From assembly GCA_017615355.1 (NCBI GenBank), contig JAGAAJ010000046.1, positions 28,242-92,241 of the forward strand: a stretch of 64,000 nucleotides of DNA, written 5' to 3'. The translations under genes were made by a program, and so were the position numbers. Shown piece after piece: positions 1 through 64,000 of the stretch. The notes under the pieces are model-generated. The model was given only the letters and a program-made list of their open reading frames with translations, did not search any database and had not been told where the DNA came from. Numbering within the stretch: position 1 is the stretch's first letter; each line of letters begins with the position of its first letter. The DNA comes from Prevotella sp. Its GTDB lineage: Bacteria > Bacteroidota > Bacteroidia > Bacteroidales > Bacteroidaceae.

Positions 1-622
1 CCTGCTCTTCCCTGGCGAATGGCACAGCTACCACCCCACGGGTCCGAAGGGATGGAAGAAATACTGGATAGGCTTCCACGGCCACAATATGGATGACCGT
101 GTGCGGGCAGGATTCCTCTCGCCCACCAAGCCCATCTACCACGTAGGTTTCTCCGACGACATCGTCAAACTCTACCGCTCAGCCTACGATGCTGCGCAAG
201 TCGAGGCCGCCTACTCGCAGCAGGTCATGGCCGGTATCGTCAACCACCTCATCGGCCTGATGTATTCCTTGGAACGTAACATCGAGCTGCAGACACGCAA
301 CCTGGCACACGTCGACATGATCAACCGTGCCCGTCTGCGCATCCGCGAAGAGCTGGAGTCGTCGCTCACCATCCAGCAGGTGGCCGAAGACCTCGGTGTC
401 AGCTACTCCAATTTCCGCAAGCTATTCAAGGAGCATACCGGCCTCTCGCCTGCCACTTATCAGCAGGACCTGCGCCTGCAGCGAGCCAAGGAGTTGCTCA
501 CCACCACCGACATGAGCATCAAGGAAATAGCCTACCGCCTCAACTTCGAGTCGCCCGACTATTTCTCCTCCAAATTCAAGATTAAAACCGGACGCAAACC
601 CAGCGACCTTCGTCAGGGATAA
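1..622 (+). CDS. AraC-family transcriptional regulator (3' part)
   Basis: The gene is cut by the left edge. The frame is open from base 2 and already encodes LLFPGEWHSYHP, typical of the cupin-like sensor domain of AraC regulators, so the ATG at 89 is internal. The C-terminal ~100 residues hold two helix-turn-helix units: LTIQQVAEDLGVSYSNFRKL and MSIKEIAYRLNFESPDYFSS. Such proteins bind DNA as dimers and often control nearby carbohydrate or transport genes, but the regulated genes lie outside the window or are unknown. The stop at 620-622 is followed 17 bp later by a repeat array. The family call is secure; the ligand is unknown. Confidence 0.93.
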   Translation, partial: LLFPGEWHSYHPTGPKGWKKYWIGFHGHNMDDRVRAGFLSPTKPIYHVGFSDDIVKLYRSAYDAAQVEAAYSQQVMAGIVNHLIGLMYSLERNIELQTRNLAHVDMINRARLRIREELESSLTIQQVAEDLGVSYSNFRKLFKEHTGLSPATYQQDLRLQRAKELLTTTDMSIKEIAYRLNFESPDYFSSKFKIKTGRKPSDLRQG

Positions 623-638
623 TACCACATTTTTTTCT

Positions 639-730
639 AGAGCCTCTTTTTTTTGCTGCGGAGCCTCCAAAATTTCCTGCGGAGCCTCCAAAAATTTCTG
701 CGGAGCCTCCGCAGCAAAAAAAAGAGGCTC
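639..730. repeat. 21-bp-period GAGCCTC array with perfect terminal inverted repeat
   Basis: Units RGAGCCTCY start at 639, 660, 681 and 702, exactly 21 bp apart, with T/A-rich spacers. Bases 640-663 and 707-730 form a perfect 24-bp inverted repeat around a 43-nt loop. The array fills the gap between two convergent genes, ending 3 bp before the stop of the minus-strand gene. A transcript from either side would fold into a long hairpin, so a terminator or mRNA 3'-end role is possible. Related 21-bp arrays occur at 23399 and 55414. Confidence 0.85.
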
Positions 731-733
731 CAT

Positions 734-1330
734 TTAAAGTTGCCCGGCCTCAACCATTAGCACAACCCGTTCTGTCAGTTTATCGACGCCGTCGGGACGG
801 TAGCCTTTCTTCAGCGAGGCGCCAAACATCCAGGCGAATGCCTGCCACATACCGGCACGCACAGGACCGATGAAGGCCTGGATGGCCTCGTAGGCCGTGG
901 AGTTGCACTCACGGTCAACGAGTTTGATAAGCAGTTTGCCCTGGGCAAACGTCAGTTTCTTCATCTTCGGCTTGTACTCCGCCACAATGCTCGTCTCGAC
1001 ACGTTTCATGTGCTCTTCACGCTCGCGTTTCGTCGGCAGCGTCTCCAGATACTCGGCTGTCTCCATCAGCATCTGGCGCACCTCTTTTGCTATGGGCAGC
1101 ACCTTCTTCACATTGCGCACCAAACGGGTATAGGCCTGCTGCTGCCGCTTGTTCTTGAACGTGGGCTCGGGATAGACATAGACATTCTGCATCTCCATGT
1201 ACTGGATGGTGTCGCCGTCGACCAGCGTCTTGCTCACCTTCACCATCGGAACGAACTCAGGATCGTCCTGAGCCGCCACCGGCGTCAGCATTGCCGCAAA
1301 CATTGCGAAAAAGGTGAAGAATCGTTTCAT
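734..1330 (-). CDS. DUF4294 family exported protein
   Basis: A protein of 198 residues that I recognise as the Bacteroidetes DUF4294 family, of unknown function. The start is placed at 1330 (MKRFFTFFAMFAAML...), giving a signal peptide that ends near PVAAQ; an upstream ATG at 1339 would only add three residues and lies on the promoter box. The mature part carries the conserved stretch YVYPEPTFKNKRQQQAYTRL, a helical basic middle, and a C-terminal region with FIGPVRAGMWQAFAWMFG. It is probably periplasmic. It is transcribed away from the tlpA-like gene from a separate promoter whose -7 box ends only 6 nt before the ATG. Confidence 0.85.
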   Translation of the reverse strand: MKRFFTFFAMFAAMLTPVAAQDDPEFVPMVKVSKTLVDGDTIQYMEMQNVYVYPEPTFKNKRQQQAYTRLVRNVKKVLPIAKEVRQMLMETAEYLETLPTKREREEHMKRVETSIVAEYKPKMKKLTFAQGKLLIKLVDRECNSTAYEAIQAFIGPVRAGMWQAFAWMFGASLKKGYRPDGVDKLTERVVLMVEAGQL

Positions 1331-1336
1331 AGGCGG

Positions 1337-1344
1337 CAAAGTTA
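1337..1344 (-). promoter_or_regulatory. -7 box (TAACTTTG) for DUF4294 gene
   Basis: On the minus strand TAACTTTG matches the Bacteroidetes TAnnTTTG element. Six bases separate it from the ATG at 1330, so the transcript probably begins at or within a few bases of the start codon. Confidence 0.65.
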
Positions 1345-1388
1345 CACATTTTTTGCAGTTTTTCCTATGCAGATTAGATTAAAAATTG

Positions 1389-1396
1389 TAATTTTG
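1389..1396 (+). promoter_or_regulatory. -7 box (TAATTTTG) for the 1430-6900 operon
   Basis: TAATTTTG on the plus strand, 33 bp before the ATG at 1430, fits the TAnnTTTG consensus. It is arranged divergently from the DUF4294 promoter. Confidence 0.55.
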
Positions 1397-1429
1397 CCAC
1401 CGATTTCAACATATTTATATTTTAAGGGA

Positions 1430-1915
1430 ATGAAAAGACTGTTTTTCGTAGCTTTGCTGATGGCTTTTGTCAGTACCGCCTTCGCCCAGCTACCCAGCGT
1501 ATCGCTGAAGGATATCAACGGCAACAGCGTGAATACCGCCGAACTGAACAACGACGGCAAACCTTTCATCATCGATTTCTTCGCCACGTGGTGCAAGCCC
1601 TGCAACCGCGAGCTGGATGCCATCGCCGAGGTCTATGACGAGTGGCGCGAAGAGACGGGCGTGAAAGTCTTCGCCGTCAGTATCGATGTAGCCCAGAACA
1701 TCAACAAGGTGAAGCCCCTCGTCGACAACCACGGATGGGAGTATGACGTGCTGCTCGACCCCAACAGCGATTTCAAGCGTGCATTGGGCATCCAGATGAT
1801 TCCCTACGTGCTCATCGTCGACGGCAAGGGCAATATCGTCTACAAGCACAACGGTTACACCGACGGCGCCGAGCTGGAACTCATTGAGAAGGTTCGCGAA
1901 CTGATTAAGGAATGA
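1430..1915 (+). CDS. TlpA-like thioredoxin family protein
   Basis: A 161-residue exported thioredoxin-fold protein. The ATG at 1430 gives a signal peptide (MKRLFFVALLMAFVSTAFAQ); the longer open frame upstream has no family similarity. The active site FFATWCKPC lies at about residues 46-54 and the cis-proline region is MIPYVLIVDGKGN. TlpA/ResA-type proteins reduce or exchange disulfides in the periplasm. Its stop overlaps the next ATG (ATGA, 1912-1915), so it is translationally coupled to the DUF6029 barrel gene. The neighbouring Omp28 proteins also carry CxxC motifs, which suggests a shared envelope redox or assembly role (inference). Confidence 0.9.
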   Translation: MKRLFFVALLMAFVSTAFAQLPSVSLKDINGNSVNTAELNNDGKPFIIDFFATWCKPCNRELDAIAEVYDEWREETGVKVFAVSIDVAQNINKVKPLVDNHGWEYDVLLDPNSDFKRALGIQMIPYVLIVDGKGNIVYKHNGYTDGAELELIEKVRELIKE

Positions 1916-3624
1916 AGAAGCTGCTATTTGTTTCGGCTTGTTTATTGGCTTTGGGTGCCGCCGCACAGGACAACAAAATCACTGTCAGCGGCAGCGTGCA
2001 GAGCGACGTACTGGTGCCGCAGGACGATGAGAAGACGGGTGCCACGAAGACCGGCGACGTGCTGACCAACACCTATGTCGACGTGCAGCTGCTGCATCGT
2101 GACTTCGAAGCCAGTGCCCGAATGGAATACATGGAGCATCCGTTGCCGGGTTTCGAGAACGACTTCAAGGGCTGGGGCGTGCCACATTTCTATGCCAAGG
2201 GTCGCTTGGGACACCAAGACGACGGCTCCAGCGTGGCTGAGCTCACACTCGGAACGTTCTACGAGCAGTTCGGCTCGGGCTTCATCCTCCGCACTTATGA
2301 GGAACGTGCTCTTGGCATCGACAACTCGCTCTTGGGCGGTCGCCTTGTGCTCAAACCCGCCAAAGGCCTGACAGTAAAAGCACTCTCCGGCCGTCAGCGC
2401 CATTATTGGGAGTGGAACAAAGGCCTCGTCAGCGGTGCCGACGCCGAGCTGAGCGTCGACCAATGGCTACCTTCCCTGCAAGAGCACAATGTCCGTCTGA
2501 CGCTGGGTGCCTCGTGGGTAAACAAATACGAAAAGGAAGATTACATCGAGACGCCGCCCGTCAGAAGACCGACGGAAACGGGCTACAGCTACACCACCTA
2601 CAGCGTGGCACAGCCCGAGTATGTCAATGCGTGGGACGTGCGTGCCAACCTGAACATAGGCAACGTGTCGCTCCTGGCCGAATATGCACAAAAGAGCGAC
2701 GACCCCTCACAGGCCAACGGCTACATCTACGGTAAGGGTAGCGCCGCCATGCTCTCCGCATCCTACTCGAAGAAAGGCCTCAGCCTCCTGCTGCAGGCCA
2801 AGCGCTCGGAGAATATGTCATTCAAGAGCAAGCGCACCGTCCTCGGCATCTCCAGCGCCATCAACCATCTGCCGGCCTTTACCCAGGATCACACCTACGC
2901 CCTCGCCGCGCTCTATCCCTATGCCACACAGTTGGCCGACGGCGAGTGGGCCTATCAGGCCGAGCTGGGCTATAACTTCAAGCGCAATACCCCCCTGGGC
3001 GGCAAATACGGCATGAACATCAAGGTGAACTACAGCTACGTGCGTGCCATCGACCGCCAGTTCAACGGCGCCGACGTCATCTCGCTCACCAAGAGTAACA
3101 TGACCTATGCCGGCACCGAAGGCTACACCTCGAAGTTCTTCAAGTGGGGCGACCAGACCTATTATCAGGACTTGGACATCCAGCTCTCACGCAAACTGTC
3201 GAAGGCGTTTAAGCTCAATCTGATGTACATGAACCAGCGCTACAACAAGACCGTGATTGAAGGCGAGGGAGGCATGATCCACAGCAATATCTTCGTGGCC
3301 GACGGCAAATACCAGTTCTCGCCGAAGACCACGTTGCGCATTGAGGCCCAATACCTCAACACCAAGCAGGACGAGGGCGACTGGCTCTTCGGCCTGGCCG
3401 AACTATCATTGGTGCCTCATTGGATGATTACCATCAGCGACCAGTGGAACTGTGGCGTCACCGACATCCACTACTATCAGGGCCTTGTCACCTACAACAC
3501 GGGTGCCCACCGTCTGCAGGCAGGCTATGTACGTACGCAGGCCGGCTACAGCTGCTCGGGAGGCGTCTGCCGCTGGATTCCGGCTCAGAAGGGCTTCACA
3601 CTCAGCTACAATTATAATTTCTGA
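1912..3624 (+). CDS. DUF6029 family outer-membrane beta-barrel protein
   Basis: A 570-residue protein starting in the ATGA overlap with the thioredoxin gene. The signal peptide is MKKLLFVSACLLALGAAAQ. Many alternating amphipathic strands and a C-terminal phenylalanine (FTLSYNYNF) indicate an outer-membrane barrel. The N-terminal part (NTYVDVQLLHRDFEASARME, then FYEQFGSGFILRTYEERALG) matches what I know as DUF6029 in Bacteroidetes. A CSGGVCRW pair of cysteines near the C-terminus could be a substrate of the coupled thioredoxin (inference). The function is not established. Confidence 0.83.
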   Translation: MKKLLFVSACLLALGAAAQDNKITVSGSVQSDVLVPQDDEKTGATKTGDVLTNTYVDVQLLHRDFEASARMEYMEHPLPGFENDFKGWGVPHFYAKGRLGHQDDGSSVAELTLGTFYEQFGSGFILRTYEERALGIDNSLLGGRLVLKPAKGLTVKALSGRQRHYWEWNKGLVSGADAELSVDQWLPSLQEHNVRLTLGASWVNKYEKEDYIETPPVRRPTETGYSYTTYSVAQPEYVNAWDVRANLNIGNVSLLAEYAQKSDDPSQANGYIYGKGSAAMLSASYSKKGLSLLLQAKRSENMSFKSKRTVLGISSAINHLPAFTQDHTYALAALYPYATQLADGEWAYQAELGYNFKRNTPLGGKYGMNIKVNYSYVRAIDRQFNGADVISLTKSNMTYAGTEGYTSKFFKWGDQTYYQDLDIQLSRKLSKAFKLNLMYMNQRYNKTVIEGEGGMIHSNIFVADGKYQFSPKTTLRIEAQYLNTKQDEGDWLFGLAELSLVPHWMITISDQWNCGVTDIHYYQGLVTYNTGAHRLQAGYVRTQAGYSCSGGVCRWIPAQKGFTLSYNYNF

Positions 3625-3641
3625 CTTGTAATTTGAGATTT

Positions 3642-4517
3642 ATGATTAGCAAGAAGATAGCTGCCGTCACAACGGTCATTGGTTATTGTCTAACAGTTAT
3701 TGGTTTAGCCTCCTGCTCCGACATCGACGAGGCCGACCGCCTCAAGCCCGTCAACACCATCAACCGCGACACCATCCCTGAAGTTATAGATACCACGGCC
3801 GTAGATTTCTTCGCACCCTATCAGCGCCATATCCTCATCGAGGACTTTACCGGACAGGACTGCGTGAACTGCCCCAATGCCACTGACCTCATTACACAGT
3901 TGCAGGAGATGCATGGACATGACTGCGTTGTGGCCGTCGGCATCCATTCCGGCCCACTCGGCGTAAAGCCGGAGAAGAACGCTGAGGGCCTGGCCACTGA
4001 TCTGGGCGACACCTATTATAATTACTGGAAGATTGAGATGCAGCCCTACGGCGTCATCGACCGCAGCGACGGTCCCCTCGGCACCGACATCTGGACGGCA
4101 AAGGTGAACTGGGACCTCGCCCAAGAGCAATGGCCCGCTACACAATGCAATATCTTTGTCGAGGCCACGATACCCGCCAACAGTCAACAGGCCGACATCC
4201 ACGTCACGTTGGCTGGCATGAAGGGTATCGTCAACGGAAAACTACAGCTGTGGATTACCGAGGACAACATCCAGGCCTTCCAGAAGATGCCCGATGGCAC
4301 GACCAACAAAGCCTACATCCACAACCACGTGCTACGCGATGCCGTCAACGGCACTTGGGGTGATGACTGCTCTGTGGAGGAAGGCCAGCTGTGGGAACAC
4401 GACTATACCTTCACCCTGAACAACGCCTGGAAGCCGGAAGACCTCAACATCGTGGCCTTTGTCTACAACGATGCTGGCGTGGTGCAGGCAATCTCAACGA
4501 AACTGAAAAGCGAATGA
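3642..4517 (+). CDS. Omp28-related outer membrane lipoprotein
   Basis: A 291-residue lipoprotein. The ATG at 3642 (MISKKIAAV) is preferred over a TTG at 3633. The hydrophobic segment ends in a lipobox IGLASC, about residue 23. IEDFTGQDCVNCPNATDLI near residue 73 is the Omp28 signature, a thioredoxin-like CxxC site. A surface or periplasmic disulfide-active role is likely but the substrate is unknown. It lies 17 bp after the DUF6029 gene and 52 bp before a larger Omp28-like gene, in the same orientation, so all four genes probably form one transcript ending at the 6943 terminator. Confidence 0.88.
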   Translation: MISKKIAAVTTVIGYCLTVIGLASCSDIDEADRLKPVNTINRDTIPEVIDTTAVDFFAPYQRHILIEDFTGQDCVNCPNATDLITQLQEMHGHDCVVAVGIHSGPLGVKPEKNAEGLATDLGDTYYNYWKIEMQPYGVIDRSDGPLGTDIWTAKVNWDLAQEQWPATQCNIFVEATIPANSQQADIHVTLAGMKGIVNGKLQLWITEDNIQAFQKMPDGTTNKAYIHNHVLRDAVNGTWGDDCSVEEGQLWEHDYTFTLNNAWKPEDLNIVAFVYNDAGVVQAISTKLKSE

Positions 4518-4569
4518 TGTCTTTTCACAACGAAATCAACGGATTTAACAAACTAAACCAAATAAAACC

Positions 4570-6900
4570 ATGAAGAAATTCTTTACTCTGATTGTTGCAC
4601 TCTTTGCCCTGAGCACCGCTTGGGCAGATGAGATTGACAACACCTTCCAGTTTACTGATTTGGAAGGCAATCCCGTGGCCGATGGTACGGTCATCACCAT
4701 CAACACGATCAACGAGGAGGGCCAGATGATTGTTCCCTTGAAGGTGAAGAACCTGTCGGGCGAGAAGGCTGCCGTCTCGCTTTTCGAGAACATCGACGCT
4801 ATGCCCAACGGCACTTGGCAGACTTGTGCCTTTGGCAATTGCATGCAGCTCACCGAGACGGGCTACTCACCCAAGAACATCAAAGATGCCGACTACCTTG
4901 AAGGCATTCAGACGGAGTGGATACCCGAAGCCGGCAAATATGCCACATGGGAGGCCACGCTGCAGATTCACGTATTTAATATTGTGACGACCACCCGCTT
5001 TGGTGTGACCACCGAAACCGCCGGCGAGGAAATCATCGGCTATGGTCCGAAGGTGACCGTCCGTTTCGAATACAACGACCCCAACGGTCAGTCTCAGACT
5101 GAGAAGCTGTGGTGGGGCTACGTCAACATCAACGACGACTATCTTTCAGTAGGAACGCAAACTGCCGAGACCTATTATTGCGCCAGCTGCTTTTCCAAGG
5201 ACAACCCTGCCATTGCCGGCAAGAACATTAATGCCGTGCGCTTCCGTCTGGACACCAAGAACGTGAGGAACGTGAAGGTGTGGATTGCCGAGAAGAAGCC
5301 CAGCAACCTCACTTCCGACCTGGTGAGAGTCGTGAGTTTGACTTCTCCTAAGGAGGGCATCAATGAGGTGACTTTCACCGAGCCCTATACTGTTGCCAAC
5401 AAGAACGTATACGTGGGGTACACCTTCACCATCTCGAAGTTGCAAACAACAGCCGACTCCTACCCTGTGTGCTGCACCGGCTCGGACATGGCCAACGGTC
5501 TCCTATTGAAAACATCGTCGACCACGACATCATGGACCGACCTCAATGGTTATGGCTTCGGATGCCTGCTTATGGACTTGCAGATTGAAGGTGAGTTCCC
5601 CTATCAGAATGCTGCCACCTTCGCATCAGCCGACCTTGGCGAGAGCGTTGCCGCCCTCGGTGGCACAGGCAGGCTTTGGCTGCCTGTCACTAATATGGGC
5701 ACCGCTCCGCTGCAGAACATCGACTTCACCATTACCACCGACGGAGTGGCCAGCGCAGAGCAGCACATCGACTTCAAACAGCCCATCAACTTTGGTGTTA
5801 CCAACACGGTGACCGTACAGGTGGATGCCGACAACGAGGGCGGACAGAAGACGAAGACCCTGAACATCACCAAGGTGAATGGCGTAGCCAACGAGAATGA
5901 TGCAGCAACTGCCACATTCACAATGACAACGCTATCGAAGCTGGTACACCGCGGCATCGCTGTCGAGGAGTTTACCGGTACACAGTGCGGCTGGTGCCCA
6001 CGTGGCATGGCCGGAATGGACAAACTGCGTCAACTCTTTGGTGATCACTTCGTAGGCACCGCTGTACACGGCTATGCTAACAGCACCTCCGACGACGCTA
6101 TGTACCTGTCGGGCTGGAGCACCAAGTATGCCAAGATATTCTCAGGCTCGGCACCCTCTTGTCAGCTGAACCGTGCCTACGGCGAGATTGACCCCTACTA
6201 TGGCACTGGCAATAGCATCGTTGACGATTTCGAGAACGAGCTGAGCATTCCTGCCGTGGTTGGCATAGACTTGAAGGGCGAGTGGAACGCTGACTCTACA
6301 AAGGTAACAGCTACCGCCACGCTCGAGGCCTTGACTCCCGGAAAGTCATATACCATAGAATATGTGCTGATAGCCGACAGTCTTAGTGGAACAGGCAAAG
6401 CCTGGAATCAGAGCAATTACTATGCAAGCTATTATTCGGCTTCCGACCTGCCCGATGATCTGGCTATGTTCGGCGCCGGTGGCCAGTACGGCCAGTCTAC
6501 CATCAAGGGCTGGACGTTCAACGATGCCGTCATTGCCACCTGCTACGTCAGCAGCAAGAACAAGACTACTGCTCCTGGCGTGCTGACCGTAGGCGAGCCT
6601 GTCACCAACACCTATGAACTGACCATGCCCACCAACGCCACCTTGAAGAAGGCCATCAACAAGAAGAATGTGGCCGTTGTGTGCCTCGTCATTGGAGAAG
6701 ACAAGACCGTGGCCAACGCCGCCAAGTTCTATATGCCTGGATACAATGAAAACGGCACGGAAGGCATCACGCTGGTACAGCAGGATAACGCCGTTGAGCA
6801 GCGTTTCTCGCTGGAAGGACACAGGTTGCAGGGCGCCAAGAAGGGCCTGAATATTATCCGTAAAGCCGACGGTACTACACGCAAAGTATTCGTCCGTTAA
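4570..6900 (+). CDS. Large Omp28-like protein with T9SS C-terminal sorting domain
   Basis: A 776-residue secreted protein. It has a signal peptide (MKKFFTLIVALFALSTAWA), an N-terminal beta-rich region of about 430 residues, then the Omp28/thioredoxin-like module with AVEEFTGTQCGWCPRGMAGM around residue 472, and a C-terminal tail RFSLEGHRLQGAKKGLNIIR...KVFVR. That tail looks like a type-A T9SS sorting signal, so the protein is probably secreted and attached at the cell surface. It is the last gene of the thioredoxin-DUF6029-Omp28 operon. Its CxxC differs from that of the shorter paralogue (CGWC against CVNC). Function beyond a thiol-active surface protein is not known. Confidence 0.87.
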   Translation: MKKFFTLIVALFALSTAWADEIDNTFQFTDLEGNPVADGTVITINTINEEGQMIVPLKVKNLSGEKAAVSLFENIDAMPNGTWQTCAFGNCMQLTETGYSPKNIKDADYLEGIQTEWIPEAGKYATWEATLQIHVFNIVTTTRFGVTTETAGEEIIGYGPKVTVRFEYNDPNGQSQTEKLWWGYVNINDDYLSVGTQTAETYYCASCFSKDNPAIAGKNINAVRFRLDTKNVRNVKVWIAEKKPSNLTSDLVRVVSLTSPKEGINEVTFTEPYTVANKNVYVGYTFTISKLQTTADSYPVCCTGSDMANGLLLKTSSTTTSWTDLNGYGFGCLLMDLQIEGEFPYQNAATFASADLGESVAALGGTGRLWLPVTNMGTAPLQNIDFTITTDGVASAEQHIDFKQPINFGVTNTVTVQVDADNEGGQKTKTLNITKVNGVANENDAATATFTMTTLSKLVHRGIAVEEFTGTQCGWCPRGMAGMDKLRQLFGDHFVGTAVHGYANSTSDDAMYLSGWSTKYAKIFSGSAPSCQLNRAYGEIDPYYGTGNSIVDDFENELSIPAVVGIDLKGEWNADSTKVTATATLEALTPGKSYTIEYVLIADSLSGTGKAWNQSNYYASYYSASDLPDDLAMFGAGGQYGQSTIKGWTFNDAVIATCYVSSKNKTTAPGVLTVGEPVTNTYELTMPTNATLKKAINKKNVAVVCLVIGEDKTVANAAKFYMPGYNENGTEGITLVQQDNAVEQRFSLEGHRLQGAKKGLNIIRKADGTTRKVFVR

Positions 6901-6942
6901 ACGGCTGTCTGTGCTCCGCACAGAAAGGGTAATTTTGTTTTG

Positions 6943-6990
6943 AAAAAAGCGAAAGAAAATCCATTTTTTCTTTCGCTTTTTGCTCGTTTT
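6943..6990 (+). terminator. Rho-independent terminator after the Omp28 operon
   Basis: The 16-nt arms at 6944-6959 and 6966-6981 (core GCGAAAGAAAA / TTTTCTTTCGC) form a hairpin with a 6-nt loop, followed by tgctcgtttttt. It lies between the Omp28-like gene and the gyrB -7 box. Confidence 0.85.
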
Positions 6991-6994
6991 TTAG

Positions 6995-7002
6995 TACCTT
7001 TG
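6995..7002 (+). promoter_or_regulatory. gyrB -7 box (TACCTTTG)
   Basis: TACCTTTG, a perfect TAnnTTTG element, 25 bp before the gyrB ATG and directly after the preceding terminator. gyrB therefore has its own promoter. Confidence 0.75.
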
Positions 7003-7027
7003 CACCGTAATTAGGAAACATAGAAAA

Positions 7028-9001
7028 ATGACTGACGAACAGATTCAGAACGAGAACTATTCCGCGAGTAATATTCAGGTACTTGAGGGACTGGAGGCCG
7101 TGCGCAAGCGTCCGGCCATGTATATTGGAGACATCAGCGAAAAGGGTTTGCACCACCTGGTCAACGAGACGGTTGACAACTCTATCGACGAGGCGATGGC
7201 AGGCTACTGCACCCATATCGAGGTCACTATCAACGAAGACAATAGCATCACCGTACAGGACAACGGCCGCGGTATTCCCGTGGATGAACACGAGAAGATG
7301 CACAAGAGCGCCCTTGAGGTGGTGATGACCGTGCTGCACGCCGGCGGCAAGTTCGATAAGGGCAGCTATAAGGTTTCTGGCGGTCTGCACGGCGTCGGTG
7401 TCAGCTGCGTTAACGCGCTGTCGACACACATGTTGTCACAGGTGTTCCGCAACGGGCATATCTATCAGCAGGAATACGAGAAGGGCAAGCCCCTCTACGA
7501 CGTGAAGATTGTGGGCGACACCGACCTGACCGGTACGCGCCAGCAGTTCTGGCCCGACCCCACCATCTTTACTACCACTGAGTATAAGTACGACATCATT
7601 GCCAAGCGCATGCGCGAGCTGGCCTACCTCAACGCTGGCATCACCATCACCCTGACCGATTTGAGGCCCGACGAGGAGGGCAATCTGCGCCAGCCCGAGG
7701 TGTTCCACGCCAAGGAAGGCTTGAAGGAGTTCGTGCGCTACGTGGATCGTCACCGCACGCACCTCTTCGATGACGTCATCTATCTGAAGACCGAGAAGCA
7801 GGGCACTCCTATTGAGGTGGCCGTGATGTACAACACAGACTACAGCGAGAACATCCACTCCTACGTCAACAATATCAACACCATCGAAGGCGGTACACAC
7901 CTGCAGGGCTTCCGTATGGCCCTGACCAGGACGCTGAAGAAATATGCTGACGAAGACGCTAACATCTCGAAGCAGATTGAGAAGGCGAAGATTGAGATTG
8001 CCGGCGAGGACTTCCGCGAAGGTTTGACGGCTGTCATCAGCATCAAGGTGGCTGAGCCGCAGTTTGAGGGCCAGACCAAGACGAAGCTGGGCAACAGCGA
8101 GGTGGTGGGTGCCGTCAATGCTGCCGTAGGCGAGGCGCTGACCAACTATCTGGAGGAGCATCCGAAAGAGGCCAAGCTCATCTGCGAGAAAGTCGTCCTG
8201 GCCGCTACCGCACGTATCGCCGCCCGCAAGGCACGTGAGAGCGTACAGCGCAAAAACCCGATGAGCGGCGGCGGACTGCCCGGCAAGCTGGCCGACTGCT
8301 CGAACAAAGACCCGAAGACCTGCGAGATCTTCCTCGTCGAGGGTGACTCCGCAGGTGGTAGCGCCAAGCAGGGTCGCGACCGTCACTTCCAGGCCATCCT
8401 GCCTTTGCGCGGAAAGATTCTGAACGTGGAGAAGGTGCAATGGCACCGTGTCTTTGAGGCCGAGTCGGTGATGAACATCATCCAGAGTATCGGCGTGCGC
8501 TTCGGGGTAGACGGCGAGGGCGACCGCGAGGCCAATGTCGACAAGCTGCGCTACGACAAGATTATTATCATGACCGATGCCGACGTCGATGGCTCGCACA
8601 TCGACACGCTGATTATGACGCTCTTCTACCGCTTCATGCCCAAGGTCATTCAGGAGGGACACCTCTACATCGCCACGCCACCCTTGTACAAGTGCACGTA
8701 CAAGAAGGTCAGCGAGTATTGCTACACCGAGCAGCAGCGCCAGATGTTCATCGACAAATACGTGGCTGGCGACGAGAACTCCACCGCCCTGCACACACAG
8801 CGCTACAAAGGTCTCGGTGAGATGAACCCCGAACAGCTGTGGGAGACGACCATGAATCCCGAGAACCGCCTCTTGAAGCAGGTGACCATTGAGAACGCCG
8901 CCGAGGCCGACGAGATTTTCTCCATGCTGATGGGCGATGACGTGGAGCCACGCCGCGAGTTCATCGAGAAGAACGCCACCTACGCCAACATCGACGCATA
9001 G
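7028..9001 (+). CDS. gyrB: DNA gyrase subunit B
   Basis: A 657-residue type IIA topoisomerase ATPase subunit; with GyrA it introduces negative supercoils. The GHKL ATPase motifs are intact: VDNSIDEAMAGY, DNGRGIPVDEHEK and GGLHGVGVSCVNALS. They are followed by the transducer domain, the TOPRIM domain (FLVEGDSAGGSAKQGRDR with catalytic Glu, and MTDADVDGSHI with the metal-binding aspartates) and the C-terminal QRYKGLGEMNPEQLW. The start MTDEQIQNENYSASNIQVLE and the length fit Bacteroidetes GyrB better than ParE. It is monocistronic, with its own promoter and a strong terminator at 9018. Confidence 0.97.
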   Translation: MTDEQIQNENYSASNIQVLEGLEAVRKRPAMYIGDISEKGLHHLVNETVDNSIDEAMAGYCTHIEVTINEDNSITVQDNGRGIPVDEHEKMHKSALEVVMTVLHAGGKFDKGSYKVSGGLHGVGVSCVNALSTHMLSQVFRNGHIYQQEYEKGKPLYDVKIVGDTDLTGTRQQFWPDPTIFTTTEYKYDIIAKRMRELAYLNAGITITLTDLRPDEEGNLRQPEVFHAKEGLKEFVRYVDRHRTHLFDDVIYLKTEKQGTPIEVAVMYNTDYSENIHSYVNNINTIEGGTHLQGFRMALTRTLKKYADEDANISKQIEKAKIEIAGEDFREGLTAVISIKVAEPQFEGQTKTKLGNSEVVGAVNAAVGEALTNYLEEHPKEAKLICEKVVLAATARIAARKARESVQRKNPMSGGGLPGKLADCSNKDPKTCEIFLVEGDSAGGSAKQGRDRHFQAILPLRGKILNVEKVQWHRVFEAESVMNIIQSIGVRFGVDGEGDREANVDKLRYDKIIIMTDADVDGSHIDTLIMTLFYRFMPKVIQEGHLYIATPPLYKCTYKKVSEYCYTEQQRQMFIDKYVAGDENSTALHTQRYKGLGEMNPEQLWETTMNPENRLLKQVTIENAAEADEIFSMLMGDDVEPRREFIEKNATYANIDA

Positions 9002-9017
9002 GTCGCGAGGGAAAAAC

Positions 9018-9058
9018 GCCCTTCGTGCAAATCTCTGAAGCACGAAGGGCATTTCTTT
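9018..9058. terminator. Terminator between gyrB and pnp
   Basis: Perfect 11-bp stem GCCCTTCGTGC (9018-9028) / GCACGAAGGGC (9040-9050), 11-nt loop, then atttctttt. It ends gyrB; the convergent pnp gene may use it from the other side. Confidence 0.9.
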
Positions 9059-9083
9059 TGTGGGTATTTAAACTCTTAAGCCA

Positions 9084-9115
9084 CTTAAACTCTTAAACTT
9101 TTAAACTGTTTAATT
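9084..9115. repeat. Octamer repeat (CTTAAACT-type) downstream of gyrB
   Basis: CTTAAACT, CTTAAACT, TTTAAACT and a degenerate GTTTAATT follow each other at 8-bp spacing, just before the pnp stop codon. AT-rich simple sequence with no evident function. Confidence 0.6.
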
Positions 9116-9116
9116 C

Positions 9117-11507
9117 TTAGAAGTCCATGTGGTCGAGGGCGTCGCTGAAATCTCGGGGCTCGCGATTCTGCTGCGGGTCACGGTACTCAGCGTCATCGTG
9201 ATGGCGCTCAGGGCGATCGAAACGCTCAGGACGCTCGGGACGCGGACCACGGCGGTCGCCACGGTCACCACGATCCTGACGGGGCTGACGACGGTCGCCG
9301 CGATCACCACGCTCAGGACGCTCGCCACGCTCAGGGCGCTCACGGCGTGCAGGACGCTCACGTTCCACATAGCCCTCGGGCTTCGGGATGAGCACACGGT
9401 GTGAGAGCTTATACTTACCCGTCTTCGGATCAATCTCCAGCAGCTTCACGGTGAGCTTGTCGCCCTCCTTGATGCCAGCCTCCTCGACGGTCTCAAGACG
9501 CTTCCAGTCAATCTCGCTGATATGCAGCAGACCATCCTTGCCCGGCATAATCTCGACGAAGCAGCCGTAAGGCATGATGCTGCGCACAGTACCCTCGTAG
9601 ACCTCGCCCACCTCGGGAACAGCGACGATGGCACGAATCTTGCGCACGGCAGCCTCGATGCACTCCTTGTTGGGACCAGAGACCTGCACCTTGCCCACGC
9701 CGTCGGTCTCGTCGATGGTGATGACGGTCTTCGTGTCTTCCTGCATCTGCTGGATAATCTTGCCACCAGGGCCAATGACGGCACCGATGAACTCCTTCGG
9801 AATATCGAAGGCCTCGATGCGGGGTACATGCGGCTTCAGCTCGGGACGCGGCTCAGCGATGGTGTCGGTCAGGCACTCCAGGATGTGCTCACGGCCAGCC
9901 TTGGCCTGCATCAGAGCCTTCTCCAGGATGTCGAAGCTCAGACCGTCGCACTTGATATCCATCTGCGTAGCAGTCAGACCGTCGCGTGTACCGGTGGTCT
10001 TGAAGTCCATGTCGCCCAGGTGATCCTCGTCGCCCAGGATGTCGGAGAGCACAGCGTACTTGTCCTCACCGGGGTTCTTGATGAGTCCCATAGCGATACC
10101 GCTGACGGGCTTCTTCATGGGAACGCCAGCGTCCATCAGGGCCAGTGTGCCGGCGCAGACGGTAGCCATCGACGATGAGCCGTTGGACTCCAGAATCTGC
10201 GACACGAGGCGAACGGTGTAAGGGAAGTCCTCGGGAATCTGTCCCTTCAGACCGCGCCAAGCCAGATGGCCGTGACCAATCTCACGACGGCCTACGCCGC
10301 GCTGAGCCTTGGCCTCACCCGTGCAGAACGGGGGGAAGTTATAGTGCAGCAGGAAACGCATGTAGCTCTTGTCGAGCACATCGTCCACCAGCTTCTCGTC
10401 GAGCTTCGTGCCCAGCGTGCAGGTAGACAGCGACTGTGTCTCGCCACGGGTGAAGATAGCACTTCCGTGAGGCATGGGCAGCGGGCTGACTTCGCACCAG
10501 ATGGGACGGATATCGGTAGTCTTACGGCCATCGAGACGGATACCCTCGTCGAGGATGCAACGGCGCATGGCATCGCGCTCCACGTCGTGGTAGTAGCGGT
10601 CCATCATAGCCTCGTACTCCTCCTTGGAGATCTCTGAATCCTCAGGCACCTCGGCCAGGAACTTCTCCTTGAAATCCTCAAGCAGTTTCTCGAAGGCCTC
10701 GGCACGCTGCTGCTTCTCCAGAGCCTGCTTCGTGATGTCGTAGGCGGGCTGATACAGCTCTTTATTCATACGCTCGCGCAGGGCCTCGTCGTTCACCTCG
10801 TGATTGTACTCACGCTTCACGTCCTTGCCCAGCTCCTTCGAGAGCTCAGCCTGCAGCTCGCACATCGGCTTGATGGCGTCCATAGCAGCCTTCAAGGCAC
10901 CGAGCAGATCCTGCTCGCTCACTTCATTCATCTCGCCTTCCACCATCATGATGTTATCGGCAGAAGCGCCCACCATGATGTCCATGTCGGCGTGCTTCAT
11001 CTGCTCGAAGGTCGGGTCGATGACATACTCGCCGTTAACACGTGCTACGCGCACCTCAGAGATGGGGCACTCGAAGGGAATATCTGAACATGCCAGAGCG
11101 GCGGAGGCAGCGAAACCGGCCAGTGCATCGGGCTGGTCTACGCCGTCAGCCGAGAGGAGCATGACGTTGACGAATACTTCAGCATGATAGTTGCTGGGGA
11201 AGAGGGGACGGAGTACGCGGTCCACGAGACGCGACGTGAGGATTTCGAAGTCAGAGGATTTGCCCTCACGCTTTGTAAAGCCGCCAGGAAAACGGCCTGC
11301 GGCTGAATACTGCTCACGATAATCTACCTGCAGCGGCATGAAATCAGTTCCGGGAACGGCATCCTTGGCGGCGCAGACGGTGGCCAGGAGCACGGTGTTG
11401 TTCATACGGAGAACAACAGAGCCGTCAGCCTGCTTAGCAACCTTCCCGGTTTCAATGGTGATGGTCCTTCCATCAGCCAGTTGAAGGGTCTTTGTAATTA
11501 CGTTCAT
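9117..11507 (-). CDS. pnp: Polyribonucleotide nucleotidyltransferase (PNPase)
   Basis: A 796-residue phosphorolytic 3'-5' exoribonuclease that degrades mRNA as a trimer. Visible in order: first RNase PH domain ([20 protein letters not shown]), helical linker, catalytic second RNase PH domain ([20 protein letters not shown]), KH domain ([16 protein letters not shown], about residue 580) and S1 domain ([20 protein letters not shown]). It then carries an unusual tail of about 80 residues made of [17 protein letters not shown]-type repeats, ending in SDALDHMDF. The body length is normal; only the tail is extended. It is transcribed from TAACTTTG at 11567 through a ~60-nt leader with a small GC hairpin. 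Confidence 0.97.
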
Positions 11508-11520
11508 CTTGTGTTAAAAA

Positions 11521-11574
11521 AACATCTAAAAATAAATAAAAAGCGCAATTTGCGCAAAACATCGCGCAAAGTTA
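11521..11574 (-). promoter_or_regulatory. pnp promoter and leader hairpin
   Basis: On the minus strand TAACTTTG (11567-11574) is the -7 box. The leader RNA then contains the palindrome GCGCAAATTGCGC (11543-11555) followed directly by TTTTTATTTATTTTT, which resembles a weak attenuator. In enterobacteria pnp is autoregulated through its leader; a similar role here is inference. Confidence 0.55.
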
Positions 11575-11662
11575 CACATTATTTATTTAATACGGGCATA
11601 AAGGTGCATCTTTCTCCGCTTTTTTAGGAAAGATTTGCAAACTCCGCAATAATACTTCTATT

Positions 11663-12271
11663 TCAGGGCTGCGCTAAAAGCTGTGCCGCCACTTCACACA
11701 GCTCTTGATACCACTCTTCACCAAAGCGGCGGATGAGCGGCTCCTTCAGGAATTTGTAGACGGGCAGGTGCAGGCGCCGTCCTTTATCGCGGCCGCATTG
11801 GCAGATGTCCCAGCGGTGATAGTTCAGGCCCACGCTGCCGTCGCTGAATGTCTTTTCACGTATAGGGTAGAGGGCACAGCTGATGGGTTTGCAGAATTTG
11901 CAGCGCCCTTGCCGGAAGGCTGACTCAAAGGCACAGCCCACAAACGTCCCTCCTTCGGGGGGATTGATGGGGGTCGTAAACACGCAGTCCTTCCCATTGA
12001 CAATGCTGGTGACGAGGTCGCCGTCGCGGTCGGTGTAGGCCACACCCTGATGGTCGATGACAGCCTGGGCAGAGGCGCTGAGCATGGGCCACACGGTATC
12101 GAGGCTGTCTTCAACTTCCGCGATTTCATCGAGTGTCACAGGAGCACCGGCATCACCCTCCACGCAGCAGGCACCATGACAAATGTCGAGGTCACAGCAG
12201 AACTCCTCCGTCAGGATGTCTGACGAGAGCAGCACGTTGCCAATCTGTAGGATGGGAGGGATGTTCACCAT
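11663..12271 (-). CDS. DUF3109 family cysteine-rich protein
   Basis: A 202-residue cytoplasmic protein when started at 12271 (MVNIPPILQIGNVLLSSDIL), which overlaps the end of ung by 7 nt; the longer open frame to 12340 lies inside ung and lacks similarity. It carries many cysteines: EFCCDLDICHGACCVEGDAG at the N-terminus, CRFCKPISCALYP-like CKFCKPISCALYPIRE, and WDICQCGRDKGRRL. This fits the DUF3109 family, related to YkgJ/UPF0153 proteins thought to bind Zn or an Fe-S cluster. The function is unknown. It is co-transcribed with ung; the pairing suggests a DNA-maintenance or metal-related role but does not prove one. Confidence 0.85.
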   Translation of the reverse strand: MVNIPPILQIGNVLLSSDILTEEFCCDLDICHGACCVEGDAGAPVTLDEIAEVEDSLDTVWPMLSASAQAVIDHQGVAYTDRDGDLVTSIVNGKDCVFTTPINPPEGGTFVGCAFESAFRQGRCKFCKPISCALYPIREKTFSDGSVGLNYHRWDICQCGRDKGRRLHLPVYKFLKEPLIRRFGEEWYQELCEVAAQLLAQP

Positions 12272-12930
12272 TGAATCGGCTCTTTGCCCTGCTGCTGCAG
12301 GTATTCGTTGCAGCGTGAGAACTGATGCTGGCCGAACCATCCGCCACGATTGGCCGACAGCGGCGAGGGATGCACACTTTCCAGCACGAGGTTGCGCTGC
12401 CTGTCAATCATATAAGCCTTGCCGCGGGCATAGCCGCCCCACAGCATATATACCAGATGTTCGCGCTCGCGGGCAAGGGCAGCGATGGCGGCATCGGTAA
12501 ACTCGCGCCAGCCCAGGAGCGAGTGGCTGTTGGCCTGATGGGCCCTGACCGTGAGTGTAGCATTGAGCAGCAGCACCCCCTGTCGCGCCCATCGCTCCAG
12601 GTTTCCGCTCTGTGGCACAGGCACGCCCAGGTCCTGCTCTATCTCCTTAAAGATGTTCTGCAGCGAGGGCGGAAAGGCCACGCCGTCCTGCACGGAGAAG
12701 CTGAGCCCGTGGGCCTGTCCCGGCTCATGGTACGGGTCCTGACCGATGATCACCACCTTCACCTCGTCGAAGGGACAGAGGTTGAAGGCATTGAAGATGA
12801 GCCGTCCCGGCGGATAGCACGTCGTCGCAGCATACTCCTGCCGCACGCGCTCTGTCAGCTGCTGGAAATAGGGCTTGTCAAACTCCCCCTGCAGCCTTTG
12901 CTTCCATGATTCTTCTATCTGTACGTTCAT
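12265..12930 (-). CDS. ung: Uracil-DNA glycosylase, family 1
   Basis: A 221-residue base-excision repair enzyme that removes uracil from DNA. The family 1 motifs are complete: VVIIGQDPYHEPGQAHGLSF with the catalytic Asp and DNA-binding His, LLLNATLTVRAHQANSH, and the HPSPLSANRGGWFGQHQFS loop with the second catalytic His. Length is normal for Ung. Its 3' end overlaps the DUF3109 gene by 7 nt, indicating translational coupling. The upstream phosphatase gene ends 10 bp before its start on the same strand. Confidence 0.97.
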   Translation of the reverse strand: MNVQIEESWKQRLQGEFDKPYFQQLTERVRQEYAATTCYPPGRLIFNAFNLCPFDEVKVVIIGQDPYHEPGQAHGLSFSVQDGVAFPPSLQNIFKEIEQDLGVPVPQSGNLERWARQGVLLLNATLTVRAHQANSHSLLGWREFTDAAIAALAREREHLVYMLWGGYARGKAYMIDRQRNLVLESVHPSPLSANRGGWFGQHQFSRCNEYLQQQGKEPIQW

Positions 12931-12940
12931 ATCTTTTTAA

Positions 12941-13840
12941 TTACTCTAAAAATCGCTGACGGAGGGCGAGGATATCCGTATCTGTGAGGCCGATATGATG
13001 CAGGTATGCCTCTATGGAGCCATACTGCTGCTCGACGGCGTTGAACTGGGAGCAGAAATGCTGCGTGCAGAGGGACAGGGAAAGAGACGATGCGGCAGCA
13101 TCTACGTGGCCGGTGGCCAGACGGGCACCCCACTCGAAATCGGCGATGGCGGTGGACTTGTCTGCACCGAGAGCCAGGAGCAAGAGCGCCGAGGCCACGC
13201 CGGTACGGTCGCGACCAATGGAGCAATGCCACAGCATGGCACCGTCGACTGGAGCGGTCAAACGTTTGAGAAACAGCCTCAACGACTGCTGACTATAGCT
13301 ACTGGTGAGCAGCTCCTCGTAGAGGGCCGATGCCAACAGGGCAGCATGGGCATCGGTGGCGGCAGGAAGCAGGGCCTCGCGGCTCATGTCGGGATAGCGT
13401 AGCTTCAGGCTCGCCTCGCTGGCCGTACTGAGAAGAGGGAGACTGACGAAGGCGATGGGGTCGCTGAAACCTACGGGGACGCTGTTGAGGATTGGATTGG
13501 GACTGTCTTGTTCGTGAGCACTGCGCAGATCTATGAAGTGACGCACGCCGAGACTATCGAGAAGCAGGGCATAGTCACTCTCCGTGAGACCATTGAGGCT
13601 TCCTGCCCTGACAAGAAGTCCGGGCTTCACCCGCCGGCCATCAGCCATGACGATGCCGTCGAGGCGTCTGACATTGCTCACACCCTGCAGTCTTACCTCG
13701 TCAGGATGGAAGTCGGGCCGCAAGGTCATATCGCAAGCGACGACAGCGTCGGTTGTTCCGGCGCTGTCGTCGCTGCATGATACTGACAAGCTGGCTGTCA
13801 GCAATGCTGTGAGGAGGATCAATGCTTTCTCGCGATACAA
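12941..13840 (-). CDS. Tyrosine-phosphatase-like lipoprotein
   Basis: A 299-residue protein with a lipoprotein signal peptide (TASLSVSC, about residue 22). The C-terminal half carries the PTP-loop signature HCSIGRDRTG (C-x5-R) and upstream LGVRHFIDLRSAHEQ, which fits the tyrosine/serine phosphatase family with a VxxxxDLR motif (Y_phosphatase3-like). The P-loop Lys common in many relatives is Arg here. As a lipoprotein it acts outside the cytoplasm; the substrate (phosphoprotein or phospholipid-like) is unknown. It lies immediately upstream of ung on the same strand. Confidence 0.85.
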   Translation of the reverse strand: MYREKALILLTALLTASLSVSCSDDSAGTTDAVVACDMTLRPDFHPDEVRLQGVSNVRRLDGIVMADGRRVKPGLLVRAGSLNGLTESDYALLLDSLGVRHFIDLRSAHEQDSPNPILNSVPVGFSDPIAFVSLPLLSTASEASLKLRYPDMSREALLPAATDAHAALLASALYEELLTSSYSQQSLRLFLKRLTAPVDGAMLWHCSIGRDRTGVASALLLLALGADKSTAIADFEWGARLATGHVDAAASSLSLSLCTQHFCSQFNAVEQQYGSIEAYLHHIGLTDTDILALRQRFLE

Positions 13841-13861
13841 AGACCTGCGTTATGCATTAAC

Positions 13862-14836
13862 TTAGTTGTACTTCAGAATCTGTCCGGGCTTCAGCACGGT
13901 GCGCTGGGTGATGCGGTTCAGACGGCAGAGGGCATCAACGGTGGTGCCATGCTGACGGGCGATAGCATAGAGTGTCTCGCCGCGCTTCACCTTGTGATAG
14001 CTGTTGGTCTGCTGGCGCTGAGCGGTAGCAGGCTGCACGGTGGCGGGCTGCTGTTGCGGCTGCTGCTGGGCAAGCTGTGCATAGTCGGTATTGTCGGTAC
14101 CGCCAGTGCCGCCGACGCCACGCAGGCGAGTGGCCACAAGCGACTCCTGATTGTAGGTAGCCTTGCGGAACATGTAGTAGTCGCCCACCACGTCCTGATT
14201 GTAGAAGTCGAACATCAGGGCAGGATTCAGGGCCGTGCCACAGAGACGAGTCTCGAAGTGCAGGTGCGGGCCCGTGCTGCGGCCTGTCGAGCCACCCAGT
14301 CCGATGGGCTCGCCGGCGCGAACTTCCTGATTCTCGGTCACCAGCTGCTTTGACAAATGGCCATAGATGGTCTCCAAACCGTTGTTATGGCGAATAACAA
14401 CGTACCTACCGTAGCCCTTGCGCTCACCTTCGTTCCTGACAATGCGTACTTTACCACTGAAAGCGGCTACAACGGTGTCGCCGACGCTCAGTTTGATGTC
14501 AAGACCTTTGTGCTGGCGTCCCCAACGCGGACCGAAGTTCGACGTAATCTGACGGCTGGACGACGGCATAGCGAAGTCGCGGAGGTCGATGAGGAATGAG
14601 TCGGGCAATACGGTCTGACGGCCAACGTACTGGTTGTTCCAGTCGTTGTAAAGTTGTGCTACGGGCGAGGTGGTGGTCACTTCGCTCTCAAGCAGTTGGT
14701 TCAGTTGAATGGAGTCCACAGCGCGGAGCTTGCGGTCGATGGGTGCCTGATTGGCAATCAGATCCTGCGCAGCAACGGGCATTACTGCCGTCATTGCGAG
14801 GGCCATCAGGAGTGTTTTCTTCAGTCTTTTCAGCAT
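13862..14836 (-). CDS. M23 family metallopeptidase with C-terminal LysM
   Basis: A 324-residue exported cell-wall hydrolase. Signal peptide MLKRLKKTLLMALAMTAVMPVAAQ. The LytM/M23 domain carries FGPRWGRQHKGLDIKLSVGD (first zinc ligands H and D), YGHLSKQ and STGPHLHFETR (HxH ligands), all intact, so the peptidase should be active on peptidoglycan cross-links. A Gln/Pro-rich linker (QLAQQQPQQQPATVQPA) leads to a C-terminal LysM (KVKRGETLYAIARQHGTTVD). It has its own promoter at 14903 and ends 21 bp before the phosphatase gene. Confidence 0.94.
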   Translation of the reverse strand: MLKRLKKTLLMALAMTAVMPVAAQDLIANQAPIDRKLRAVDSIQLNQLLESEVTTTSPVAQLYNDWNNQYVGRQTVLPDSFLIDLRDFAMPSSSRQITSNFGPRWGRQHKGLDIKLSVGDTVVAAFSGKVRIVRNEGERKGYGRYVVIRHNNGLETIYGHLSKQLVTENQEVRAGEPIGLGGSTGRSTGPHLHFETRLCGTALNPALMFDFYNQDVVGDYYMFRKATYNQESLVATRLRGVGGTGGTDNTDYAQLAQQQPQQQPATVQPATAQRQQTNSYHKVKRGETLYAIARQHGTTVDALCRLNRITQRTVLKPGQILKYN

Positions 14837-14902
14837 CTTGTTATTCTGAGAGTTATGTTATTATTCAATGGTGAGTAGGCGTCGTATGACGCAAAGACGG
14901 TG

Positions 14903-14910
14903 CAAAGGTA
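14903..14910 (-). promoter_or_regulatory. -7 box (TACCTTTG) for the M23 peptidase gene
   Basis: TACCTTTG on the minus strand, about 66 bp before the ATG at 14836 and immediately after the gpmI terminator. Confidence 0.65.
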
Positions 14911-14918
14911 TAAAAAAA

Positions 14919-14950
14919 AGTGCGACCTCCGAAGAAATCGCACTATTTTT
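14919..14950 (-). terminator. gpmI terminator
   Basis: AGTGCGA (14919-14925) pairs with TCGCACT (14938-14944). On the minus strand the stem is followed by eight T residues. It ends gpmI and borders the next promoter. Confidence 0.85.
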
Positions 14951-14966
14951 TGCGTTCTTTTAACAC

Positions 14967-16487
14967 TCAATCGGTGATGAGGTTCTCGCCTGTCATGTCT
15001 TTCGGCTGCTCCAAACCCATGATATGGAGGATGGAGGGAGCCACGTCGGCCAGACGCCCGTCCTTCACGGTAGCCGAGTTGTTGTCGGTGACGTAGATGA
15101 AGGGAACGGGGTTCAGCGAGTGGGCCGTATTGGGTGTGCCGTCGGGGTTGATGGCATTGTCGGCGTTGCCGTGGTCGGCGATGATGATGGCCTCGTAGCC
15201 GTTGCGGCGAGCCGTCTCGATGACATCGTGCACACAGTGGTCGACGGCCCAGACTGCCTTGGCGATAGCATTGTAGACGCCGGTGTGACCCACCATGTCA
15301 CCGTTGGCGAAGTTCACCACGATGAAGTCATACTGCTGGGTGCGGATAGCAGCCACGAGCTTGTCCTTCACCTCGTAGGCGCTCATCTCGGGCTTCAGGT
15401 CGTAGGTGGCCACCTTTGGCGAAGCCACGAGGATGCGGTCTTCGTTCTCGTAGGGAGCCTCGCGTCCGCCGTTGAAGAAGAAGGTGACGTGTGCATACTT
15501 CTCCGTCTCGGCAGTGTGCAGCTGTTTCTTTCCCTGCTGCGACAGATATTCGCCCAGCGTGTTCTCCACATTCTCCTTGGGGAATAAGATATGTACGCCC
15601 GTGAAGTTGGCATCGTAGGGAGTCATGCAGTAATACTGCAGGCCGGGGATGGTCTTCATGCCCTGCTCCGGCATGTCCTGCTGGGTGAGCACGATGGTGA
15701 GCTCCTTGGCACGGTCGTTGCGGAAGTTGATGAAGATGACGACGTCGCCCTCCTCGATGCAGCCGTTGACGCTGGCGTTGTGGATGGGCTTGATGAACTC
15801 GTCGGTCACACCCTCGTCATAGCTCTCCTGCATGGCCTGCACCATATCGGTGGCCTGCTTGCCGGTGCCGTTGACGATGAGGTCGTAGCCTTCCTTCACA
15901 CGCTCCCAGCGCTTGTCGCGGTCCATTGCATAGAAGCGGCCCACGATGCTGGCGATGGCTGCGTCGTTCTCGGCGCACACGTCGGTGACCTGCTGGATGA
16001 AACCCTTGCCGCTCTTAGGATCGGTGTCGCGACCGTCCATGAAGCAATGCACGAAAGTCTGGTTCTTCAGGCCGTAGTGCTTGCCCACCTCGATGAGTTT
16101 GAAGAGGTGGTCAAGGCTGCTGTGCACACCGCCGTCAGAGCAGAGGCCCATCAGGTGCAGCTTCTTGTTGTTTTCCTTGGCATAGGTATAGGCGGCTTTC
16201 ACCTGCGGATTCTCCACGATGCTGTTGTCCTTGCAGGCACGGTTGATCTTCACCAGGTCCTGATAGACGATGCGGCCGGCGCCGATATTGAGGTGACCCA
16301 CCTCCGAGTTGCCCATCTGTCCGTCGGGCAGACCCACGTCCTCGCCGCTGGCGTTCAGCTGCGAATGGGCGCTGGTGGCTGTGAGATAATCAAGATAAGG
16401 GGTAGGCGTATTAAAGATCACGTCGCCTTTGCCGTGCTGACCGATTCCCCATCCGTCGAGAATCATCAGAAGAGCTTTCTTTGCCAT
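14967..16487 (-). CDS. gpmI: 2,3-bisphosphoglycerate-independent phosphoglycerate mutase
   Basis: A 506-residue glycolytic enzyme interconverting 3- and 2-phosphoglycerate using two Mn ions. The start at 16487 ([19 protein letters not shown]) begins with the alkaline-phosphatase-fold metal site DGWG; the longer open frame overlaps the promoter. Other motifs: [20 protein letters not shown] with the phosphorylated Ser, the [15 protein letters not shown] loop, [12 protein letters not shown] and [16 protein letters not shown] with metal-binding residues. Length is normal. It is monocistronic, with a -7 box at 16531 and a terminator at 14919. Confidence 0.97.
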
Positions 16488-16530
16488 GTTTTTTCCTGTC
16501 AATATAAATATATGTGTTCGAATCGGGGTG

Positions 16531-16538
16531 CAAAGGTA
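16531..16538 (-). promoter_or_regulatory. gpmI -7 box (TACCTTTG)
   Basis: TACCTTTG on the minus strand, 43 bp before the gpmI ATG, divergent from the C10 protease promoter. Confidence 0.65.
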
Positions 16539-16580
16539 CAAAGAAACAAGCGAACAACAAAAAAAAGTTGCATTTTTCTA

Positions 16581-16610
16581 TTGCTGTTTGCCTGATTCTT
16601 AGTATCTTTG
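16581..16610 (+). promoter_or_regulatory. C10 protease promoter (TTG - 19 bp - TATCTTTG)
   Basis: TATCTTTG at 16603-16610 with a TTG at 16581-16583, separated by 19 bp, fits the Bacteroidetes -33/-7 arrangement. The ATG at 16643 follows 32 bp downstream. Confidence 0.65.
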
Positions 16611-16642
16611 CAACATCAATGTTACAAATATACGATAAAACT

Positions 16643-19600
16643 ATGAAAAGATTCTTCCTATTAACCTTTTGCCTTACTGTCACGATAATGGTATGGGCAA
16701 GCCCCATAACGAAAGAGCAGGCCAGGAGCCAGGCCCGCCAGTTTGTTGAGCAGCGCCGCCTGCCGAGTACCGGGAATATCGTGTTGAGCGACGTTTCCCG
16801 TCGGTCGATGCAGCAGTCTCAAAGCTCAAATCCCACATCTCCGTCCTTCTATGTGTTCAACGTGGGCAGCGACGACGGCTTCGTCATCGTCAGCGCCGAC
16901 GACAGCACCCTGCCCATCCTCGGCTACTGCGACCACGGATTCTTCGACGAGGCCGACATGCCCGAGAACATGCGCGAACTGCTGGAGAGCTACGAGGAGG
17001 AAATGTTGAGAGTGGAGAGTTTAGTGTTTAGTGACATTTACCCAGCAAATGTCTCTCAACTCTCAACTCTCAACTCTAAACTCTCATCACCCTCCGCCGT
17101 CAAGGACGCCATCGCGCCGATGCTTACCACGAAGTGGAACCAGGGTGCACCCTTCAACCTGCAGTGCCCCTTCTATCTGAACAACTCGAGCAACGGCCGC
17201 TGCGTGACGGGCTGCGTAGCCACGTCGATGGCCCAGGTACTGGCCTATGTCGGCAACCGTCCGGCAGGCACCACGATGGACATTCCCGGATATTCCTGCA
17301 CCACCAAGTGGACTTCCGACAGCATCCAAATCTACGTGGAAAGGAAGACGAAGACCACCTTCGACTGGAACAACATGATCGACGTCTACGACGACAACGC
17401 CACCGACACGCAGATACAGGCCGTAGCCAAGCTGATGGCCTATTGCGGTGCGTCCATACAGGCCGACTACGGCGTAAATTCGACCAGCGCCTATCAGAGC
17501 CAGGTGGTGCCCGCCCTGCGCACCTTCTTCAATATGGATGCCACCCGCATCAAGCGCAGCAACTACACCTATGCCCAATGGCTCGACATCATCTATGCCG
17601 AGCTGGAGGCCGGGCGGCCCGTCATCTACGACGGACACTCGTCGGGCGGTGGCCACTCCTTCGCCATCGACGGCTTCGACGGCGGCGACCTGTTCCACGT
17701 GAACTGGGGCTGGGGAGGCCATGACGACGGCTACTTCGCCCTCAGCGTCCTTAATCCTCACGACAACAGCGGCATCGGCGCCAGCACGTCGCACGACGGC
17801 TACAGTTACAATCAGGGTGCCATCATCGGCATCCAACCCGGAGCCACTCCCGTCGACGAGCCTATCCAACTGACACCCCGCAACCTCGCGGTCAGCGGCG
17901 ACACGGTGACCTTCTCCATGTACAACTTCACCGGCGAGACCCACACCTTCGACGCAGGACTGGGAATGATCGACGACGAGGGCAACATCAGCGACGTCTT
18001 CGTGATCAAGGAGAACCGTAAGCTGGATAACAATTATGGCTATAAAAGTCTCGGAGGTGTCTGCCAAGAATCGAGCCTCGAGCCGGGCGTCTACCACTTT
18101 GTGCCCACCAGCAAGCTGAGCAGCGACGACACTTGGCACACGATGATGTGCTACTGGAGAGACTATGTCGAGATGACCGTGGCCAGCGACCACAGCGTTT
18201 CGCTCCGCCTGATGCCCATTCCTCCTGAACTCTCATTGGTGGGCGGTCTGACCTATCCTGCAGGCAATAACTATGTAAACGAGGCCGTCAGCATCACCGC
18301 CAAGGTGAAGAACAGCGGCGGCGAGTTCTGCGGCCCACTCTACCTCTTTGCCAGTCAGACCAGCGACAAGGGCGACTACAACAGCCGCCTGGGCATGACC
18401 ATCGCCGCTCGCGCCACCGCCGATGCCATCTTCTCGTTCACGCCGTCGAAGGAGGGTACATGGAACATCTGGCTCTGCACCGACAAGGAGGGCAAGAGCG
18501 AGCTCGGATCCAATACGATGGTCGTCAGCAAGTCCGCCTACGTCAAGCCCGGCTATCTGGAGGTGACGAAGCTCAACATCCTCAGCCCCATCGACGAAGA
18601 CTCGTGGACCACCGACGGTCAGGGCATCCGTCAGGTCGACGTGTTGTCGAAGTCATTGCAGCTCTACCCCACGGTCAAGAACACGTCAAGCACCGACCTC
18701 ACCGGCACCAACAAGGTGCAGGTGAAGCTTGAGAAATATGAGAGCAGCACATGGAAGAACGTCAAGACCATCAACTACACCATCAACGACTACAACGCCA
18801 ATAAAGGCTACAGACTGACGGCCGGCGGCGGCAATCCCCTCGACTTCAGCGAGGTAGGCTACGGCCTCTACCGCATCGCCATCTACCTGACCAACGAAGA
18901 TATGGGTATAGCGGGCGAGGTGCAGGACGTGCGCTATCAGTTCAACCTCACTGGCGGCTATCCCGTATGGGCTGCCGACGGCACACGCACCCTTGTCAAG
19001 ACCACCACAGAGAGCATCAATGTGGGCAACAGCATCGTGGCCATCGACCTGAGCGGCTACGAATTCAGCAGCCTCACACCCAACGACAATCCCAACACCC
19101 TCTATGTCTTCGATGCCACGCAGACGGTGCCCACCTCGCTGCAGGGCAGGAACGTGGTGCAGGACGGCGAGGCCGACCACATCACCCTGACCGAAGGCTA
19201 CAGCTTCTTCTCGCCCATCGACTTCACGGCACAAACCGTCAGCTATAGCCGCACCTTCACCACCGGCTACACATCAGAAGGAACAGGATGGAACACGATG
19301 GTGTTGCCCTTCAAGCCCACGGCTATCACAGTCGACGGCCAACAGATAGACTGGTTCCGTTCGGATGAGGACGAGGGCAAGAACTTCTTCATCATGGAAT
19401 TCACGGGCGACGACGAGACAACGGTCTACTTCGACTATACGGAGCACTTCCAGCCCTACATGCCCTATATCATCGGTTTGCCGGGCGAGGAGTACGGCAG
19501 CGCCAGTCTTGTCAACAAGGAGATTGTCTTCAGCGCCGACAATGCCGCCGTACCAGCTACCCATACCGGTGTTCGCTCAGGCAGTTCGTTCAAGTTCTGC

Positions 19601-19921
19601 GGCTCGACCACGAAGACCGCCGGCGGCGAGACCATCTTCGCCATCAACACGGCAGGCAGCGCCTTCGTGCCCACCACCAACAGCATGAAGCCCTTCCGAT
19701 CCTACTTTACCGCCCTTGCCGATGCTCCGAAGCGCATCCATATCGGCTTCGCCCGCTTCAAGCCCACAGGCATCCTCCCCGTCCAGGCCGACAACACCCG
19801 CCAGCCGCAGGGCATCTACACCCTCAGCGGCCTCCGCGTGGACACACCTCACACCTCTCAGCCCTCACCCCTAAAGAAGGGTCTCTACATCAGCAACGGC
19901 AGGAAGATCGTGATAAAGTAA
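16643..19921 (+). CDS. C10 family (streptopain-like) cysteine protease, T9SS cargo
   Basis: A 1092-residue secreted protease when started at 16643; the extension to 16514 overlaps the promoter. Signal peptide, then an inhibitory propeptide (Spi_C10: FYVFNVGSDDGFVIVSADDS). The C10 catalytic domain has the nucleophile in CVTGCVATSMAQVLAYVGN (about residue 195) and the His in SSGGGHSFAIDGFDGGDLFH, followed by VNWGWGGHDDGYFAL. Several beta-rich modules follow, then a T9SS tail (GIYTLSGLRV...KKGLYISNGRKIVIK). Homologues include streptopain and interpain. A heptamer-repeat palindrome is inserted in frame in the propeptide-catalytic linker (17005-17088). Confidence 0.94.
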   Translation: MKRFFLLTFCLTVTIMVWASPITKEQARSQARQFVEQRRLPSTGNIVLSDVSRRSMQQSQSSNPTSPSFYVFNVGSDDGFVIVSADDSTLPILGYCDHGFFDEADMPENMRELLESYEEEMLRVESLVFSDIYPANVSQLSTLNSKLSSPSAVKDAIAPMLTTKWNQGAPFNLQCPFYLNNSSNGRCVTGCVATSMAQVLAYVGNRPAGTTMDIPGYSCTTKWTSDSIQIYVERKTKTTFDWNNMIDVYDDNATDTQIQAVAKLMAYCGASIQADYGVNSTSAYQSQVVPALRTFFNMDATRIKRSNYTYAQWLDIIYAELEAGRPVIYDGHSSGGGHSFAIDGFDGGDLFHVNWGWGGHDDGYFALSVLNPHDNSGIGASTSHDGYSYNQGAIIGIQPGATPVDEPIQLTPRNLAVSGDTVTFSMYNFTGETHTFDAGLGMIDDEGNISDVFVIKENRKLDNNYGYKSLGGVCQESSLEPGVYHFVPTSKLSSDDTWHTMMCYWRDYVEMTVASDHSVSLRLMPIPPELSLVGGLTYPAGNNYVNEAVSITAKVKNSGGEFCGPLYLFASQTSDKGDYNSRLGMTIAARATADAIFSFTPSKEGTWNIWLCTDKEGKSELGSNTMVVSKSAYVKPGYLEVTKLNILSPIDEDSWTTDGQGIRQVDVLSKSLQLYPTVKNTSSTDLTGTNKVQVKLEKYESSTWKNVKTINYTINDYNANKGYRLTAGGGNPLDFSEVGYGLYRIAIYLTNEDMGIAGEVQDVRYQFNLTGGYPVWAADGTRTLVKTTTESINVGNSIVAIDLSGYEFSSLTPNDNPNTLYVFDATQTVPTSLQGRNVVQDGEADHITLTEGYSFFSPIDFTAQTVSYSRTFTTGYTSEGTGWNTMVLPFKPTAITVDGQQIDWFRSDEDEGKNFFIMEFTGDDETTVYFDYTEHFQPYMPYIIGLPGEEYGSASLVNKEIVFSADNAAVPATHTGVRSGSSFKFCGSTTKTAGGETIFAINTAGSAFVPTTNSMKPFRSYFTALADAPKRIHIGFARFKPTGILPVQADNTRQPQGIYTLSGLRVDTPHTSQPSPLKKGLYISNGRKIVIK
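17005..17088. repeat. Palindromic heptamer tract inside the C10 protease gene
   Basis: Twelve consecutive 7-bp blocks: GTTGAGA, GTGGAGA, GTTTAGT twice, a hairpin GACATTT-ACCCAGC-AAATGTC, then TCTCAAC three times, TCTAAAC and TCTCATC. The right-hand blocks resemble the reverse complement of the left-hand ones. It totals 84 bp (28 codons), so it is in frame at this length. Encoded peptide: Leu/Ser/Asn-rich linker. Confidence 0.8.
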
Positions 19922-19951
19922 GACATCAGGCCACCAAACCATTTCCCAAAA

Positions 19952-20899
19952 ATGAAAACTGACGACACAAAAGAAAGTGCCACGCCCGTTGCTAAACCCA
20001 AGAGGGAAATTGTTCCACCCATTGCTGAGCCCGCCAAGGAGAATGTGAAGGCAGTTTCTACAGAAGCAAAGCAAAAAGCCGTCCAAGAGCAGAAAACCGA
20101 CCAAGAGCAGAAAACCGACCAGGAGCAAAAAGCCGACCAGGACCAGAAAGCCCTGGAACGCGATGGGTTACGTCCCCTCTGGCGTCAATACACGAGTGGC
20201 AATTTTTTCGTTGGAATAGTAAATCGCAATAACGAAGTCGTCATAACCAATAAAGAGTATTCGTTGATTGGTATCTTTAGCAACGGATTAGCCATCGCAA
20301 GAAGCAAAAAGACCAAGCGATTCGGTTTTGTTGACAGGCACGGGAACGAAGTGATACCTTGTAATTGGCATTCTGTCGGACCATTCAGCGAGTATATGGC
20401 AGGTGTGATCAACGAAAACAGAAGATGCGGGTATGTGGATGTTACCGGCCGTCTAGTCATTCCCTGCACCTGGGTGGAAGGATGGCCGTTTCGCGAAGGG
20501 CTGGCAAGAGTGCAGAGCGAATACAGGAAGATAGGTATGATAGATAAAAGAGGAAAGAATGTCATCCCCTGTATATGGAAAAAAATGAGCGATTGCAGCG
20601 AAGGTCTGATAGGCGTACAAGACGATAGCGGCAAATGCGGATTTATAAACAAGACCGGCAAGGTGGTCATCCCCTGCCGATGGAAGCAGGTGTGGATATT
20701 CTGCGAAGGAATGGCCGTCGTTCAGGACTTCAACAAACGATTAGGATTCATTGATAAAAGCGGTGAGCTGGTGATTCCCTGCCGCTGGAAAAAGGTCAAT
20801 TTCTTCAGGGACGGACTGGCCAAGGTTTCCGACTCGAAGAGTTTCTTCTTCCGCGACAAATGGGTATATATCGACAAGCAGGGAAACATTGTCAAGTAA
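19952..20899 (+). CDS. WG-repeat protein
   Basis: A 315-residue protein without a signal peptide or membrane segment, so probably cytoplasmic. The N-terminal ~70 residues are charged and contain tandem KTDQEQ/KADQDQ repeats. The rest is built from about six ~33-residue WG-type repeats, each with a core like GFIDKSGELVIPCRWKKV followed by FxxGLAxV. WG repeats form beta-rich scaffolds of unknown function and are common in Bacteroidetes. It starts 30 bp after the C10 protease gene and may be read through from it; a terminator follows at 21014. No enzymatic motif is visible. Confidence 0.85.
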   Translation: MKTDDTKESATPVAKPKREIVPPIAEPAKENVKAVSTEAKQKAVQEQKTDQEQKTDQEQKADQDQKALERDGLRPLWRQYTSGNFFVGIVNRNNEVVITNKEYSLIGIFSNGLAIARSKKTKRFGFVDRHGNEVIPCNWHSVGPFSEYMAGVINENRRCGYVDVTGRLVIPCTWVEGWPFREGLARVQSEYRKIGMIDKRGKNVIPCIWKKMSDCSEGLIGVQDDSGKCGFINKTGKVVIPCRWKQVWIFCEGMAVVQDFNKRLGFIDKSGELVIPCRWKKVNFFRDGLAKVSDSKSFFFRDKWVYIDKQGNIVK

Positions 20900-20905
20900 C
20901 AAGAC

Positions 20906-20949
20906 TCAGGAAATCTTGCTCCAATCGACGGCGGTCTTGCGGAGCTGCT
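20906..20949. repeat. Detached copy of the recG 3' end (direct repeat)
   Basis: These 44 bp match 23539-23582, the real recG 3' end, with only two mismatches and in the same orientation. Read on the minus strand both encode QLRKTAVDWSKIS followed by TGA, and both differences are synonymous. The two copies bracket about 2.6 kb. Confidence 0.9.
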
Positions 20950-20956
20950 CCCGCTC

Positions 20957-20985
20957 GGCAATAATCAAGCAAACTTGTTATTGCC
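20957..20985. repeat. Imperfect hairpin next to the recG-tail copy
   Basis: GGCAATAA (20957-20964) pairs with TTATTGCC (20978-20985), with CAAG/CTTG inside. Together with the flanking CTCG and CTCGC it looks like a REP-type intergenic palindrome. No coding content. Confidence 0.6.
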
Positions 20986-21013
20986 CTCGCTTACTCGCAG
21001 CCTTCGTTTATAA

Positions 21014-21053
21014 AAGCAAGCGCCCCAGGGATTTCCCGGGGCGCTGCTTTTTA
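21014..21053. terminator. Strong bidirectional terminator
   Basis: AGCGCCCCAGGG / CCCGGGGCGCT stem (about 21019-21044, loop ATTT) with T-runs on both sides (tttttattt on plus, ttttata on minus). It separates the WG-repeat gene from the convergent small-peptide gene. Confidence 0.88.
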
Positions 21054-21054
21054 T

Positions 21055-21207
21055 TTAGAAGTCGAAATCATCAAAATCCGTCTCTCGTGATAGGATAGAG
21101 CTCGCGTCTGTTATTTCACTATCGCTTTTACTCAGAGTGGAAGCTGCAATCATCTGTTGCATTTTCACCTCTATCACTTCCATTTTTGGTTTCAAATATT
21201 TCTTCAT
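21055..21207 (-). CDS. Small 50-residue peptide gene
   Basis: A short frame encoding MKKYLKPKMEVIEVKMQQMI... and ending in an acidic tail (ETDFDDFDF). A strong Shine-Dalgarno-like AGGAGG lies 8 nt before its ATG, which is unusual in this phylum and supports expression. It starts 15 bp after the stop of the T9SS cargo gene on the same strand and ends just before the 21014 terminator, so it should be the last gene of that transcript. Short Prevotella/Bacteroides peptides beginning MKKY.KP.MEV are familiar to me, but their function is not established. Confidence 0.65.
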   Translation of the reverse strand: MKKYLKPKMEVIEVKMQQMIAASTLSKSDSEITDASSILSRETDFDDFDF

Positions 21208-21222
21208 GGTTTGTTCCTCCTC

Positions 21223-22935
21223 TTATTTAATGATTACTTTTTTACCATTCACGATATACAGTCCCTTTGTGGGCTGAGCCACGCGGCGACCACTCAGGTC
21301 GTAAACCTCCTGGTTTTCGTTCACGTTTCCGTTCACACCAGTGATAGCGGTTGTTTCTTCACCGAAACCAAGGAAGTCTCGGGCACTAGAAGACTTATTG
21401 ACTGAAATGTAGCACTTTCCAGCAGGAACTTGCACACCAGCCTGTACATGATAGAAACCAATACCATTTGCTCCATTAGCAAGAGCATAAACGTCATAAC
21501 TATCATTACTTGTCGTAGTGCCGTTAGAAACTCTTAGTCTGTTCGAAGTAACAGCGTCAGGAGTTTCTACCTTGGTCAGTTGATAGGAACCTGCAGTACC
21601 CTTCAAAACCACAGCACAACCTGCTGGAGCTTTAGTAATCGGAGTTAATGATACGTTGTCGTCACCCACAGCAGAAACCACGTAAGCCTCAAGAGTGCCA
21701 AACGATACTGCAGCATCTTGATTACAGTAGGTCATATAACCATCAGAGCCCATCGTAATGTTAACCTTAGTATTGAATTCAGTTTCCGTGCAATAGGTAA
21801 CAGTGATTTTGGACAACTTAATTGTAGAAGTTCCGCCAAAAGTAAGTGTCACGCTCTTCGACTTTCCCGACCATGTGGTTCCACTCTTATATCCCACATT
21901 GGCCGTCAAATTACCTCCACCTTGAGCATCTATCTTGGTAATGAAATACCCAGATGGTACAGAAAGAGTGATATTGCCAGCATTACTGGGGTTACCTTCT
22001 TCTGCATTATTATCATAAAGTCGTAATGTATTATCGGCAGACCACCATACATATCGCCCTGCTACAACCATTGTCACATTTCCTGCTTCCCATGTAGATG
22101 ACTCTGTTGTTTGAGTTGAGCTTGGTTCAACGCCAGAGCCATAGTTCTGATTAATAGCAAAATCGAATACGCCATCAACGATTGGGCCTTGAACCTTCAG
22201 GGTATATGAAGCAGAGCCTGCTGTATAATTAGCAGTGGCTGGTACACTGGCGGTAATGGTTGCATTACCAGCCTTTTTAATGGTCAACGCACCTGTCGAA
22301 CTATTAACTTCTGCCACAGCAGTATTGTTGGAAGAATAAGTTACAGTACCATCGCTATTGCAAGCAAGTACAGGCTCAGTAAATTCCTCACCTAAAATGT
22401 TTGTATAGATAGCTTGTGGGAATGACATGCTAGTAGTTGTTAATGTCTCATCATAGGTAATCGCGACGCTACACAAATAAATCGAGTTTGTTGTAGTATT
22501 AACGGTAATCTTGACGGCACCAGTTTGTGTAGGATCATAATTGAATGTGGTAGTGAAATTAGCACTTCGACCATCTTCTGTACCTGAAAATTCAACCTCG
22601 TTTGTCTTTTCATCATTGGTACCAACTTGAGCTACAATAGATCCTGCTCCAGCACTCTTGTTAGTATTATATGTTACCACAATCTTCGAAATACTATTGA
22701 AAGACCTTGGCGAAGTTCCATTGGCACCAGTTTGAGCCTCTGCAGATGTGACTTGTATACCATTGTTGTTAAAACCGCCACCAGCCTTTCCGCTAATCCA
22801 ATCTGCGGGTGTTGCTTTCCAATCTTTAGCAGTAAAAGTATACGTAATGGTTGTTTCCACTGCCCATGCGTTCACACTACCTACTACCAGGGCACATAGT
22901 AGGAGCATTGTTTTAAGTAAATTTTTTTGTTTCAT
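21223..22935 (-). CDS. Secreted protein with Ig-like (Big_2) region and T9SS tail
   Basis: A 570-residue protein with signal peptide (MKQKNLLKTMLLLCALVVGSVNAWA). The middle (SSNNTAVAEVNSSTGALTIK, then AGNATITASVPATANYTAGS) is a bacterial Ig-like domain; the flanking beta-rich parts are Thr/Ser-rich with no catalytic motif. The C-terminus VYDLSGRRVAQPTKGLYIVN...KVIIK is a T9SS sorting signal. Base composition is clearly more AT-rich than gyrB, pnp or the C10 gene, and the gene lies inside the interval bracketed by recG-tail repeats, which suggests acquisition by transfer. An adhesin or surface binding protein is possible. Confidence 0.8.
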   Translation of the reverse strand: MKQKNLLKTMLLLCALVVGSVNAWAVETTITYTFTAKDWKATPADWISGKAGGGFNNNGIQVTSAEAQTGANGTSPRSFNSISKIVVTYNTNKSAGAGSIVAQVGTNDEKTNEVEFSGTEDGRSANFTTTFNYDPTQTGAVKITVNTTTNSIYLCSVAITYDETLTTTSMSFPQAIYTNILGEEFTEPVLACNSDGTVTYSSNNTAVAEVNSSTGALTIKKAGNATITASVPATANYTAGSASYTLKVQGPIVDGVFDFAINQNYGSGVEPSSTQTTESSTWEAGNVTMVVAGRYVWWSADNTLRLYDNNAEEGNPSNAGNITLSVPSGYFITKIDAQGGGNLTANVGYKSGTTWSGKSKSVTLTFGGTSTIKLSKITVTYCTETEFNTKVNITMGSDGYMTYCNQDAAVSFGTLEAYVVSAVGDDNVSLTPITKAPAGCAVVLKGTAGSYQLTKVETPDAVTSNRLRVSNGTTTSNDSYDVYALANGANGIGFYHVQAGVQVPAGKCYISVNKSSSARDFLGFGEETTAITGVNGNVNENQEVYDLSGRRVAQPTKGLYIVNGKKVIIK

Positions 22936-22974
22936 AACTTTTAGATTTTAATAAGTTGTTAGATGTTGTTTTTC

Positions 22975-22997
22975 GCACACTTGCGTGTGCAAAGTTA
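22975..22997 (-). promoter_or_regulatory. Promoter with GCACAC/GTGTGC hairpin for the 22935 gene
   Basis: On the minus strand TAACTTTG (22990-22997) is the -7 box. The initial transcript folds GCACAC-GCAA-GTGTGC (22975-22990), so the mRNA would begin with a stable hairpin about 40 nt before the ATG. Confidence 0.55.
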
Positions 22998-22999
22998 GA

Positions 23000-23398
23000 A
23001 ATAAAAAATTAAACCGCAAAGAGATTTGCAATTTTATTTTCAATTATTTTTTTGTCACACAGAACTTCTGGAACAGCGAGTGCCATCCATGTCCGCATGA
23101 GTTAGGCCGAGTCGTGACAGAAGTCAACAAAATAAAAGCATGGATAGTACAGATTATTCGCGCCGAGCCGCAGAGTACGCGGAGGATAAACAAGAAAACA
23201 CTATATTGTGTTATCTGTGATATCTATGTGAGTAAGATAAAATTTTAAATCATCCTACACTGCCTACATTTAAACATAATCAATTGATATTGTGAGAGTA
23301 AAGCAGTGTAGGATGTGGTGCAGACGGTGTAGGATGAAACCAAAATTGAACAAAAACTCCTAAAAACACAACAAAAATGCCCTCTTTTATTTTGCTCA
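23000..23398. other. Non-coding spacer downstream of recG with inverted repeats
   Basis: No credible gene. It contains CATCCTACACTGC (23251-23263) and its perfect complement GCAGTGTAGGATG (23303-23315), 39 bp apart, followed by a third partial copy GGTGTAGGATG (23326-23336). The rest is AT-rich unique sequence. Confidence 0.6.
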
Positions 23399-23482
23399 AG
23401 AGCCTCCAAAATTTTCTAAAGAGCCTCTTAATTTTGCTGAAGAGCCTCCGGAGAAAAATACGGAGCCTCCCCATTTTTCTAA
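23399..23482. repeat. 21-bp-period GAGCCTC array (four units)
   Basis: RGAGCCTCY units start at 23399, 23420, 23441 and 23462, exactly 21 bp apart, with spacers rich in A/T (AAAATTTTCTAA type). Same family as 639-730. The minus-strand frame across it (Arg/Lys/Phe-rich) is an artefact of the repeat. Confidence 0.8.
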
Positions 23483-23538
23483 CATCACTCTGGATAATAA
23501 TGCCAGTATTTGGCAGGAAAGCATGAAGGATTAGTCAA

Positions 23539-25639
23539 TCAGGAAATCTTGCTCCAGTCGACGGCGGTCTTGCGAAGCTGCTTCAGGCGAAGGAGGAGGA
23601 GCTGGTGCTGGGGCTGCTCGAGCATGGGATCGGCATCGATGATGCGCTGGGCCTCGTCGCGGGCCATCTGCACGAGCTGGCCGTCGCGGGCGATGTCGGC
23701 AATCTTCAGGTCGAAAGCCATACCGCTCTGCTGAGTGCCCTCGAGGTCGCCAGGACCGCGCAGCTTCAGGTCGGCCTCGGCAATGCGGAAGCCGTCGTTG
23801 GTCTCGCACATGATGTCGATGCGCTTGCGTGTCTCCTCACTCAGCTTATAGGGGGTGACGAGAATACAGTACGACTGGTCGGCACCTCGTCCCACCCTGC
23901 CCCTCAGCTGGTGCAGCTGCGAGAGGCCGAAGCGCTGGGCATCGAGGATGACCATCACGGAGGCATTGGGCACGTTGACACCTACCTCGATGACGGTGGT
24001 GGCGACGAGCATCTGCGTCTCGCCCTTGACGAATCGCGCCATCTCCTCCTCCTTGTCGGCAGGCTTCATCTTGCCGTGCACCTTGCTCAGGCGAAACTCG
24101 GGAAAGGCTTCCTTCAATGTCTCAAAGCCCTGCTCCAGATTCTTGAGGTCGATCTTCTCGCTCTCCTCGATGAGGGGGAAGACGACGTAAATCTGCCGGC
24201 CCTCGAGTATCTGCTTTCGCATTCCATCGTAGAGCCAGGTGATACGGCTGTCGAAGACGTGGGTGGTGCGGATGGGCTTGCGGCCTGGCGGCAGCTCGTC
24301 GATGACGCTGACATCGAGGTCGCCGTAGAGTGTCATCGCCAGCGTCCGCGGGATGGGGGTGGCGGTCATGACGAGGATGTGGGGGATAAGGTCGCCCTTG
24401 CTCCACAGTTTCGCCCGCTGCGCCACGCCGAAGCGGTGCTGCTCGTCGATGACGACGAGACCGAGGCGATGAAACTGCACGGTATCCTCGATGACGGCAT
24501 GGGTGCCCACGAGGATATGCACAGCGCCGTCAATCAGGCCTTCGAGAATCTCGCTGCGCCGCTTGCCCTTCACCATGCCCGTCAGCAATTCCACTCGCAC
24601 AGGCATGTCGCGAAGGAAAGCTTGGATGGTCTGCAGGTGCTGCTCGGCCAGGATCTCCGTCGGCGCCATGATGCAGGCCTGACAGCCGTTGTCGATGGCG
24701 ATGAGCATCGACATCAGCGCCACCAGGGTCTTGCCGCTGCCCACATCGCCCTGCAGCAGTCGGTTCATCTGCCGGCCTGAGCAGAGGTCGGCACGTATCT
24801 CGTGCATCACCCGCTTCTGTGCGCCCGTCAGCTCGAAGGGCAGGTTTTTCTTATAGAAGTTGTTGAAGACGTCGCCGATGCGCTGGAAGACATAACCGTG
24901 ATACTTGTGGCGCTGATAGCTGGCATAACGCAGGATGTTGAGCTGCACGAAGAAGAGCTCCTCGAACTTCAGACGCACACGGGCACGTTCCAACTCCTTG
25001 GCATTCTGCGGAAAATGGATGGCACGCAGGGCCTCGTCGCGTCCCATGAAATAGTGGGTCTGGAGGATGAAAGGCGGCAGCGTCTCGGGCAGCGGCTCCT
25101 TCAGCTTCTCCATCAGCGTATGGGTGAGTCGCTCCATCGCACGCGATGTCAGCCCCATCTTCTTCATCTTCTCCGTGGTGGTGTAGTAGGGACGCATACT
25201 TAATGAAGAATGAAGAATTTTCTTCATTTACTTCCTCTATCTCCGGATGCCCGATCTGGATACGGTTGTTGAAGACGGTGGGACGGCCAAAGACGACGTA
25301 CTGCTTGCCGATGGTGTACTTCGTCATGATGCTCTTGCCGTAGTTGAACCAAACGAGGTCCATCACACCGGTGCCGTCGGAGAAATGGGCGACGACACGG
25401 ACCTTGCGGGCGCCCATCTCAAAGCTCTCGAAGCTGAGGATGCGACCAATGACCTGCACGAAGGGCATCTCGCCCGTCAGCTCGTGCACGGTATAGAATT
25501 TGCTGCGGTCGACGTATTTGTAAGGGAAGTATTCCAGCAGGTCGCCAAAGGTGGTGATGCCAAGTTCGTCGCTTAGCAGCTTCTTGCGATGTGGGCCTAC
25601 GCCCGGCAAGTACATGATGTCCTGCTGCAGAATATCCAT
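23539..25639 (-). pseudogene. recG: ATP-dependent DNA helicase RecG, frameshifted
   Basis: RecG remodels stalled forks and branched DNA. The N-terminal part (start 25639, MDILQQDIMYLPGVGPHRKK; OB/wedge domain) reads through to about 25204. The helicase part ([53 protein letters not shown], and QLRGRVGRGADQSYC) is in another frame, open from 25227 to 23539. The break falls exactly at a tandem 7-bp repeat; removing one copy restores EENSSLSMRPYY and a product of ~697 residues, normal for Bacteroidetes. All helicase motifs are otherwise intact. This is therefore a recent or reversible frameshift (or an assembly error) rather than decay. Confidence 0.9.
25204..25226. repeat. Slippage site in recG: tandem TGAAGAA plus palindrome
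   Basis: TGAAGAA occurs twice in tandem (25204-25210, 25211-25217). The second copy is the left half of the palindrome TGAAGAATTTTCTTCA (25211-25226). The extra heptamer shifts recG by one base. Confidence 0.9.
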
Positions 25640-25648
25640 AGTTGACGG

Positions 25649-25656
25649 CAAAGATA
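25649..25656 (-). promoter_or_regulatory. recG -7 box (TATCTTTG)
   Basis: TATCTTTG on the minus strand, 9 bp before the recG ATG, giving a leader of only a few bases. Confidence 0.6.
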
Positions 25657-25698
25657 CAGTTTTTCTCTGAATTATGCAAAGAAACGAGAAAAAAAACG

Positions 25699-25706
25699 TA
25701 CCTTTG
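25699..25706 (+). promoter_or_regulatory. nrdG -7 box (TACCTTTG)
   Basis: TACCTTTG ends 6 bp before the nrdG ATG at 25713, so the mRNA is probably leaderless. Divergent from the recG promoter. Confidence 0.65.
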
Positions 25707-25712
25707 CAGCGT

Positions 25713-26219
25713 ATGATCAGCGTCATCAGGATTATTGAGGACACGATGGTGGACGGTCCGGGCTTCCGCACCGCCATCTACTGTGCCGGCTGTCGCCATA
25801 GGTGCGAGGGCTGCCACAATCCGCAGTCGTGGGACTTTGAGGGCGGCCAGGCCATGAGCACCGACGACATCATGCGTATCATCGAGGCTGATCCTTTTGC
25901 CAACGTCACCTTCACGGGCGGCGACCCCATGTACCAGCCGGAGGGATTCGCCGAGCTGGCACGTGAGATACGCCGCCGTACACCCGAGAAAGACATCTGG
26001 TGCTATACGGGCTTCACCTTCGAACAGCTGGTGAACAACCCGCGGCAAAAGGCATTGCTGGAATTGATCGACGTGTTGGTAGACGGGCCCTTCGTCAAGG
26101 CAGAACGCGACGAGAGCCTCCTGTTCAGAGGCTCCCGTAACCAGCGGCTCATCGCTGTGCAGTCCTCGCTGCAGCAGGGCCGCGTCATTCTCTATCAAGA
26201 ATCAGAAAGAATCTTATAG
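25713..26219 (+). CDS. nrdG: Anaerobic ribonucleotide reductase activating protein
   Basis: A 168-residue radical SAM protein that installs the glycyl radical on NrdD for dNTP synthesis without oxygen. The ATG at 25713 (MISVIRIIEDTMVDGPGFRT) is chosen because the longer frame runs through the promoter. The CxxxCxxC cluster motif is CRHRCEGCHNPQSW, and FTGGDPMYQPEGFAEL is the SAM-binding GGxP-like region. Length is typical. nrdD is not adjacent in this window, although the two are often neighbours. The 3' end overlaps the convergent thioredoxin-like gene by 6 bp. Confidence 0.94.
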   Translation: MISVIRIIEDTMVDGPGFRTAIYCAGCRHRCEGCHNPQSWDFEGGQAMSTDDIMRIIEADPFANVTFTGGDPMYQPEGFAELAREIRRRTPEKDIWCYTGFTFEQLVNNPRQKALLELIDVLVDGPFVKAERDESLLFRGSRNQRLIAVQSSLQQGRVILYQESERIL

Positions 26220-27377
26220 CAGGCTCTCAATCGCCTTGTCGATTTCTTCCACCTGCTCCGAGCGCATCTGCAGGGCATTGCTGCGGTCGATGAGGAAGTA
26301 TTCAGGCACGGCAGGGACGTTGTACTGTATGCACGACGACTGCTGCGGGTCGAAGACGCAAATCCACGGCAGCGATGCCACAGCCTGCTTCCATTGAAAC
26401 TCGTTCTGGTCAATCGATACCTGATAAATCTCCAGGCCGCGGTCGTGGTAACGGTCGTAGAGTTCGCGCAGCTTCAGGATGCGGGCAGCCGACTCAGGCG
26501 ATTCAAAGAGGTGGAAATCGAGCAGCACCACCTGTCCAGCCAGCTCCGTCAGGGTACGGATGTTGCCTCTGCGGTCGGGCAGGCTGAGGTCGATGATGTT
26601 CGACACGTTGATACGGCCCTCGTCAATCAGCTTCTGCTGTTGGGCAGCCACCTTACGCGTATTATTAATGTGTCGCTCCACCATGTTCCAGAGTTGCTGT
26701 GCACGCTCCGACTCAGGATAGAACTGCTTCCAGCATGTGGCCACAGCGCGGTAAGCAATGCCGTCGAGGCTGTCGCCCATCAGGAAGATATCGTTGGAGA
26801 GCTGCGCATAGCGGTGGTTCAGCTTCTGAATCAAAGCGAAATAGGCATAGGCACTCTGCGGCTCCTCCACAATATAGTTGCGAAAGAGTGTGTCCTTGTA
26901 TTGGCGCAACATGTAGTCTAGCGAGTCGAGTATCAGGGCTGGAGACAGGGAAGTGTTGTCTTCCAGATCATAGACACTCTGCTGCAGTTTACTGTGCATG
27001 ATGGCGAGCTGGCGGATTTTCTCGCTGCTCGTCGAGCCGCTGACGCTATAGTTTTGTGCCAAAGCGGGCAGCTTGCCGTTGATGGTGACGGTCTCGGTAG
27101 AGTCGACGGAGAAATTCACGTACTCACGTCCTTGCTGACCCACAGACAGAATATAGAGGTCGGGGCTGTCGGGAGCAGCGGCGCTGATGCTGAAATGTCC
27201 GCTTCCATCGGCTTTCACGGAGTCGAGCAGCACCGTGCCCGACATCGAGCGATGGAAGAGGTAGAGCATGGAATCCTGCGCTCCGTCGATGGTTCCTTCT
27301 ACAGTAAACGACGGACCGTGGCTGCACGACGTCAGGGCCAATGCGGCCACAGCTGCGATAAATGAGAATCGTTTCAT
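26214..27377 (-). CDS. DUF4369 / thioredoxin-like lipoprotein without cysteine pair
   Basis: A 387-residue lipoprotein (MKRFSFIAAVAALALTSCSHG, lipobox LTSC). The N-terminal domain (FTVEGTIDGAQDSMLYLFHR) is the DUF4369 beta-sandwich found with TlpA-like proteins. A helical middle and a C-terminal thioredoxin-like fold follow (LTELAGQVVLLDFHLFESPE, then VPAVPEYFLIDRSNAL). The usual WCxxC site is replaced by LFESPES, so disulfide chemistry at that site is not possible; a structural or binding role is more likely. It is the third gene of the DUF4827-glmM operon, starting 4 bp after glmM. Confidence 0.82.
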   Translation of the reverse strand: MKRFSFIAAVAALALTSCSHGPSFTVEGTIDGAQDSMLYLFHRSMSGTVLLDSVKADGSGHFSISAAAPDSPDLYILSVGQQGREYVNFSVDSTETVTINGKLPALAQNYSVSGSTSSEKIRQLAIMHSKLQQSVYDLEDNTSLSPALILDSLDYMLRQYKDTLFRNYIVEEPQSAYAYFALIQKLNHRYAQLSNDIFLMGDSLDGIAYRAVATCWKQFYPESERAQQLWNMVERHINNTRKVAAQQQKLIDEGRINVSNIIDLSLPDRRGNIRTLTELAGQVVLLDFHLFESPESAARILKLRELYDRYHDRGLEIYQVSIDQNEFQWKQAVASLPWICVFDPQQSSCIQYNVPAVPEYFLIDRSNALQMRSEQVEEIDKAIESLL

Positions 27378-27381
27378 GTTT

Positions 27382-28791
27382 TTACTTTTGCATATCATAG
27401 ACTACCTGCATCAGCTTCTTGCCGATGGCGTCGGCCTCCTCCATCGTCTGCGCCTCGCTATATACGCGGATGATAGGCTCGGTGTTCGACTTGCGCAGGT
27501 GCACCCACTTGTCAGGGAAGTCAATCTTCACGCCGTCGATGTCGTTGACGGTGGCGTTCTTGTCCTGGGCGAACATCTCCTTGACCTTGACGAGGATAGC
27601 GTCGACATCGGTGTCGGGTGTCAGATCGATGCGGTTCTTGGCAATCTGATAGTCAGGGAAGGTCTTGCGCAGCTCAGAGGCACTCATACCCTTCTGTGCC
27701 AGCGAGGAGAGGAAAAGGACGATGCCCACGAGGGCGTCGCGGCCATAGTGGCTCTCAGGGTAGATGACGCCGCCATTTCCCTCGCCACCAATGACAGCAC
27801 CCACCTCCTTCATCTTCGTGGTGACGTTGACCTCACCCACGGCAGCAGCGGCATAGCGTCCGCCATGCTTCTCGGTGACGTCGCGCAGGGCACGGGTAGA
27901 AGAAAGGTTGGAAACGGTGACTAAAGCGCCCGTCTTGCTAGTTGAACTAGTCTCACTCGTTATACTAGAAAGCACATAGTCAGCCACGCTGACCAGCGTA
28001 TACTCCTCGCCGAACATCTTGCCGTCTTCGCAGATAAATGCGAGACGATCCACATCAGGATCAACGACGATGCCGAGGTCGCATCCGCCTTTGCGCAAGC
28101 GGTCCATGATGCCGCCAAGGTTCTTCTCCAACGGCTCGGGGTTGTGGGCGAACTGGCCGCTGCACCCGCCATTGAGTATCTCATATTCCACGCCGAGTGC
28201 CTTGAAGAGCTTCGGCAGGATGATGCCACCCACGCTGTTGATGGTGTCGGCGCAGACGCGGAAATGGCGATTGCGAATGGCCTCGACGTCAGCCAGGCGG
28301 AGGTCGAGAACGCTCTGCACGTGGCGGTCGTTCATCGTGTCGTCCACCACTACGTGGCCAAGCTTCTCCACAGGAGCATATTCAAAATCCTCAGCCTCGG
28401 CAATACGCAGGACCTCTGCGCCGTCGGCAGCGGTGAGAAACTCGCCGTCGCTGTTGAGCAGCTTCAGGGCATTCCACTGTGTGGGGTTGTGGCTGGCGGT
28501 AATGATGATGCCACCGTCGGCCTTGTGCCAGCGTACGGCCAGCTCGGTGGTCGGCGTAGTGGCCAAGCCTATATCGACGACCTCATAGCCCATACCTACA
28601 AGAGTGCCGCAAACCACGTCGCGTACCATCGGTCCGCTGATGCGGCCGTCGCGGCCCACAACAATTTTCTTTCCTTTTATAAAGGTGGCGTAGGCGGTGG
28701 TGAATTTTACGATGTCAAGGGGATTGAGCGTATCGCCCGTGCGTCCGCCGATAGTGCCGCGGATGCCTGAAATGCTTTTGATAAGTGTCAT
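27382..28791 (-). CDS. glmM: Phosphoglucosamine mutase (alpha-D-phosphohexomutase family)
   Basis: A 469-residue enzyme that likely converts glucosamine-6-P to glucosamine-1-P for peptidoglycan and LPS precursors. Motifs: GIRGTIGGRTGDTLNPLDIV at the N-terminus, the phosphoserine loop IITASHNPTQWNALK, the metal loop VDPDVDRLAFICEDG, the sugar-specificity loop GGEGNGGVIYP, and the phosphate-binding NTEPIIRVYSEA. A phosphomannomutase activity cannot be excluded. A CTAGT nonamer tract adds the peptide SSITSETSSTSKTG before VTVSNLSSTRALRD. Its ATG overlaps the stop of the DUF4827 gene (ATGA). Confidence 0.9.
   Translation of the reverse strand: MTLIKSISGIRGTIGGRTGDTLNPLDIVKFTTAYATFIKGKKIVVGRDGRISGPMVRDVVCGTLVGMGYEVVDIGLATTPTTELAVRWHKADGGIIITASHNPTQWNALKLLNSDGEFLTAADGAEVLRIAEAEDFEYAPVEKLGHVVVDDTMNDRHVQSVLDLRLADVEAIRNRHFRVCADTINSVGGIILPKLFKALGVEYEILNGGCSGQFAHNPEPLEKNLGGIMDRLRKGGCDLGIVVDPDVDRLAFICEDGKMFGEEYTLVSVADYVLSSITSETSSTSKTGALVTVSNLSSTRALRDVTEKHGGRYAAAAVGEVNVTTKMKEVGAVIGGEGNGGVIYPESHYGRDALVGIVLFLSSLAQKGMSASELRKTFPDYQIAKNRIDLTPDTDVDAILVKVKEMFAQDKNATVNDIDGVKIDFPDKWVHLRKSNTEPIIRVYSEAQTMEEADAIGKKLMQVVYDMQK
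27938..27973. repeat. Nonamer CTAGTnnnn tract inside glmM
   Basis: CTAGTTGAA, CTAGTCTCA, CTCGTTATA and CTAGAAAGC follow at 9-bp spacing. On the coding strand they give Ser-x-Thr triplets. Same family as the tracts at 34589 and 44268. Confidence 0.75.
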
Positions 28792-29420
28792 AAGTCTGTC
28801 TTACGCATAAAAGTGATTTCGTAATAATAGGGATAGACATAGCTGGAAGCCACGCTATGACCCTGAGAATGAGGCACGATGAGACGCACCTTGGCAATCT
28901 GATCGTCTTCAGTACGTGGACGGCCCACGTTGATATAGCTGAGCGGTGCCAGGAATCCTGCGGGCACGGTGCCTGAGTTGTAGGTGCTGATCCACGCACC
29001 GCTGGTGAACGAGGCGGTAAAGGTATTGCCGCTTCTGCTCACATTCATGACGTCTACATCGTAGGGATTAGTGATGTTGTAGACATACATCGTATCAAGC
29101 AGACAGCGCTCGAAGAAACGTACCAGCAGGTCGCTGGTCTCGCCGTCCTGCAACGGTGTACCGCAGCCTTGGCTCATAATCTGCATATAGACGCCATTAT
29201 TCTCCAAATAGACAAACTCACGCTTGTCGACATTGGTCGTATTGCCTTGTGCGTGGAACTGCTGCTCGGTGATGACCACAAAGGCGGAATCGTTGAGCAG
29301 CTGGCGGATGGCCTTGCGCTCCTTTTCCTTCTTGTCGCCGTAGGTCTCATAGTCGTTGCACGACGTGAAGATGCCCAGCAGCAGGCTCAGTGGCAGGAGC
29401 AGCATCATTGCTTTTCTCAT
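28788..29420 (-). CDS. DUF4827 family lipoprotein
   Basis: A 210-residue lipoprotein starting at 29420 (MRKAMMLLLPLSLLLGIFTSC, lipobox FTSC). The mature start NDYETYGDKKEKERKAIRQL and YLENNGVYMQIMSQGCGTPL match what I know as DUF4827, a Bacteroidetes family of unknown function with some resemblance to FKBP-like folds. It is first in the operon with glmM and the DUF4369 protein; the stop overlaps the glmM start by 4 bp. The linkage hints at a cell-envelope role. The promoter -7 box is at 29451. Confidence 0.82.
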   Translation of the reverse strand: MRKAMMLLLPLSLLLGIFTSCNDYETYGDKKEKERKAIRQLLNDSAFVVITEQQFHAQGNTTNVDKREFVYLENNGVYMQIMSQGCGTPLQDGETSDLLVRFFERCLLDTMYVYNITNPYDVDVMNVSRSGNTFTASFTSGAWISTYNSGTVPAGFLAPLSYINVGRPRTEDDQIAKVRLIVPHSQGHSVASSYVYPYYYEITFMRKTDL

Positions 29421-29450
29421 AGTCGTTCTATCCTTTTCATTTTGCGGGTG

Positions 29451-29458
29451 CAAAGGTA
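29451..29458 (-). promoter_or_regulatory. -7 box (TACCTTTG) for DUF4827-glmM operon
   Basis: TACCTTTG on the minus strand, 30 bp before the ATG at 29420. Confidence 0.65.
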
Positions 29459-29483
29459 CGAAAAACAAGAGAACTACGAAAAA

Positions 29484-29538
29484 AAATAGCTCAGTTTTTG
29501 GAAATTCTAACTTATTTTATCCTAAAACCAAGCTATTT
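29484..29538 (-). terminator. Terminator of the DHH phosphoesterase gene
   Basis: On the minus strand AAATAGCT (29531-29538) pairs with AGCTATTT (29484-29491) around a long loop that can pair further (GGTTTTAGG / CCAAAAAC), followed by a T-run. Confidence 0.6.
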
Positions 29539-29561
29539 GTTTATACGGAATGTTAGCGGAA

Positions 29562-30599
29562 TCACACCAACAGCTTCTCGAAAGCCAGGATGGCCTGCTT
29601 AGCGATTTCTACAGCCTCATCGATTGAACAGGAAAGGCGACCGCCGGATGCGTTCAAATGGCCGCCACCATTGAAGAACTGCGCCGCCATCTCGTTGCAG
29701 GGAAACTGGTCGACCGAGCGCAGGCTCACCCAGACGAGGTTGTCCTTCTCGGTGTCTTCGCGCAAAGAAATACTCAGCTTGTGGCCCTTGATCTGCAAAG
29801 GCATGTTCACCAGCCCCTCGGCATCGCCCTTCATAAAGTGGAATCGCTTCATGTCAGCACGTGTGATGGTGAAATAGCTGGCGTGGCGGGCGTTGTCAAC
29901 CACAAGTCGCTGGTACATGACGAAACCCATCAGACGCAGACGGTCTTCAGAGAAGTTGTGATAGACGTTGCGGTAGATCTTGTCCTTGTTGATGTGCTTG
30001 GTGAGCAGCTGCGAGATAATAAAGAAGATGTCGCACGAGTCGCTGTTGTAGGTGAAGGCCCCCGTGTCGGTCATCATGCCGCAGTAGAGAGGCACGGCAA
30101 AATGCTTCGTCAGCTGGTCGAAGCAGCCAAGCTGCCAGACGATGCGGAAGACGAGCTCGCAGGTGCTGCTGGCCTCGGGATGCGAGATGACAAGGGTGGC
30201 GTCGACGGTGGGGTCGAGATGGTGGTCGATAAGCACTTTCTTTGCGGGGGAGCTGCAAAGTGCACCCTCCATATCAGCCGTACGATTTTCGGCATTAAAA
30301 TCGAGGCAGAACACCAGGTCGGCATGCTTTAGCACGAAGTCGCAACCCTCGCGGTGTTTGTCGTAGCGGATGAGCTTCTCAGAGTTGGGCAGCCAATGCA
30401 GATAGTCGGGATACTGGTCGGGTACAAAGACCTGCGGCTCCTTGCCATAGACCGACTTCAGCACCTCAGCCCACGCCAAGCACGAGCCGAGGGCATCGCC
30501 GTCGGGATTCTGGTGGCACACGCACACAATGGTGTCACTCTCTTTTATCAGCTTCAGCAACTGCTCCTGCTGCTCAAGGGTAATGATGTTATTCAGCAT
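29562..30599 (-). CDS. DHH/DHHA1 phosphoesterase, NrnA-like
   Basis: A 345-residue cytoplasmic enzyme when started at 30599 (MLNNIITLEQQEQLLKLIKE); the longer frame runs through a terminator. DHH motifs: CHQNPDGDALGSCLAW with metal-binding Asp residues, LDFNAENRTADM, and the namesake VLIDHHLDP. The C-terminal DHHA1 domain carries FNGGGHLNASGGRLS. NrnA-type enzymes degrade oligoribonucleotides (nanoRNA) and 3'-phosphoadenosine 5'-phosphate; linear c-di-nucleotide products are another known substrate class. No promoter box is evident in the short gap after the upstream gene. Confidence 0.92.
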   Translation of the reverse strand: MLNNIITLEQQEQLLKLIKESDTIVCVCHQNPDGDALGSCLAWAEVLKSVYGKEPQVFVPDQYPDYLHWLPNSEKLIRYDKHREGCDFVLKHADLVFCLDFNAENRTADMEGALCSSPAKKVLIDHHLDPTVDATLVISHPEASSTCELVFRIVWQLGCFDQLTKHFAVPLYCGMMTDTGAFTYNSDSCDIFFIISQLLTKHINKDKIYRNVYHNFSEDRLRLMGFVMYQRLVVDNARHASYFTITRADMKRFHFMKGDAEGLVNMPLQIKGHKLSISLREDTEKDNLVWVSLRSVDQFPCNEMAAQFFNGGGHLNASGGRLSCSIDEAVEIAKQAILAFEKLLV

Positions 30600-30609
30600 A
30601 GAGGTAATA

Positions 30610-30645
30610 AAAAAGCCCCCTCCCTTCGGAGGGGGTTGGGAGAGG
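30610..30645 (-). terminator. Terminator of the nucleotidyltransferase gene
   Basis: CCCCCTCC (30616-30623) and GGAGGGGG (30628-30635) around CTTC; on the minus strand the stem is followed by CTTTTTT. It overlaps the 5' flank of the DHH gene. This GC-rich hairpin sequence is one I recall as recurrent in Bacteroidales genomes. Confidence 0.85.
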
Positions 30646-30646
30646 C

Positions 30647-31588
30647 TTAGAACAGCTTGTTGGGATAGACGCCCTCGTCGACCAGTTTCTGGATGCGGTC
30701 GACAGTGGCCTGACGGTCGGCGGCGTAGGTCACACCAAACCACTTGCTGGTGGTGTCAAGCACCTCGCAGGTGGCCGTTCCCTCAGTAATCAGCTTGTTC
30801 ACCATCAGCGGGATGAAGAACTCAGCCTTCAGGTTCTCCATGTTCTTCGGATCGCTGAGGAACTCCTTGAAATAGGCCTCGCTGTAGTCGAAGTAGTCAG
30901 GCGTGAAGCCCCACATATTCATCGACACGGGTACGTTTTCCTCCAGCGGCTGCCATTTGCCCTGCTCGTCCTTGAAGCGGATGACCTGATCGGCCTCACC
31001 GGCCTTTGAGCCGTCCTCGGCGCAACGTACAATCTCCGTACGTTCCACGACATCGGTAAGGTGGCGCTTGTCGTTATAGGCGCAGACACCACGGGCTACA
31101 GTGCCGTTCTCGCTCAGCGTGTTGCTTACGCGGAAACCCACCATCGCATACTCATTCTTCGAGCCTTCCTTCAGACCAGCCAGGAACTTGCCAATCTGCA
31201 TGAAGGCATCGCGGCCGTAGAAGTCGTCGCAGTTGATGACACAGAAGGGCTCCTTGATAACGTCCTTACCCATCAGCACGGCGTGATTGGTGCCCCAAGG
31301 TTTTACACGCCCCTCGGGAACAGAGAAACCAGCAGGCAGTGCGTCGAGTGCCTGGAAGCAGAGCTCACAGGGCACCTGACCCTCATACTTCGAAAGGATC
31401 TGCGTGCGGAACTGCTCCTCAAAGTCCTTGCGGATAACCCAGACGATTTTACCAAAGCCTGCCTGGATGGCGTCGTAGATACTATAGTCCATAATGGTCT
31501 CGCCGTTGGGGCCCAGACCGTCGAGCTGCTTCAGTCCGCCGTAGCGGCTGCCCATGCCAGCAGCGAGCAAGAATAATGTCGGTTTCAT
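30647..31588 (-). CDS. Sugar-phosphate nucleotidyltransferase
   Basis: A 313-residue GT-A-fold enzyme that joins a sugar-1-phosphate to an NTP. The N-terminal signature LLAAGMGSRYGGLKQLDGLG is the nucleotide-binding loop, and CVINCDDFYGRDAFMQIG holds the metal-binding Asp. The C-terminal half (MNMWGFTPDYFDYSEAYFKE) closes the active site. This corresponds to the Bacteroidetes 'nucleotidyltransferase' group near UDP-sugar pyrophosphorylases; the exact sugar is not readable from sequence. It is monocistronic between its own -7 box (31624) and terminator (30610). Confidence 0.87.
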   Translation of the reverse strand: MKPTLFLLAAGMGSRYGGLKQLDGLGPNGETIMDYSIYDAIQAGFGKIVWVIRKDFEEQFRTQILSKYEGQVPCELCFQALDALPAGFSVPEGRVKPWGTNHAVLMGKDVIKEPFCVINCDDFYGRDAFMQIGKFLAGLKEGSKNEYAMVGFRVSNTLSENGTVARGVCAYNDKRHLTDVVERTEIVRCAEDGSKAGEADQVIRFKDEQGKWQPLEENVPVSMNMWGFTPDYFDYSEAYFKEFLSDPKNMENLKAEFFIPLMVNKLITEGTATCEVLDTTSKWFGVTYAADRQATVDRIQKLVDEGVYPNKLF

Positions 31589-31623
31589 AGTTCGTTGAGT
31601 GTTTATTGTTGAGTATTAGTTTG

Positions 31624-31631
31624 CAAAAGTA
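31624..31631 (-). promoter_or_regulatory. -7 box (TACTTTTG) for the nucleotidyltransferase gene
   Basis: TACTTTTG on the minus strand, 35 bp before the ATG at 31588. Confidence 0.55.
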
Positions 31632-31705
31632 CATATTTTTTCTGACAACGGGACACTTTTCGGTATTTTTTTAGTAAAAAACGCTGCAAGCCCCACTTTT
31701 TTCAT

Positions 31706-31713
31706 TACCTTTG
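31706..31713 (+). promoter_or_regulatory. -7 box (TACCTTTG) for the LRR lipoprotein gene
   Basis: TACCTTTG on the plus strand, 31 bp before the ATG at 31745. Confidence 0.65.
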
Positions 31714-31744
31714 CACCCAGTATCGAACAAAACACTCAACAACA

Positions 31745-32359
31745 ATGAAGAAGACATTTTTCTGGGCCCTGCTGCTCACAGTGAGCATGACGGCCTGCAA
31801 GGGAGGTAAGTCTGGCGATGCAGCCACAGAAGAAAAGGAGAAGGCCGTGGGCCTGGCCATCGATGAGGAGCACTTCCCCGATCCTGGCCTGCGTGGTGCC
31901 ATTGCCAAGACCAGCTCCGGTGAGGACGACATCCTGACCGACTACGAACTGGAGGACTTCTGGCTCCTTGACGTCAACTATGGTGAGGTGGCAAGCCTAA
32001 AGGGTATCGAGCTGCTGCCCAACCTTTCTTCGGTGCATTTAAACGGTTTCCAAGGTGCATCTATCGATGTGAGCAAGAACACGAAGCTAAAGGAAATCTA
32101 CTGCTGCGACTCGCCACAGCTGACGTCGCTGACGCTGGGTGAGCAGCCCGAGCTTGAGACACTCAACATCAACAACACAAACATCTCGAGCATCGACCTG
32201 ACGCAATGTCCCAAGCTGAAGACGCTACGCATGAAGGAAACGCCCATCGGTGCCGTCGACCTGTCGGGCTGTCCCGAGCTGGAGGAAATCGAGTGTGACC
32301 CCGTGCTCATACCCGGCCTTGACCTCTCGGCCTGTCCCAAAGCCGGTTTCGGGGATTAA
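31745..32359 (+). CDS. Leucine-rich-repeat-like lipoprotein
   Basis: A 204-residue lipoprotein (MKKTFFWALLLTVSMTACKG, lipobox MTAC). After an acidic linker the protein contains short repeated strands (LTSLTLGEQPELETLNINNT, SSIDLTQCPKLKTLRMKE, GAVDLSGCPELEEIECDP) that form an LRR-like solenoid with cysteines at regular positions. A surface or periplasmic binding role is plausible; no enzyme motif is present. The gene has its own promoter. Its last 4 bp overlap the end of the convergent acyltransferase gene. Confidence 0.8.
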   Translation: MKKTFFWALLLTVSMTACKGGKSGDAATEEKEKAVGLAIDEEHFPDPGLRGAIAKTSSGEDDILTDYELEDFWLLDVNYGEVASLKGIELLPNLSSVHLNGFQGASIDVSKNTKLKEIYCCDSPQLTSLTLGEQPELETLNINNTNISSIDLTQCPKLKTLRMKETPIGAVDLSGCPELEEIECDPVLIPGLDLSACPKAGFGD

Positions 32360-33477
32360 CGTGAATTCGTCGAACTCACGTTAAAATAGCGAGCGATTTT
32401 CTCCCACAATACAATTCTCATTAAATCAAGAAGAAAAGAAATCAAATAAATAACCGATAAAAAAAGGAACAACAATAATAGAGAACAAATAGTAGAGTTG
32501 TTAACGTATATCCAACAGCCAATTGGATAAAAGATTTTTTCATAAAAATAAGTTGAATCATGAAACAAATATACAGCAAAACTAGATGTTCCCAAAAGAG
32601 CAATTGTCTTATAGCTATTAAGCTTCAGTTTCGAGAAGAAAATCAACAACAATACTGACAGGCAAACAGTAAAGGGAGAAGAATACTGCATCAACAATTC
32701 AGCCCATTTAACATTTCCTTTTATAGCCATTAATGTACATAGAAGGACGGTAATAAACAAAACCAACAAATAACCAACAGCAACCTTACTTATTGATATT
32801 TTATCATACAATTCGTTGTGTATTCTTAGGAATCGAGCAATAAGATATAAACCCAAAAAGACCAAGGGTGAGCAACCATGATCAAAATAGGGCGAGCGAT
32901 CAAACCAGCCATACACGAACTGGAACAAATAAAAACAGATTATAACGACCATCAAATTCCTCTTTGTCGAATTCTCTACAAAAGAATTCAATATTGGAGA
33001 CAATATATATAGTAGCAAATAGGCTGGAACAAACCAATAATCACTAAAGAAAATATAATGAACAAACTTTGCAATAGAGAAATGAATATCTTCATACGAA
33101 AAGACAAAAACAAGATACCCGAGTATTGAAAAGAACCAAACTTGGAAAAAAAGACTTAGCAATTTCTTTATGTTGGGCCTTATACCATACCAACCGGAAA
33201 TCAGAACAAACATATTTACACAGACCATAGCAACACATTTCATTAACGTATAACCAAAAATCTGCAATTCATTATATGTTGTTATTGGGGCATATTTTTG
33301 AGCAATCCCCCAATAATTCACATGATAAACCATTACCAGACACATTGCAGTGATACGCATCAAATCCATATTGGCATCTCTCCTGCCTCCTGTTAGGTTG
33401 GATTTGCCGCTCGACCTTTGGTCGCTTGTTACTGATGAAACGCTAGAATCTTGCCGCTGTGAGTATATGGTTTTCAT
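32356..33477 (-). CDS. Acyltransferase-3 family membrane protein
   Basis: A 373-residue protein with about ten hydrophobic segments. The first, MDLMRITAMCLVMVYHVNYW, carries the Arg and His typical of acyltransferase family 3 (OafA/WecH type), which O-acetylate surface glycans. The N-terminal ~36 residues (Ser/Gln-rich) are GC-richer than the rest and may be untranslated or an acquired leader; MDLMRI could be the true start. The gene is strikingly AT-rich against tamL and tamB, with many Phe, Ile, Tyr and Asn codons, suggesting horizontal acquisition. It lies 12 bp after tamL on the same strand. Confidence 0.85.
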   Translation of the reverse strand: MKTIYSQRQDSSVSSVTSDQRSSGKSNLTGGRRDANMDLMRITAMCLVMVYHVNYWGIAQKYAPITTYNELQIFGYTLMKCVAMVCVNMFVLISGWYGIRPNIKKLLSLFFQVWFFSILGYLVFVFSYEDIHFSIAKFVHYIFFSDYWFVPAYLLLYILSPILNSFVENSTKRNLMVVIICFYLFQFVYGWFDRSPYFDHGCSPLVFLGLYLIARFLRIHNELYDKISISKVAVGYLLVLFITVLLCTLMAIKGNVKWAELLMQYSSPFTVCLSVLLLIFFSKLKLNSYKTIALLGTSSFAVYLFHDSTYFYEKIFYPIGCWIYVNNSTICSLLLLFLFLSVIYLISFLLDLMRIVLWEKIARYFNVSSTNSR

Positions 33478-33489
33478 AAGCTTCGTGGA

Positions 33490-36024
33490 TTAGAACGGAT
33501 AGCCGATGGCGATATGCAACGTGTGCATATCCTTGAAACGGGGAATGTTGAAGTAGCCGCCGTGACCTGTGTCGTAGGGAAGGTGCAGGCCGAAGCCCCA
33601 GTCTACTCGCAGGACGAGGAAATCGAGGTCGTAGCGCAGGCCGATGCCTGTGCCGGTGGCCAACTGCTTAAAGAAATTGCGGGCGCGGAACTTCCAACCT
33701 GAGAAGAGCTCGTTCCAGGCATCAACGAACTCGTTGACATCACCCCCGACTTCTCCATCCTCAATGTCATCGTTGCTGAGAGTCCAGTCCTCTGAGTTCC
33801 ACACGTTGCCTGCATCGAGGAACACGGCGCCATAAAGGTTGCCGGTGAGCCGTTTGCGCCACTCGAGATTCATCAGCACTTTCACGTCGCCATTCTGCAA
33901 CATGTAGGAGAACTGGCGGTTATTGCCCAGTCCCGGGAATGCGCCCGGACCAATGCTGCGCACGGGGAAGGCACGGATGCTATTGGCACCACCCACGTAG
34001 AACATTTCACTGAAGGGACCCGTGTCGCTGTTGCCATAGCTCCACATCAGGCCGTAGTTCAGGTGAGCCACAAGCTTCGATGTGTTGCTCAGCGTCCAGG
34101 TCTTGGTCAGGTCGGTCTCAATCTTCAGGAACTGCGAATAGGGGTTCTTGAACAGCGTCTTGTCTTTCTGGTTCCAGCCATTGCCCTGTATGAGCACGTC
34201 GTAGAGGGCGGTGACGTTGCCTGCCTCCTCTACTGACGTCTCCCATCGTATGGGGTTGCGATAGTTGGATGGCGAGGCATAGGTATAGGTATAGCGCATC
34301 TTCGGGATGAAATAGTCATCCATCGTGGTAAGCAGATAGGGATTCTCGCCCAACAAGCTGTCGAAGCGCTCTGTATGGCTGTTCATAAACTGATATTTCA
34401 ATGTGATGGGCGAGAACTCATGGCGGCTGGTCTCCGACGGTTGCCAACGATAAGTCCACTCACCGCTCACAATATGCATCTTGTAATAGCTGGGGCGGCG
34501 CACCACATCGCTTGACACCTTCAACAGGGTAGAGGGCGGCGTGTAGAAGCGGCGGAAACGACGGCGACGTCTTTCAGGGAGAGTAGAACTAGTTGCACTA
34601 GTAGGGCTAGTCGGACTAGTTGAGCTAGTATTTCTAGTTCTCCTGCGACTGAAGCGGGGGAACAGAATCCTTGGGAACTCGATGCTGGCATCGGCACCAT
34701 ACTGATAGCTGTTCATATCCTTGCCCTTGGACGAGGTCTCCCATTCATAGGCACCATGCAGATTGATGTCGAGCTTCTCGCCACCACGGAAAGCATTGCG
34801 GCGTGTCAAACCGATCTTCAGCTCCGGCCCCAACCGGCCTATCGTGCGATTGATGAAATTGGTCTCTACATAGAAGTCGTAGGGCTTGTCAAAGACGCAG
34901 TCGAGCAACAGGTCGAGGGTATCGGAAGGGGGTGAGAGGTGAGAGGTGTGAGGTGTGAAGTGAGAGGTGAGAGGTGAGAAGTGAGAGCTCTGTCGCGGCG
35001 TAAACTGGAAGTCAATCGTGGAGAACACCCCTGTAGCATTCACCTTCTGCATGGACTCCTGATAGGCATCGTAGCTAAACAGGTGGCGCGGACGCAGCTT
35101 CAACCCCTGCAGGATGACGCCCGGACGAATGGGCACATGCTTACCGCTAAACAACACTTTCAGCGACCGACGGCCCATGATGCTGTCAGTCTTATCCATC
35201 ATAGAGCGGCGCAGACGCACGCTGGTGGTGCCTATATACCAAGGACGTAAGGCCTGCTCGGGTAGCGAATCGGCCAGCTGCAGGCGCAATGTGGCAATGT
35301 AGGGACCGATGGGATGACCCTCCTCAGCACGTGCCGTTCCGATGGTGTCGGCCAGGAAAGAGGCATAGTTGGACTGATAATAGTAGTAGCCGTTATTACG
35401 GAAGAGCTGACTCAGACGGGTACGCTCATCGTCAAGGTTCTGCACACTGAAGGCGTCGCCTGGCTGCAGCGTGCTCTCCATGAGGGTGGAGTCGATGAGA
35501 TGCTGCATGGCTGGCGGGAAACCGACATAAGTAAGCGTGTCCACACGGAACAGCGAGTCCATCTTTACGGTATAGGCAATCTTCGCTTTCTTCGGATTCT
35601 TCTGCGGCACCTCACGGTAGCTGACATCACCATGCAGATAGCCGTGTGTGCGCAATACCTGCTTCGCCACCTGGGCACGCAGAGCGGGATTGACCTGGCT
35701 CATCAGCACAGGCGGTTTGGCGAAGAGCGAACCCAGCCAGCGACCAAACTTCGTCTTTGTATCCTGCGTCGCATTCCATATCCACAAAGCGTATGGGAAG
35801 GGTGTGCGGTAGTAGCTGCTGCCAAACAAAGCACCGTTGGGAGCCGTAGCCAATGCCGCCTCTACCTCGGCCTGCGTATCCTCAGCATGGTCACCACGCT
35901 CGTAGTCGGTGTAGACGATCTTTTCAAGCCCGATGAACAGCTGGTCGTCGTCGGGAATGTGCTTCGTGGTGGAACAGGCAGCAAGAAGCAAGCAAAGAAA
36001 AAGGATTCTACTTGATGCTATCAT
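33490..36024 (-). CDS. TamL, BamA/TamA-like outer-membrane lipoprotein
   Basis: An 844-residue Omp85-superfamily lipoprotein: MIASSRILFLCLLLAACSTTKHIPDDDQ has the lipobox LAAC, then POTRA-type domains (LRTHGYLHGDVSYREVPQ, LFRNNGYYYYQSN) and a C-terminal 16-strand barrel (FYVGGANSIRAFPVRSIGPG; RYDLDFLVLRVDWGFGLHLP; final F). In Bacteroidetes this lipidated form is called TamL and pairs with TamB to move material to the outer membrane. The first 17 bp of this gene overlap the end of tamB. Two repeat tracts, a nonamer (34589) and a heptamer (34931), are inserted in frame. Confidence 0.9.
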   Translation of the reverse strand: MIASSRILFLCLLLAACSTTKHIPDDDQLFIGLEKIVYTDYERGDHAEDTQAEVEAALATAPNGALFGSSYYRTPFPYALWIWNATQDTKTKFGRWLGSLFAKPPVLMSQVNPALRAQVAKQVLRTHGYLHGDVSYREVPQKNPKKAKIAYTVKMDSLFRVDTLTYVGFPPAMQHLIDSTLMESTLQPGDAFSVQNLDDERTRLSQLFRNNGYYYYQSNYASFLADTIGTARAEEGHPIGPYIATLRLQLADSLPEQALRPWYIGTTSVRLRRSMMDKTDSIMGRRSLKVLFSGKHVPIRPGVILQGLKLRPRHLFSYDAYQESMQKVNATGVFSTIDFQFTPRQSSHFSPLTSHFTPHTSHLSPPSDTLDLLLDCVFDKPYDFYVETNFINRTIGRLGPELKIGLTRRNAFRGGEKLDINLHGAYEWETSSKGKDMNSYQYGADASIEFPRILFPRFSRRRTRNTSSTSPTSPTSATSSTLPERRRRRFRRFYTPPSTLLKVSSDVVRRPSYYKMHIVSGEWTYRWQPSETSRHEFSPITLKYQFMNSHTERFDSLLGENPYLLTTMDDYFIPKMRYTYTYASPSNYRNPIRWETSVEEAGNVTALYDVLIQGNGWNQKDKTLFKNPYSQFLKIETDLTKTWTLSNTSKLVAHLNYGLMWSYGNSDTGPFSEMFYVGGANSIRAFPVRSIGPGAFPGLGNNRQFSYMLQNGDVKVLMNLEWRKRLTGNLYGAVFLDAGNVWNSEDWTLSNDDIEDGEVGGDVNEFVDAWNELFSGWKFRARNFFKQLATGTGIGLRYDLDFLVLRVDWGFGLHLPYDTGHGGYFNIPRFKDMHTLHIAIGYPF
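34589..34642. repeat. Nonamer CTAGTnnnn tract inside tamL (six units)
   Basis: CTAGTTGCA, CTAGTAGGG, CTAGTCGGA, CTAGTTGAG, CTAGTATTT and CTAGTTCTC stand at exact 9-bp spacing. On the coding strand they read as Thr-Ser-x repeats (NTSSTSPTSPTSATSST) in a basic loop between barrel strands. Six units, 54 bp, frame-neutral when units are gained or lost. Confidence 0.88.
34931..34986. repeat. Heptamer tract inside tamL (eight units)
   Basis: GGTGAGA, GGTGAGA, GGTGTGA, GGTGTGA, AGTGAGA, GGTGAGA, GGTGAGA and AGTGAGA run without interruption. On the coding strand three heptamers make seven codons: SHFSPLT, SHFTPHT, SHLSPPS. Gain or loss of one unit would shift the tamL frame around residue 350. Confidence 0.9.
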
Positions 36025-39000
36025 TATGTTGAACGGAATCTGTGGGATTGATCATACCAGCCGGCCTGCCCAGCCTTCCATCTCTTTGATTGAGTGTAGG
36101 GGTGAGCCTTCTGGTCTTATGGAAGATGTCGGTGAGCTTGTCGAGCTTTCGCTTCCAGACAAAGCCGCCACCATACTCGCCTGTGTAGCCTTCCAGCCAG
36201 TCGTAGACATTCTGATTATAGAACAGCTTCACATATTTATTACTAGTGGGCGACAGGCGGTACTCCATTGTGACATTATCGAAGAACGACTGCTGCTGTC
36301 CTTCCATCTCAGCGCCCGTCGACACCTTACCACCAATCTGCACACTAAGGCGGTTGTTCCAGAAGCGCTTGGCAAAGCTGAAGCTGTAGTCGGTATGCGA
36401 TTGTCCGGCTGCATTGGTGGTATTGTCGAGGCCCACCTGTAGGTCGACGGTCTTCAGCGCACCAGACGTGATGTTGTTGATCTCACTCTGCAGGAAAGAG
36501 CTCAAGGCTGAGTTCATCGAGAAGGCGCTGGTGTTGCCATCAGCTAGGTACATACCCGTGGTGAGCATCGTCACAGCCAGCTTGCCACGCTGCTCCTGAC
36601 TCATGGAATTGAGCTCGTTCTGCACCTGCATATCCTCCGGCGCGCTGATGGTAAATGCCAGACCCATGTTCTCGAGGGTCTGCGTGATGACGACACCACA
36701 GTCGAACATGACGTTGCGACTCTGACCGTCACCCTCATTCGATACGGCAGCGCGGTGGCGCTCGGTGGCGGTAATATTCAATGTGGGATTATCGGGCTGA
36801 CCCGTGAACTCGACATAGCTGCCCTGTGCCAGTGTGAAGGTCTTCAAGGGAATGACGGGCAGCGAGTATTTCATCGTACCGCTGTTGATGGTGTAACGGC
36901 CCGTAAGATTCAGACCATCGGCGCCCATCCGCAGACGCAGATCGCCACCGCCCAAGAGATCCACATAGTTGGTCTGCTCAGCATTCAAGGCGCAGCGCAC
37001 ATGGGCACCCTCGTCGATGTTCAGCTGCACGTCTAAATCAAGCGCATCGCTCTCAGGCCTGATAACGACCGTCTGCGTGGTATCGCTGAAATCGGTGAAT
37101 TTCACCAGTTCATCCATCTGATTGTCGGTAGAGAGCGGCGAGTCGAGCAACACATAATTCAGGTCGGTGCTGCCAAGAACGTCGAGACGACCGCGCAGAC
37201 TGAGCTTTTCAAGATTTCCGTTGAGGCGGGCAAAGAAATTGACGAACATCTTTCCGTAGGCTACGGACTCTTTCTTCTGCTTGGCATTCACTAACTGGAA
37301 GTTCCTTGCCGTGAGCCTCAGGTTAACGGCATCATTGCCCTGGCCATAGAAGTCGACGCTGCCATTGATGGTAAGCGGAGTGCCCTGTGTGGTGCCATTG
37401 TCAGCATAGAGCGTGAAACCGTCAAGAACCAGCTTCGAGTCGGTCATCTGCAAGGGTTTGTCGCCAAAGCGCATCCTCATGCCGTAAGGGGTGCTGACGA
37501 GATAGCCGTTGGTAAACGACAGACTTCCGTTCATCTGCAACTTTGACAACGGGCCGTTGACGCTGAGCTTACCATCGGCATTGCCTTCAAAGCCTAACAG
37601 CTGGTCGGGCATAAAGCCGTTGACAATAGACAGGGGCATGTGCGTCAGCTCCAGGTCGGCATCAAGGCGCTTACCATCCAGATAACTGCCTTGCAAAGTG
37701 CCTATCGGCTCTTCATCGAGCATCAGCGTGGCATCCACGACATGCGTGCCGTCTTCACGCAACAGGTAGACAAACTCCGAGCCGAGATTGCCAATAGGAC
37801 TACCCTCATAGGCCATCTTCGTGACGCTCATGTCGCTGGCCACAGAGATGCTGTGTTCCTGATCCATCATGAAGTGGTAGTCGCCGTTGAGCGTACCGCT
37901 GATGGCCGGCAACATTGTCAGACCGCTGGTGAGTTCGCCCAAGTCGAGGTTGCTCACGCTAATAGTAAGGTCTTGCAACAATTCGTCTGCATCGCCACTT
38001 GTCTCAGAAGCCTCAGAAGTCCCTGAGTAAAGCAGGATGCGTGTGCCGTCATCGGCCAGCAGGTCAACGTGAGCATCTATCTTCAGGTTGCTATGCAAGA
38101 GCAGGTAATTATCATCGTTCAAGGCAAACTCCTTATATCCCAGCGTCGGACGATTGGGGATGAGCTGGAATCGGAGCCCCGTCTCATCGCCATCGGGGCC
38201 TGACAATGACACCATCTCTACTTTCGAACCAATACGGATATTGCGCCGTCCTTGCTCATCAAAGTATCTGACGCCGAGGCTTGCCCCGTGCTGTTGCAGA
38301 AGACCGTCGAAGAGGATGCGGAACGTGCCCGTGGGATTGCGCTTGGCATTGGACACAAAGCCATTGAACGTCAGTCCTTTTTCTTTCTCCACCAATGAGA
38401 GGCGGATGCTGTCCAAGAGCATGGAACCTGTATTCAGCTTCAAGATATCCAGTTGTCCGTTCAGTCCCGACAACGGCGAGGCGTGTAAATCAATGTCCAG
38501 ATGATCAAAGGTAATGCCGGCCTGGGCATTGAGAATGGCAGCGATGGGATTTCCCTTTTGCGCAGTGACATAGAGTCGTCCCGTTGGCAGGAGACGTTTT
38601 AGCGCCTGCTGGTCGATGGTACGGTTGCGAAACTGTGAGGCAATACTGTCAGTCAGAGCGCCAAGTTGGGGCAATAGCTGCTCATAGCTGCCCTTGGTAT
38701 CGGCTTTCACGATGAAATCGCCACTTTGCAGGCGCACGACAGTGGTATCGGCTCCCGTCTTCAGCAATACGCCAATTTTCTCGGGATGGTGTGTCTGCAC
38801 AGAGTCGCGTATGTAGATGTCGCTCATCAAAGCCGACACCCTATGGTGCAGCTTCTTATCGGTAGTGATGTCAAAGTCGCCATCCATACCGATTATCGTA
38901 GGACTCTCGACAAGTCCTAAGGCATAGAGGTCGGCATGCTGTAGATGCGTGCTCACTTCGGCCTTGACCTCATTCTTCGCCAGATGAGCATCCACATCAA

Positions 39001-40600
39001 TCGTACCACGCAGGAACTTGTTTTCACTCTTAGCGGTTAACACCACGTGGTCACCCTCGATGGTGGCGTTGGCCTGTACGCTGTCTATCTGCCACTGGTC
39101 GTAGCTGGCGCTATGCAGTTGGATGTCGGCTACAAGACGCCCGCCGTTCGTGCCGTCCGCCGAGAACGACGGGATGCCCGTGCCATGCAGGGTGACATCG
39201 GCAGAGAGCGGTCCCACGCCGGCATCGGGCATGAAACGGCGCAGGTCGAGACCGCGTGTACTGAGACGGGCTTCGTAGGGCAGTTTCTCGGGCTTGTCCA
39301 TCAATGCAGACAGGCCACCGTTTAGCTTAGCCTGCAACGAGGCCAAAGCGCCGCCTTGCCGCATGGTGATGTCGGCTGTGGTCTGCTGTGCCTGACTCTG
39401 TATGTCGGCCTGCAGGCTCAATCCCTTCGGTAGCTGTAAGCCGTCAGCTTTGATAGACTCAAATACCTCAGCGCTGAGGCTGACATCGGCTGTCAGACAA
39501 TCCTTATCAAGGATGTTACGCAGTTGTCCGCTGGCCTCGGCATGGGCCTTCGCGGGCATCGTGACACTGAGCTGTCGGACGTCCATCTGACGCATATCGC
39601 CATCAACGCTGGCACGCAGCATCACAGGCTGGTCATCATACGTGGCCGAGGCGTTCATCAACAGGTCGCGCAGGCTGATGTCGTCGCCGTCCTTGGCAAT
39701 GCGTCCCTGCAACTGGTGCAGGGTCACGCCAGTATTCTCCTCTTTCATCGACGCCTGCGCAATGCCTACACGCAACTGTTCCTTGTAGGAGAAGAGTGAA
39801 TCGAGCTGCAGCTCCATATTACTCAGAGCAAAGGCATTCTCGTCCTTTCCATAGTCGCCCATGCTGAGCTGGCCCTCATGCCAGTCGATAGCTCCGAAAG
39901 CAAAGCGTACAAAGCCCAAGTGCAGGTCACCCTGCCGCAGCGTGGCCTTAGGCAGCCAAGCCGTGATACGCGTAGGAATGGTAGCGGCAGTATCGGTGGG
40001 CGATGCATCGGTGGCGAAGACGGCCGTCGAGTCCATCACGATGCATAGGCGCGTCTGTTCAAAGTCGAAGCGGTCGAAGCGTATATGCCAGCCTATGGTC
40101 GTCGTGTCAATGGCGGCGGTGTCGCTCATATACACGGTCAGGTCGGCATTCTTCATGTGAGGACTGCGCAGCTCCATCTCCAATGCCGAGGCATCGATGC
40201 CTGGCGAGGAGAGGCTGAAGCTTCCGATGAAACCCTGCATACGGATATCATCGATGAAATCGAGGGTATTGATATGTGCGTCATCCAGTCGCAGCTCATT
40301 CAGCACGATGTCTCCACTAAACAGCGGCCACAGCTTCACATCGACGATAGTGCGGCGGATATCGGCAATAGTGTCGCAGTCTTTCACGATGCGAACGCCG
40401 TCCACCTTCAGGTCAAGGGGAAAGCTCAAGTCTACATGTTCCACGCTGATTTCCATACCTGTCTTCTTCGAAGCGATAGACGCTACCTGCTGAGCCACCC
40501 AGTTCTGTATGGGCGGCACATAGAGCAGTGCTACCAGAACGATAAACAGCACAACGGGACTGAGTAGCACAATGCCTATCCACTTGAAGACTTTCTTCAT
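36008..40600 (-). CDS. tamB: TamB, translocation/assembly module inner-membrane protein
   Basis: A 1530-residue AsmA-like protein. The N-terminal membrane anchor is VLLSPVVLFIVLVALLYVPP, followed by the AsmA-type start (IQNWVAQQVASIASKKTGME, ISVEHVDLSF). The long middle is a regular beta-strand repeat expected to form a hydrophobic groove across the periplasm. The C-terminal DUF490 domain (GTMKYSLPVIPLKTFTLAQG; LSVQIGGKVSTGAEM; FVWKRKLDKL) contacts the Omp85 partner. Its end overlaps the tamL start by 17 bp, a coupled pair. The last 30 residues are probably disordered. The family is thought to transfer lipids or assemble outer-membrane proteins. Confidence 0.92.
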   Translation of the reverse strand: MKKVFKWIGIVLLSPVVLFIVLVALLYVPPIQNWVAQQVASIASKKTGMEISVEHVDLSFPLDLKVDGVRIVKDCDTIADIRRTIVDVKLWPLFSGDIVLNELRLDDAHINTLDFIDDIRMQGFIGSFSLSSPGIDASALEMELRSPHMKNADLTVYMSDTAAIDTTTIGWHIRFDRFDFEQTRLCIVMDSTAVFATDASPTDTAATIPTRITAWLPKATLRQGDLHLGFVRFAFGAIDWHEGQLSMGDYGKDENAFALSNMELQLDSLFSYKEQLRVGIAQASMKEENTGVTLHQLQGRIAKDGDDISLRDLLMNASATYDDQPVMLRASVDGDMRQMDVRQLSVTMPAKAHAEASGQLRNILDKDCLTADVSLSAEVFESIKADGLQLPKGLSLQADIQSQAQQTTADITMRQGGALASLQAKLNGGLSALMDKPEKLPYEARLSTRGLDLRRFMPDAGVGPLSADVTLHGTGIPSFSADGTNGGRLVADIQLHSASYDQWQIDSVQANATIEGDHVVLTAKSENKFLRGTIDVDAHLAKNEVKAEVSTHLQHADLYALGLVESPTIIGMDGDFDITTDKKLHHRVSALMSDIYIRDSVQTHHPEKIGVLLKTGADTTVVRLQSGDFIVKADTKGSYEQLLPQLGALTDSIASQFRNRTIDQQALKRLLPTGRLYVTAQKGNPIAAILNAQAGITFDHLDIDLHASPLSGLNGQLDILKLNTGSMLLDSIRLSLVEKEKGLTFNGFVSNAKRNPTGTFRILFDGLLQQHGASLGVRYFDEQGRRNIRIGSKVEMVSLSGPDGDETGLRFQLIPNRPTLGYKEFALNDDNYLLLHSNLKIDAHVDLLADDGTRILLYSGTSEASETSGDADELLQDLTISVSNLDLGELTSGLTMLPAISGTLNGDYHFMMDQEHSISVASDMSVTKMAYEGSPIGNLGSEFVYLLREDGTHVVDATLMLDEEPIGTLQGSYLDGKRLDADLELTHMPLSIVNGFMPDQLLGFEGNADGKLSVNGPLSKLQMNGSLSFTNGYLVSTPYGMRMRFGDKPLQMTDSKLVLDGFTLYADNGTTQGTPLTINGSVDFYGQGNDAVNLRLTARNFQLVNAKQKKESVAYGKMFVNFFARLNGNLEKLSLRGRLDVLGSTDLNYVLLDSPLSTDNQMDELVKFTDFSDTTQTVVIRPESDALDLDVQLNIDEGAHVRCALNAEQTNYVDLLGGGDLRLRMGADGLNLTGRYTINSGTMKYSLPVIPLKTFTLAQGSYVEFTGQPDNPTLNITATERHRAAVSNEGDGQSRNVMFDCGVVITQTLENMGLAFTISAPEDMQVQNELNSMSQEQRGKLAVTMLTTGMYLADGNTSAFSMNSALSSFLQSEINNITSGALKTVDLQVGLDNTTNAAGQSHTDYSFSFAKRFWNNRLSVQIGGKVSTGAEMEGQQQSFFDNVTMEYRLSPTSNKYVKLFYNQNVYDWLEGYTGEYGGGFVWKRKLDKLTDIFHKTRRLTPTLNQRDGRLGRPAGMINPTDSVQHNDSIK

Positions 40601-40625
40601 GAGCGCGGATGAACAAAATTTGCTG

Positions 40626-40633
40626 CAAAATTA
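40626..40633 (-). promoter_or_regulatory. -7 box (TAATTTTG) for tamB-tamL
   Basis: TAATTTTG on the minus strand, 25 bp before the tamB ATG. It would drive tamB, tamL and perhaps the acyltransferase gene. Confidence 0.6.
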
Positions 40634-40724
40634 CTTATTTGCACGCAAAAAAACAAAGAATTAATCTTTTTTCTGCCTTGTGGTTCCGAAAAAAGGCTGG
40701 TTTTGAAAATCTCACGAGCTCGCT

Positions 40725-41633
40725 TCAGTGTTTCTTGCTGTAGCGGTACTCAGAAGGCGAGACGCCGAGATGCTTACGCACATAGGAACCGAAATGGCTC
40801 ATGTTTGAGAAACCTAGATGCGCAGATATTTCCTTGATGCTCAGCTCGGTGTTTCTCAAACAGAAACGTATCTCCTCTACGGTGTACTGTGCCACCCATT
40901 CCGAAGCTGTCTTGTTGGAGTATTTCAGACAGAGCATGGTGAGGTATTTCGGCGTGATGGCCAACTGACCAGCATAGACCGATATGGGCTGTCGTTTGAC
41001 CTCGCTGTTGGAGATGAGTGCCAAGAAACGGTTGAACAACACCTTGCCCTGTGACATACGCTGCTCATGACGTCTGACCTCATTGCCGTGTGACAAGAAA
41101 TGCAACTCCAGCAAGAAGACTCTCAGCAGGGCAATCAGGATGATGTGCGGTGTCGAAGGATTGTTTGCTTTCAGCTTAGAGCGAATGATGGAGAAATAGA
41201 AGCTGAACTCTTCACGGCTCAGTTCCGTCAAGGGTGTAATCTTCAACAGACGCTTGGAGGTCTCTTGCTGCAACATATCGACATGATCACGCAATAAGCT
41301 TTGTACAATAGGCTCAGCAATGCACATCACATTGCAGCAGAAATCCTCTTTATGCTCCTTAATGAGCACCCTCACCTTAGGCGGGCAGAGCATAATGCTT
41401 CCCTCTTCAAACGTATACTCCTCACCCTCTATGTCCAGCGACAGACTTCCCTTGCTACAGATAGCAACGAACATTGTGGTAGACCCAAGCGGAAAGAATG
41501 GTGAAATGTCCTTAACACTTTCAAACAACAAAACGTCGCCCTCGTTATAATCGACGGAATAGCTGCCTAATTCAATATAGCGCATTTGGTCTCTAGTGGT
41601 GACGTAAGCCATATAGTTAAGTTTGGTCTGCAA
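40725..41633 (-). CDS. AraC-family transcriptional regulator
   Basis: A 302-residue regulator. The N-terminal ~150 residues form a cupin-type sensor (MFVAICSKGSLSLDIEGEEY; GSIMLCPPKVRVLI). The C-terminal AraC domain has two HTH units: ISVYAGQLAITPKYLTMLCL and LSIKEISAHLGFSNMSHFGS, then LGVSPSEYR. ATGs exist at 41633 and 41612 (MAYVTTRDQMRYIEL); both give a complete protein. It is monocistronic, reading in the same direction as the upstream buk operon. Target genes and ligand cannot be read from the sequence. Confidence 0.92.
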   Translation of the reverse strand: MQTKLNYMAYVTTRDQMRYIELGSYSVDYNEGDVLLFESVKDISPFFPLGSTTMFVAICSKGSLSLDIEGEEYTFEEGSIMLCPPKVRVLIKEHKEDFCCNVMCIAEPIVQSLLRDHVDMLQQETSKRLLKITPLTELSREEFSFYFSIIRSKLKANNPSTPHIILIALLRVFLLELHFLSHGNEVRRHEQRMSQGKVLFNRFLALISNSEVKRQPISVYAGQLAITPKYLTMLCLKYSNKTASEWVAQYTVEEIRFCLRNTELSIKEISAHLGFSNMSHFGSYVRKHLGVSPSEYRYSKKH

Positions 41634-41738
41634 ATATCACCATTTTTTTTCAAATAACGCTACTCAATAAGTAACAAATGATGTTGGTTTTTACTAGTAG
41701 TTCCGTTTTTAGTTAGGAATGGTGTAATTATGAACAGT

Positions 41739-42809
41739 TTAGTCGTACTCGGCGACATCACGTTGACCACGCAACACAGCAAGAGCATTGAGTGCCAAAG
41801 CCTCCATCTCGTCCTCGCCTGGGAAACAATAGACTGGTGCCACCCACTCAATGCGCTGACGAAGTCTGGAGATGACATATTCGGAACGGGCAAGGCCGCC
41901 GGTGAGCAGGATGGCATCAACCTTTCCACAGAGTACTGCTCCCTGGGCGGTGATGTTCTTCGCAATGTGATAGATCATGGCGTTCAGAATCAGCTCGGCA
42001 TGTGTGTCGCCATAATCGCGTATGCGTTCTTCTATCTCCTTCACATTGGCGGTGCCCAAGTGAGCGTTCAGACCAGCCTTGCCTGCGATGCGCTTCAACA
42101 GCTGTTTCTCAGTGTACTTACCGCTGAAGCACAAGCGGATAAGGTCTGCGGCGGGCAACGAGCCGGCACGCTCCGGCGAGAAGGGACCCTCACCGTCCAA
42201 AGCATTATTGGCATCTACGGCACGACCATGATCGTGTGCTGCCACACTGATGCCGCCACCCAAATGACAGATGATGAGGTTGAGATCCTCGTAATGCTTG
42301 CCTATCTCCTGCGCGAAGCGTCTTGCGATGGCACGCTGGTTCAAGGCGTGCCAGATACAGATGCGTCCCATGAGGGGAGACCCGCTGATACGCGCATAGT
42401 CGTTCAGCTCGTCAACGACACCCGGGTCGGCAATGAACGAGCGACAGCCGGGAATGGTGCTGGCGATATCGTGGGCAATGAGACAGCCCAGATTACAGGC
42501 GTGGTTGTGCATGGCGATACCCGAATGGGTATCATCCAGCATCTTCTGATTGATCTCATAGACGCCGCCGGCGATGGGTTTGACCAGACCACCGCGACCG
42601 ATGACGGCATCAAACTCCAGCGGCACACCTACACGCTCCAGCTCGTCGAGCACGAGCTGGCGACGGTAGGCGAACTGCTCGATGACGTCGTCAAACTGCG
42701 CAAGATCCTCGTTGCTGTGCGTGATGCTGCGCAGCACCAATGGCTTCTCGTCTTCATAGACGGCCATCTTCGTCGACGTCGACCCAGGGTTGATAACTAA
42801 TATAAGCAT
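41739..42809 (-). CDS. buk: Butyrate kinase
   Basis: A 356-residue acetokinase-family enzyme that makes ATP from butyryl-phosphate (or branched acyl phosphates) and ADP. Motifs: VINPGSTSTKMAVYEDE at the N-terminus, IGRGGLVKPIAGGVYEIN, LIICHLGGGISVAAHDHGRA (phosphate binding), and LLTGGLARSEYVISRLRQRI. Length is normal for Buk and shorter than acetate kinase. It starts 9 bp after ptb. Ptb-Buk can serve butyrate formation or branched-chain fatty acid metabolism; the window does not contain the upstream butyryl-CoA pathway. Confidence 0.94.
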   Translation of the reverse strand: MLILVINPGSTSTKMAVYEDEKPLVLRSITHSNEDLAQFDDVIEQFAYRRQLVLDELERVGVPLEFDAVIGRGGLVKPIAGGVYEINQKMLDDTHSGIAMHNHACNLGCLIAHDIASTIPGCRSFIADPGVVDELNDYARISGSPLMGRICIWHALNQRAIARRFAQEIGKHYEDLNLIICHLGGGISVAAHDHGRAVDANNALDGEGPFSPERAGSLPAADLIRLCFSGKYTEKQLLKRIAGKAGLNAHLGTANVKEIEERIRDYGDTHAELILNAMIYHIAKNITAQGAVLCGKVDAILLTGGLARSEYVISRLRQRIEWVAPVYCFPGEDEMEALALNALAVLRGQRDVAEYD

Positions 42810-42818
42810 TAAACCTGG

Positions 42819-43709
42819 TTATGCGTTGATACAAGCTAAAGCTAAAGAATAGAATTTCGAATCAGCATCGTCGGCACGGCTGGTGAGCACGACTGGCACA
42901 TCAGGGCCGGCTAGGACGGCAGCGGTGGTAGCGCGACAGAACAGAGTGATGGTCTTGTAGAACACATTGCCTGACTGGATATCTGGGAAGATGAGTGCAT
43001 CGGCGTGACCACGCAGCGGCGAGTGCAACCCCTTCTTCCTCAGGGCCTTGCCCGAGAGCGATGTCTTCAGGTCGAGCGGGCCGTCGACGATACATTCGCC
43101 ATACTTGCCCTTCTCAGCCTCCTGTATGAGTCGTTTGTATTCGGCAGTATGCGGGAAGTGCTTCTCATCCACTTTCTCAGAACAGTTCACGAGGGCCACG
43201 CCAGGCTCCTTAATGCCGAACGAGCGACACAGACGCAGCAGGTACTTCAGCTGCTGCTTACGCTGCTCCTCTGTGGGCTTTGGAATGACGGCGACATCGG
43301 TCATGAACAGCATCTTGTCGTATTCAGGCAGCTCGGCACAGGTGAGGTGAGTGACGATGCGACCCTCCTGCAAGATGCCCGTCTGCTTGTTCAGCACAGC
43401 ACGCAACAGGTCGTCGGTGTTCAGCAAGCCCTTCATAATGACGTCGACCATGCCCTCGTGCACCAGCTGCACGGCCTTGGCAGCGGCATCCACCTCATCA
43501 GTTGCTTTCAGGCGGGGCACCTCCTTCAGGGCAGGACCAATGAGCTTGGGGTCACCCACGAAGATGGGCTTGATAAAACCGGCCTCCATAGCACGTTCGA
43601 CAGCCTCCTGCGTGCCCTCATCGTAGGGACATACTACAGCCACCCGCTTCGGCTCCATACCGCCGACGAGATAGGCGATTAACTCCTCAAAATTCTCGAT
43701 TGCTTTCAT
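42819..43709 (-). CDS. ptb: Phosphate butyryltransferase (phosphate acyltransferase family)
   Basis: A 296-residue enzyme exchanging CoA for phosphate on butyryl-CoA. It shows the phosphate acetyl/butyryltransferase fold: MEPKRVAVVCPYDEGTQEAV, VDVIMKGLLNTDDLLRAVLN, LFMTDVAVIPKPTEEQRKQQ, and the C-terminal GHADALIFPDIQSGNVFYKT. It pairs with buk 9 bp downstream, which supports the butyryl over the acetyl assignment. It follows rimM by 44 bp and may be read from the murA-rimM transcript. Confidence 0.92.
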   Translation of the reverse strand: MKAIENFEELIAYLVGGMEPKRVAVVCPYDEGTQEAVERAMEAGFIKPIFVGDPKLIGPALKEVPRLKATDEVDAAAKAVQLVHEGMVDVIMKGLLNTDDLLRAVLNKQTGILQEGRIVTHLTCAELPEYDKMLFMTDVAVIPKPTEEQRKQQLKYLLRLCRSFGIKEPGVALVNCSEKVDEKHFPHTAEYKRLIQEAEKGKYGECIVDGPLDLKTSLSGKALRKKGLHSPLRGHADALIFPDIQSGNVFYKTITLFCRATTAAVLAGPDVPVVLTSRADDADSKFYSLALACINA

Positions 43710-43753
43710 AGTTGTAGGGATATTGGTTCATTGTTATTTCAGATGTGAAACGC

Positions 43754-44263
43754 TCAAAGTCCGAGTAGCCCGTCTGGCAGTCGCATGGTGATGCGATGGC
43801 CTTTGACATCGACATGGACGACGAGATCGTCGATAGCAGGGATGAGACGGCCGTCCTCGAGACAAAAGAGCACATTAGCCGTACTGTCATCCACACTGGC
43901 AATACGTCCCACGACATTGCCTGTATCAGCATCGGCCAGCTCAAAGCCCACGAAGAAAGACCAGGTATAATCCTCCTCATTATTGTCGGCCAAATTACGG
44001 GGGAAGAAGACGTCGCTGTTGGTCAGCTCACGTGCACCCTCCACCGTATCCACGTCCTCAAACTTGATGAGGGCCGTGGTGTCGGTCTTGAAGCGGTACT
44101 CCTCGATGAAGAAGGGCACAAGAATGCCATCGACCCACAGCACGAGGAAATCGGCGTCGACGCGGTCAAACACATCGTCGTCGACCTGCATCGTCACCTC
44201 CCCTTTCACGCCGTGCGGCTTGCCGAGACGGCCTATCTTGTATACATCTTCTTCTCTTATCAT
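43754..44263 (-). CDS. rimM: Ribosome maturation factor RimM
   Basis: A 169-residue 30S assembly factor that binds ribosomal protein S19. The N-terminal RimM barrel has YKIGRLGKPHGVKGEVTMQV and the C-terminal PRC-barrel has DLVVHVDVKGHRITMRLPDG and the typical LIPAIDD. Length is normal. It lies downstream of murA with a 40-bp gap filled by a CTAGT nonamer tract, in the order DUF4290-murA-rimM that I recall as conserved in Bacteroidetes. Confidence 0.95.
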   Translation of the reverse strand: MIREEDVYKIGRLGKPHGVKGEVTMQVDDDVFDRVDADFLVLWVDGILVPFFIEEYRFKTDTTALIKFEDVDTVEGARELTNSDVFFPRNLADNNEEDYTWSFFVGFELADADTGNVVGRIASVDDSTANVLFCLEDGRLIPAIDDLVVHVDVKGHRITMRLPDGLLGL

Positions 44264-44267
44264 CTTT

Positions 44268-44300
44268 CTAGTTATACTAGTTGGACTAGTCCTGACTAGT
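44268..44300. repeat. CTAGT nonamer tract between murA and rimM
   Basis: CTAGTTATA, CTAGTTGGA, CTAGTCCTGA and CTAGT occupy almost the whole murA-rimM gap. The non-coding copy of the family also found within glmM and tamL. Confidence 0.8.
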
Positions 44301-44303
44301 TTT

Positions 44304-45668
44304 TTAAGTCATTCTCTGTATCTGTGCGCCGAGGGCATTGAGGCGGCCCTCGATGTTCTCGTAGCCGCGGTCTATCTGCTCGATATTGTCGATACGGCTG
44401 ACACCCTTGGCGCTGAGTGCAGCGATGAGCAGGGCAATGCCTGCACGGATGTCGGGACTCGACATACGCCCGCCACGCAGCTGCAGCTTTCTGTCGTGGC
44501 CCACGACAACAGCACGGTGAGGATCACAAAGGATAATCTGCGCACCCATGTCGATGAGCTTGTCGACGAAGAACAGACGGCTCTCGAACATCTTCTGATG
44601 GAAGAGCACACTGCCGCGCGCCTGTGTGGCCACGGTGATGAGTACGCTCAGCAGGTCGGGCGTCAAGCCTGGCCAGGGAGCATCGGCCAACGTCATGATG
44701 CTACCGTCGATAAACGACTGCACCTCGTAGTGGCGCATACGCGGAATAAACAGGTCGTCGCCCTCCTCACGCACCTTGATACCCATACGACGGAAGGTGT
44801 TGGGAATGATGCCAAGATTCCTGAGCGACACATCCTTGATACGGATGCCGTCGCCCACCATCGCTGCCATACCGATAAAGGAGCCCACCTCAATCATGTC
44901 AGGCAGGATGCGGTGCGTAGTGCCATGAAGGGTGTTGACACCCTCGATGGTCAGCAGGTTGGAGGCGATGCCGCTGATGCGGGCTCCCATACCATTGAGC
45001 ATGTGGCAGAGCTGCTGCACGTAGGGCTCGCAGGCCGCATTGTAAATCGTAGTCGTGCCACGTGCCAACACGGCTGCCATAATGATATTGGCCGTACCTG
45101 TGACAGAGGCCTCGTCGAGTAGCATGTAACTGCCTCTGAGAGTGGAGTGGTAAGGGGTGATAGATGAGAGATGGGAGGAGGACGACGGAGCACTGATCTC
45201 ATAGACGCCACGCTCAGGCATAGGGTTGAAATGTGCCCCAAGACGCTCAAAGCCCAGGAAATGCGTGTCGAGACGCCGACGTCCTATCTTGTCGCCGCCA
45301 GGCTTGGCGATGACGGCCTTGCCCATACGAGCCAGCAACGGTCCGATCATCATCACCGAGCCGCGTAGCTCAGCACACTTTTTTACAAAGGTATCACTCT
45401 GCAAGTAGTCGAGGTTGAGCGAGTCAGCCTGAAAGGTAAGGGTGGAAGGTGCCGGGTTGGGGGTGGAAGATGGCGTTACCTTCACCCCGATATCTCTCAG
45501 CAACTGGATGAGGTTGTTGACATCACGAATATTGGGGATATTGCTGATGGTCACAGGCTCGCTGGTCAGCAGCGTGGCGCAGATGACCTGCAAGGCCTCG
45601 TTCTTGGCGCCCTGCGGCGTGATGGTTCCACTAAGCGTGTGTCCGCCCTCGATGATGAATGATGCCAT
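44304..45668 (-). CDS. murA: UDP-N-acetylglucosamine 1-carboxyvinyltransferase
   Basis: A 454-residue enzyme of the first committed peptidoglycan step, adding enolpyruvate to UDP-GlcNAc. MASFIIEGGHTLSGTITPQG, GAKNEALQV and the C-terminal RGYENIEGRLNALGA are family hallmarks. The fosfomycin target Cys (Cys115 in E. coli, PGGCTIGARPVD) aligns with Asp126 here (KPGGDKIGRRRLDTH), so fosfomycin should not alkylate it. The protein is about 20-30 residues longer than usual because of two low-complexity stretches (TPSSTPNPAPST; SAPSSSSHLSSITPYHST), both from heptamer-like tracts. It starts 3 bp after the DUF4290 gene. Confidence 0.96.
   Translation of the reverse strand: MASFIIEGGHTLSGTITPQGAKNEALQVICATLLTSEPVTISNIPNIRDVNNLIQLLRDIGVKVTPSSTPNPAPSTLTFQADSLNLDYLQSDTFVKKCAELRGSVMMIGPLLARMGKAVIAKPGGDKIGRRRLDTHFLGFERLGAHFNPMPERGVYEISAPSSSSHLSSITPYHSTLRGSYMLLDEASVTGTANIIMAAVLARGTTTIYNAACEPYVQQLCHMLNGMGARISGIASNLLTIEGVNTLHGTTHRILPDMIEVGSFIGMAAMVGDGIRIKDVSLRNLGIIPNTFRRMGIKVREEGDDLFIPRMRHYEVQSFIDGSIMTLADAPWPGLTPDLLSVLITVATQARGSVLFHQKMFESRLFFVDKLIDMGAQIILCDPHRAVVVGHDRKLQLRGGRMSSPDIRAGIALLIAALSAKGVSRIDNIEQIDRGYENIEGRLNALGAQIQRMT
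45136..45180. repeat. Degenerate heptamer tract in murA (site 2)
   Basis: Purine-rich run with 7-bp periodicity (AGAGTGG, AGTGGTA, AGGGGTG, ATAGATG, AGAGATG, GGAGGAG), coding for the Ser/His-rich insertion SSSSHLSSITPYHS. More degenerate than the tamL tract. Confidence 0.6.
45435..45476. repeat. Heptamer tract in murA (site 1)
   Basis: GGTAAGG, GTGGAAG, GTGCCGG, GTTGGGG, GTGGAAG and ATGGCGT at 7-bp spacing, coding for TPSSTPNPAPSTL about residues 65-77, an insertion in a surface loop. Confidence 0.7.
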
Positions 45669-45671
45669 CGC

Positions 45672-46280
45672 TTACTTTTTCTTCTTTCCCTTCTTGTTAT
45701 TGGCAGGCAGCTCGTCGGCCGGCACGAAGTGCTCAAGGGCGATGGTGTTCAGGTCGAGCTGGATGACACCGTCGGTATATTCTGCCAAGTCGCTGACCAC
45801 CTTCTCGTCGTCGATGGAGCCGTGTCCCCAGAGCACGAGGTCTCGCTTCATCTGATTGGCGGTATAGCTGGCCAGCTGGTCGCGCTCCGGTCCTTCAGGC
45901 ATCTGCTTCAGCCTGTCCCACAGCTCCTCCACCAACCGTCCGTAGTGCCTCAGGCGGATGCTGTTCGCCGGACGTGCCATCGGCTCGGGCTTTGCGTGTA
46001 TATGCTCAGCCTCGCTCATATCATAGGGCCAGTCGATGTCAAGCTCCTTGTTGCTCATCAGGTACAGGTGGTCCCATAGCGTCTGCTGGTAGCCTGCGTT
46101 TTCGCGAATCTGCGGCACGCGCGTCTCCATCATCTTCACGATGGTCTTGGCACAGCGCAGGCGCTCGTCGCGGTCGGGCAGGCTGATGGCGTGCTCCACC
46201 ATCTTCTGTATCTCGCGCCCATACTCGGGCATCAGCAGCGACTGCCGCTGGGTGTTGTAGTCTAATCCTTTGATATTCAC
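45672..46280 (-). CDS. DUF4290 family protein
   Basis: A 202-residue cytoplasmic protein. MNIKGLDYNTQRQSLLMPEY and GREIQKMVEHAISLPDRDER match the Bacteroidetes DUF4290 family of unknown function. It is helical, with a basic C-terminal tail NNKKGKKKK. It is the first gene of the DUF4290-murA-rimM cluster, ending 3 bp before murA; this arrangement is common in the phylum and suggests a link to cell-wall synthesis or growth control, but no activity is known. Confidence 0.87.
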   Translation of the reverse strand: MNIKGLDYNTQRQSLLMPEYGREIQKMVEHAISLPDRDERLRCAKTIVKMMETRVPQIRENAGYQQTLWDHLYLMSNKELDIDWPYDMSEAEHIHAKPEPMARPANSIRLRHYGRLVEELWDRLKQMPEGPERDQLASYTANQMKRDLVLWGHGSIDDEKVVSDLAEYTDGVIQLDLNTIALEHFVPADELPANNKKGKKKK

Positions 46281-46331
46281 CTTTGGAATTTATAATTTGA
46301 CAATTTACAATTTACTGGGTGATTCTTCCCT

Positions 46332-47033
46332 TTAGCGGTTCAGCAAGTCTCGCGGCATCTTCGCTACGAAATCCTTCAGATAGAAGGGCTCGTAGTAGGC
46401 CACATCCTCCGTCTGTCCGTTCAGCAGGCGGCGCTCAGCCAGCGGCTGCATCCAGCGTGCCACAGGTTGGATATCGTCTATCAAATGTGCGTTGGGATGC
46501 TGGATGATGTCCATACATTTCTTTGCTCCAGGGCCGAAGAAATAGACGGGACGCTGGTCAAGCCACTCACGATAGGTATCAGCGCTGACGACATCGGCCT
46601 GTACGCCACGTACCTCATGCAAGGCACGGTCGTAGACGGCAGAATACACCTCCATGCGGCGGGCATCGAGCATCGGACACAGCAGGGCATCGTCAGGAAG
46701 AACATCTCTCAGCAGCACGGGCACGCAGAGCAGTTCGAGCGTGGGCACGCCGATGAGCTTGAGGTCGCGGCCAAAGCAGATGCCCTTCGCCATCGACACG
46801 CCGATACGCAAACCCGTATATGAGCCAGGACCGCCGCTCACGGCTACTGCATCGAAAGGAATGGCGTGGTTGTCGGTAAACGACATCGCCGCGTCAATCA
46901 TAGTGCCCAAGCGCTCAGCGCTGGCACCCTTCTCGGTGCTTTCGCTCTCATCGTGGTAGATGACCTGCGAGTCTTCGCTGACGGCCACGGAACACATCTG
47001 TGAGCTGGTCTCTATATGCAATATGCACGACAT
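46332..47033 (-). CDS. tsaB: tRNA threonylcarbamoyladenosine synthesis protein TsaB
   Basis: A 233-residue actin-like ATPase-fold protein; with TsaD and TsaE it makes the t6A37 modification of ANN-decoding tRNAs. CILHIETSSQMCSVAVSEDS is the first phosphate loop and VAVSGGPGSYTGLRIGVSMA the family signature. Length is typical. It is divergent from mutY, with its -7 box at 47064. The 3' flank (46281-46331) has short AATTTA-type repeats between tsaB and the DUF4290 gene. Confidence 0.95.
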   Translation of the reverse strand: MSCILHIETSSQMCSVAVSEDSQVIYHDESESTEKGASAERLGTMIDAAMSFTDNHAIPFDAVAVSGGPGSYTGLRIGVSMAKGICFGRDLKLIGVPTLELLCVPVLLRDVLPDDALLCPMLDARRMEVYSAVYDRALHEVRGVQADVVSADTYREWLDQRPVYFFGPGAKKCMDIIQHPNAHLIDDIQPVARWMQPLAERRLLNGQTEDVAYYEPFYLKDFVAKMPRDLLNR

Positions 47034-47063
47034 TGTTTTCTTTTGCTTCTTACGTTATGGCTG

Positions 47064-47071
47064 CAAAGGTA
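47064..47071 (-). promoter_or_regulatory. tsaB -7 box (TACCTTTG)
   Basis: TACCTTTG on the minus strand, 30 bp before the tsaB ATG. Confidence 0.65.
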
Positions 47072-47124
47072 CAAATTAGCGCGAGAAAAAGCAAATTTTT
47101 CTTGGTTTTTCTCACGCTTATTCG

Positions 47125-47132
47125 TAACTTTG
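47125..47132 (+). promoter_or_regulatory. mutY -7 box (TAACTTTG)
   Basis: TAACTTTG ends 5 bp before the mutY ATG at 47138, which implies a leaderless transcript. Confidence 0.65.
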
Positions 47133-47137
47133 CACAC

Positions 47138-48229
47138 ATGATAGCAAACAGGCAAACGGCCATACATCCTTTCGCCGCCACGCTGCTGCGATGGTATGAA
47201 AGCCACGGACGACAGCTTCCGTGGCGAGGCACGCACGACGCCTATCACATCTGGCTCAGCGAAATCATCCTACAGCAGACGCGCATCGAGCAGGGCCGCG
47301 ACTACTGGTTGCGCTTCATTCAGCGATGGCCTACCGTAGGCCAACTGGCAGAGGCCTCTGAGGAAGAGGTGCTGCGCATGTGGCAGGGACTGGGCTATTA
47401 CTCACGAGCCCGCAACCTGCTGACGGCTGCACGTCAGGTGGTGGCCTTGGGCGGATTCCCGCAAACCATCGAGGGGCTGCACAGCCTGAAAGGTGTAGGG
47501 CCCTATACCGCCGCCGCCATCGGCTCGATGGCTTTCGGCCTGCCCGCCGCCGTCGTTGACGGCAACGTGTTCCGCGTGCTCAGCCGGCATTTCGACATCA
47601 GCACACCCATCAACACGACGCAGGGACGCCACGTCTTCGACCAACTGGCCAACGAGCTGCTGCCTGCCGCACAGGCGGCCGACTACAATCAGGCCATCAT
47701 GGACTTCGGCGCTACGTGGTGCACGCCGCAGTCACCCCGCTGCACCGACTGTCCGCTCAGCGACACCTGTCTGGCACAGGCTCACGGCACCGTCGGCCAG
47801 CTGCCCGTGAAAGAGCGCAAACTGAAGGTCACCACCCGCCGTCTCGCGTACATATATATTAGGTGTAAGGGCGAGACTGCCATCCACCGCCGTGGCGAGG
47901 GCGACATCTGGCAGGGCCTCTGGGAGCCGCTCAACATCAGCGATGCCTCAACTGCGTCCGGCGGTTTACCCGCCGGAATAATGCCTTCCGCTACTCCCGC
48001 CGGGTCCCGCCTCACCCTTATCAGGAAGGACGTTCACCACGTCCTCACCCATCGCATCCTTCTGGCCGACTTCTATCTGCTGGAAACCGACACTCGTCCC
48101 ACCCTGCCCGACGGCTACATTTGGATCAACGAGGCCGACATCGACAGCTACGCTATTCCTCGGCTCATCGAGATCCTGCTGGAAAGCCTTCATGCATGGA
48201 ATGAGGAGAAAGAGCAGGCAGGAAAATGA
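47138..48229 (+). CDS. mutY: A/G-specific adenine glycosylase MutY
   Basis: A 363-residue repair enzyme that removes adenine opposite 8-oxoguanine. The ATG at 47138 is supported by the promoter directly upstream and by MutY similarity starting at once. Motifs: LPWRGTHDAYHIWLSEIILQ (catalytic Glu region, QQTRIEQ), the helix-hairpin-helix LKGVGPYTAAAIGSMAFG, catalytic Asp in VVDGNVFRVLSRHF, and the 4Fe-4S motif CTPQSPRCTDCPLSDTC (C-x6-C-x2-C-x5-C). The C-terminal NUDIX-like domain has an added Gly/Pro/Ala-rich stretch (SGGLPAGIMPSATPAGS) from a GC-rich hairpin element at 47958. Confidence 0.96.
   Translation: MIANRQTAIHPFAATLLRWYESHGRQLPWRGTHDAYHIWLSEIILQQTRIEQGRDYWLRFIQRWPTVGQLAEASEEEVLRMWQGLGYYSRARNLLTAARQVVALGGFPQTIEGLHSLKGVGPYTAAAIGSMAFGLPAAVVDGNVFRVLSRHFDISTPINTTQGRHVFDQLANELLPAAQAADYNQAIMDFGATWCTPQSPRCTDCPLSDTCLAQAHGTVGQLPVKERKLKVTTRRLAYIYIRCKGETAIHRRGEGDIWQGLWEPLNISDASTASGGLPAGIMPSATPAGSRLTLIRKDVHHVLTHRILLADFYLLETDTRPTLPDGYIWINEADIDSYAIPRLIEILLESLHAWNEEKEQAGK
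47958..48005. repeat. GC-rich hairpin element inside mutY
   Basis: CCGGCGG (47958-47964) pairs with CCGCCGG (47970-47976), loop TTTAC; a further CCCGCCGGG follows at about 47996-48004 and can pair with the same arms. It encodes a Gly/Pro/Ala-rich insertion. It looks like a REP-type palindrome captured in frame. Confidence 0.65.
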
Positions 48230-48287
48230 AAAAAGAGAGAAAATGTGTAACTTTTCCCTTCATCAATCGTCTTAACATTTAGAGAGG

Positions 48288-48812
48288 ATGAAAGAAATCA
48301 GCTTCTTCCGCACCGACATCCTGCCGTTGAAGAACGAGCTCTTCAGGTTGGCATTGCGCATCACTCTCAACAGAGACGATGCCGAGGATGTAGTGCAGGA
48401 GACGATGCTGAAAGTATGGAACCGCCGCGAGCAGTGGAGCGAGCTGGAGAGCATCGAGGCATTCTGTCTTACCATCTGCCGCAACGTGGCGCTCGACAAG
48501 ATGAAGCGCGCCGACAGCCAGAACACATCCCTCGAAGAGAGTGGCGGATATGAGCACGCAGACCGCTCCTACGCCGCCAATCCAGAAGAACAGGCCGTAC
48601 AGCGAGACCGAGTGGAACTCGTGAGAAAGCTGGTCGGCCAGCTGCCCGAAAAACAGCGCACCTGCATGCAGCTGCGCGACATGGAGGGCAAAGCCTACAA
48701 GGACATCGCGCAAGTGATGGGCATCACAGAACAACAAGTCAAGGTGAACATCTTCCGCGCACGACAGACGATCAAGCAAAAATTCCTACAAATAGAACAA
48801 CATGGACTATAA
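48288..48812 (+). CDS. ECF-type RNA polymerase sigma factor
   Basis: A 174-residue sigma-70 family factor with region 2 (RLALRITLNRDDAEDVVQET, MLKVW) and region 4 (QLPEKQRTCMQLRDMEGKAY, KDIAQVMGITEQQVKVNIFR) and no region 3, so an ECF-type factor. The next gene overlaps its last 11 bp and encodes a single-pass membrane protein, the common sigma/anti-sigma order. Unlike the ECF systems that control SusCD loci, no FecR domain is present. Its regulon is unknown. It lies 58 bp after mutY on the same strand. Confidence 0.93.
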   Translation: MKEISFFRTDILPLKNELFRLALRITLNRDDAEDVVQETMLKVWNRREQWSELESIEAFCLTICRNVALDKMKRADSQNTSLEESGGYEHADRSYAANPEEQAVQRDRVELVRKLVGQLPEKQRTCMQLRDMEGKAYKDIAQVMGITEQQVKVNIFRARQTIKQKFLQIEQHGL

Positions 48813-49317
48813 GTACATCGAGCAACTGTTAGACCGCTACTTCCGCGCCGAAACGACGCTGCAGGAAGAGCAGATCCTGAAGACCTTCTTCGCTCAGGGC
48901 GCAGAAGACATGCCTCAGGAGCTACAGCAGTATGCCCCGTTGTTTGCCGCCTTCGACGAGCAGCCCGTGCTGGGCGACGATTTCGACGAGCGCGTGCTCG
49001 CACAGTTGCCCGCCGACATCGTCCCGCTGCAGCCCCAGCAGGTGAAAGCACGCACCATCCGCCTCACCGAGCGCTTGCGCCCGCTGTTCGGCGCCGCCGC
49101 TATGGTGGCCATCCTCCTCACCGTAGGAAACGCCATCTACCAGTCCATGCGGCCCAACACCACCTGGATGGATGCTGACGAATATGCCAACATCAAGGTA
49201 GAGAGCCACGAGCCCTCCGTAGCCTACGGCCAGATGACCGACACGCTGACCTTGGCAAAGGACGAGATCCTGACGCCTGCGCCCACCGACTCGCTGCTCA
49301 ACGGCGGTATCGATTAA
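48802..49317 (+). CDS. Putative membrane anti-sigma factor
   Basis: A 171-residue protein overlapping the sigma factor gene by 11 bp. The N-terminal ~90 residues are cytoplasmic and helical (YIEQLLDRYFRAETTLQEEQ, ILKTFFAQ), the kind of segment that could hold a sigma factor. One membrane span lies near residue 100 (LFGAAAMVAILLTVGNAIYQ), and the acidic tail of ~55 residues would be periplasmic. No zinc HxxxCxxC (ZAS) motif is present. The anti-sigma role is inferred from position and topology. Confidence 0.7.
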   Translation: MDYKYIEQLLDRYFRAETTLQEEQILKTFFAQGAEDMPQELQQYAPLFAAFDEQPVLGDDFDERVLAQLPADIVPLQPQQVKARTIRLTERLRPLFGAAAMVAILLTVGNAIYQSMRPNTTWMDADEYANIKVESHEPSVAYGQMTDTLTLAKDEILTPAPTDSLLNGGID

Positions 49318-49411
49318 ATCAAGACACTAATTTCTATGCTTTCTCTATAACATATCATTTAGGATTAAAACATTAAAAAAGCTGCGAAGCTTCACATTTT
49401 TCCGAAGAGTA

Positions 49412-49450
49412 AGAGCCGACAGTCAAGCGTGACAGTCGGCTCTCTCTCTT
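49412..49450. terminator. Terminator between the anti-sigma and EamA genes
   Basis: AGAGCCGACAGTCA (49412-49425) and TGACAGTCGGCTCT (49430-49443) pair with one mismatch around a 4-nt loop. It serves two convergent genes. Confidence 0.8.
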
Positions 49451-49469
49451 ATCCTGTAGTAAGTCGGCC

Positions 49470-50372
49470 CTAGGCTGAATGGCGCTTCTCACAAAGGAAC
49501 ATACCCGTCAGGATCAGCGCCGTGCCCAGCAGAAACCAGGGCGTAATCTGCTCGTGCAGCAGCCACCAGGCAAAAAGGATGGTGGTGATAGGATTGAAAT
49601 ACACCCAGTTGGTGGCGATGACAGCCCCTAACCGACGGATCACCCAGTTCCATACAAGGAAACAAATCATAGAAGCCACGACGCTCAGGAACAGCAGGTT
49701 CCATATCACCCCCCTGCTGAAGATCACCTCCATCGAAGGAAAGCCCGGAAACACCACATAGTAGGGCAATATCGTCAGCAATCCGTAGAAAAACACCTTA
49801 CGGGTAATGAAAAAGGTGGAATAGCGTTCCGTCACAGCCTTCATCAGCAGCGAATAGACGGCCCAGCAAAGACAGGCACCAAAAGCCAGCATGTCGCCCT
49901 TCGGAGAGAGATGCAACACGAAATGGCCGTTCATCACCACCACAGCCATACCCAGACAGGCCAACAGCGACCCTACCACCTGCACACCCGTAAAACGCTC
50001 ACTCTTACGATACACAAGCGCTATCAGCAGCATGGCGAACAACGGGCACGAGCAAACAATCAGCGACGTGTTCGTGGCCGTCGTATAGAGCATCGCCGCA
50101 TTCTCGGTAAGGAAATACAGCGACCCTCCTGACACACCCAGCAGCAACATCAGCAGCTCGTCGCGCCACGACCTGCTGACCAGCCTGAACGACTGCCGCC
50201 TCGTTGCCAGCTCAAAAGCCAGCAGCAATACGTAGGCAATCAGAAAACGCAGCGTGAAGATCTGGGCAGGCGAAAGGCCATTGAGCAGCAGCATCTTGGT
50301 AAACACAAAAGTGCTTCCCCAAATTGCCACCGTGACAAACGCCATAAAATGGCCCATACCCTTTTTTCCCAT
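49470..50372 (-). CDS. EamA/DMT family transporter
   Basis: A 300-residue membrane protein with about ten hydrophobic helices in two homologous EamA halves: FMAFVTVAIWGSTFVFTKML (first) and GDMLAFGACLCWAVYSLLMK (second). Members export metabolites such as amino acids or nucleosides; the substrate here is not predictable. It is monocistronic, with a -7 box (TAACTTTG) at 50428 and a 56-nt leader. Confidence 0.9.
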   Translation of the reverse strand: MGKKGMGHFMAFVTVAIWGSTFVFTKMLLLNGLSPAQIFTLRFLIAYVLLLAFELATRRQSFRLVSRSWRDELLMLLLGVSGGSLYFLTENAAMLYTTATNTSLIVCSCPLFAMLLIALVYRKSERFTGVQVVGSLLACLGMAVVVMNGHFVLHLSPKGDMLAFGACLCWAVYSLLMKAVTERYSTFFITRKVFFYGLLTILPYYVVFPGFPSMEVIFSRGVIWNLLFLSVVASMICFLVWNWVIRRLGAVIATNWVYFNPITTILFAWWLLHEQITPWFLLGTALILTGMFLCEKRHSA

Positions 50373-50427
50373 TGACAGACGATTCCCGCTTTTCTCTACT
50401 AATCTCTTGTCGTTTTCAATTCAGCTG

Positions 50428-50435
50428 CAAAGTTA
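50428..50435 (-). promoter_or_regulatory. -7 box (TAACTTTG) for the EamA gene
   Basis: TAACTTTG on the minus strand in the gap before the transporter gene. Confidence 0.6.
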
Positions 50436-50486
50436 CGATTTTTTTTCTTTCCTGTATCACTGAATTCAAAATCTTTTCGTATCTTT

Positions 50487-50621
50487 GCCATCCCAGCTTT
50501 CCTCACCATCATTCTGATTCCCATGGCCTACAGCATTAGCGATGGCATTCTGATTGGCGTCATCTCCTATGTCGGCTGCCATGCCGTTGCAGGCAAGTTC
50601 AAGTCCCACCCCTCATCGTAG
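50487..50621 (+). pseudogene. Remnant of an NCS2-family purine permease (C-terminal tail)
   Basis: The frame from 50487 reads IPAFLTIILIPMAYSISDGI, then LIGVISYVGCH, and stops at 50619-50621. This closely resembles the last membrane helices of AzgA-like NCS2 xanthine/guanine permeases of Bacteroidetes. A TATCTTTG box (50480-50487) abuts it directly, so the promoter and the tail appear fused by a deletion of the ~400 residues between. No start codon suitable for a functional protein is visible. It marks an old rearrangement beside the TIR/LRR pair. Confidence 0.7.
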
Positions 50622-50692
50622 TTATTCTTTAGGAGGCGAGACATGTGCCATATCCTACCGTCCCTGTGGATGGTTACGTTATTCTCCAACTG

Positions 50693-51802
50693 CTAACGAC
50701 GAATGAGCATTAGGTTAAGACCTTGTCCAGGATGTTCGTCCTGACGCTGATAATATTCATAATCGGGATGAGAGACACGGATTTCTTTCTGCGTGGTCTG
50801 TTCTTTTAATGAAAAACGAATTCTGAAGCATCCGTTATTATCAGTCATGTCCGACTTGTCTTCAATTTCTACAAGAGCGTTCTCTACAGGACGACCGTCC
50901 TCATTATCAATGACAACACCTGAATAAACGGCAAAAGACTCGTCACGATGCAATGAGAGCTGTATCTCATTACTACCTCCCCAACCAATTTGAACGTTCG
51001 TATCGATTTTTTCATAGTAAGGGGCTGAAATACCAATAGGGATATGACGGCCGCGATAATAGCCTGGGATATCGCCAATAGTAAGGACTGTATCAAGCTT
51101 ATGGATTCGATATTTCATACCATTAACAACGACAACCGCTTCTGATGGTAAGGGAAGGGAATGGTAATCATCTTTGATACGGACTGTAAGCGAAATTGGA
51201 ACCACCAACCAATAGAGTAAGAACAAACCAATAGGCACAGTAATACAGGCAATGGCAATCCGTTGCCTACGCTGCCGTTCATGGCGATGCCATAGTTCGT
51301 CGAAACTCACGCCAAGCATCCTTGCCACCACCCTGACAAAAGCCCTTTCACACCCGCCATCATTCAAATTGATGCCAAGCAGTTCACGGTCAGGCTGTTC
51401 TTCTATATACTGACGCAGAAAAGCTGGATAATAATCCTTTACGTCTTCACTCTCATTTACATCAACGAGCAGAGGGATAATGTAATCGAAACGTCCCAAC
51501 TGCTCTGTAAAGAACCTGACTTCGTTGCTTACCCAACGTGAATCGGCCGAATGCTTAGAGCAGATGACGATAAGAAACTTTGACTCGCTAAGATGTCGGT
51601 GTAACTCATCTGAAAGAACACCAGAATCAAGATCTGTCTGATCACGGAAAACAGGGCGCAAATAGCGAGAATCATCAAATTCATTATGAATCTCTGCCGG
51701 AAGTTTGTAGGATTCCAACTTCCGATGTAACCACTTAGCCACTTTCTGGTCTTTGTGGTTATAGCTGATAAAGGCGTATTTTGTCTTAGTTTCCTGCTCC
51801 AT
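50693..51802 (-). CDS. TIR-domain transmembrane protein
   Basis: A 369-residue protein with an N-terminal TIR domain (residues ~8-140: TKYAFISYNHKDQKVAKWLH; LRPVFRDQTDLDSG; SKFLIVICSKHSADSRWVSN). The Glu two residues after RWVS (WVSNE) lies where TIR NADases keep their catalytic Glu. A membrane span follows (IAIACITVPIGLFLLYWLVV), then an extracytoplasmic part with a carboxypeptidase-regulatory-like beta-sandwich (YSGVVIDNEDGRPVENALVE). The ATG at 51802 lies one base after the upstream stop (an alternative at 51820 overlaps it by 17 bp), so translation is coupled to the LRR gene. AT-richer than the flanking housekeeping genes. Confidence 0.9.
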   Translation of the reverse strand: MEQETKTKYAFISYNHKDQKVAKWLHRKLESYKLPAEIHNEFDDSRYLRPVFRDQTDLDSGVLSDELHRHLSESKFLIVICSKHSADSRWVSNEVRFFTEQLGRFDYIIPLLVDVNESEDVKDYYPAFLRQYIEEQPDRELLGINLNDGGCERAFVRVVARMLGVSFDELWHRHERQRRQRIAIACITVPIGLFLLYWLVVPISLTVRIKDDYHSLPLPSEAVVVVNGMKYRIHKLDTVLTIGDIPGYYRGRHIPIGISAPYYEKIDTNVQIGWGGSNEIQLSLHRDESFAVYSGVVIDNEDGRPVENALVEIEDKSDMTDNNGCFRIRFSLKEQTTQKEIRVSHPDYEYYQRQDEHPGQGLNLMLIRR

Positions 51803-51803
51803 C

Positions 51804-54695
51804 TTACTCCAGTTCATCATACTTTTTTTGAAGCATGTCCATCATCCGCTGAATCGGCTCGTTATCTTTATCCTCTCTAAGGACAAAATTACACTGTTTG
51901 TAAGCCCAGCTATAGTAATATTTGCTGATTTCTTTATCCTTATTGCGAAACAGACTACCAGCATGAAGGCAGACTATGCTGAATTCAAGAATCCTATCTG
52001 AGAGTGCCTTAAAATCATGCGGATGATTCGAATCGTAAGCGTTCAAATTGAAACGAGTACAGTACATCAACACCTCATCATAGATTCGTTTGGCCCCATA
52101 CCAATCATCATTTCGAGCCAAACTATCTGCTCTCTGCCTATAGGTTTTCAACAGGTATTGGGCTTCATTAATCCTTGTCGACAATTTGTTGTACATAGAG
52201 CCAGAAGGAGGAATATGGTCCAAGGTTTTAAGAGCCTTTTCCAAGTCATGATCATTCGTATAAAACATCCCTTTCACATACCAAGGTACTGAATCATTCG
52301 GATATGTGCCACACACCTCATCCAACAGGGCCTCAAAATCCAGCCTTTCTATGGTTGACCGTTCTATTCCATAATAGCTGAAATAGATGGTATAATTTTC
52401 CATCCTTGGCTCTAGCCGTTTTTCAAATATATCAAGGACAACATCTGGTGATAATTCCTTTGGCAATATGACACGGACTGTGGAATCCATGAGATTGCTT
52501 ACCCCTGATTTCAGCTCTTTGGGCACAATGACAGTTTTTATATGATAGGGCTTCACCAAGCAAGACTCACAAGACTTATCATACAGGACTCCACCGATAG
52601 AACAGAAATCTGTATTATCAGGGTGGACACTAAAAGAATCAATAGATGCTGCGAATGAATAATAGCCATCAGTTCTGAACAATTCTTCCATAGTAAAGCC
52701 ATCGTCTTGAGGAGCTTTAACGGGCTTCGGAATATAGAATACGTTCAGCAATGCTGGATTGTTTTCCCACGCTTTAATAGAGTCATCCCAGTTTCTATAT
52801 CTCAATGCTGTCGCCCAATAGCATTTTGTAGTATCGGCAGAAAAAAGAACATTGTTTAATACCACGAAATCCTTATTTTGAGGACTTACTTGAACACTAC
52901 TAAATGGTGGTGACAAACGCCAAGGCATTTCGTAGCCTGTTAGACGCTTCACCGTTGCTGGCAGGTAAAGAGACAAGCCTTCACCATTTTGTTCTAATTC
53001 GCAGTTGACCATCCATGCATCACCGACCTCCTCAATACCTTCCGGAAGAACAATGTTGTTTTTATCAAAAAAAACTCCTGTTAAGGCCCCATTCTTTATG
53101 ACTTTCAGCGACTTAGGCAAGTTTACCGAGACACCATCAAACCGACGGTATGAAATGAGCCCTTCCCCAATATATCGTATCGTATTCGGAAATTTCACTT
53201 TTTCTATAAAACTATTCATAAATAGAACTTCACCATCAGATTCTTCGACATCCGCAACCCCTTGCGGATTATCTATCAACTGGTGGTTCTCATTATATGA
53301 GCTGTCACGACTGAACACAGGTTTAAGTGGGGAATCCGGGTCAAATGCTTCTGAGCAGATCTTTGTCACAGTGTAAGTTTTACCCTCATGCTTCACTTTT
53401 TCAGGAATAGTCACAGTAACTGGCACATCGCCCATTTCTTCACAATGAACCATAGAAAGCTCGGCATTGTCAAGAATGTGGTAGTAGAGGATATAGTCCT
53501 TATAAGAAACGCCGAAATCGGGGAAAGCCTCATAATGGTCTTTGATATAGTCCAAATCTTGATAGTATTCAGGGAGCTCATAGCCACGGAGCGTCACGTT
53601 GTCAAGCAATCTTTTTGCCAGTTGCCTTCTCGTATTGTAATCTACGCGATCTTTACCAATGCTCATTGATGATAGTTCCATTAGCGCATCGCTGTTATCC
53701 AGTTTAGCAGACTCCCTTAGACAAGCAATGGCCTCTTCCGGTTTTGAATTGCTTAACCAGCAATATTTTTTATACAGAATTTTTCCCAATTTCACTTCTA
53801 CCTCACGTATCGCATCTGCTGACCATTGGGGAAAATGCTTTGTTCCAACTTCCAGTTCTGCACGATACATATCTTCCAAAGAGTTAAACAGCTCCAAAAG
53901 CTCTGCTTCGTCAAATTCGTCATCCGCCTGACATAGCTGAATATGTTGTTCTAATAGAGTAATTGTACGGCGATGCTGTCTGATTTGTTCTTCATATGCA
54001 GAAGCTGCCGTAAAAAGATTCTGATTGCGGTCACGAGCCTGTTTGTTCAGATCCATTTGCCTTCCGATTTCCCTCGCACGGTCGAAATCTGAGTGCAAAA
54101 CACATTGCCGCCATTCATATTCTAAAGAATCAATGGTGGTCTCATCAACGTAGGCAAACAACACTGCTCTCAAACGGATAGCCTTCAGTTCGTCTTGATA
54201 ATCCTTTTCTAACTTCTGGAGCTCTTTTTTCATCTCTTCACGATTTTGTTGCTCCAGTTCCCTGCGCTGCCGGTCATACTTCGCCTTCATCTCACGAACG
54301 TAAGCCGCAGTATATACAGCCTGAGTGTAATCGAGACTATCCTTCTGATATAGCACTATCTCAAGTGTTGCCTGAGGTGAAAGATTCCAGTCATTTATTT
54401 TATCAGCATTAAACACTACATATTTTTTGTTGCCGATAGTAATGCTATACCCCTTGATAGTATCGCCAGCGTGAGCACGTGCAAACTGCAGCTGGAACGT
54501 GCCGTTTTGTCCCCTTCCCTGATTAGTCGTAGTACCAGCGCCCTCGAATCTCAACTCCACAGGATTTGTATAGGTCGTTTTAGGCTGTCGGCCATGATAC
54601 TCCAATGTAACACCTCGCTGAGTAATCTGAGCTGATGCAAATATGGAGATAATAAGACTACAAATGGAAAGTATTATGCGGCGTTTCATATTCAT
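51804..54695 (-). CDS. Exported coiled-coil / BspA-type LRR protein paired with the TIR protein
   Basis: A 963-residue protein with signal peptide (MKRRIILSICSLIISIFASAQ; the ATG at 54695 or 54689). An N-terminal beta-domain (residues ~25-110) is followed by a strong coiled coil (~130-280: YDRQRRELEQQNREEMKKEL), a helical SEL1-like part, BspA/LRR_5 repeats (VTVTIPEKVKHEGKTYTVTK, FIEKVKFPNTIRYIGEGLIS, NLPKSLKVIKNGALTG) and a C-terminal TPR-like helical region (LEKALKTLDHIPPSG). No membrane anchor beyond the signal peptide, so it is periplasmic or surface-associated. It is the first gene of the pair; the promoter is TATTTTTG at 54929. Confidence 0.85.
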   Translation of the reverse strand: MNMKRRIILSICSLIISIFASAQITQRGVTLEYHGRQPKTTYTNPVELRFEGAGTTTNQGRGQNGTFQLQFARAHAGDTIKGYSITIGNKKYVVFNADKINDWNLSPQATLEIVLYQKDSLDYTQAVYTAAYVREMKAKYDRQRRELEQQNREEMKKELQKLEKDYQDELKAIRLRAVLFAYVDETTIDSLEYEWRQCVLHSDFDRAREIGRQMDLNKQARDRNQNLFTAASAYEEQIRQHRRTITLLEQHIQLCQADDEFDEAELLELFNSLEDMYRAELEVGTKHFPQWSADAIREVEVKLGKILYKKYCWLSNSKPEEAIACLRESAKLDNSDALMELSSMSIGKDRVDYNTRRQLAKRLLDNVTLRGYELPEYYQDLDYIKDHYEAFPDFGVSYKDYILYYHILDNAELSMVHCEEMGDVPVTVTIPEKVKHEGKTYTVTKICSEAFDPDSPLKPVFSRDSSYNENHQLIDNPQGVADVEESDGEVLFMNSFIEKVKFPNTIRYIGEGLISYRRFDGVSVNLPKSLKVIKNGALTGVFFDKNNIVLPEGIEEVGDAWMVNCELEQNGEGLSLYLPATVKRLTGYEMPWRLSPPFSSVQVSPQNKDFVVLNNVLFSADTTKCYWATALRYRNWDDSIKAWENNPALLNVFYIPKPVKAPQDDGFTMEELFRTDGYYSFAASIDSFSVHPDNTDFCSIGGVLYDKSCESCLVKPYHIKTVIVPKELKSGVSNLMDSTVRVILPKELSPDVVLDIFEKRLEPRMENYTIYFSYYGIERSTIERLDFEALLDEVCGTYPNDSVPWYVKGMFYTNDHDLEKALKTLDHIPPSGSMYNKLSTRINEAQYLLKTYRQRADSLARNDDWYGAKRIYDEVLMYCTRFNLNAYDSNHPHDFKALSDRILEFSIVCLHAGSLFRNKDKEISKYYYSWAYKQCNFVLREDKDNEPIQRMMDMLQKKYDELE

Positions 54696-54928
54696 ATATG
54701 TTTACGTTACTTTTCTTAATCCAATCAATACTGTCCTGTTAAGATTTGGTTTAGTGGAGCTGCTTCTCGAAGTAGAAGATTACGACTTAGCGAACCTTTA
54801 TACCTTCCGATAGTTTTAGGAGCAATCAGACTATGATAGCTGAATAAAAACAAACCACCACCCTGAACTTAGGGTATCATAACCTAAAGTCATGGTCCGT
54901 TTTTTCGACATATCGGCGATACTTGGTG

Positions 54929-54936
54929 CAAAAATA
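54929..54936 (-). promoter_or_regulatory. -7 box (TATTTTTG) for the TIR/LRR operon
   Basis: TATTTTTG on the minus strand, leaving a ~230-nt untranslated leader before the ATG at 54695, unusually long for this window. Confidence 0.5.
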
Positions 54937-55126
54937 CAAAAAGATTTTGAAACCAGCACAATTTTGCAGAAAATTCTTCATCTAAGAACCATAAACCCTG
55001 AAAATCATTGAATAACTATCCTTGGAGCCTACTCAACAAAAATAAGGGTTAAGAGAGAATCATTCCGCTCGGCTCTGCCGCTTGGCTCGTCCAAGAATTT
55101 CTACCAGGGTTTAGACCCGCCTAGAC

Positions 55127-55311
55127 GGTCACGGTCACAGCTGTGACCATATCCACTACACCTCTAACGGCAAATGCAGAATCTTATTAACCGTCTAAAA
55201 TTCAGTCTGTTGAAGAATTCTGTTTCCATATCGTTTCTCTGCGCGGTCACAAAAACGGTCACAGTCAGCAGACGGTCACGGTCACATGGTCACAGCTGTG
55301 ACCGTGTGACC
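55127..55311. repeat. GGTCAC repeat clusters with perfect palindromes
   Basis: The 16-bp palindrome GGTCACAGCTGTGACC occurs at 55133-55148 and 55288-55303. The second copy sits in a 32-bp near-perfect palindrome (55280-55311). Extra GGTCAC copies lie at 55127, 55245, 55257, 55274 and 55280, on the plus strand and spaced 6-17 bp within the second cluster. Confidence 0.85.
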
Positions 55312-55378
55312 ATAACGACGAACTTCAAGCGATTGCAAAAAGTCAGAAGGAATCTCCTGGCGAGTCTAATGCATTGAC

Positions 55379-55412
55379 TTAGCGTTGAATTCTCTCGAGA
55401 ATTTGACGCTAA
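55379..55412. terminator. Hairpin TTAGCGT/ACGCTAA downstream of the sensor kinase gene
   Basis: TTAGCGT..AATTCTC (55379-55394) pairs with GAGAATT..ACGCTAA (55397-55412) with two internal mismatches and a 2-nt loop. It lies downstream of the kinase gene, after the GAGCCTC array; its role as terminator is uncertain because no clear T-run follows. Confidence 0.45.
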
Positions 55413-55413
55413 A

Positions 55414-55484
55414 GGGGCTCCTCAGCAAAATAAAGAGGCTCTTCAGCAGAAAAAACGGCCTCCTTAGACAAATAAACAGCTCCT
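55414..55484. repeat. 21-bp-period GAGCCTC array after the kinase stop codon
   Basis: On the minus strand RGAG units begin at 55483, 55463, 55442 and 55421 (spacing 20, 21, 21) and start immediately after the kinase stop codon. The same family as 639-730 and 23399-23482. Confidence 0.78.
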
Positions 55485-56627
55485 TCAGTATGCCTTCCGC
55501 TTCAGCTCAATGCGGAAGGTGGTGCCGCGGCCGACTTCGGACTGCTTGACGAAGATATGCCCGCGGTGGTATTCCTCCACGATGCGCTTGGCAAGCGACA
55601 AGCCCAGGCCCCAGCCGCGTTTCTTCGTAGTAAAACCGGGACGGAACACGTTGCGGATGTTCTTCTTCTTGATGCCCTTGCCCGTGTCGACGACTTCCAC
55701 CGCCACGGTGTCGCCTTCCTCAAGGAGCCACAGGTCGATCTTGCCCGGCTGGCCTTCCATGGCGTCGACGGCGTTCTTGCAGAGGTTTTCGATCACCCAC
55801 TCGAAAAGCGATGCATTCATCTTGACGATGACGTCGTGACTGGGGTAGTGGCCGCTGATGCTCACCTTCTGCGACGTGCGCTTGTCCATGTAGTCGATGA
55901 CGTGGTCGAGGACGGTGTTCATCGAAGCATCGACGGGCTCTGGTATTGAGCCGATTTTCGAGAAACGCTCGGCAATACGCTCCAAGCGTTTCACATCGTG
56001 CTCCATCTCGGGGATGAGCTCATCCTTGGGATAGGTCTCCTTCAGCATCTCCGTCCAGGCCATGAGGCTCGAGATGGGTGTACCCAACTGGTGTGCCGTC
56101 TCTTTCGACAGGCCCACCCACACCTTGTTCTGCTCGGCACGTTTGCTGGAGAGGAGGGCGAAGATGGCCACGACGACGAAGATCATCACGATGCCGAGTT
56201 GCCAGTAGGGATATTGCGTGAGACGCTTGAGCAGCGTCGACTCGTCGTAGCACACCAGCAGATAGTCGCCTTCGCCCAAGTCGATGGGGATGGTGTCGCC
56301 AGACAGCCGCATCTGCTGGGCATAATTCTCCACGCCAACGGTGTCCTTGATATTGCGGGAGTCAAGCACCTGGCCGGATGCGTCGGTGACGATGACGGGG
56401 ATGGTGGTGTTGCTTTGTATGAACTCCAATGCCAGCGACAGGCCTTTCTCGTCGACCACTTCATTGATGTATTTCATGGCCTTGGCCCAGAGGTCCATCT
56501 TCGTGCGCTCCTCCTGCTTCAGGTCGCTCACCAGCTGATGGCTGACGAAAAGCGAGGCCGCAGCTATCACCACGGCTGCCACCACGAGGATGATCTTTAC
56601 CTGTCTGATTCGGTCGGTCCACTGCAT
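55485..56627 (-). CDS. Sensor histidine kinase
   Basis: A 380-residue inner-membrane kinase. ATG at 56627 (MQWTDRIRQVKIILVVAAVV) is chosen, 4 bp after the upstream stop; 56657 is an in-frame alternative. Two membrane spans flank a periplasmic sensor of ~110 residues (IKDTVGVENYAQQMRLSGDT). The H-box is VGLSKETAHQLGTPISSLMA, with N-box NLCKNAVDAMEG, and G-boxes VDTGKGIKKKN and GWGLGLSLAKRIVEE. No response regulator is adjacent, so the partner is elsewhere. It is co-transcribed with the upstream small beta-sandwich protein. Confidence 0.93.
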   Translation of the reverse strand: MQWTDRIRQVKIILVVAAVVIAAASLFVSHQLVSDLKQEERTKMDLWAKAMKYINEVVDEKGLSLALEFIQSNTTIPVIVTDASGQVLDSRNIKDTVGVENYAQQMRLSGDTIPIDLGEGDYLLVCYDESTLLKRLTQYPYWQLGIVMIFVVVAIFALLSSKRAEQNKVWVGLSKETAHQLGTPISSLMAWTEMLKETYPKDELIPEMEHDVKRLERIAERFSKIGSIPEPVDASMNTVLDHVIDYMDKRTSQKVSISGHYPSHDVIVKMNASLFEWVIENLCKNAVDAMEGQPGKIDLWLLEEGDTVAVEVVDTGKGIKKKNIRNVFRPGFTTKKRGWGLGLSLAKRIVEEYHRGHIFVKQSEVGRGTTFRIELKRKAY

Positions 56628-56631
56628 GTGC

Positions 56632-57132
56632 TTAGTAATTTTCCAGGATTTCCGCATGCCGCTTGCGCTTGTTTTCCTTCCTGTTCTTCCATTTCTTGGG
56701 AATGAGATAGCCTATCAGACCGAAGAGGTTGCCGTTGGGATTGGCAGCGGCCAGCTCTGCCTCTATCTGGGCTTGTTTCTTGATTCGCTCGCGCAGCTCG
56801 TCCATGCCGTCGTCCTCTTTCTTTCCCTTGCCCAATACCAGCACCTCGCCTAGGTTGTTCAGCTTGGAGATGAGATACACGGTGTCGGCGGTCTGATAGG
56901 TGTTGATGAGGCTGCTCTCGTAGTTGACGTGGGAAAAGAGGAAGGTATGGAGGCTGTCGGGAATGGTGACGAAGCCCAGCGAGTCGGTGGTGGCGATGAA
57001 GTGGTGGCTCTGCACGTTGACACCCCGCAAAGGAGCGCCGGTCTCTACATCGACCGTCACTAGCCTGCGCTGTGCTGTGGCAGTGGTCACACACACAACG
57101 AGCAGGAAGAACAGGAGCCTCGCAGCTTTCAT
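56632..57132 (-). CDS. Exported carboxypeptidase-regulatory-like protein
   Basis: A 166-residue exported protein starting at 57132 (MKAARLLFFLLVVCVTTATA), since the frame to 57168 crosses the promoter. The mature part is a CarboxypepD_reg-like beta-sandwich (VTVDVETGAPLRGVNVQSHH, then SLGFVTIPDSLHTFLFSHVN) followed by a charged helix and a basic C-terminus (KKWKNRKENKRKRH). It ends 4 bp before the kinase ATG; it may be an accessory or ligand-binding partner of the kinase (inference). The -7 box ends 5 bp before its ATG. Confidence 0.8.
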   Translation of the reverse strand: MKAARLLFFLLVVCVTTATAQRRLVTVDVETGAPLRGVNVQSHHFIATTDSLGFVTIPDSLHTFLFSHVNYESSLINTYQTADTVYLISKLNNLGEVLVLGKGKKEDDGMDELRERIKKQAQIEAELAAANPNGNLFGLIGYLIPKKWKNRKENKRKRHAEILENY

Positions 57133-57137
57133 CTTTG

Positions 57138-57145
57138 CAAAAATA
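57138..57145 (-). promoter_or_regulatory. -7 box (TATTTTTG) for the 57132-55485 operon
   Basis: TATTTTTG on the minus strand; five bases separate it from the ATG, predicting a leaderless mRNA. Confidence 0.55.
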
Positions 57146-57252
57146 GGCAGAAAGCTGCACGCGAACAAATTCTTTATGCAAAATTAAGCACTATTCGCAC
57201 TCGTTTGCAGATGATGCTACTGCCCAGTCATACGTTGTTTTGGAGAGAAAGA

Positions 57253-57295
57253 ATGGGAAATTACGGTAGTAATATCCTTTCCCGTAATTTCCCAT
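57253..57295. terminator. susC-susD terminator
   Basis: ATGGGAAATTACGG (57253-57266) and CCGTAATTTCCCAT (57282-57295) form a perfect 14-bp stem with a 15-nt loop. It lies 19 bp after the susD stop. Confidence 0.88.
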
Positions 57296-57313
57296 CATCT
57301 CTTTCAAAAGAGG

Positions 57314-59062
57314 CTACTTGAACCTATAAGGCAGGTCGCCCTTTGCCCAGTTGGTGCCATCGCCCCAGCCAGGATTCTGCTCTAAGACGCCTTCCGACAG
57401 GGTCACCTGATCCTCGGGAATCTTGAAGAAACCACCACCAGTATCACGGTAGCGCTGCATGAAGTCGTTGGTGAAGGCATACTCACCCTCGATGCCTTGG
57501 TTCAGGATGTGGTTGCCCACCTGGTTCTTCACCTTCTCCTGCACATCGCCCCAGCGGCGCAGGTCGTTCCAGCGCAGGGCCTCGAAGCAGAGCTCGTAGC
57601 GGCGCTCCTTCTTCAGGAGTGACAGGCTGTAGGGAAGATCGCCCAGACCGGCACGCTGGCGCACGGCATTCAGGCCGCTCTTGCCATTATAGACAACGGC
57701 ACCGTCGGTGAGCTCGGAGTGCATGAGCAGCACGTCGGCGAAGCGGAGCCACACGAGCGACTGTGTAAGACCTGTCTGGCGGTTGTTCTCACTGCCGTAG
57801 TAGTAGCCATAGCTGAGATAGCGGCCGCTGTGGTCCTCGTTGTAGGCCTCACAGCCAATGTATTTCTTGGCCAGCAGATTGGTGTTCTCCACCTCCTTGG
57901 CCTTGTCGCCAGGATAGTTGGGAATCTCTACGGCACGGTCGCAGATGGAGCCTACACGGCGATAGTCGCCGGCATAGTCGGGATCGGCAGCCCAGTCAGT
58001 CCACAGCTTCTCGCACACAGGACCGTTTGAATATCCCTGCACGGAGAAGGGGAAGGCGGCCTCGGTGGTCTTGCGGAGACCGTAGAACTCCACGATACGG
58101 TTGTGGCGCAGCTGTGCGTCGGCACTCCATCCGGGCTTGTTAGACATCTTGACGGCGAACATATTCTCTATGTTCTCGTCGGTCTCCCAGTTCAGGCCGT
58201 TGTCGATGTCATACTTATAGTCCTTGCCGGTATAAGGATTGGTGTAGGGCCAGAGATTACGCTGGTCGCTGACCAAACCGTAGCCGCTGTTCTTGATGCA
58301 GTCCTCCAGCCAGGCCGCAACCTGGGTCTTGGAGATGCTTCCACCTTCGGCCAAAGGCAGCTCGGACTTGCCGTAGAAGCCCGTATAGAACAGCCACACG
58401 CGAGCCATCATGCCCTCGGCAGACCACTTGGATGCATGTCCGTCGCCGAAATTGGGATACTTGGTGGAGGGTGCCACCTCGATGGCGGTCTTCAGGTCGC
58501 TGGCAATCTGAGCATAGACCTCGTCGGCAGTGGCTCTGGGCAGATTCTGCGGAGCTGTCGAGAGTACCAAGGGTACACCGTTGAACACTTGAGCCAGGTT
58601 GAAGTAGTACCAGGCACGGAGGAAGTGAATCTCGCACAACAGCTGGTTCTTCTTATCTGCAGAGCTCCATTCAGTTACGTTGTCGATGGTCTCCAGGGCA
58701 TTGTTGGCACGGTTGATGCCTGCATAGCGCTGCTTCCAAAGAGGTTTCATCCAATCAACATAGGCGTTCATCAGGCGATCAACGCCCTGGGCACCAATGT
58801 TACTTTGGCTACCACCGCCCAGACGGTCGTCGGAGGCGATATCGAAGATGAAGAACGGGTCTTCCTCGGGGTCGGCCAGGTTACGGTTCATCACAGAGTA
58901 GATACCATTCACCATCTGTGTGGCATCCGTCTCGTTGACGGGGAAGTTCGAGGTGTCCTTCTTCGTGAGGTTATCTGTGTCAAGGAAGTCGTCACAGGCG
59001 CATAAACCGCCGATGAGGCAGAGAGCGCAGAAAAATTGAAATATTGTCTTCATAATGCTCAT
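57314..59062 (-). CDS. SusD/RagB-like nutrient-binding outer-membrane lipoprotein
   Basis: A 582-residue lipoprotein (lipobox IGGLCACDDFLDTD); ATGs at 59062 and 59053 (MKTIFQFF) are both possible. SusD-family TPR-like features: RYAGINRANNALETIDNVTE, EIHFLRAWYYFNLAQVFNGV, SLVWLRFADVLLMHSEL and LKKERRYELCFEALRWNDLR. It forms the lid over the SusC transporter and binds oligosaccharides at the surface. It follows susC by 31 bp. The substrate cannot be named: no glycoside hydrolase is in the window. Confidence 0.95.
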   Translation of the reverse strand: MSIMKTIFQFFCALCLIGGLCACDDFLDTDNLTKKDTSNFPVNETDATQMVNGIYSVMNRNLADPEEDPFFIFDIASDDRLGGGSQSNIGAQGVDRLMNAYVDWMKPLWKQRYAGINRANNALETIDNVTEWSSADKKNQLLCEIHFLRAWYYFNLAQVFNGVPLVLSTAPQNLPRATADEVYAQIASDLKTAIEVAPSTKYPNFGDGHASKWSAEGMMARVWLFYTGFYGKSELPLAEGGSISKTQVAAWLEDCIKNSGYGLVSDQRNLWPYTNPYTGKDYKYDIDNGLNWETDENIENMFAVKMSNKPGWSADAQLRHNRIVEFYGLRKTTEAAFPFSVQGYSNGPVCEKLWTDWAADPDYAGDYRRVGSICDRAVEIPNYPGDKAKEVENTNLLAKKYIGCEAYNEDHSGRYLSYGYYYGSENNRQTGLTQSLVWLRFADVLLMHSELTDGAVVYNGKSGLNAVRQRAGLGDLPYSLSLLKKERRYELCFEALRWNDLRRWGDVQEKVKNQVGNHILNQGIEGEYAFTNDFMQRYRDTGGGFFKIPEDQVTLSEGVLEQNPGWGDGTNWAKGDLPYRFK

Positions 59063-59093
59063 TTTTTCATTATTCCATTCCTTTCTCTCATTC

Positions 59094-62000
59094 TTAGAAA
59101 TTGATGTTCAGGCCCACTTGCCATGCACGAGAAGAGGGATAGTAGCCACAGTCAATACCAGAGGCCCAGCTGGTTCCGTTGCCGAAGCCGACCTCGGGAT
59201 CCATACCAGAGTAGCCGGTGAAGGTGAAGAAGTTGCTGAGGGATACATAGAGACGGCACTTCTGTACGGGAAGCTTAGAGTACAGGCGCTTGAAGTCATA
59301 GCCGAAGGAGATGCGTGAAATCTTGAAGAAGTCGGCATCCTCAATCCATACGCGTGAAATCTCAGACATGTTTGCTGTCTTGCCGTCGGAGAAACGCGGA
59401 TACTGATTGGTGCTGCCCTCGCCTGTCCAGTACTTGGTATAGACATCTGTACAGTAGTTGTCATCGGGATGGTCGGAGAACTGACGATAGCTCTTGGCCA
59501 CCTGCTGTCCGAAGCTGCCATAACCATTGATGCCGAAGTCGAAGCCCTTATAGGCGATGTTGATGTTCAGACCCACGGTATAGTCAGGATTCGGGTCGCC
59601 AATCATCGTCTTGTCTTCGTCGCCCTTGTCAATCTTACCATTTCCGTTCACATCCTTGAACATCACGTCACCAGGCTGCAACGACTCACCCTGCAGGGAG
59701 TTGGCCTTGTCGCCGCCGCAGTTGCGGTCGAGGTATTCCTGCAGTTGCTGCTCGTTCTGGATGATACCTTCCATTTCGTAGCCCCAGAAGTAGCCGATAG
59801 GATAGCCCACCTCTAAGCGATAGAGCTCGGCGGTGTTCTGGGCAATGGCGTTGGAACCGCCGTGGATGATGCCCTCGGAGTTGGCCAGACGGGTAACCTC
59901 GTTCTTGTTGTGCGAGAGGTTGGCCGTGATGCCGTACTTGAAGTCCTTGCCAATCCTGTCGTTCCACGTCAGCTGGATTTCGTAACCCTTGTTCTGGATG
60001 TCACCGCCGTTGATGTAGGGTGCGCCAGTACCATAGGAGAGCAGCGTCGGGGCACGTACCAGCCAGTCTTTGGTGGTCTTATTGTACCAGTCGAAGCTGA
60101 AGCCCAGTCGGTTGTTCAGGAAACGGGCATCAAGGCCGAAGTCCAGCTGCTCGGAGGTCTCCCACTTCACGTCCTCGTTGGGAAGGATGTCGGGATAGGC
60201 GCCGATGCCGGGGTTGTCCTTATTGTCGAAATAGTAGGGGTCGTCGAAGGCGACGGTGGCCACATACTGGAAGCTGGAGATGTTGCAGTTACCGTTCTGT
60301 CCCCAGCTGGCACGCAGTTTCAGGAAGTCGAGCCAGCTCTGGGTCGATTCCATGAAGCTCTCGTTCGAGATGACCCAGCCGGCTGATACCGAGGGGAAGT
60401 AGCCCCAGCGGTGGCCGCGCTTGAAGTTGGAAGAACCGTCGGCACGGAGCACTAACGAGAGCAGGTAGGTCTCGTCGTAGTTGTAGTTCACACGTCCGAA
60501 GAACGATGACAGGGCGCCTTGAGCCTCGGGGCTGCCGCCGATGGAGGTATAGGCGGGATCTACCACGTTGGCGTTGGTAATGAAGGCGTGGTCGAACGAG
60601 CCAGGGAAGAGCGAGTTGGAGTTGGTAACGCTGACACCGTTGCCATAGCCCCACTTCTCGACAGACTGTCCTAACAGGGCATCAATATGGTGCTTGTCGA
60701 ATGCCTTGACGTAGTTCAGCGTGTTCTCCAACGACCAGCGGATGCTGTACGATTGGTTCTGGCTGACGTCATCGTTGGGGTTCGATTTCTTTGAGCTCAA
60801 CTCATAGACGGGCACGTAGCTGCGGCCTTCCCTGTGGCGGTAGAGCCATCCGGCGCTGGTACGCCAGGTCAGGTCCTTGATGGGTGAGAACTCCAGGAAG
60901 AAGTTGGTCTGCAGGCGCCAGCCCTTCGTATAGCTGTTGCCATTGTCATATTTCATCTGTGCCAGCGGGTTGGCCATCTCAGCGCTGAAGTCCCAGCCGT
61001 CGGCCTGGATATCGGCATACTCATAGAAATCGCCATTGTCGTTATAGGCAGGCAGCAGCGGTGACATGGCCAGCAGGTTGCGGATGCTGTTGCCATAGAT
61101 ACCGCCGATGGACACGCCCTTCTTGTTGGTTGTTGAGAAGGTGATATTCTCACCGAACTTCAGGATGTCGCGGCCCTTCTTCTTAATCAAAGAGTAGTCG
61201 GAGTTCATGCGCACCGTGTAACGGTCGAACTTCGGGTCGGCAGGCCAGCCGATGGTACCTGTCTGGTGGTATTTGCTGAAGCCTAATGAGAAACGTGACA
61301 CGTCGGAACCGCCAGAGATGTTGATGGAGGCATTGTGCATCGGCGCATTGTCGATGGTCGTCTCCTCCAGCCAGTTCGTGCCGTTCCATGTGCCGTTCTG
61401 TATCTGGGCGTACTGCTTGGGAATCAGCGTGGCCCAGTCGTAGGTAGCAACGCCCTGAATGGTGTAGGCCTTGTCGTTGATTTCCATATACTGCTTAGCG
61501 TTCAGCGGCGTCACATCGTTGGTGTTCGGGTTCTGCCAGCCCATGTAACCGTCGAAGGTCACTTGCACGTGTCCGGGCTTGCCTTTCTTGGTGGTCACCA
61601 GGATGACACCGTTAGATGCACGGGCACCATAGATGGCACTGGAGGCAGCATCCTTCAGCACGTCGATGCTCTCGATGTCGTTAGGCGAGAGGTCGTCAAT
61701 GCTTGCACCAGGCACGCCATCGACTACATAAAGCGGCGTGTTCGAGCCAGCGGTACCCATACCGCGGATCACCACTTTGTAGCCCTCACCCGGCTGGCCG
61801 GAGTTCATCACGATGTTCATACCGGTGGTCTGGCTTTGCAGGGCTCCGAAGGCATCAACGGCGTTCATTGCTGCAATGTTGTCAGAAGTAACATGCACCG
61901 TGGAGCCGGTCACCAACTTCTTGCGCTGGGTACCATAACCCACAACCACCACATCGTTCAGGGTGTTTGTGTCTTCAGCCAAGCTGATACGGATGTTCTG

Positions 62001-62273
62001 ACGTCCGGCTACATTCACCTTCTGGGTGACGTAGCCCACATAAGAAATCTCGAGCTGGGCATTGGCAGCGGCAGTGATTGTGAACGCTCCGTTCACATCG
62101 GTGACGCTACCACCTTTTGCTCCAACCAATTTCACTGATGCACCGATGATGGGTTCACCAGCTCCATCGACTACTGTTCCCTTTACTGTGCTCTGAGCCA
62201 GTGCCCCGAAGGGGAACAAGCAGAGCAGGGCAAGCAGCATAAGCGGCTTTTGTAGTGCTTTGAATCTTAACAT
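59094..62273 (-). CDS. SusC/RagA TonB-linked outer-membrane transporter
   Basis: A 1059-residue TonB-dependent receptor. Signal peptide (FPFGALAQ), then an N-terminal carboxypeptidase-regulatory domain (VKGTVVDGAGEPIIGASVKL), plug domain (NDVVVVGYGTQRKKLVTGST; SIDVLKDAASSAIYGARASN) and 22-strand barrel ending in aromatic F (WQVGLNINF). It imports glycans or peptides with the SusD protein downstream. The operon has no adjacent HTCS, SusR or FecR/ECF regulator; promoter TATCTTTG at 62357. Confidence 0.96.
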   Translation of the reverse strand: MLRFKALQKPLMLLALLCLFPFGALAQSTVKGTVVDGAGEPIIGASVKLVGAKGGSVTDVNGAFTITAAANAQLEISYVGYVTQKVNVAGRQNIRISLAEDTNTLNDVVVVGYGTQRKKLVTGSTVHVTSDNIAAMNAVDAFGALQSQTTGMNIVMNSGQPGEGYKVVIRGMGTAGSNTPLYVVDGVPGASIDDLSPNDIESIDVLKDAASSAIYGARASNGVILVTTKKGKPGHVQVTFDGYMGWQNPNTNDVTPLNAKQYMEINDKAYTIQGVATYDWATLIPKQYAQIQNGTWNGTNWLEETTIDNAPMHNASINISGGSDVSRFSLGFSKYHQTGTIGWPADPKFDRYTVRMNSDYSLIKKKGRDILKFGENITFSTTNKKGVSIGGIYGNSIRNLLAMSPLLPAYNDNGDFYEYADIQADGWDFSAEMANPLAQMKYDNGNSYTKGWRLQTNFFLEFSPIKDLTWRTSAGWLYRHREGRSYVPVYELSSKKSNPNDDVSQNQSYSIRWSLENTLNYVKAFDKHHIDALLGQSVEKWGYGNGVSVTNSNSLFPGSFDHAFITNANVVDPAYTSIGGSPEAQGALSSFFGRVNYNYDETYLLSLVLRADGSSNFKRGHRWGYFPSVSAGWVISNESFMESTQSWLDFLKLRASWGQNGNCNISSFQYVATVAFDDPYYFDNKDNPGIGAYPDILPNEDVKWETSEQLDFGLDARFLNNRLGFSFDWYNKTTKDWLVRAPTLLSYGTGAPYINGGDIQNKGYEIQLTWNDRIGKDFKYGITANLSHNKNEVTRLANSEGIIHGGSNAIAQNTAELYRLEVGYPIGYFWGYEMEGIIQNEQQLQEYLDRNCGGDKANSLQGESLQPGDVMFKDVNGNGKIDKGDEDKTMIGDPNPDYTVGLNINIAYKGFDFGINGYGSFGQQVAKSYRQFSDHPDDNYCTDVYTKYWTGEGSTNQYPRFSDGKTANMSEISRVWIEDADFFKISRISFGYDFKRLYSKLPVQKCRLYVSLSNFFTFTGYSGMDPEVGFGNGTSWASGIDCGYYPSSRAWQVGLNINF

Positions 62274-62356
62274 AGCATGTTTGGTTTTTAATTAATAATA
62301 AGAATAAAATAATTAGGTTGTTTACCTTTTTTGAGTTCTTAGCTTTTATGACGGTA

Positions 62357-62364
62357 CAAAGATA
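62357..62364 (-). promoter_or_regulatory. susC -7 box (TATCTTTG)
   Basis: TATCTTTG on the minus strand, 83 bp before the susC ATG. Confidence 0.6.
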
Positions 62365-62424
62365 GGCAATTTTGTAAAAATAAACTTTGCACAGAGTTAC
62401 ATCATTCTTGCAGTATGTAACTAA

Positions 62425-62462
62425 AAACTGATGCCGCGTCGTTTCGACGTAGCACCAGTTTC
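62425..62462 (-). terminator. Terminator after the merR gene
   Basis: AAACTG.TGC...GTCG pairs with CGAC...GCA.CAGTTT (62425-62462), with a T-run (TTTTTAG) on the minus-strand side. It separates the MNT-HEPN-merR transcript from the susC promoter. Confidence 0.7.
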
Positions 62463-62492
62463 GGAACTATCAATGATAAATTAATGTATGGT

Positions 62493-62843
62493 TTATTGCA
62501 GCCCGTCGAGGTGACGTTTCAGCTGCTGCAAGTCGTCGCGGATGTCGATGAGCCGTGTCAGCACTTCGGCCTTGCGGTCGCTGCCGTCGCGGTTGGCATT
62601 GATCATCTTGCGGGCGGCGGCCAGCTTGAAGCCGCGCACCTTCACCAGATTGTGGATTAGGCGTATTTGCTCGATGTCTTTCTCGGCATACTGGCGCACC
62701 TCGTTGGGGCCGCTGGTCTTCGGCTTCAGGTAGGGGAACTCTGTCTCCCAGTAGCGCAGGGTGCTCTCGTTCAGGCCGAACATCTCGGCCACCTCCTTAA
62801 TGGAGTAGTAGAGCTTGAGGTTTTTGTTCAGATTCAGTGCCAT
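62493..62843 (-). CDS. MerR-family transcriptional regulator
   Basis: A 116-residue DNA-binding protein. The winged HTH begins YYSIKEVAEMFGLNESTLRY and continues WETEFPYLKPKTSGPNEVRQ, as in MerR proteins; the C-terminal helix (DDLQQLKRHLDGLQ) would dimerise as a coiled coil. No metal-binding cysteines are present, so it is not a metal sensor of the classic type. It lies 18 bp after the HEPN gene on the same strand. Bacteroidetes carry a conserved small MerR of this kind with unknown targets. Confidence 0.92.
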   Translation of the reverse strand: MALNLNKNLKLYYSIKEVAEMFGLNESTLRYWETEFPYLKPKTSGPNEVRQYAEKDIEQIRLIHNLVKVRGFKLAAARKMINANRDGSDRKAEVLTRLIDIRDDLQQLKRHLDGLQ

Positions 62844-62861
62844 TGTCGTCGTTGCTTTATT

Positions 62862-63245
62862 TTATTCCTTTATTATTTCTACTAGTTTCTCAATAAACTC
62901 TTTTGATAATGGTGCCATTTCCAGTACTTCCTCTTTTGTTACTTCAGCCACGCTATTGTAGTCTGCTTTATGCCGAAGCTGTACCATACGGGCAAAAAAG
63001 CGTCCAAACTTTTTATCTATTATGCCAGCTAAAATGAAGTCCTGCCCTAAATGGGTGAGCGAACCTTCATGAGTCTTTGCTGGGATCCCTCGTGAGATAA
63101 AAAGACCTTGAAGCATGTGATAGCATGCATAATAATATCTGTTTGCGGCTATGTCCCAACGGCATTGCTGCACCATATCGTCGGCCTCAGCCAACATCCT
63201 GTATGACTTCTCCTCTTGTAGCTTTATTAGCAAATCCTTATCCAT
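62862..63245 (-). CDS. HEPN-domain protein (toxin of a MNT-HEPN pair)
   Basis: A 127-residue all-helical HEPN protein. YYYACYHMLQGLFISRGIPA and the late motif MVQLRHKADYNSV (R-x-K-ADY) fit the HEPN domain of the MNT-associated type. In MNT-HEPN (HepT/MntA) systems HEPN is a ribonuclease toxin, silenced by AMPylation by its nucleotidyltransferase. The Rx4-6H-type active site is not perfectly clear here. It follows the nucleotidyltransferase by 5 bp. Lower GC than flanking genes suggests mobility. Confidence 0.85.
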   Translation of the reverse strand: MDKDLLIKLQEEKSYRMLAEADDMVQQCRWDIAANRYYYACYHMLQGLFISRGIPAKTHEGSLTHLGQDFILAGIIDKKFGRFFARMVQLRHKADYNSVAEVTKEEVLEMAPLSKEFIEKLVEIIKE

Positions 63246-63250
63246 AAGGC

Positions 63251-63574
63251 TCAGATTAGACTAATGCCGTCGCGTGTAACATTGTCATAAAAGGGGGTGA
63301 TACTATTTGCATCCCATTCATCTTTTGTGTACATGATAGGATTTATTTGCTCATTCAGTTTCCATCCGAGTTCAACGAAAGGAAAACTTACATCATCATA
63401 GTCTCTCTGCTCTAGTCTGTTTTTGGGTAAAACAATCAAGATGTCCCAGTCAGAGCCTTTCTTAGCTTTCCCTCGTGCCCTGGAACCAAAAAGAACAATG
63501 GAACTGCCTTTTGGAGCAGCCTCTCGGGCAATAGCCTTAATTTGGTTCAGCACCATTCTGTTCTTGTTGGTCAT
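63251..63574 (-). CDS. Minimal nucleotidyltransferase (MNT), antitoxin partner of HEPN
   Basis: A 107-residue Pol-beta-fold nucleotidyltransferase, started at 63574 (MTNKNRMVLNQIKAIAREAA); ATG at 63556 is an alternative. The catalytic motif VLFGSRARGKAKKGSDWDIL (GS...DxD) is intact. In known pairs the MNT AMPylates and inactivates the HEPN toxin; its own -7 box lies at 63595. The open frame extending to 63736 runs into the repeat array and is not coding. Confidence 0.88.
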   Translation of the reverse strand: MTNKNRMVLNQIKAIAREAAPKGSSIVLFGSRARGKAKKGSDWDILIVLPKNRLEQRDYDDVSFPFVELGWKLNEQINPIMYTKDEWDANSITPFYDNVTRDGISLI

Positions 63575-63594
63575 GTTATGATAATATTTGTCTG

Positions 63595-63602
63595 CAAAGT
63601 TA
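63595..63602 (-). promoter_or_regulatory. -7 box (TAACTTTG) for MNT-HEPN-merR
   Basis: TAACTTTG on the minus strand, 20 bp before the ATG at 63574. Confidence 0.6.
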
Positions 63603-63656
63603 GTGCATTTTGTTGAGATAGCCAAAGAATCTTCCAGTTTTTTTGAGCGCTTCCTG

Positions 63657-63766
63657 AAAACAGATGCCGTTTCCAGGGTTTGGAAACGGCATCTTTGGGC
63701 TTCGGAAAAGGCACCTTTTTGCCTTGAAGAAGGCACCTTTTTGCCCAGGAAACGGCATCTGTTTTT
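63657..63766. repeat. 22-bp-period array with terminal inverted repeat
   Basis: An 18-bp perfect inverted repeat (63657-63674 and 63748-63765, core AGATGCCGTTTCC) encloses 22-bp units of the form GGAAACGGCATC / GGAAAAGGCACC. An inner hairpin (63662-63674 with 63682-63694, 13-bp stem) is also possible. Same architecture as the GAGCCTC array at 639 but different sequence. Confidence 0.8.
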
Positions 63767-63787
63767 ATTAGGATGATATAGAGGTGA

Positions 63788-64000
63788 TTATTTGAAAATC
63801 AGCTGTGCGAAGTTGTAGAGGCCGTACTTCCAGACGACGAAGTTGTGACCTTGGTCAGGATAGTTGATGAGGGTACAGGGGATGCCCTTCTCGTCGCAGA
63901 AGGCCTTGAGCTGTGCACTGTTGTTCATCAGACCGTCGGCACCACCGCATACCATCCACAGAAGCTTGTTCTCCTTCTTCACCTTCTCCACGTCAGGGAT
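63788..64000 (-). CDS. Esterase (alpha/beta hydrolase, CE1-like), 3' part
   Basis: The gene runs off the right edge; 71 codons including the stop (about 70 residues of the C-terminus) are present. LLWMVCGGADGLM and the catalytic-His region YPDQGHNFVVWKYGLYNFAQ resemble putative carbohydrate esterases (feruloyl/acetyl xylan esterase type, often with D and H in this spacing). The upstream frame is open to the window edge (IPDVEKVKKENK). It is not part of the susCD operon. Confidence 0.75.
   Translation of the reverse strand: MPDVEKVKKENKLLWMVCGGADGLMNNSAQLKAFCDEKGIPCTLINYPDQGHNFVVWKYGLYNFAQLIFK

Follow-up and report, generated by a model that had tools for sequence, protein, structure and literature searches.

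A membrane TIR protein of Prevotella that looks like one piece of a two-piece receptor

Introduction

Bacterial TIR systems, in the cases that have been studied best, act as alarms in the cytoplasm. In Thoeris, a TIR of the ThsB_TIR/TIR_2 class gives rise to a NAD-derived signal that is read by a separate effector, a ThsA of the SIR2-SLOG or macro-TM kind. Animal Toll-like receptors combine a cytoplasmic TIR, one membrane span and extracytoplasmic recognition repeats. RyR (Repeat12) domains are found in animal ryanodine receptors, the bacterial protein 3nrt and phage RyDEP, and plants have the RCK-type proteins CASTOR and DMI1. Finally, conflict systems that contain effector-associated domains share one chassis on which effector modules such as TIR and EAD are exchanged, and some of these systems are membrane-associated with extracellular domains (PMC7159879, PMC8195603); the passages covered from these two papers contain no comparable pair of an exported sensor and an ectodomain.

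Here we analyze two neighboring genes in a 64,000 nt stretch of DNA (the window). They encode an exported protein and a TIR protein, for which an earlier note had proposed a split Toll-like receptor. The pair does look like a receptor in two pieces, because the membrane TIR is nearly always co-encoded with an exported protein, and often with RyR-domain channel-like proteins. It resembles Thoeris in the class of its TIR and in a predicted NAD-derived signal that a separate effector would read. In contrast to Thoeris, the TIR is anchored in the membrane, carries an ectodomain in the periplasm and is paired with an exported protein, and its candidate effectors are RyR and RCK proteins; no ThsA of either kind is present among the five window neighbors scanned. 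Titles, abstract openings and some passages of the literature describe neither the pair nor an operon of TIR, RyR and RCK genes. A 2015 NAR paper by Burroughs may mention RyR near TIR, and a 2025 bioRxiv preprint by Yirmiya on TIR-based systems may bear on the pair.

Results

The earlier note had placed the stop of the first gene and the start of the second within one base, and the junction agrees with this: the stop codon of the exported protein occupies 51806-51804 and an ATG of the TIR protein lies at 51802, leaving a one-base gap. This ATG is Met7 of the listed open reading frame, from which the TIR protein measures 369 aa, as compared to 375 aa from the first ATG. The in-frame ATGs at 51820 and 51817 lie earlier, and starting at either of them would make the two genes overlap. 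The features of both proteins are collected in Table 1.

Table 1. Features of the gene pair, in window coordinates.
Feature	Position	Strand	Basis
Exported partner protein, 963 aa	51804..54695	-	ORF; partner-family HMM 1.2e-44, residues 11-236
Signal peptide, residues 1-22	54630..54695	-	Hydrophobic stretch 7-25; end between ASA and Q; model helix 2-20
N-terminal beta domain, residues 24-117	54345..54626	-	Strands 24-117, pLDDT ~78-94; conserved in the family
Coiled-coil/helical region, residues 118-343	53667..54344	-	Helices 118-148, 152-181, 190-343; partner HMM to 236
BspA-type LRR stretch (weak), residues 485-566	52998..53243	-	LRR_5 below threshold; PDB 4fs7, 4fdw, 4fd0
Helical tail, TPR-like (unconfirmed), residues 832-962	51810..52202	-	Helices in model
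TIR-TM-ectodomain protein, 375 aa	50693..51820	-	ORF
TIR domain, residues 14-145	51386..51781	-	Pfam, model, structure matches
Glu100 codon, putative catalytic Glu of WVSNE	51521..51523	-	Invariant in 65/65 aligned proteins
Single membrane span, residues 188-206	51203..51259	-	Hydropathy; long helix 173-206 in model
Ectodomain beta-sandwich 1, residues 209-290	50951..51196	-	Model, pLDDT blocks 77-96
Ectodomain beta-sandwich 2, CarboxypepD_reg-like, residues 298-372	50705..50929	-	Pfam below threshold; Foldseek

That a TIR domain, one span and an extracytoplasmic beta-sandwich reside in one protein is confirmed by Pfam, hydropathy and the fold model. Pfam assigns TIR_2 (3.9e-15) and, above the cut-off, ThsB_TIR (1.4e-11), and the structure model (pLDDT 89.5) has the TIR fold, with SPARTA TIRs among the best structural matches, followed by an ectodomain that is a double beta-sandwich. 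The second sandwich approaches CarboxypepD_reg (3.1e-6; 27.9 bits, where the cut-off is 32.3), and Foldseek lists carboxypeptidase N and D among its matches. Besides the TIR fold, the glutamate of WVSNE, which we take to be equivalent to SARM1 E642, is present in all 65 aligned proteins. Since basic residues flank the span on its N-terminal side, the TIR is predicted to be cytoplasmic. Of the PADLOC models, SAVED_TIR (6.3e-8) and those for ThsB (best 5.4e-5) match the TIR protein, via its TIR domain only, and none matches the exported protein. Neither protein matches an NCBIfam entry above a cut-off.

The exported protein starts with a signal peptide that has no lipobox cysteine and whose cleavage end was judged by eye. 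Together with the orientation of the span, this would put it on the periplasmic side, in the same compartment as the TIR protein's ectodomain, as had been supposed. Its beta domain is carboxypeptidase-regulatory-like by similarity, and positions 27-82 of the partner HMM also match a single TIR protein, L074, within its ectodomain (7.9e-9). While the signal peptide and the coiled coil stand, the LRRs of the earlier description are weak and its TPR-like tail is seen only as helices in the model. LRR_5 matches residues 491-566 with 2.7e-4 and 21.3 bits against a Pfam cut-off of 27.7, which a relative, L072, exceeds (33.5 bits), and three leucine-rich PDB chains match the LRR stretch with E-values of 0.008-0.013. 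The tail remains unconfirmed as TPR-like, since it has no significant match in Pfam or by PDB/Foldseek searches. The AlphaFold model of the exported protein is poor (pLDDT 60, with residues 453-839 mostly below 50) and yields nothing in Foldseek at E 0.001; we therefore claim no fold for the C-terminal part. A comparison of residues 237-963 with 3,976 open reading frames from the window and loci L054-L149 gave nothing at E 1e-3 and one weak match, L136 (0.0033). In the partner family as a whole, TPR_2 is found in the C-termini of 55 of the 61 members scanned and LRRs are rarer. LRRs are thus not typical of the partners.

The two proteins are conserved together, as the note had expected. Of 65 loci with an unfused TIR, 53 have an adjacent partner gene, on the same strand and less than 100 bp away, as compared to none of 13 loci with a fused TIR (Fisher 2.4e-8). 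The ectodomain shows the same pattern (64/65 and 0/13), and the sole unfused TIR protein without it, L123, also lacks the partner. At least one partner gene lies within 60 of the 65 loci, and the nearest relatives of the window pair (L072-L079) have an adjacent one in eight out of eight cases. The partner is not adjacent in 12 loci, in five of which the stretch covered contains none: a contig edge truncates L082 alone, L096, L099 and L128 have the ectodomain, and the fifth is L123. Across 150 genomes of the genus, a full-length partner occurs in ten, exactly the ten with an unfused TIR (Fisher 8.6e-16). This count leaves out 77 of 87 matching genomes as weak (E 8e-11 or worse); their matches cover mostly the first ~80 of 246 HMM positions, often in frames of ~1,000 aa that we read as SusC-like. 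A coupling of receptor and partner is thus strongly supported by genomics. That two unrelated genes are neighbors by chance, for which nothing but the metagenome-assembled origin of many loci speaks, is refuted by these same counts of adjacency and distribution.

The partner tracks the ectodomain rather than the TIR. A search at the order level matched 47 of 295 genomes, from which we counted seven TIR proteins as full-length (E-values up to 3e-93) and six as ectodomain proteins that lack a TIR (E-values up to between 2e-23 and 1e-22), leaving out the short or weak rest. Next to these six strongest TIR-less proteins the partner gene is adjacent in four cases and one gene away in another, and the sixth lies at a contig end. 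At the class level 31 of 395 genomes matched, and among the best six besides the window the partner is adjacent in four, with EAD11 (two) or HEPN (two) as the N-terminus. The same span and ectodomain beside a partner are thus preceded by EAD11, HEPN or another N-terminal domain. In line with this, the distances of 52 pairs, not corrected for phylogeny, correlate between partner and ectodomain given the TIR (partial r 0.32), as opposed to 0.08 between partner and TIR given the ectodomain. The idea of a split receptor gains from this, because the partner stays with the ectodomain when other cytoplasmic domains replace the TIR. One receptor chassis may thus carry TIR, EAD11, HEPN or peptidase outputs.

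For the N-terminal domain of L212-L215 we considered DUF4062; PF13271 matches two of the four genomes no more than marginally (0.09 and 0.47) and the other two not at all. The domain has no PDB match below E 0.26 and no profile similarity to the TIRs analyzed here. The DUF4062 TIR-like NADase of Swarozyc (PMC13174449) is a possible relative.

RyR-domain proteins, RCK channel-like proteins or both occur in 35 of the 65 loci with an unfused TIR and are not seen in the other 30, in some cases owing to short contigs. Since 6 of the 13 loci with fused TIRs have them too, they are not confined to this receptor. In L218 and L219, RCK, RyR, TIR and partner genes are found together in operons, the RCK gene of L219 being split over two overlapping frames. 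Within the genus, RyR is present in 9 of 10 genomes with an unfused TIR versus 16 of 140 others (2.2e-7), and within the order in 5 of 7 versus 20 of 288 (5.5e-5). The window's genome has an RCK gene (727 aa) and a RyR gene (97 aa) side by side, in this order (G000:C146:33960-36455), on a different contig from the receptor pair, and the Pfam scan of five window neighbors revealed neither. In this genome the link is therefore co-presence only. A further TIR_2 protein is encoded at G000:C69. The RyR and RCK proteins, which the earlier note does not mention, are a likely effector.

The 97-aa protein matches PF02026 above the cut-off (129.6 bits), as well as 3nrt (2.4e-35) and RyR1. Four residues, H75, W78, H100 and D117, have been reported to contact 3'cADPR (PMC13232231). 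Of 17 small RyR proteins, 16 have all four equally spaced, including the one from the window's genome (H, +3 W, +25 H, +42 D). In contrast to the described RyR proteins, those found here are tied to a TIR receptor, and a RyR-like domain, mostly under the Pfam cut-off, also forms the C-terminus of the RCK membrane protein. Among channels of the type to which the 727-aa protein belongs, the equivalent His, Trp, His and Asp are present in 11 of 11 proteins (the last two matched by eye), and in the other channel type in 11, 11, 10 and 11 of 11. The exact RyR spacing, which had been expected in the first channel type, held in only 3 of 13; the alignment shows conserved residues with loop insertions. 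The RCK protein is predicted to be an ion channel distantly related to CASTOR and DMI1. The profile of its type aligns with CASTOR at 8.2e-4, a weak and partial match over 111 positions (125-235), and with DMI1 at 0.0028; Pfam detects no RCK domain in the 727-aa protein itself. It differs from the plant proteins in being bacterial and in its RyR-like domain, and the K+ selectivity-filter pattern is absent from eight channel proteins, which have two or three predicted spans.

Discussion

We propose that the pair belongs to a modular trans-envelope signaling system of Bacteroidota. The exported repeat protein would use its beta domain, which is conserved, and its coiled coil to engage the two-domain ectodomain in the periplasm. 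In response to a trigger, possibly phage or damage, the single-span inner membrane protein would then cluster or re-arrange and activate its cytoplasmic N-terminal module. This module, here a TIR, would most likely cleave NAD+ into a cyclic-ADP-ribose-type signal, which RyR domains may read: the C-terminal one of the RCK protein to gate ions, and the small free RyR protein to co-read, buffer or destroy the signal. On balance we favor this chain from periplasmic sensor to RyR-gated channel. That it is an outside-in immune receptor, in which the periplasmic repeat protein triggers the transmembrane TIR and cyclic ADP-ribose gates the RyR-bearing RCK channel, is a more tentative reading.

The proposal of a split Toll-like receptor survives in part. 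Pairing and TIR fold bear it out, as does the predicted shared compartment. A single chain of LRR ectodomain, span and C-terminal TIR is, however, not what we find: there are two chains, the TIR is N-terminal, so that the domain order is mirrored, the repeats are mostly TPR rather than LRR, and the ectodomain consists of carboxypeptidase-regulatory-like sandwiches.

It is unlikely, though of the alternatives the least so, that the TIR of the split receptor kills directly by depleting NAD+ in abortive infection, with no second messenger, and that RyR and RCK are separate systems sharing genomes or islands with it. Several bacterial TIR systems do deplete NAD+, the SPARTA matches would fit, and RyR and RCK lie on another contig in the window's genome. 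At many loci, however, their genes and the pair form tight runs, and both the strong phyletic association and the conserved ligand residues of RyR argue against this alternative. We give marginally less weight to the same receptor serving envelope or ion homeostasis instead of immunity, with periplasmic stress leading to ion flux via the RCK protein. The output resembles an ion channel, periplasmic TPR or LRR repeats could monitor envelope proteins, and the five window neighbors scanned include no identified defense gene. Against this, EAD11 and HEPN, which replace the TIR in the cytoplasmic slot, are typical of conflict systems, and the sporadic distribution (10 of 150 genomes) and variable partner arrays are typical of defense. 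Finally, it is improbable that the exported protein, instead of sensing, serves to scaffold or assemble the TIR protein, with the signal arising elsewhere. Short partners (~260-330 aa) that have few repeats or none, and that often neighbor a long partner, would suit such a role, but most partners have long TPR or LRR extensions, the usual mark of a recognition surface.

If our proposal is correct, the inner membrane TIR and its exported sensor would together make a true trans-envelope receptor with a logic close to that of animal Toll-like receptors. On the more tentative reading, its output would correspond, in prokaryotes, to the control of animal ryanodine receptors by cADPR, and might even be the ancestral form of that control. 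The operon link to RyR channel-like proteins opens an old question to direct tests: whether Repeat12 originated as a receptor for cyclic ADP-ribose isomers. Moreover, the chassis of one ectodomain and its partner with several outputs offers a handle to search gut and rumen bacteria for undiscovered defense or stress systems. The hosts of the pair found here are gut and rumen bacteria related to Prevotella.

Conservation of the gene pair

We built a locus set by scanning a single genome from each species and keeping the best 80 of 209 stretches that encode a relative; this gave 78 loci. Classed by protein length, 65 of these encode an unfused TIR protein (332-411 aa), and in 13 the TIR domain is part of a longer protein. 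Of the unfused-TIR loci, 64 of 65 have the ectodomain, whereas none of the 13 fused ones does. A gene for the partner, the family of the exported protein, lies directly next to the TIR gene and in the same orientation in 53 of the 65 versus none of the 13, and at least one partner lies within the examined stretch in 60 of the 65. The 12 loci lacking an adjoining partner are L082 (at a contig edge), L084, L089, L091, L096, L099, L110, L118, L123 (also without the ectodomain), L128, L130 and L142. Among 150 genomes of the genus, the TIR query matches 14, ten of them with the unfused type, and exactly the same ten have a full-length match to the profile of the partner N-terminus (Fisher 8.6e-16); this count leaves out 77 further genomes with weak matches, mostly over the N-terminal beta domain. 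The earlier note had called for a search for co-occurrence of the TIR protein and the exported protein, and both counts, by locus and by genome, bear it out.

The exported protein begins with a signal peptide and an N-terminal beta domain, followed by a coiled-coil/helical region, a stretch weakly resembling BspA-type LRRs and, at its end, a helical tail; in the structure model, the well-modelled portion is about the first third only. Residues 11-236 are found at 1.2e-44 by an HMM built from the relatives, which places the protein in a family that this part defines. Beyond it the family is variable, with TPR_2 in 55 of 61 members scanned, and the LRR form of the window protein is shared with a relative, L072.

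Two further genes recur. In L142, and by sequence similarity in L091 and L089, the TIR gene is immediately preceded by a gene for an exported protein with LRR_5 and caspase (Peptidase_C14) domains, and the partner gene is further off. A protein that has several hydrophobic stretches in about 237-254 aa, and that may be a membrane protease of the PrsW type, is found in six of the 65 loci (L090, L139, L076, L077, L078 and L107), in the first two directly after the TIR gene.

Coordinates of the pair and of selected related genes
Feature	Position	Strand	Remark
Exported protein	window 54695-51804	minus	963 aa
TIR protein	window 51820-50693	minus	375 aa
LRR_5 + caspase protein	L142:6392-7996
LRR_5 + caspase protein	L091:6420-7934		by sequence similarity
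LRR_5 + caspase protein	L089:6295-7803		by sequence similarity
Adjacent RCK and RyR genes	G000:C146:33960-36455		window's own genome

Association of the partner with the ectodomain

Searches at the order and class levels also recovered proteins that lack TIR yet share the span and ectodomain. For the six strongest at order level, the partner adjoins in four, is one gene away in one, and one lies at a contig end. The N-terminus of one order-level protein, L216, is a C39-like peptidase (2e-5, just over the cut-off). One unassigned N-terminal domain is common to L212-L215; it has no Pfam match in L212, L213 and L215, and DUF4062 is marginal at best in all four. At class level, the partner adjoins four of the six strongest and is absent next to two within the examined stretch. 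The four partner-adjoined proteins carry EAD11 (two; 1.6e-20, 4.7e-19) or HEPN_STY4199 (two; 2.5e-35, 4e-35) at their N-termini. L223, L224, L227 and L228, from other families of the class, hold the module of span, ectodomain and partner with EAD11 or HEPN replacing TIR. Moreover, over 52 TIR/partner pairs and not corrected for phylogeny, partner distances correlate with ectodomain distances once TIR is removed (partial r 0.32), versus 0.08 with TIR distances once the ectodomain is removed. The simplest reading of these sequence comparisons is that partner and ectodomain would interact and that the cytoplasmic module would be a replaceable output.

RyR and RCK proteins as candidate effector

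Two neighbours recur: a small RyR protein (PF02026; about 93-107 aa) and an RCK-type membrane protein, as a rule of 630-820 aa. The latter ends in an RyR-like domain that is mostly under the Pfam cut-off and exceeds it in G044 and G028. One or both occur in 35 of the 65 unfused-TIR loci and in six of the 13 fused-TIR loci. The gene order is RCK, RyR, TIR, partner, partner in L218, and RCK (two overlapping frames), RyR, partner, partner, TIR in L219. RyR is found in nine of ten unfused-TIR genomes versus 16 of 140 others in the genus (p 2.2e-7), and in five of seven versus 20 of 288 others in the order (p 5.5e-5). In the window's own genome, the RCK-RyR pair is closely preceded by the genes of two probably exported proteins without a Pfam match (L180:5359-5913 and 5910-7937).

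The RyR of the window genome matches 3nrt and animal RyR domains, and the RCK profile of its own type matches CASTOR (8.2e-4) and DMI1 (0.0028). Passages of a paper on phage RyR-domain proteins (PMC13232231) report that these break down or sequester immune signals of the cADPR type, that H75, W78, H100 and D117 are ligand contacts, and that a His/Asp pair is catalytic in RyDEP. Sixteen of 17 small RyRs tested keep the four ligand residues at identical spacing. The corresponding four are kept in 11 of 11 channels of the own type (the last two matched by eye), and in 11, 11, 10 and 11 of 11 of the other type. Judged from sequence, the RyR/RCK proteins are a likely effector of the receptor pair. 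Since the RyDEP His/Asp pair is kept in the small RyR of L084, L089, L100, L149 and others, it is possible that the small RyR destroys the signal rather than sensing it.

A possible mechanism and role

From the observed parts, their pairing, their linkage and the conservation of residues, we infer the interactions and activities of the following scheme. The exported repeat protein would carry out recognition in the periplasm, and the signal would pass via the ectodomain and the single span. TIR would then oligomerise and cleave NAD+ to a cADPR-type product, which the RyR domains on the channel-like protein would read, the small RyR being a co-receptor, buffer or off-switch. We favour a role in conflict (immunity) because TIR is exchanged for EAD11 and HEPN and the distribution is patchy; the receptor may instead serve ion or envelope homeostasis.

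The TIR of the window protein is a canonical TIR. The pair differs from Thoeris in the content of the five neighbours scanned and from a Toll-like receptor in architecture, although it may work like the latter. Among the results listed by full-text literature searches, we found neither this pair nor a TIR-RyR-RCK operon described. We rate the pair as a new form of TIR-based signalling, and its receptor chassis could warrant a separate class.

Surroundings of the pair in the window

A single base separates the stop codon of the exported gene from the TIR-gene ATG at 51802. On one side, the scanned neighbours of the pair encode a histidine kinase and a small CarboxypepD_reg-like protein; on the other, they encode an EamA transporter, an ECF sigma factor and one protein without assignment. 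None of these five is a recognised defence gene. The window's assembly, G000 (3.25 Mb, 147 contigs), encodes a second TIR_2 protein, in a 546-aa frame (G000:C69:50145-50492). Finally, the exported gene is separated from the histidine kinase by a long gap, where a perfect 16-base palindrome occurs twice (55133 and 55288, within 55127-55320) amid many TGTGACC-type words; these may be regulator sites or the remnant of a mobile element.
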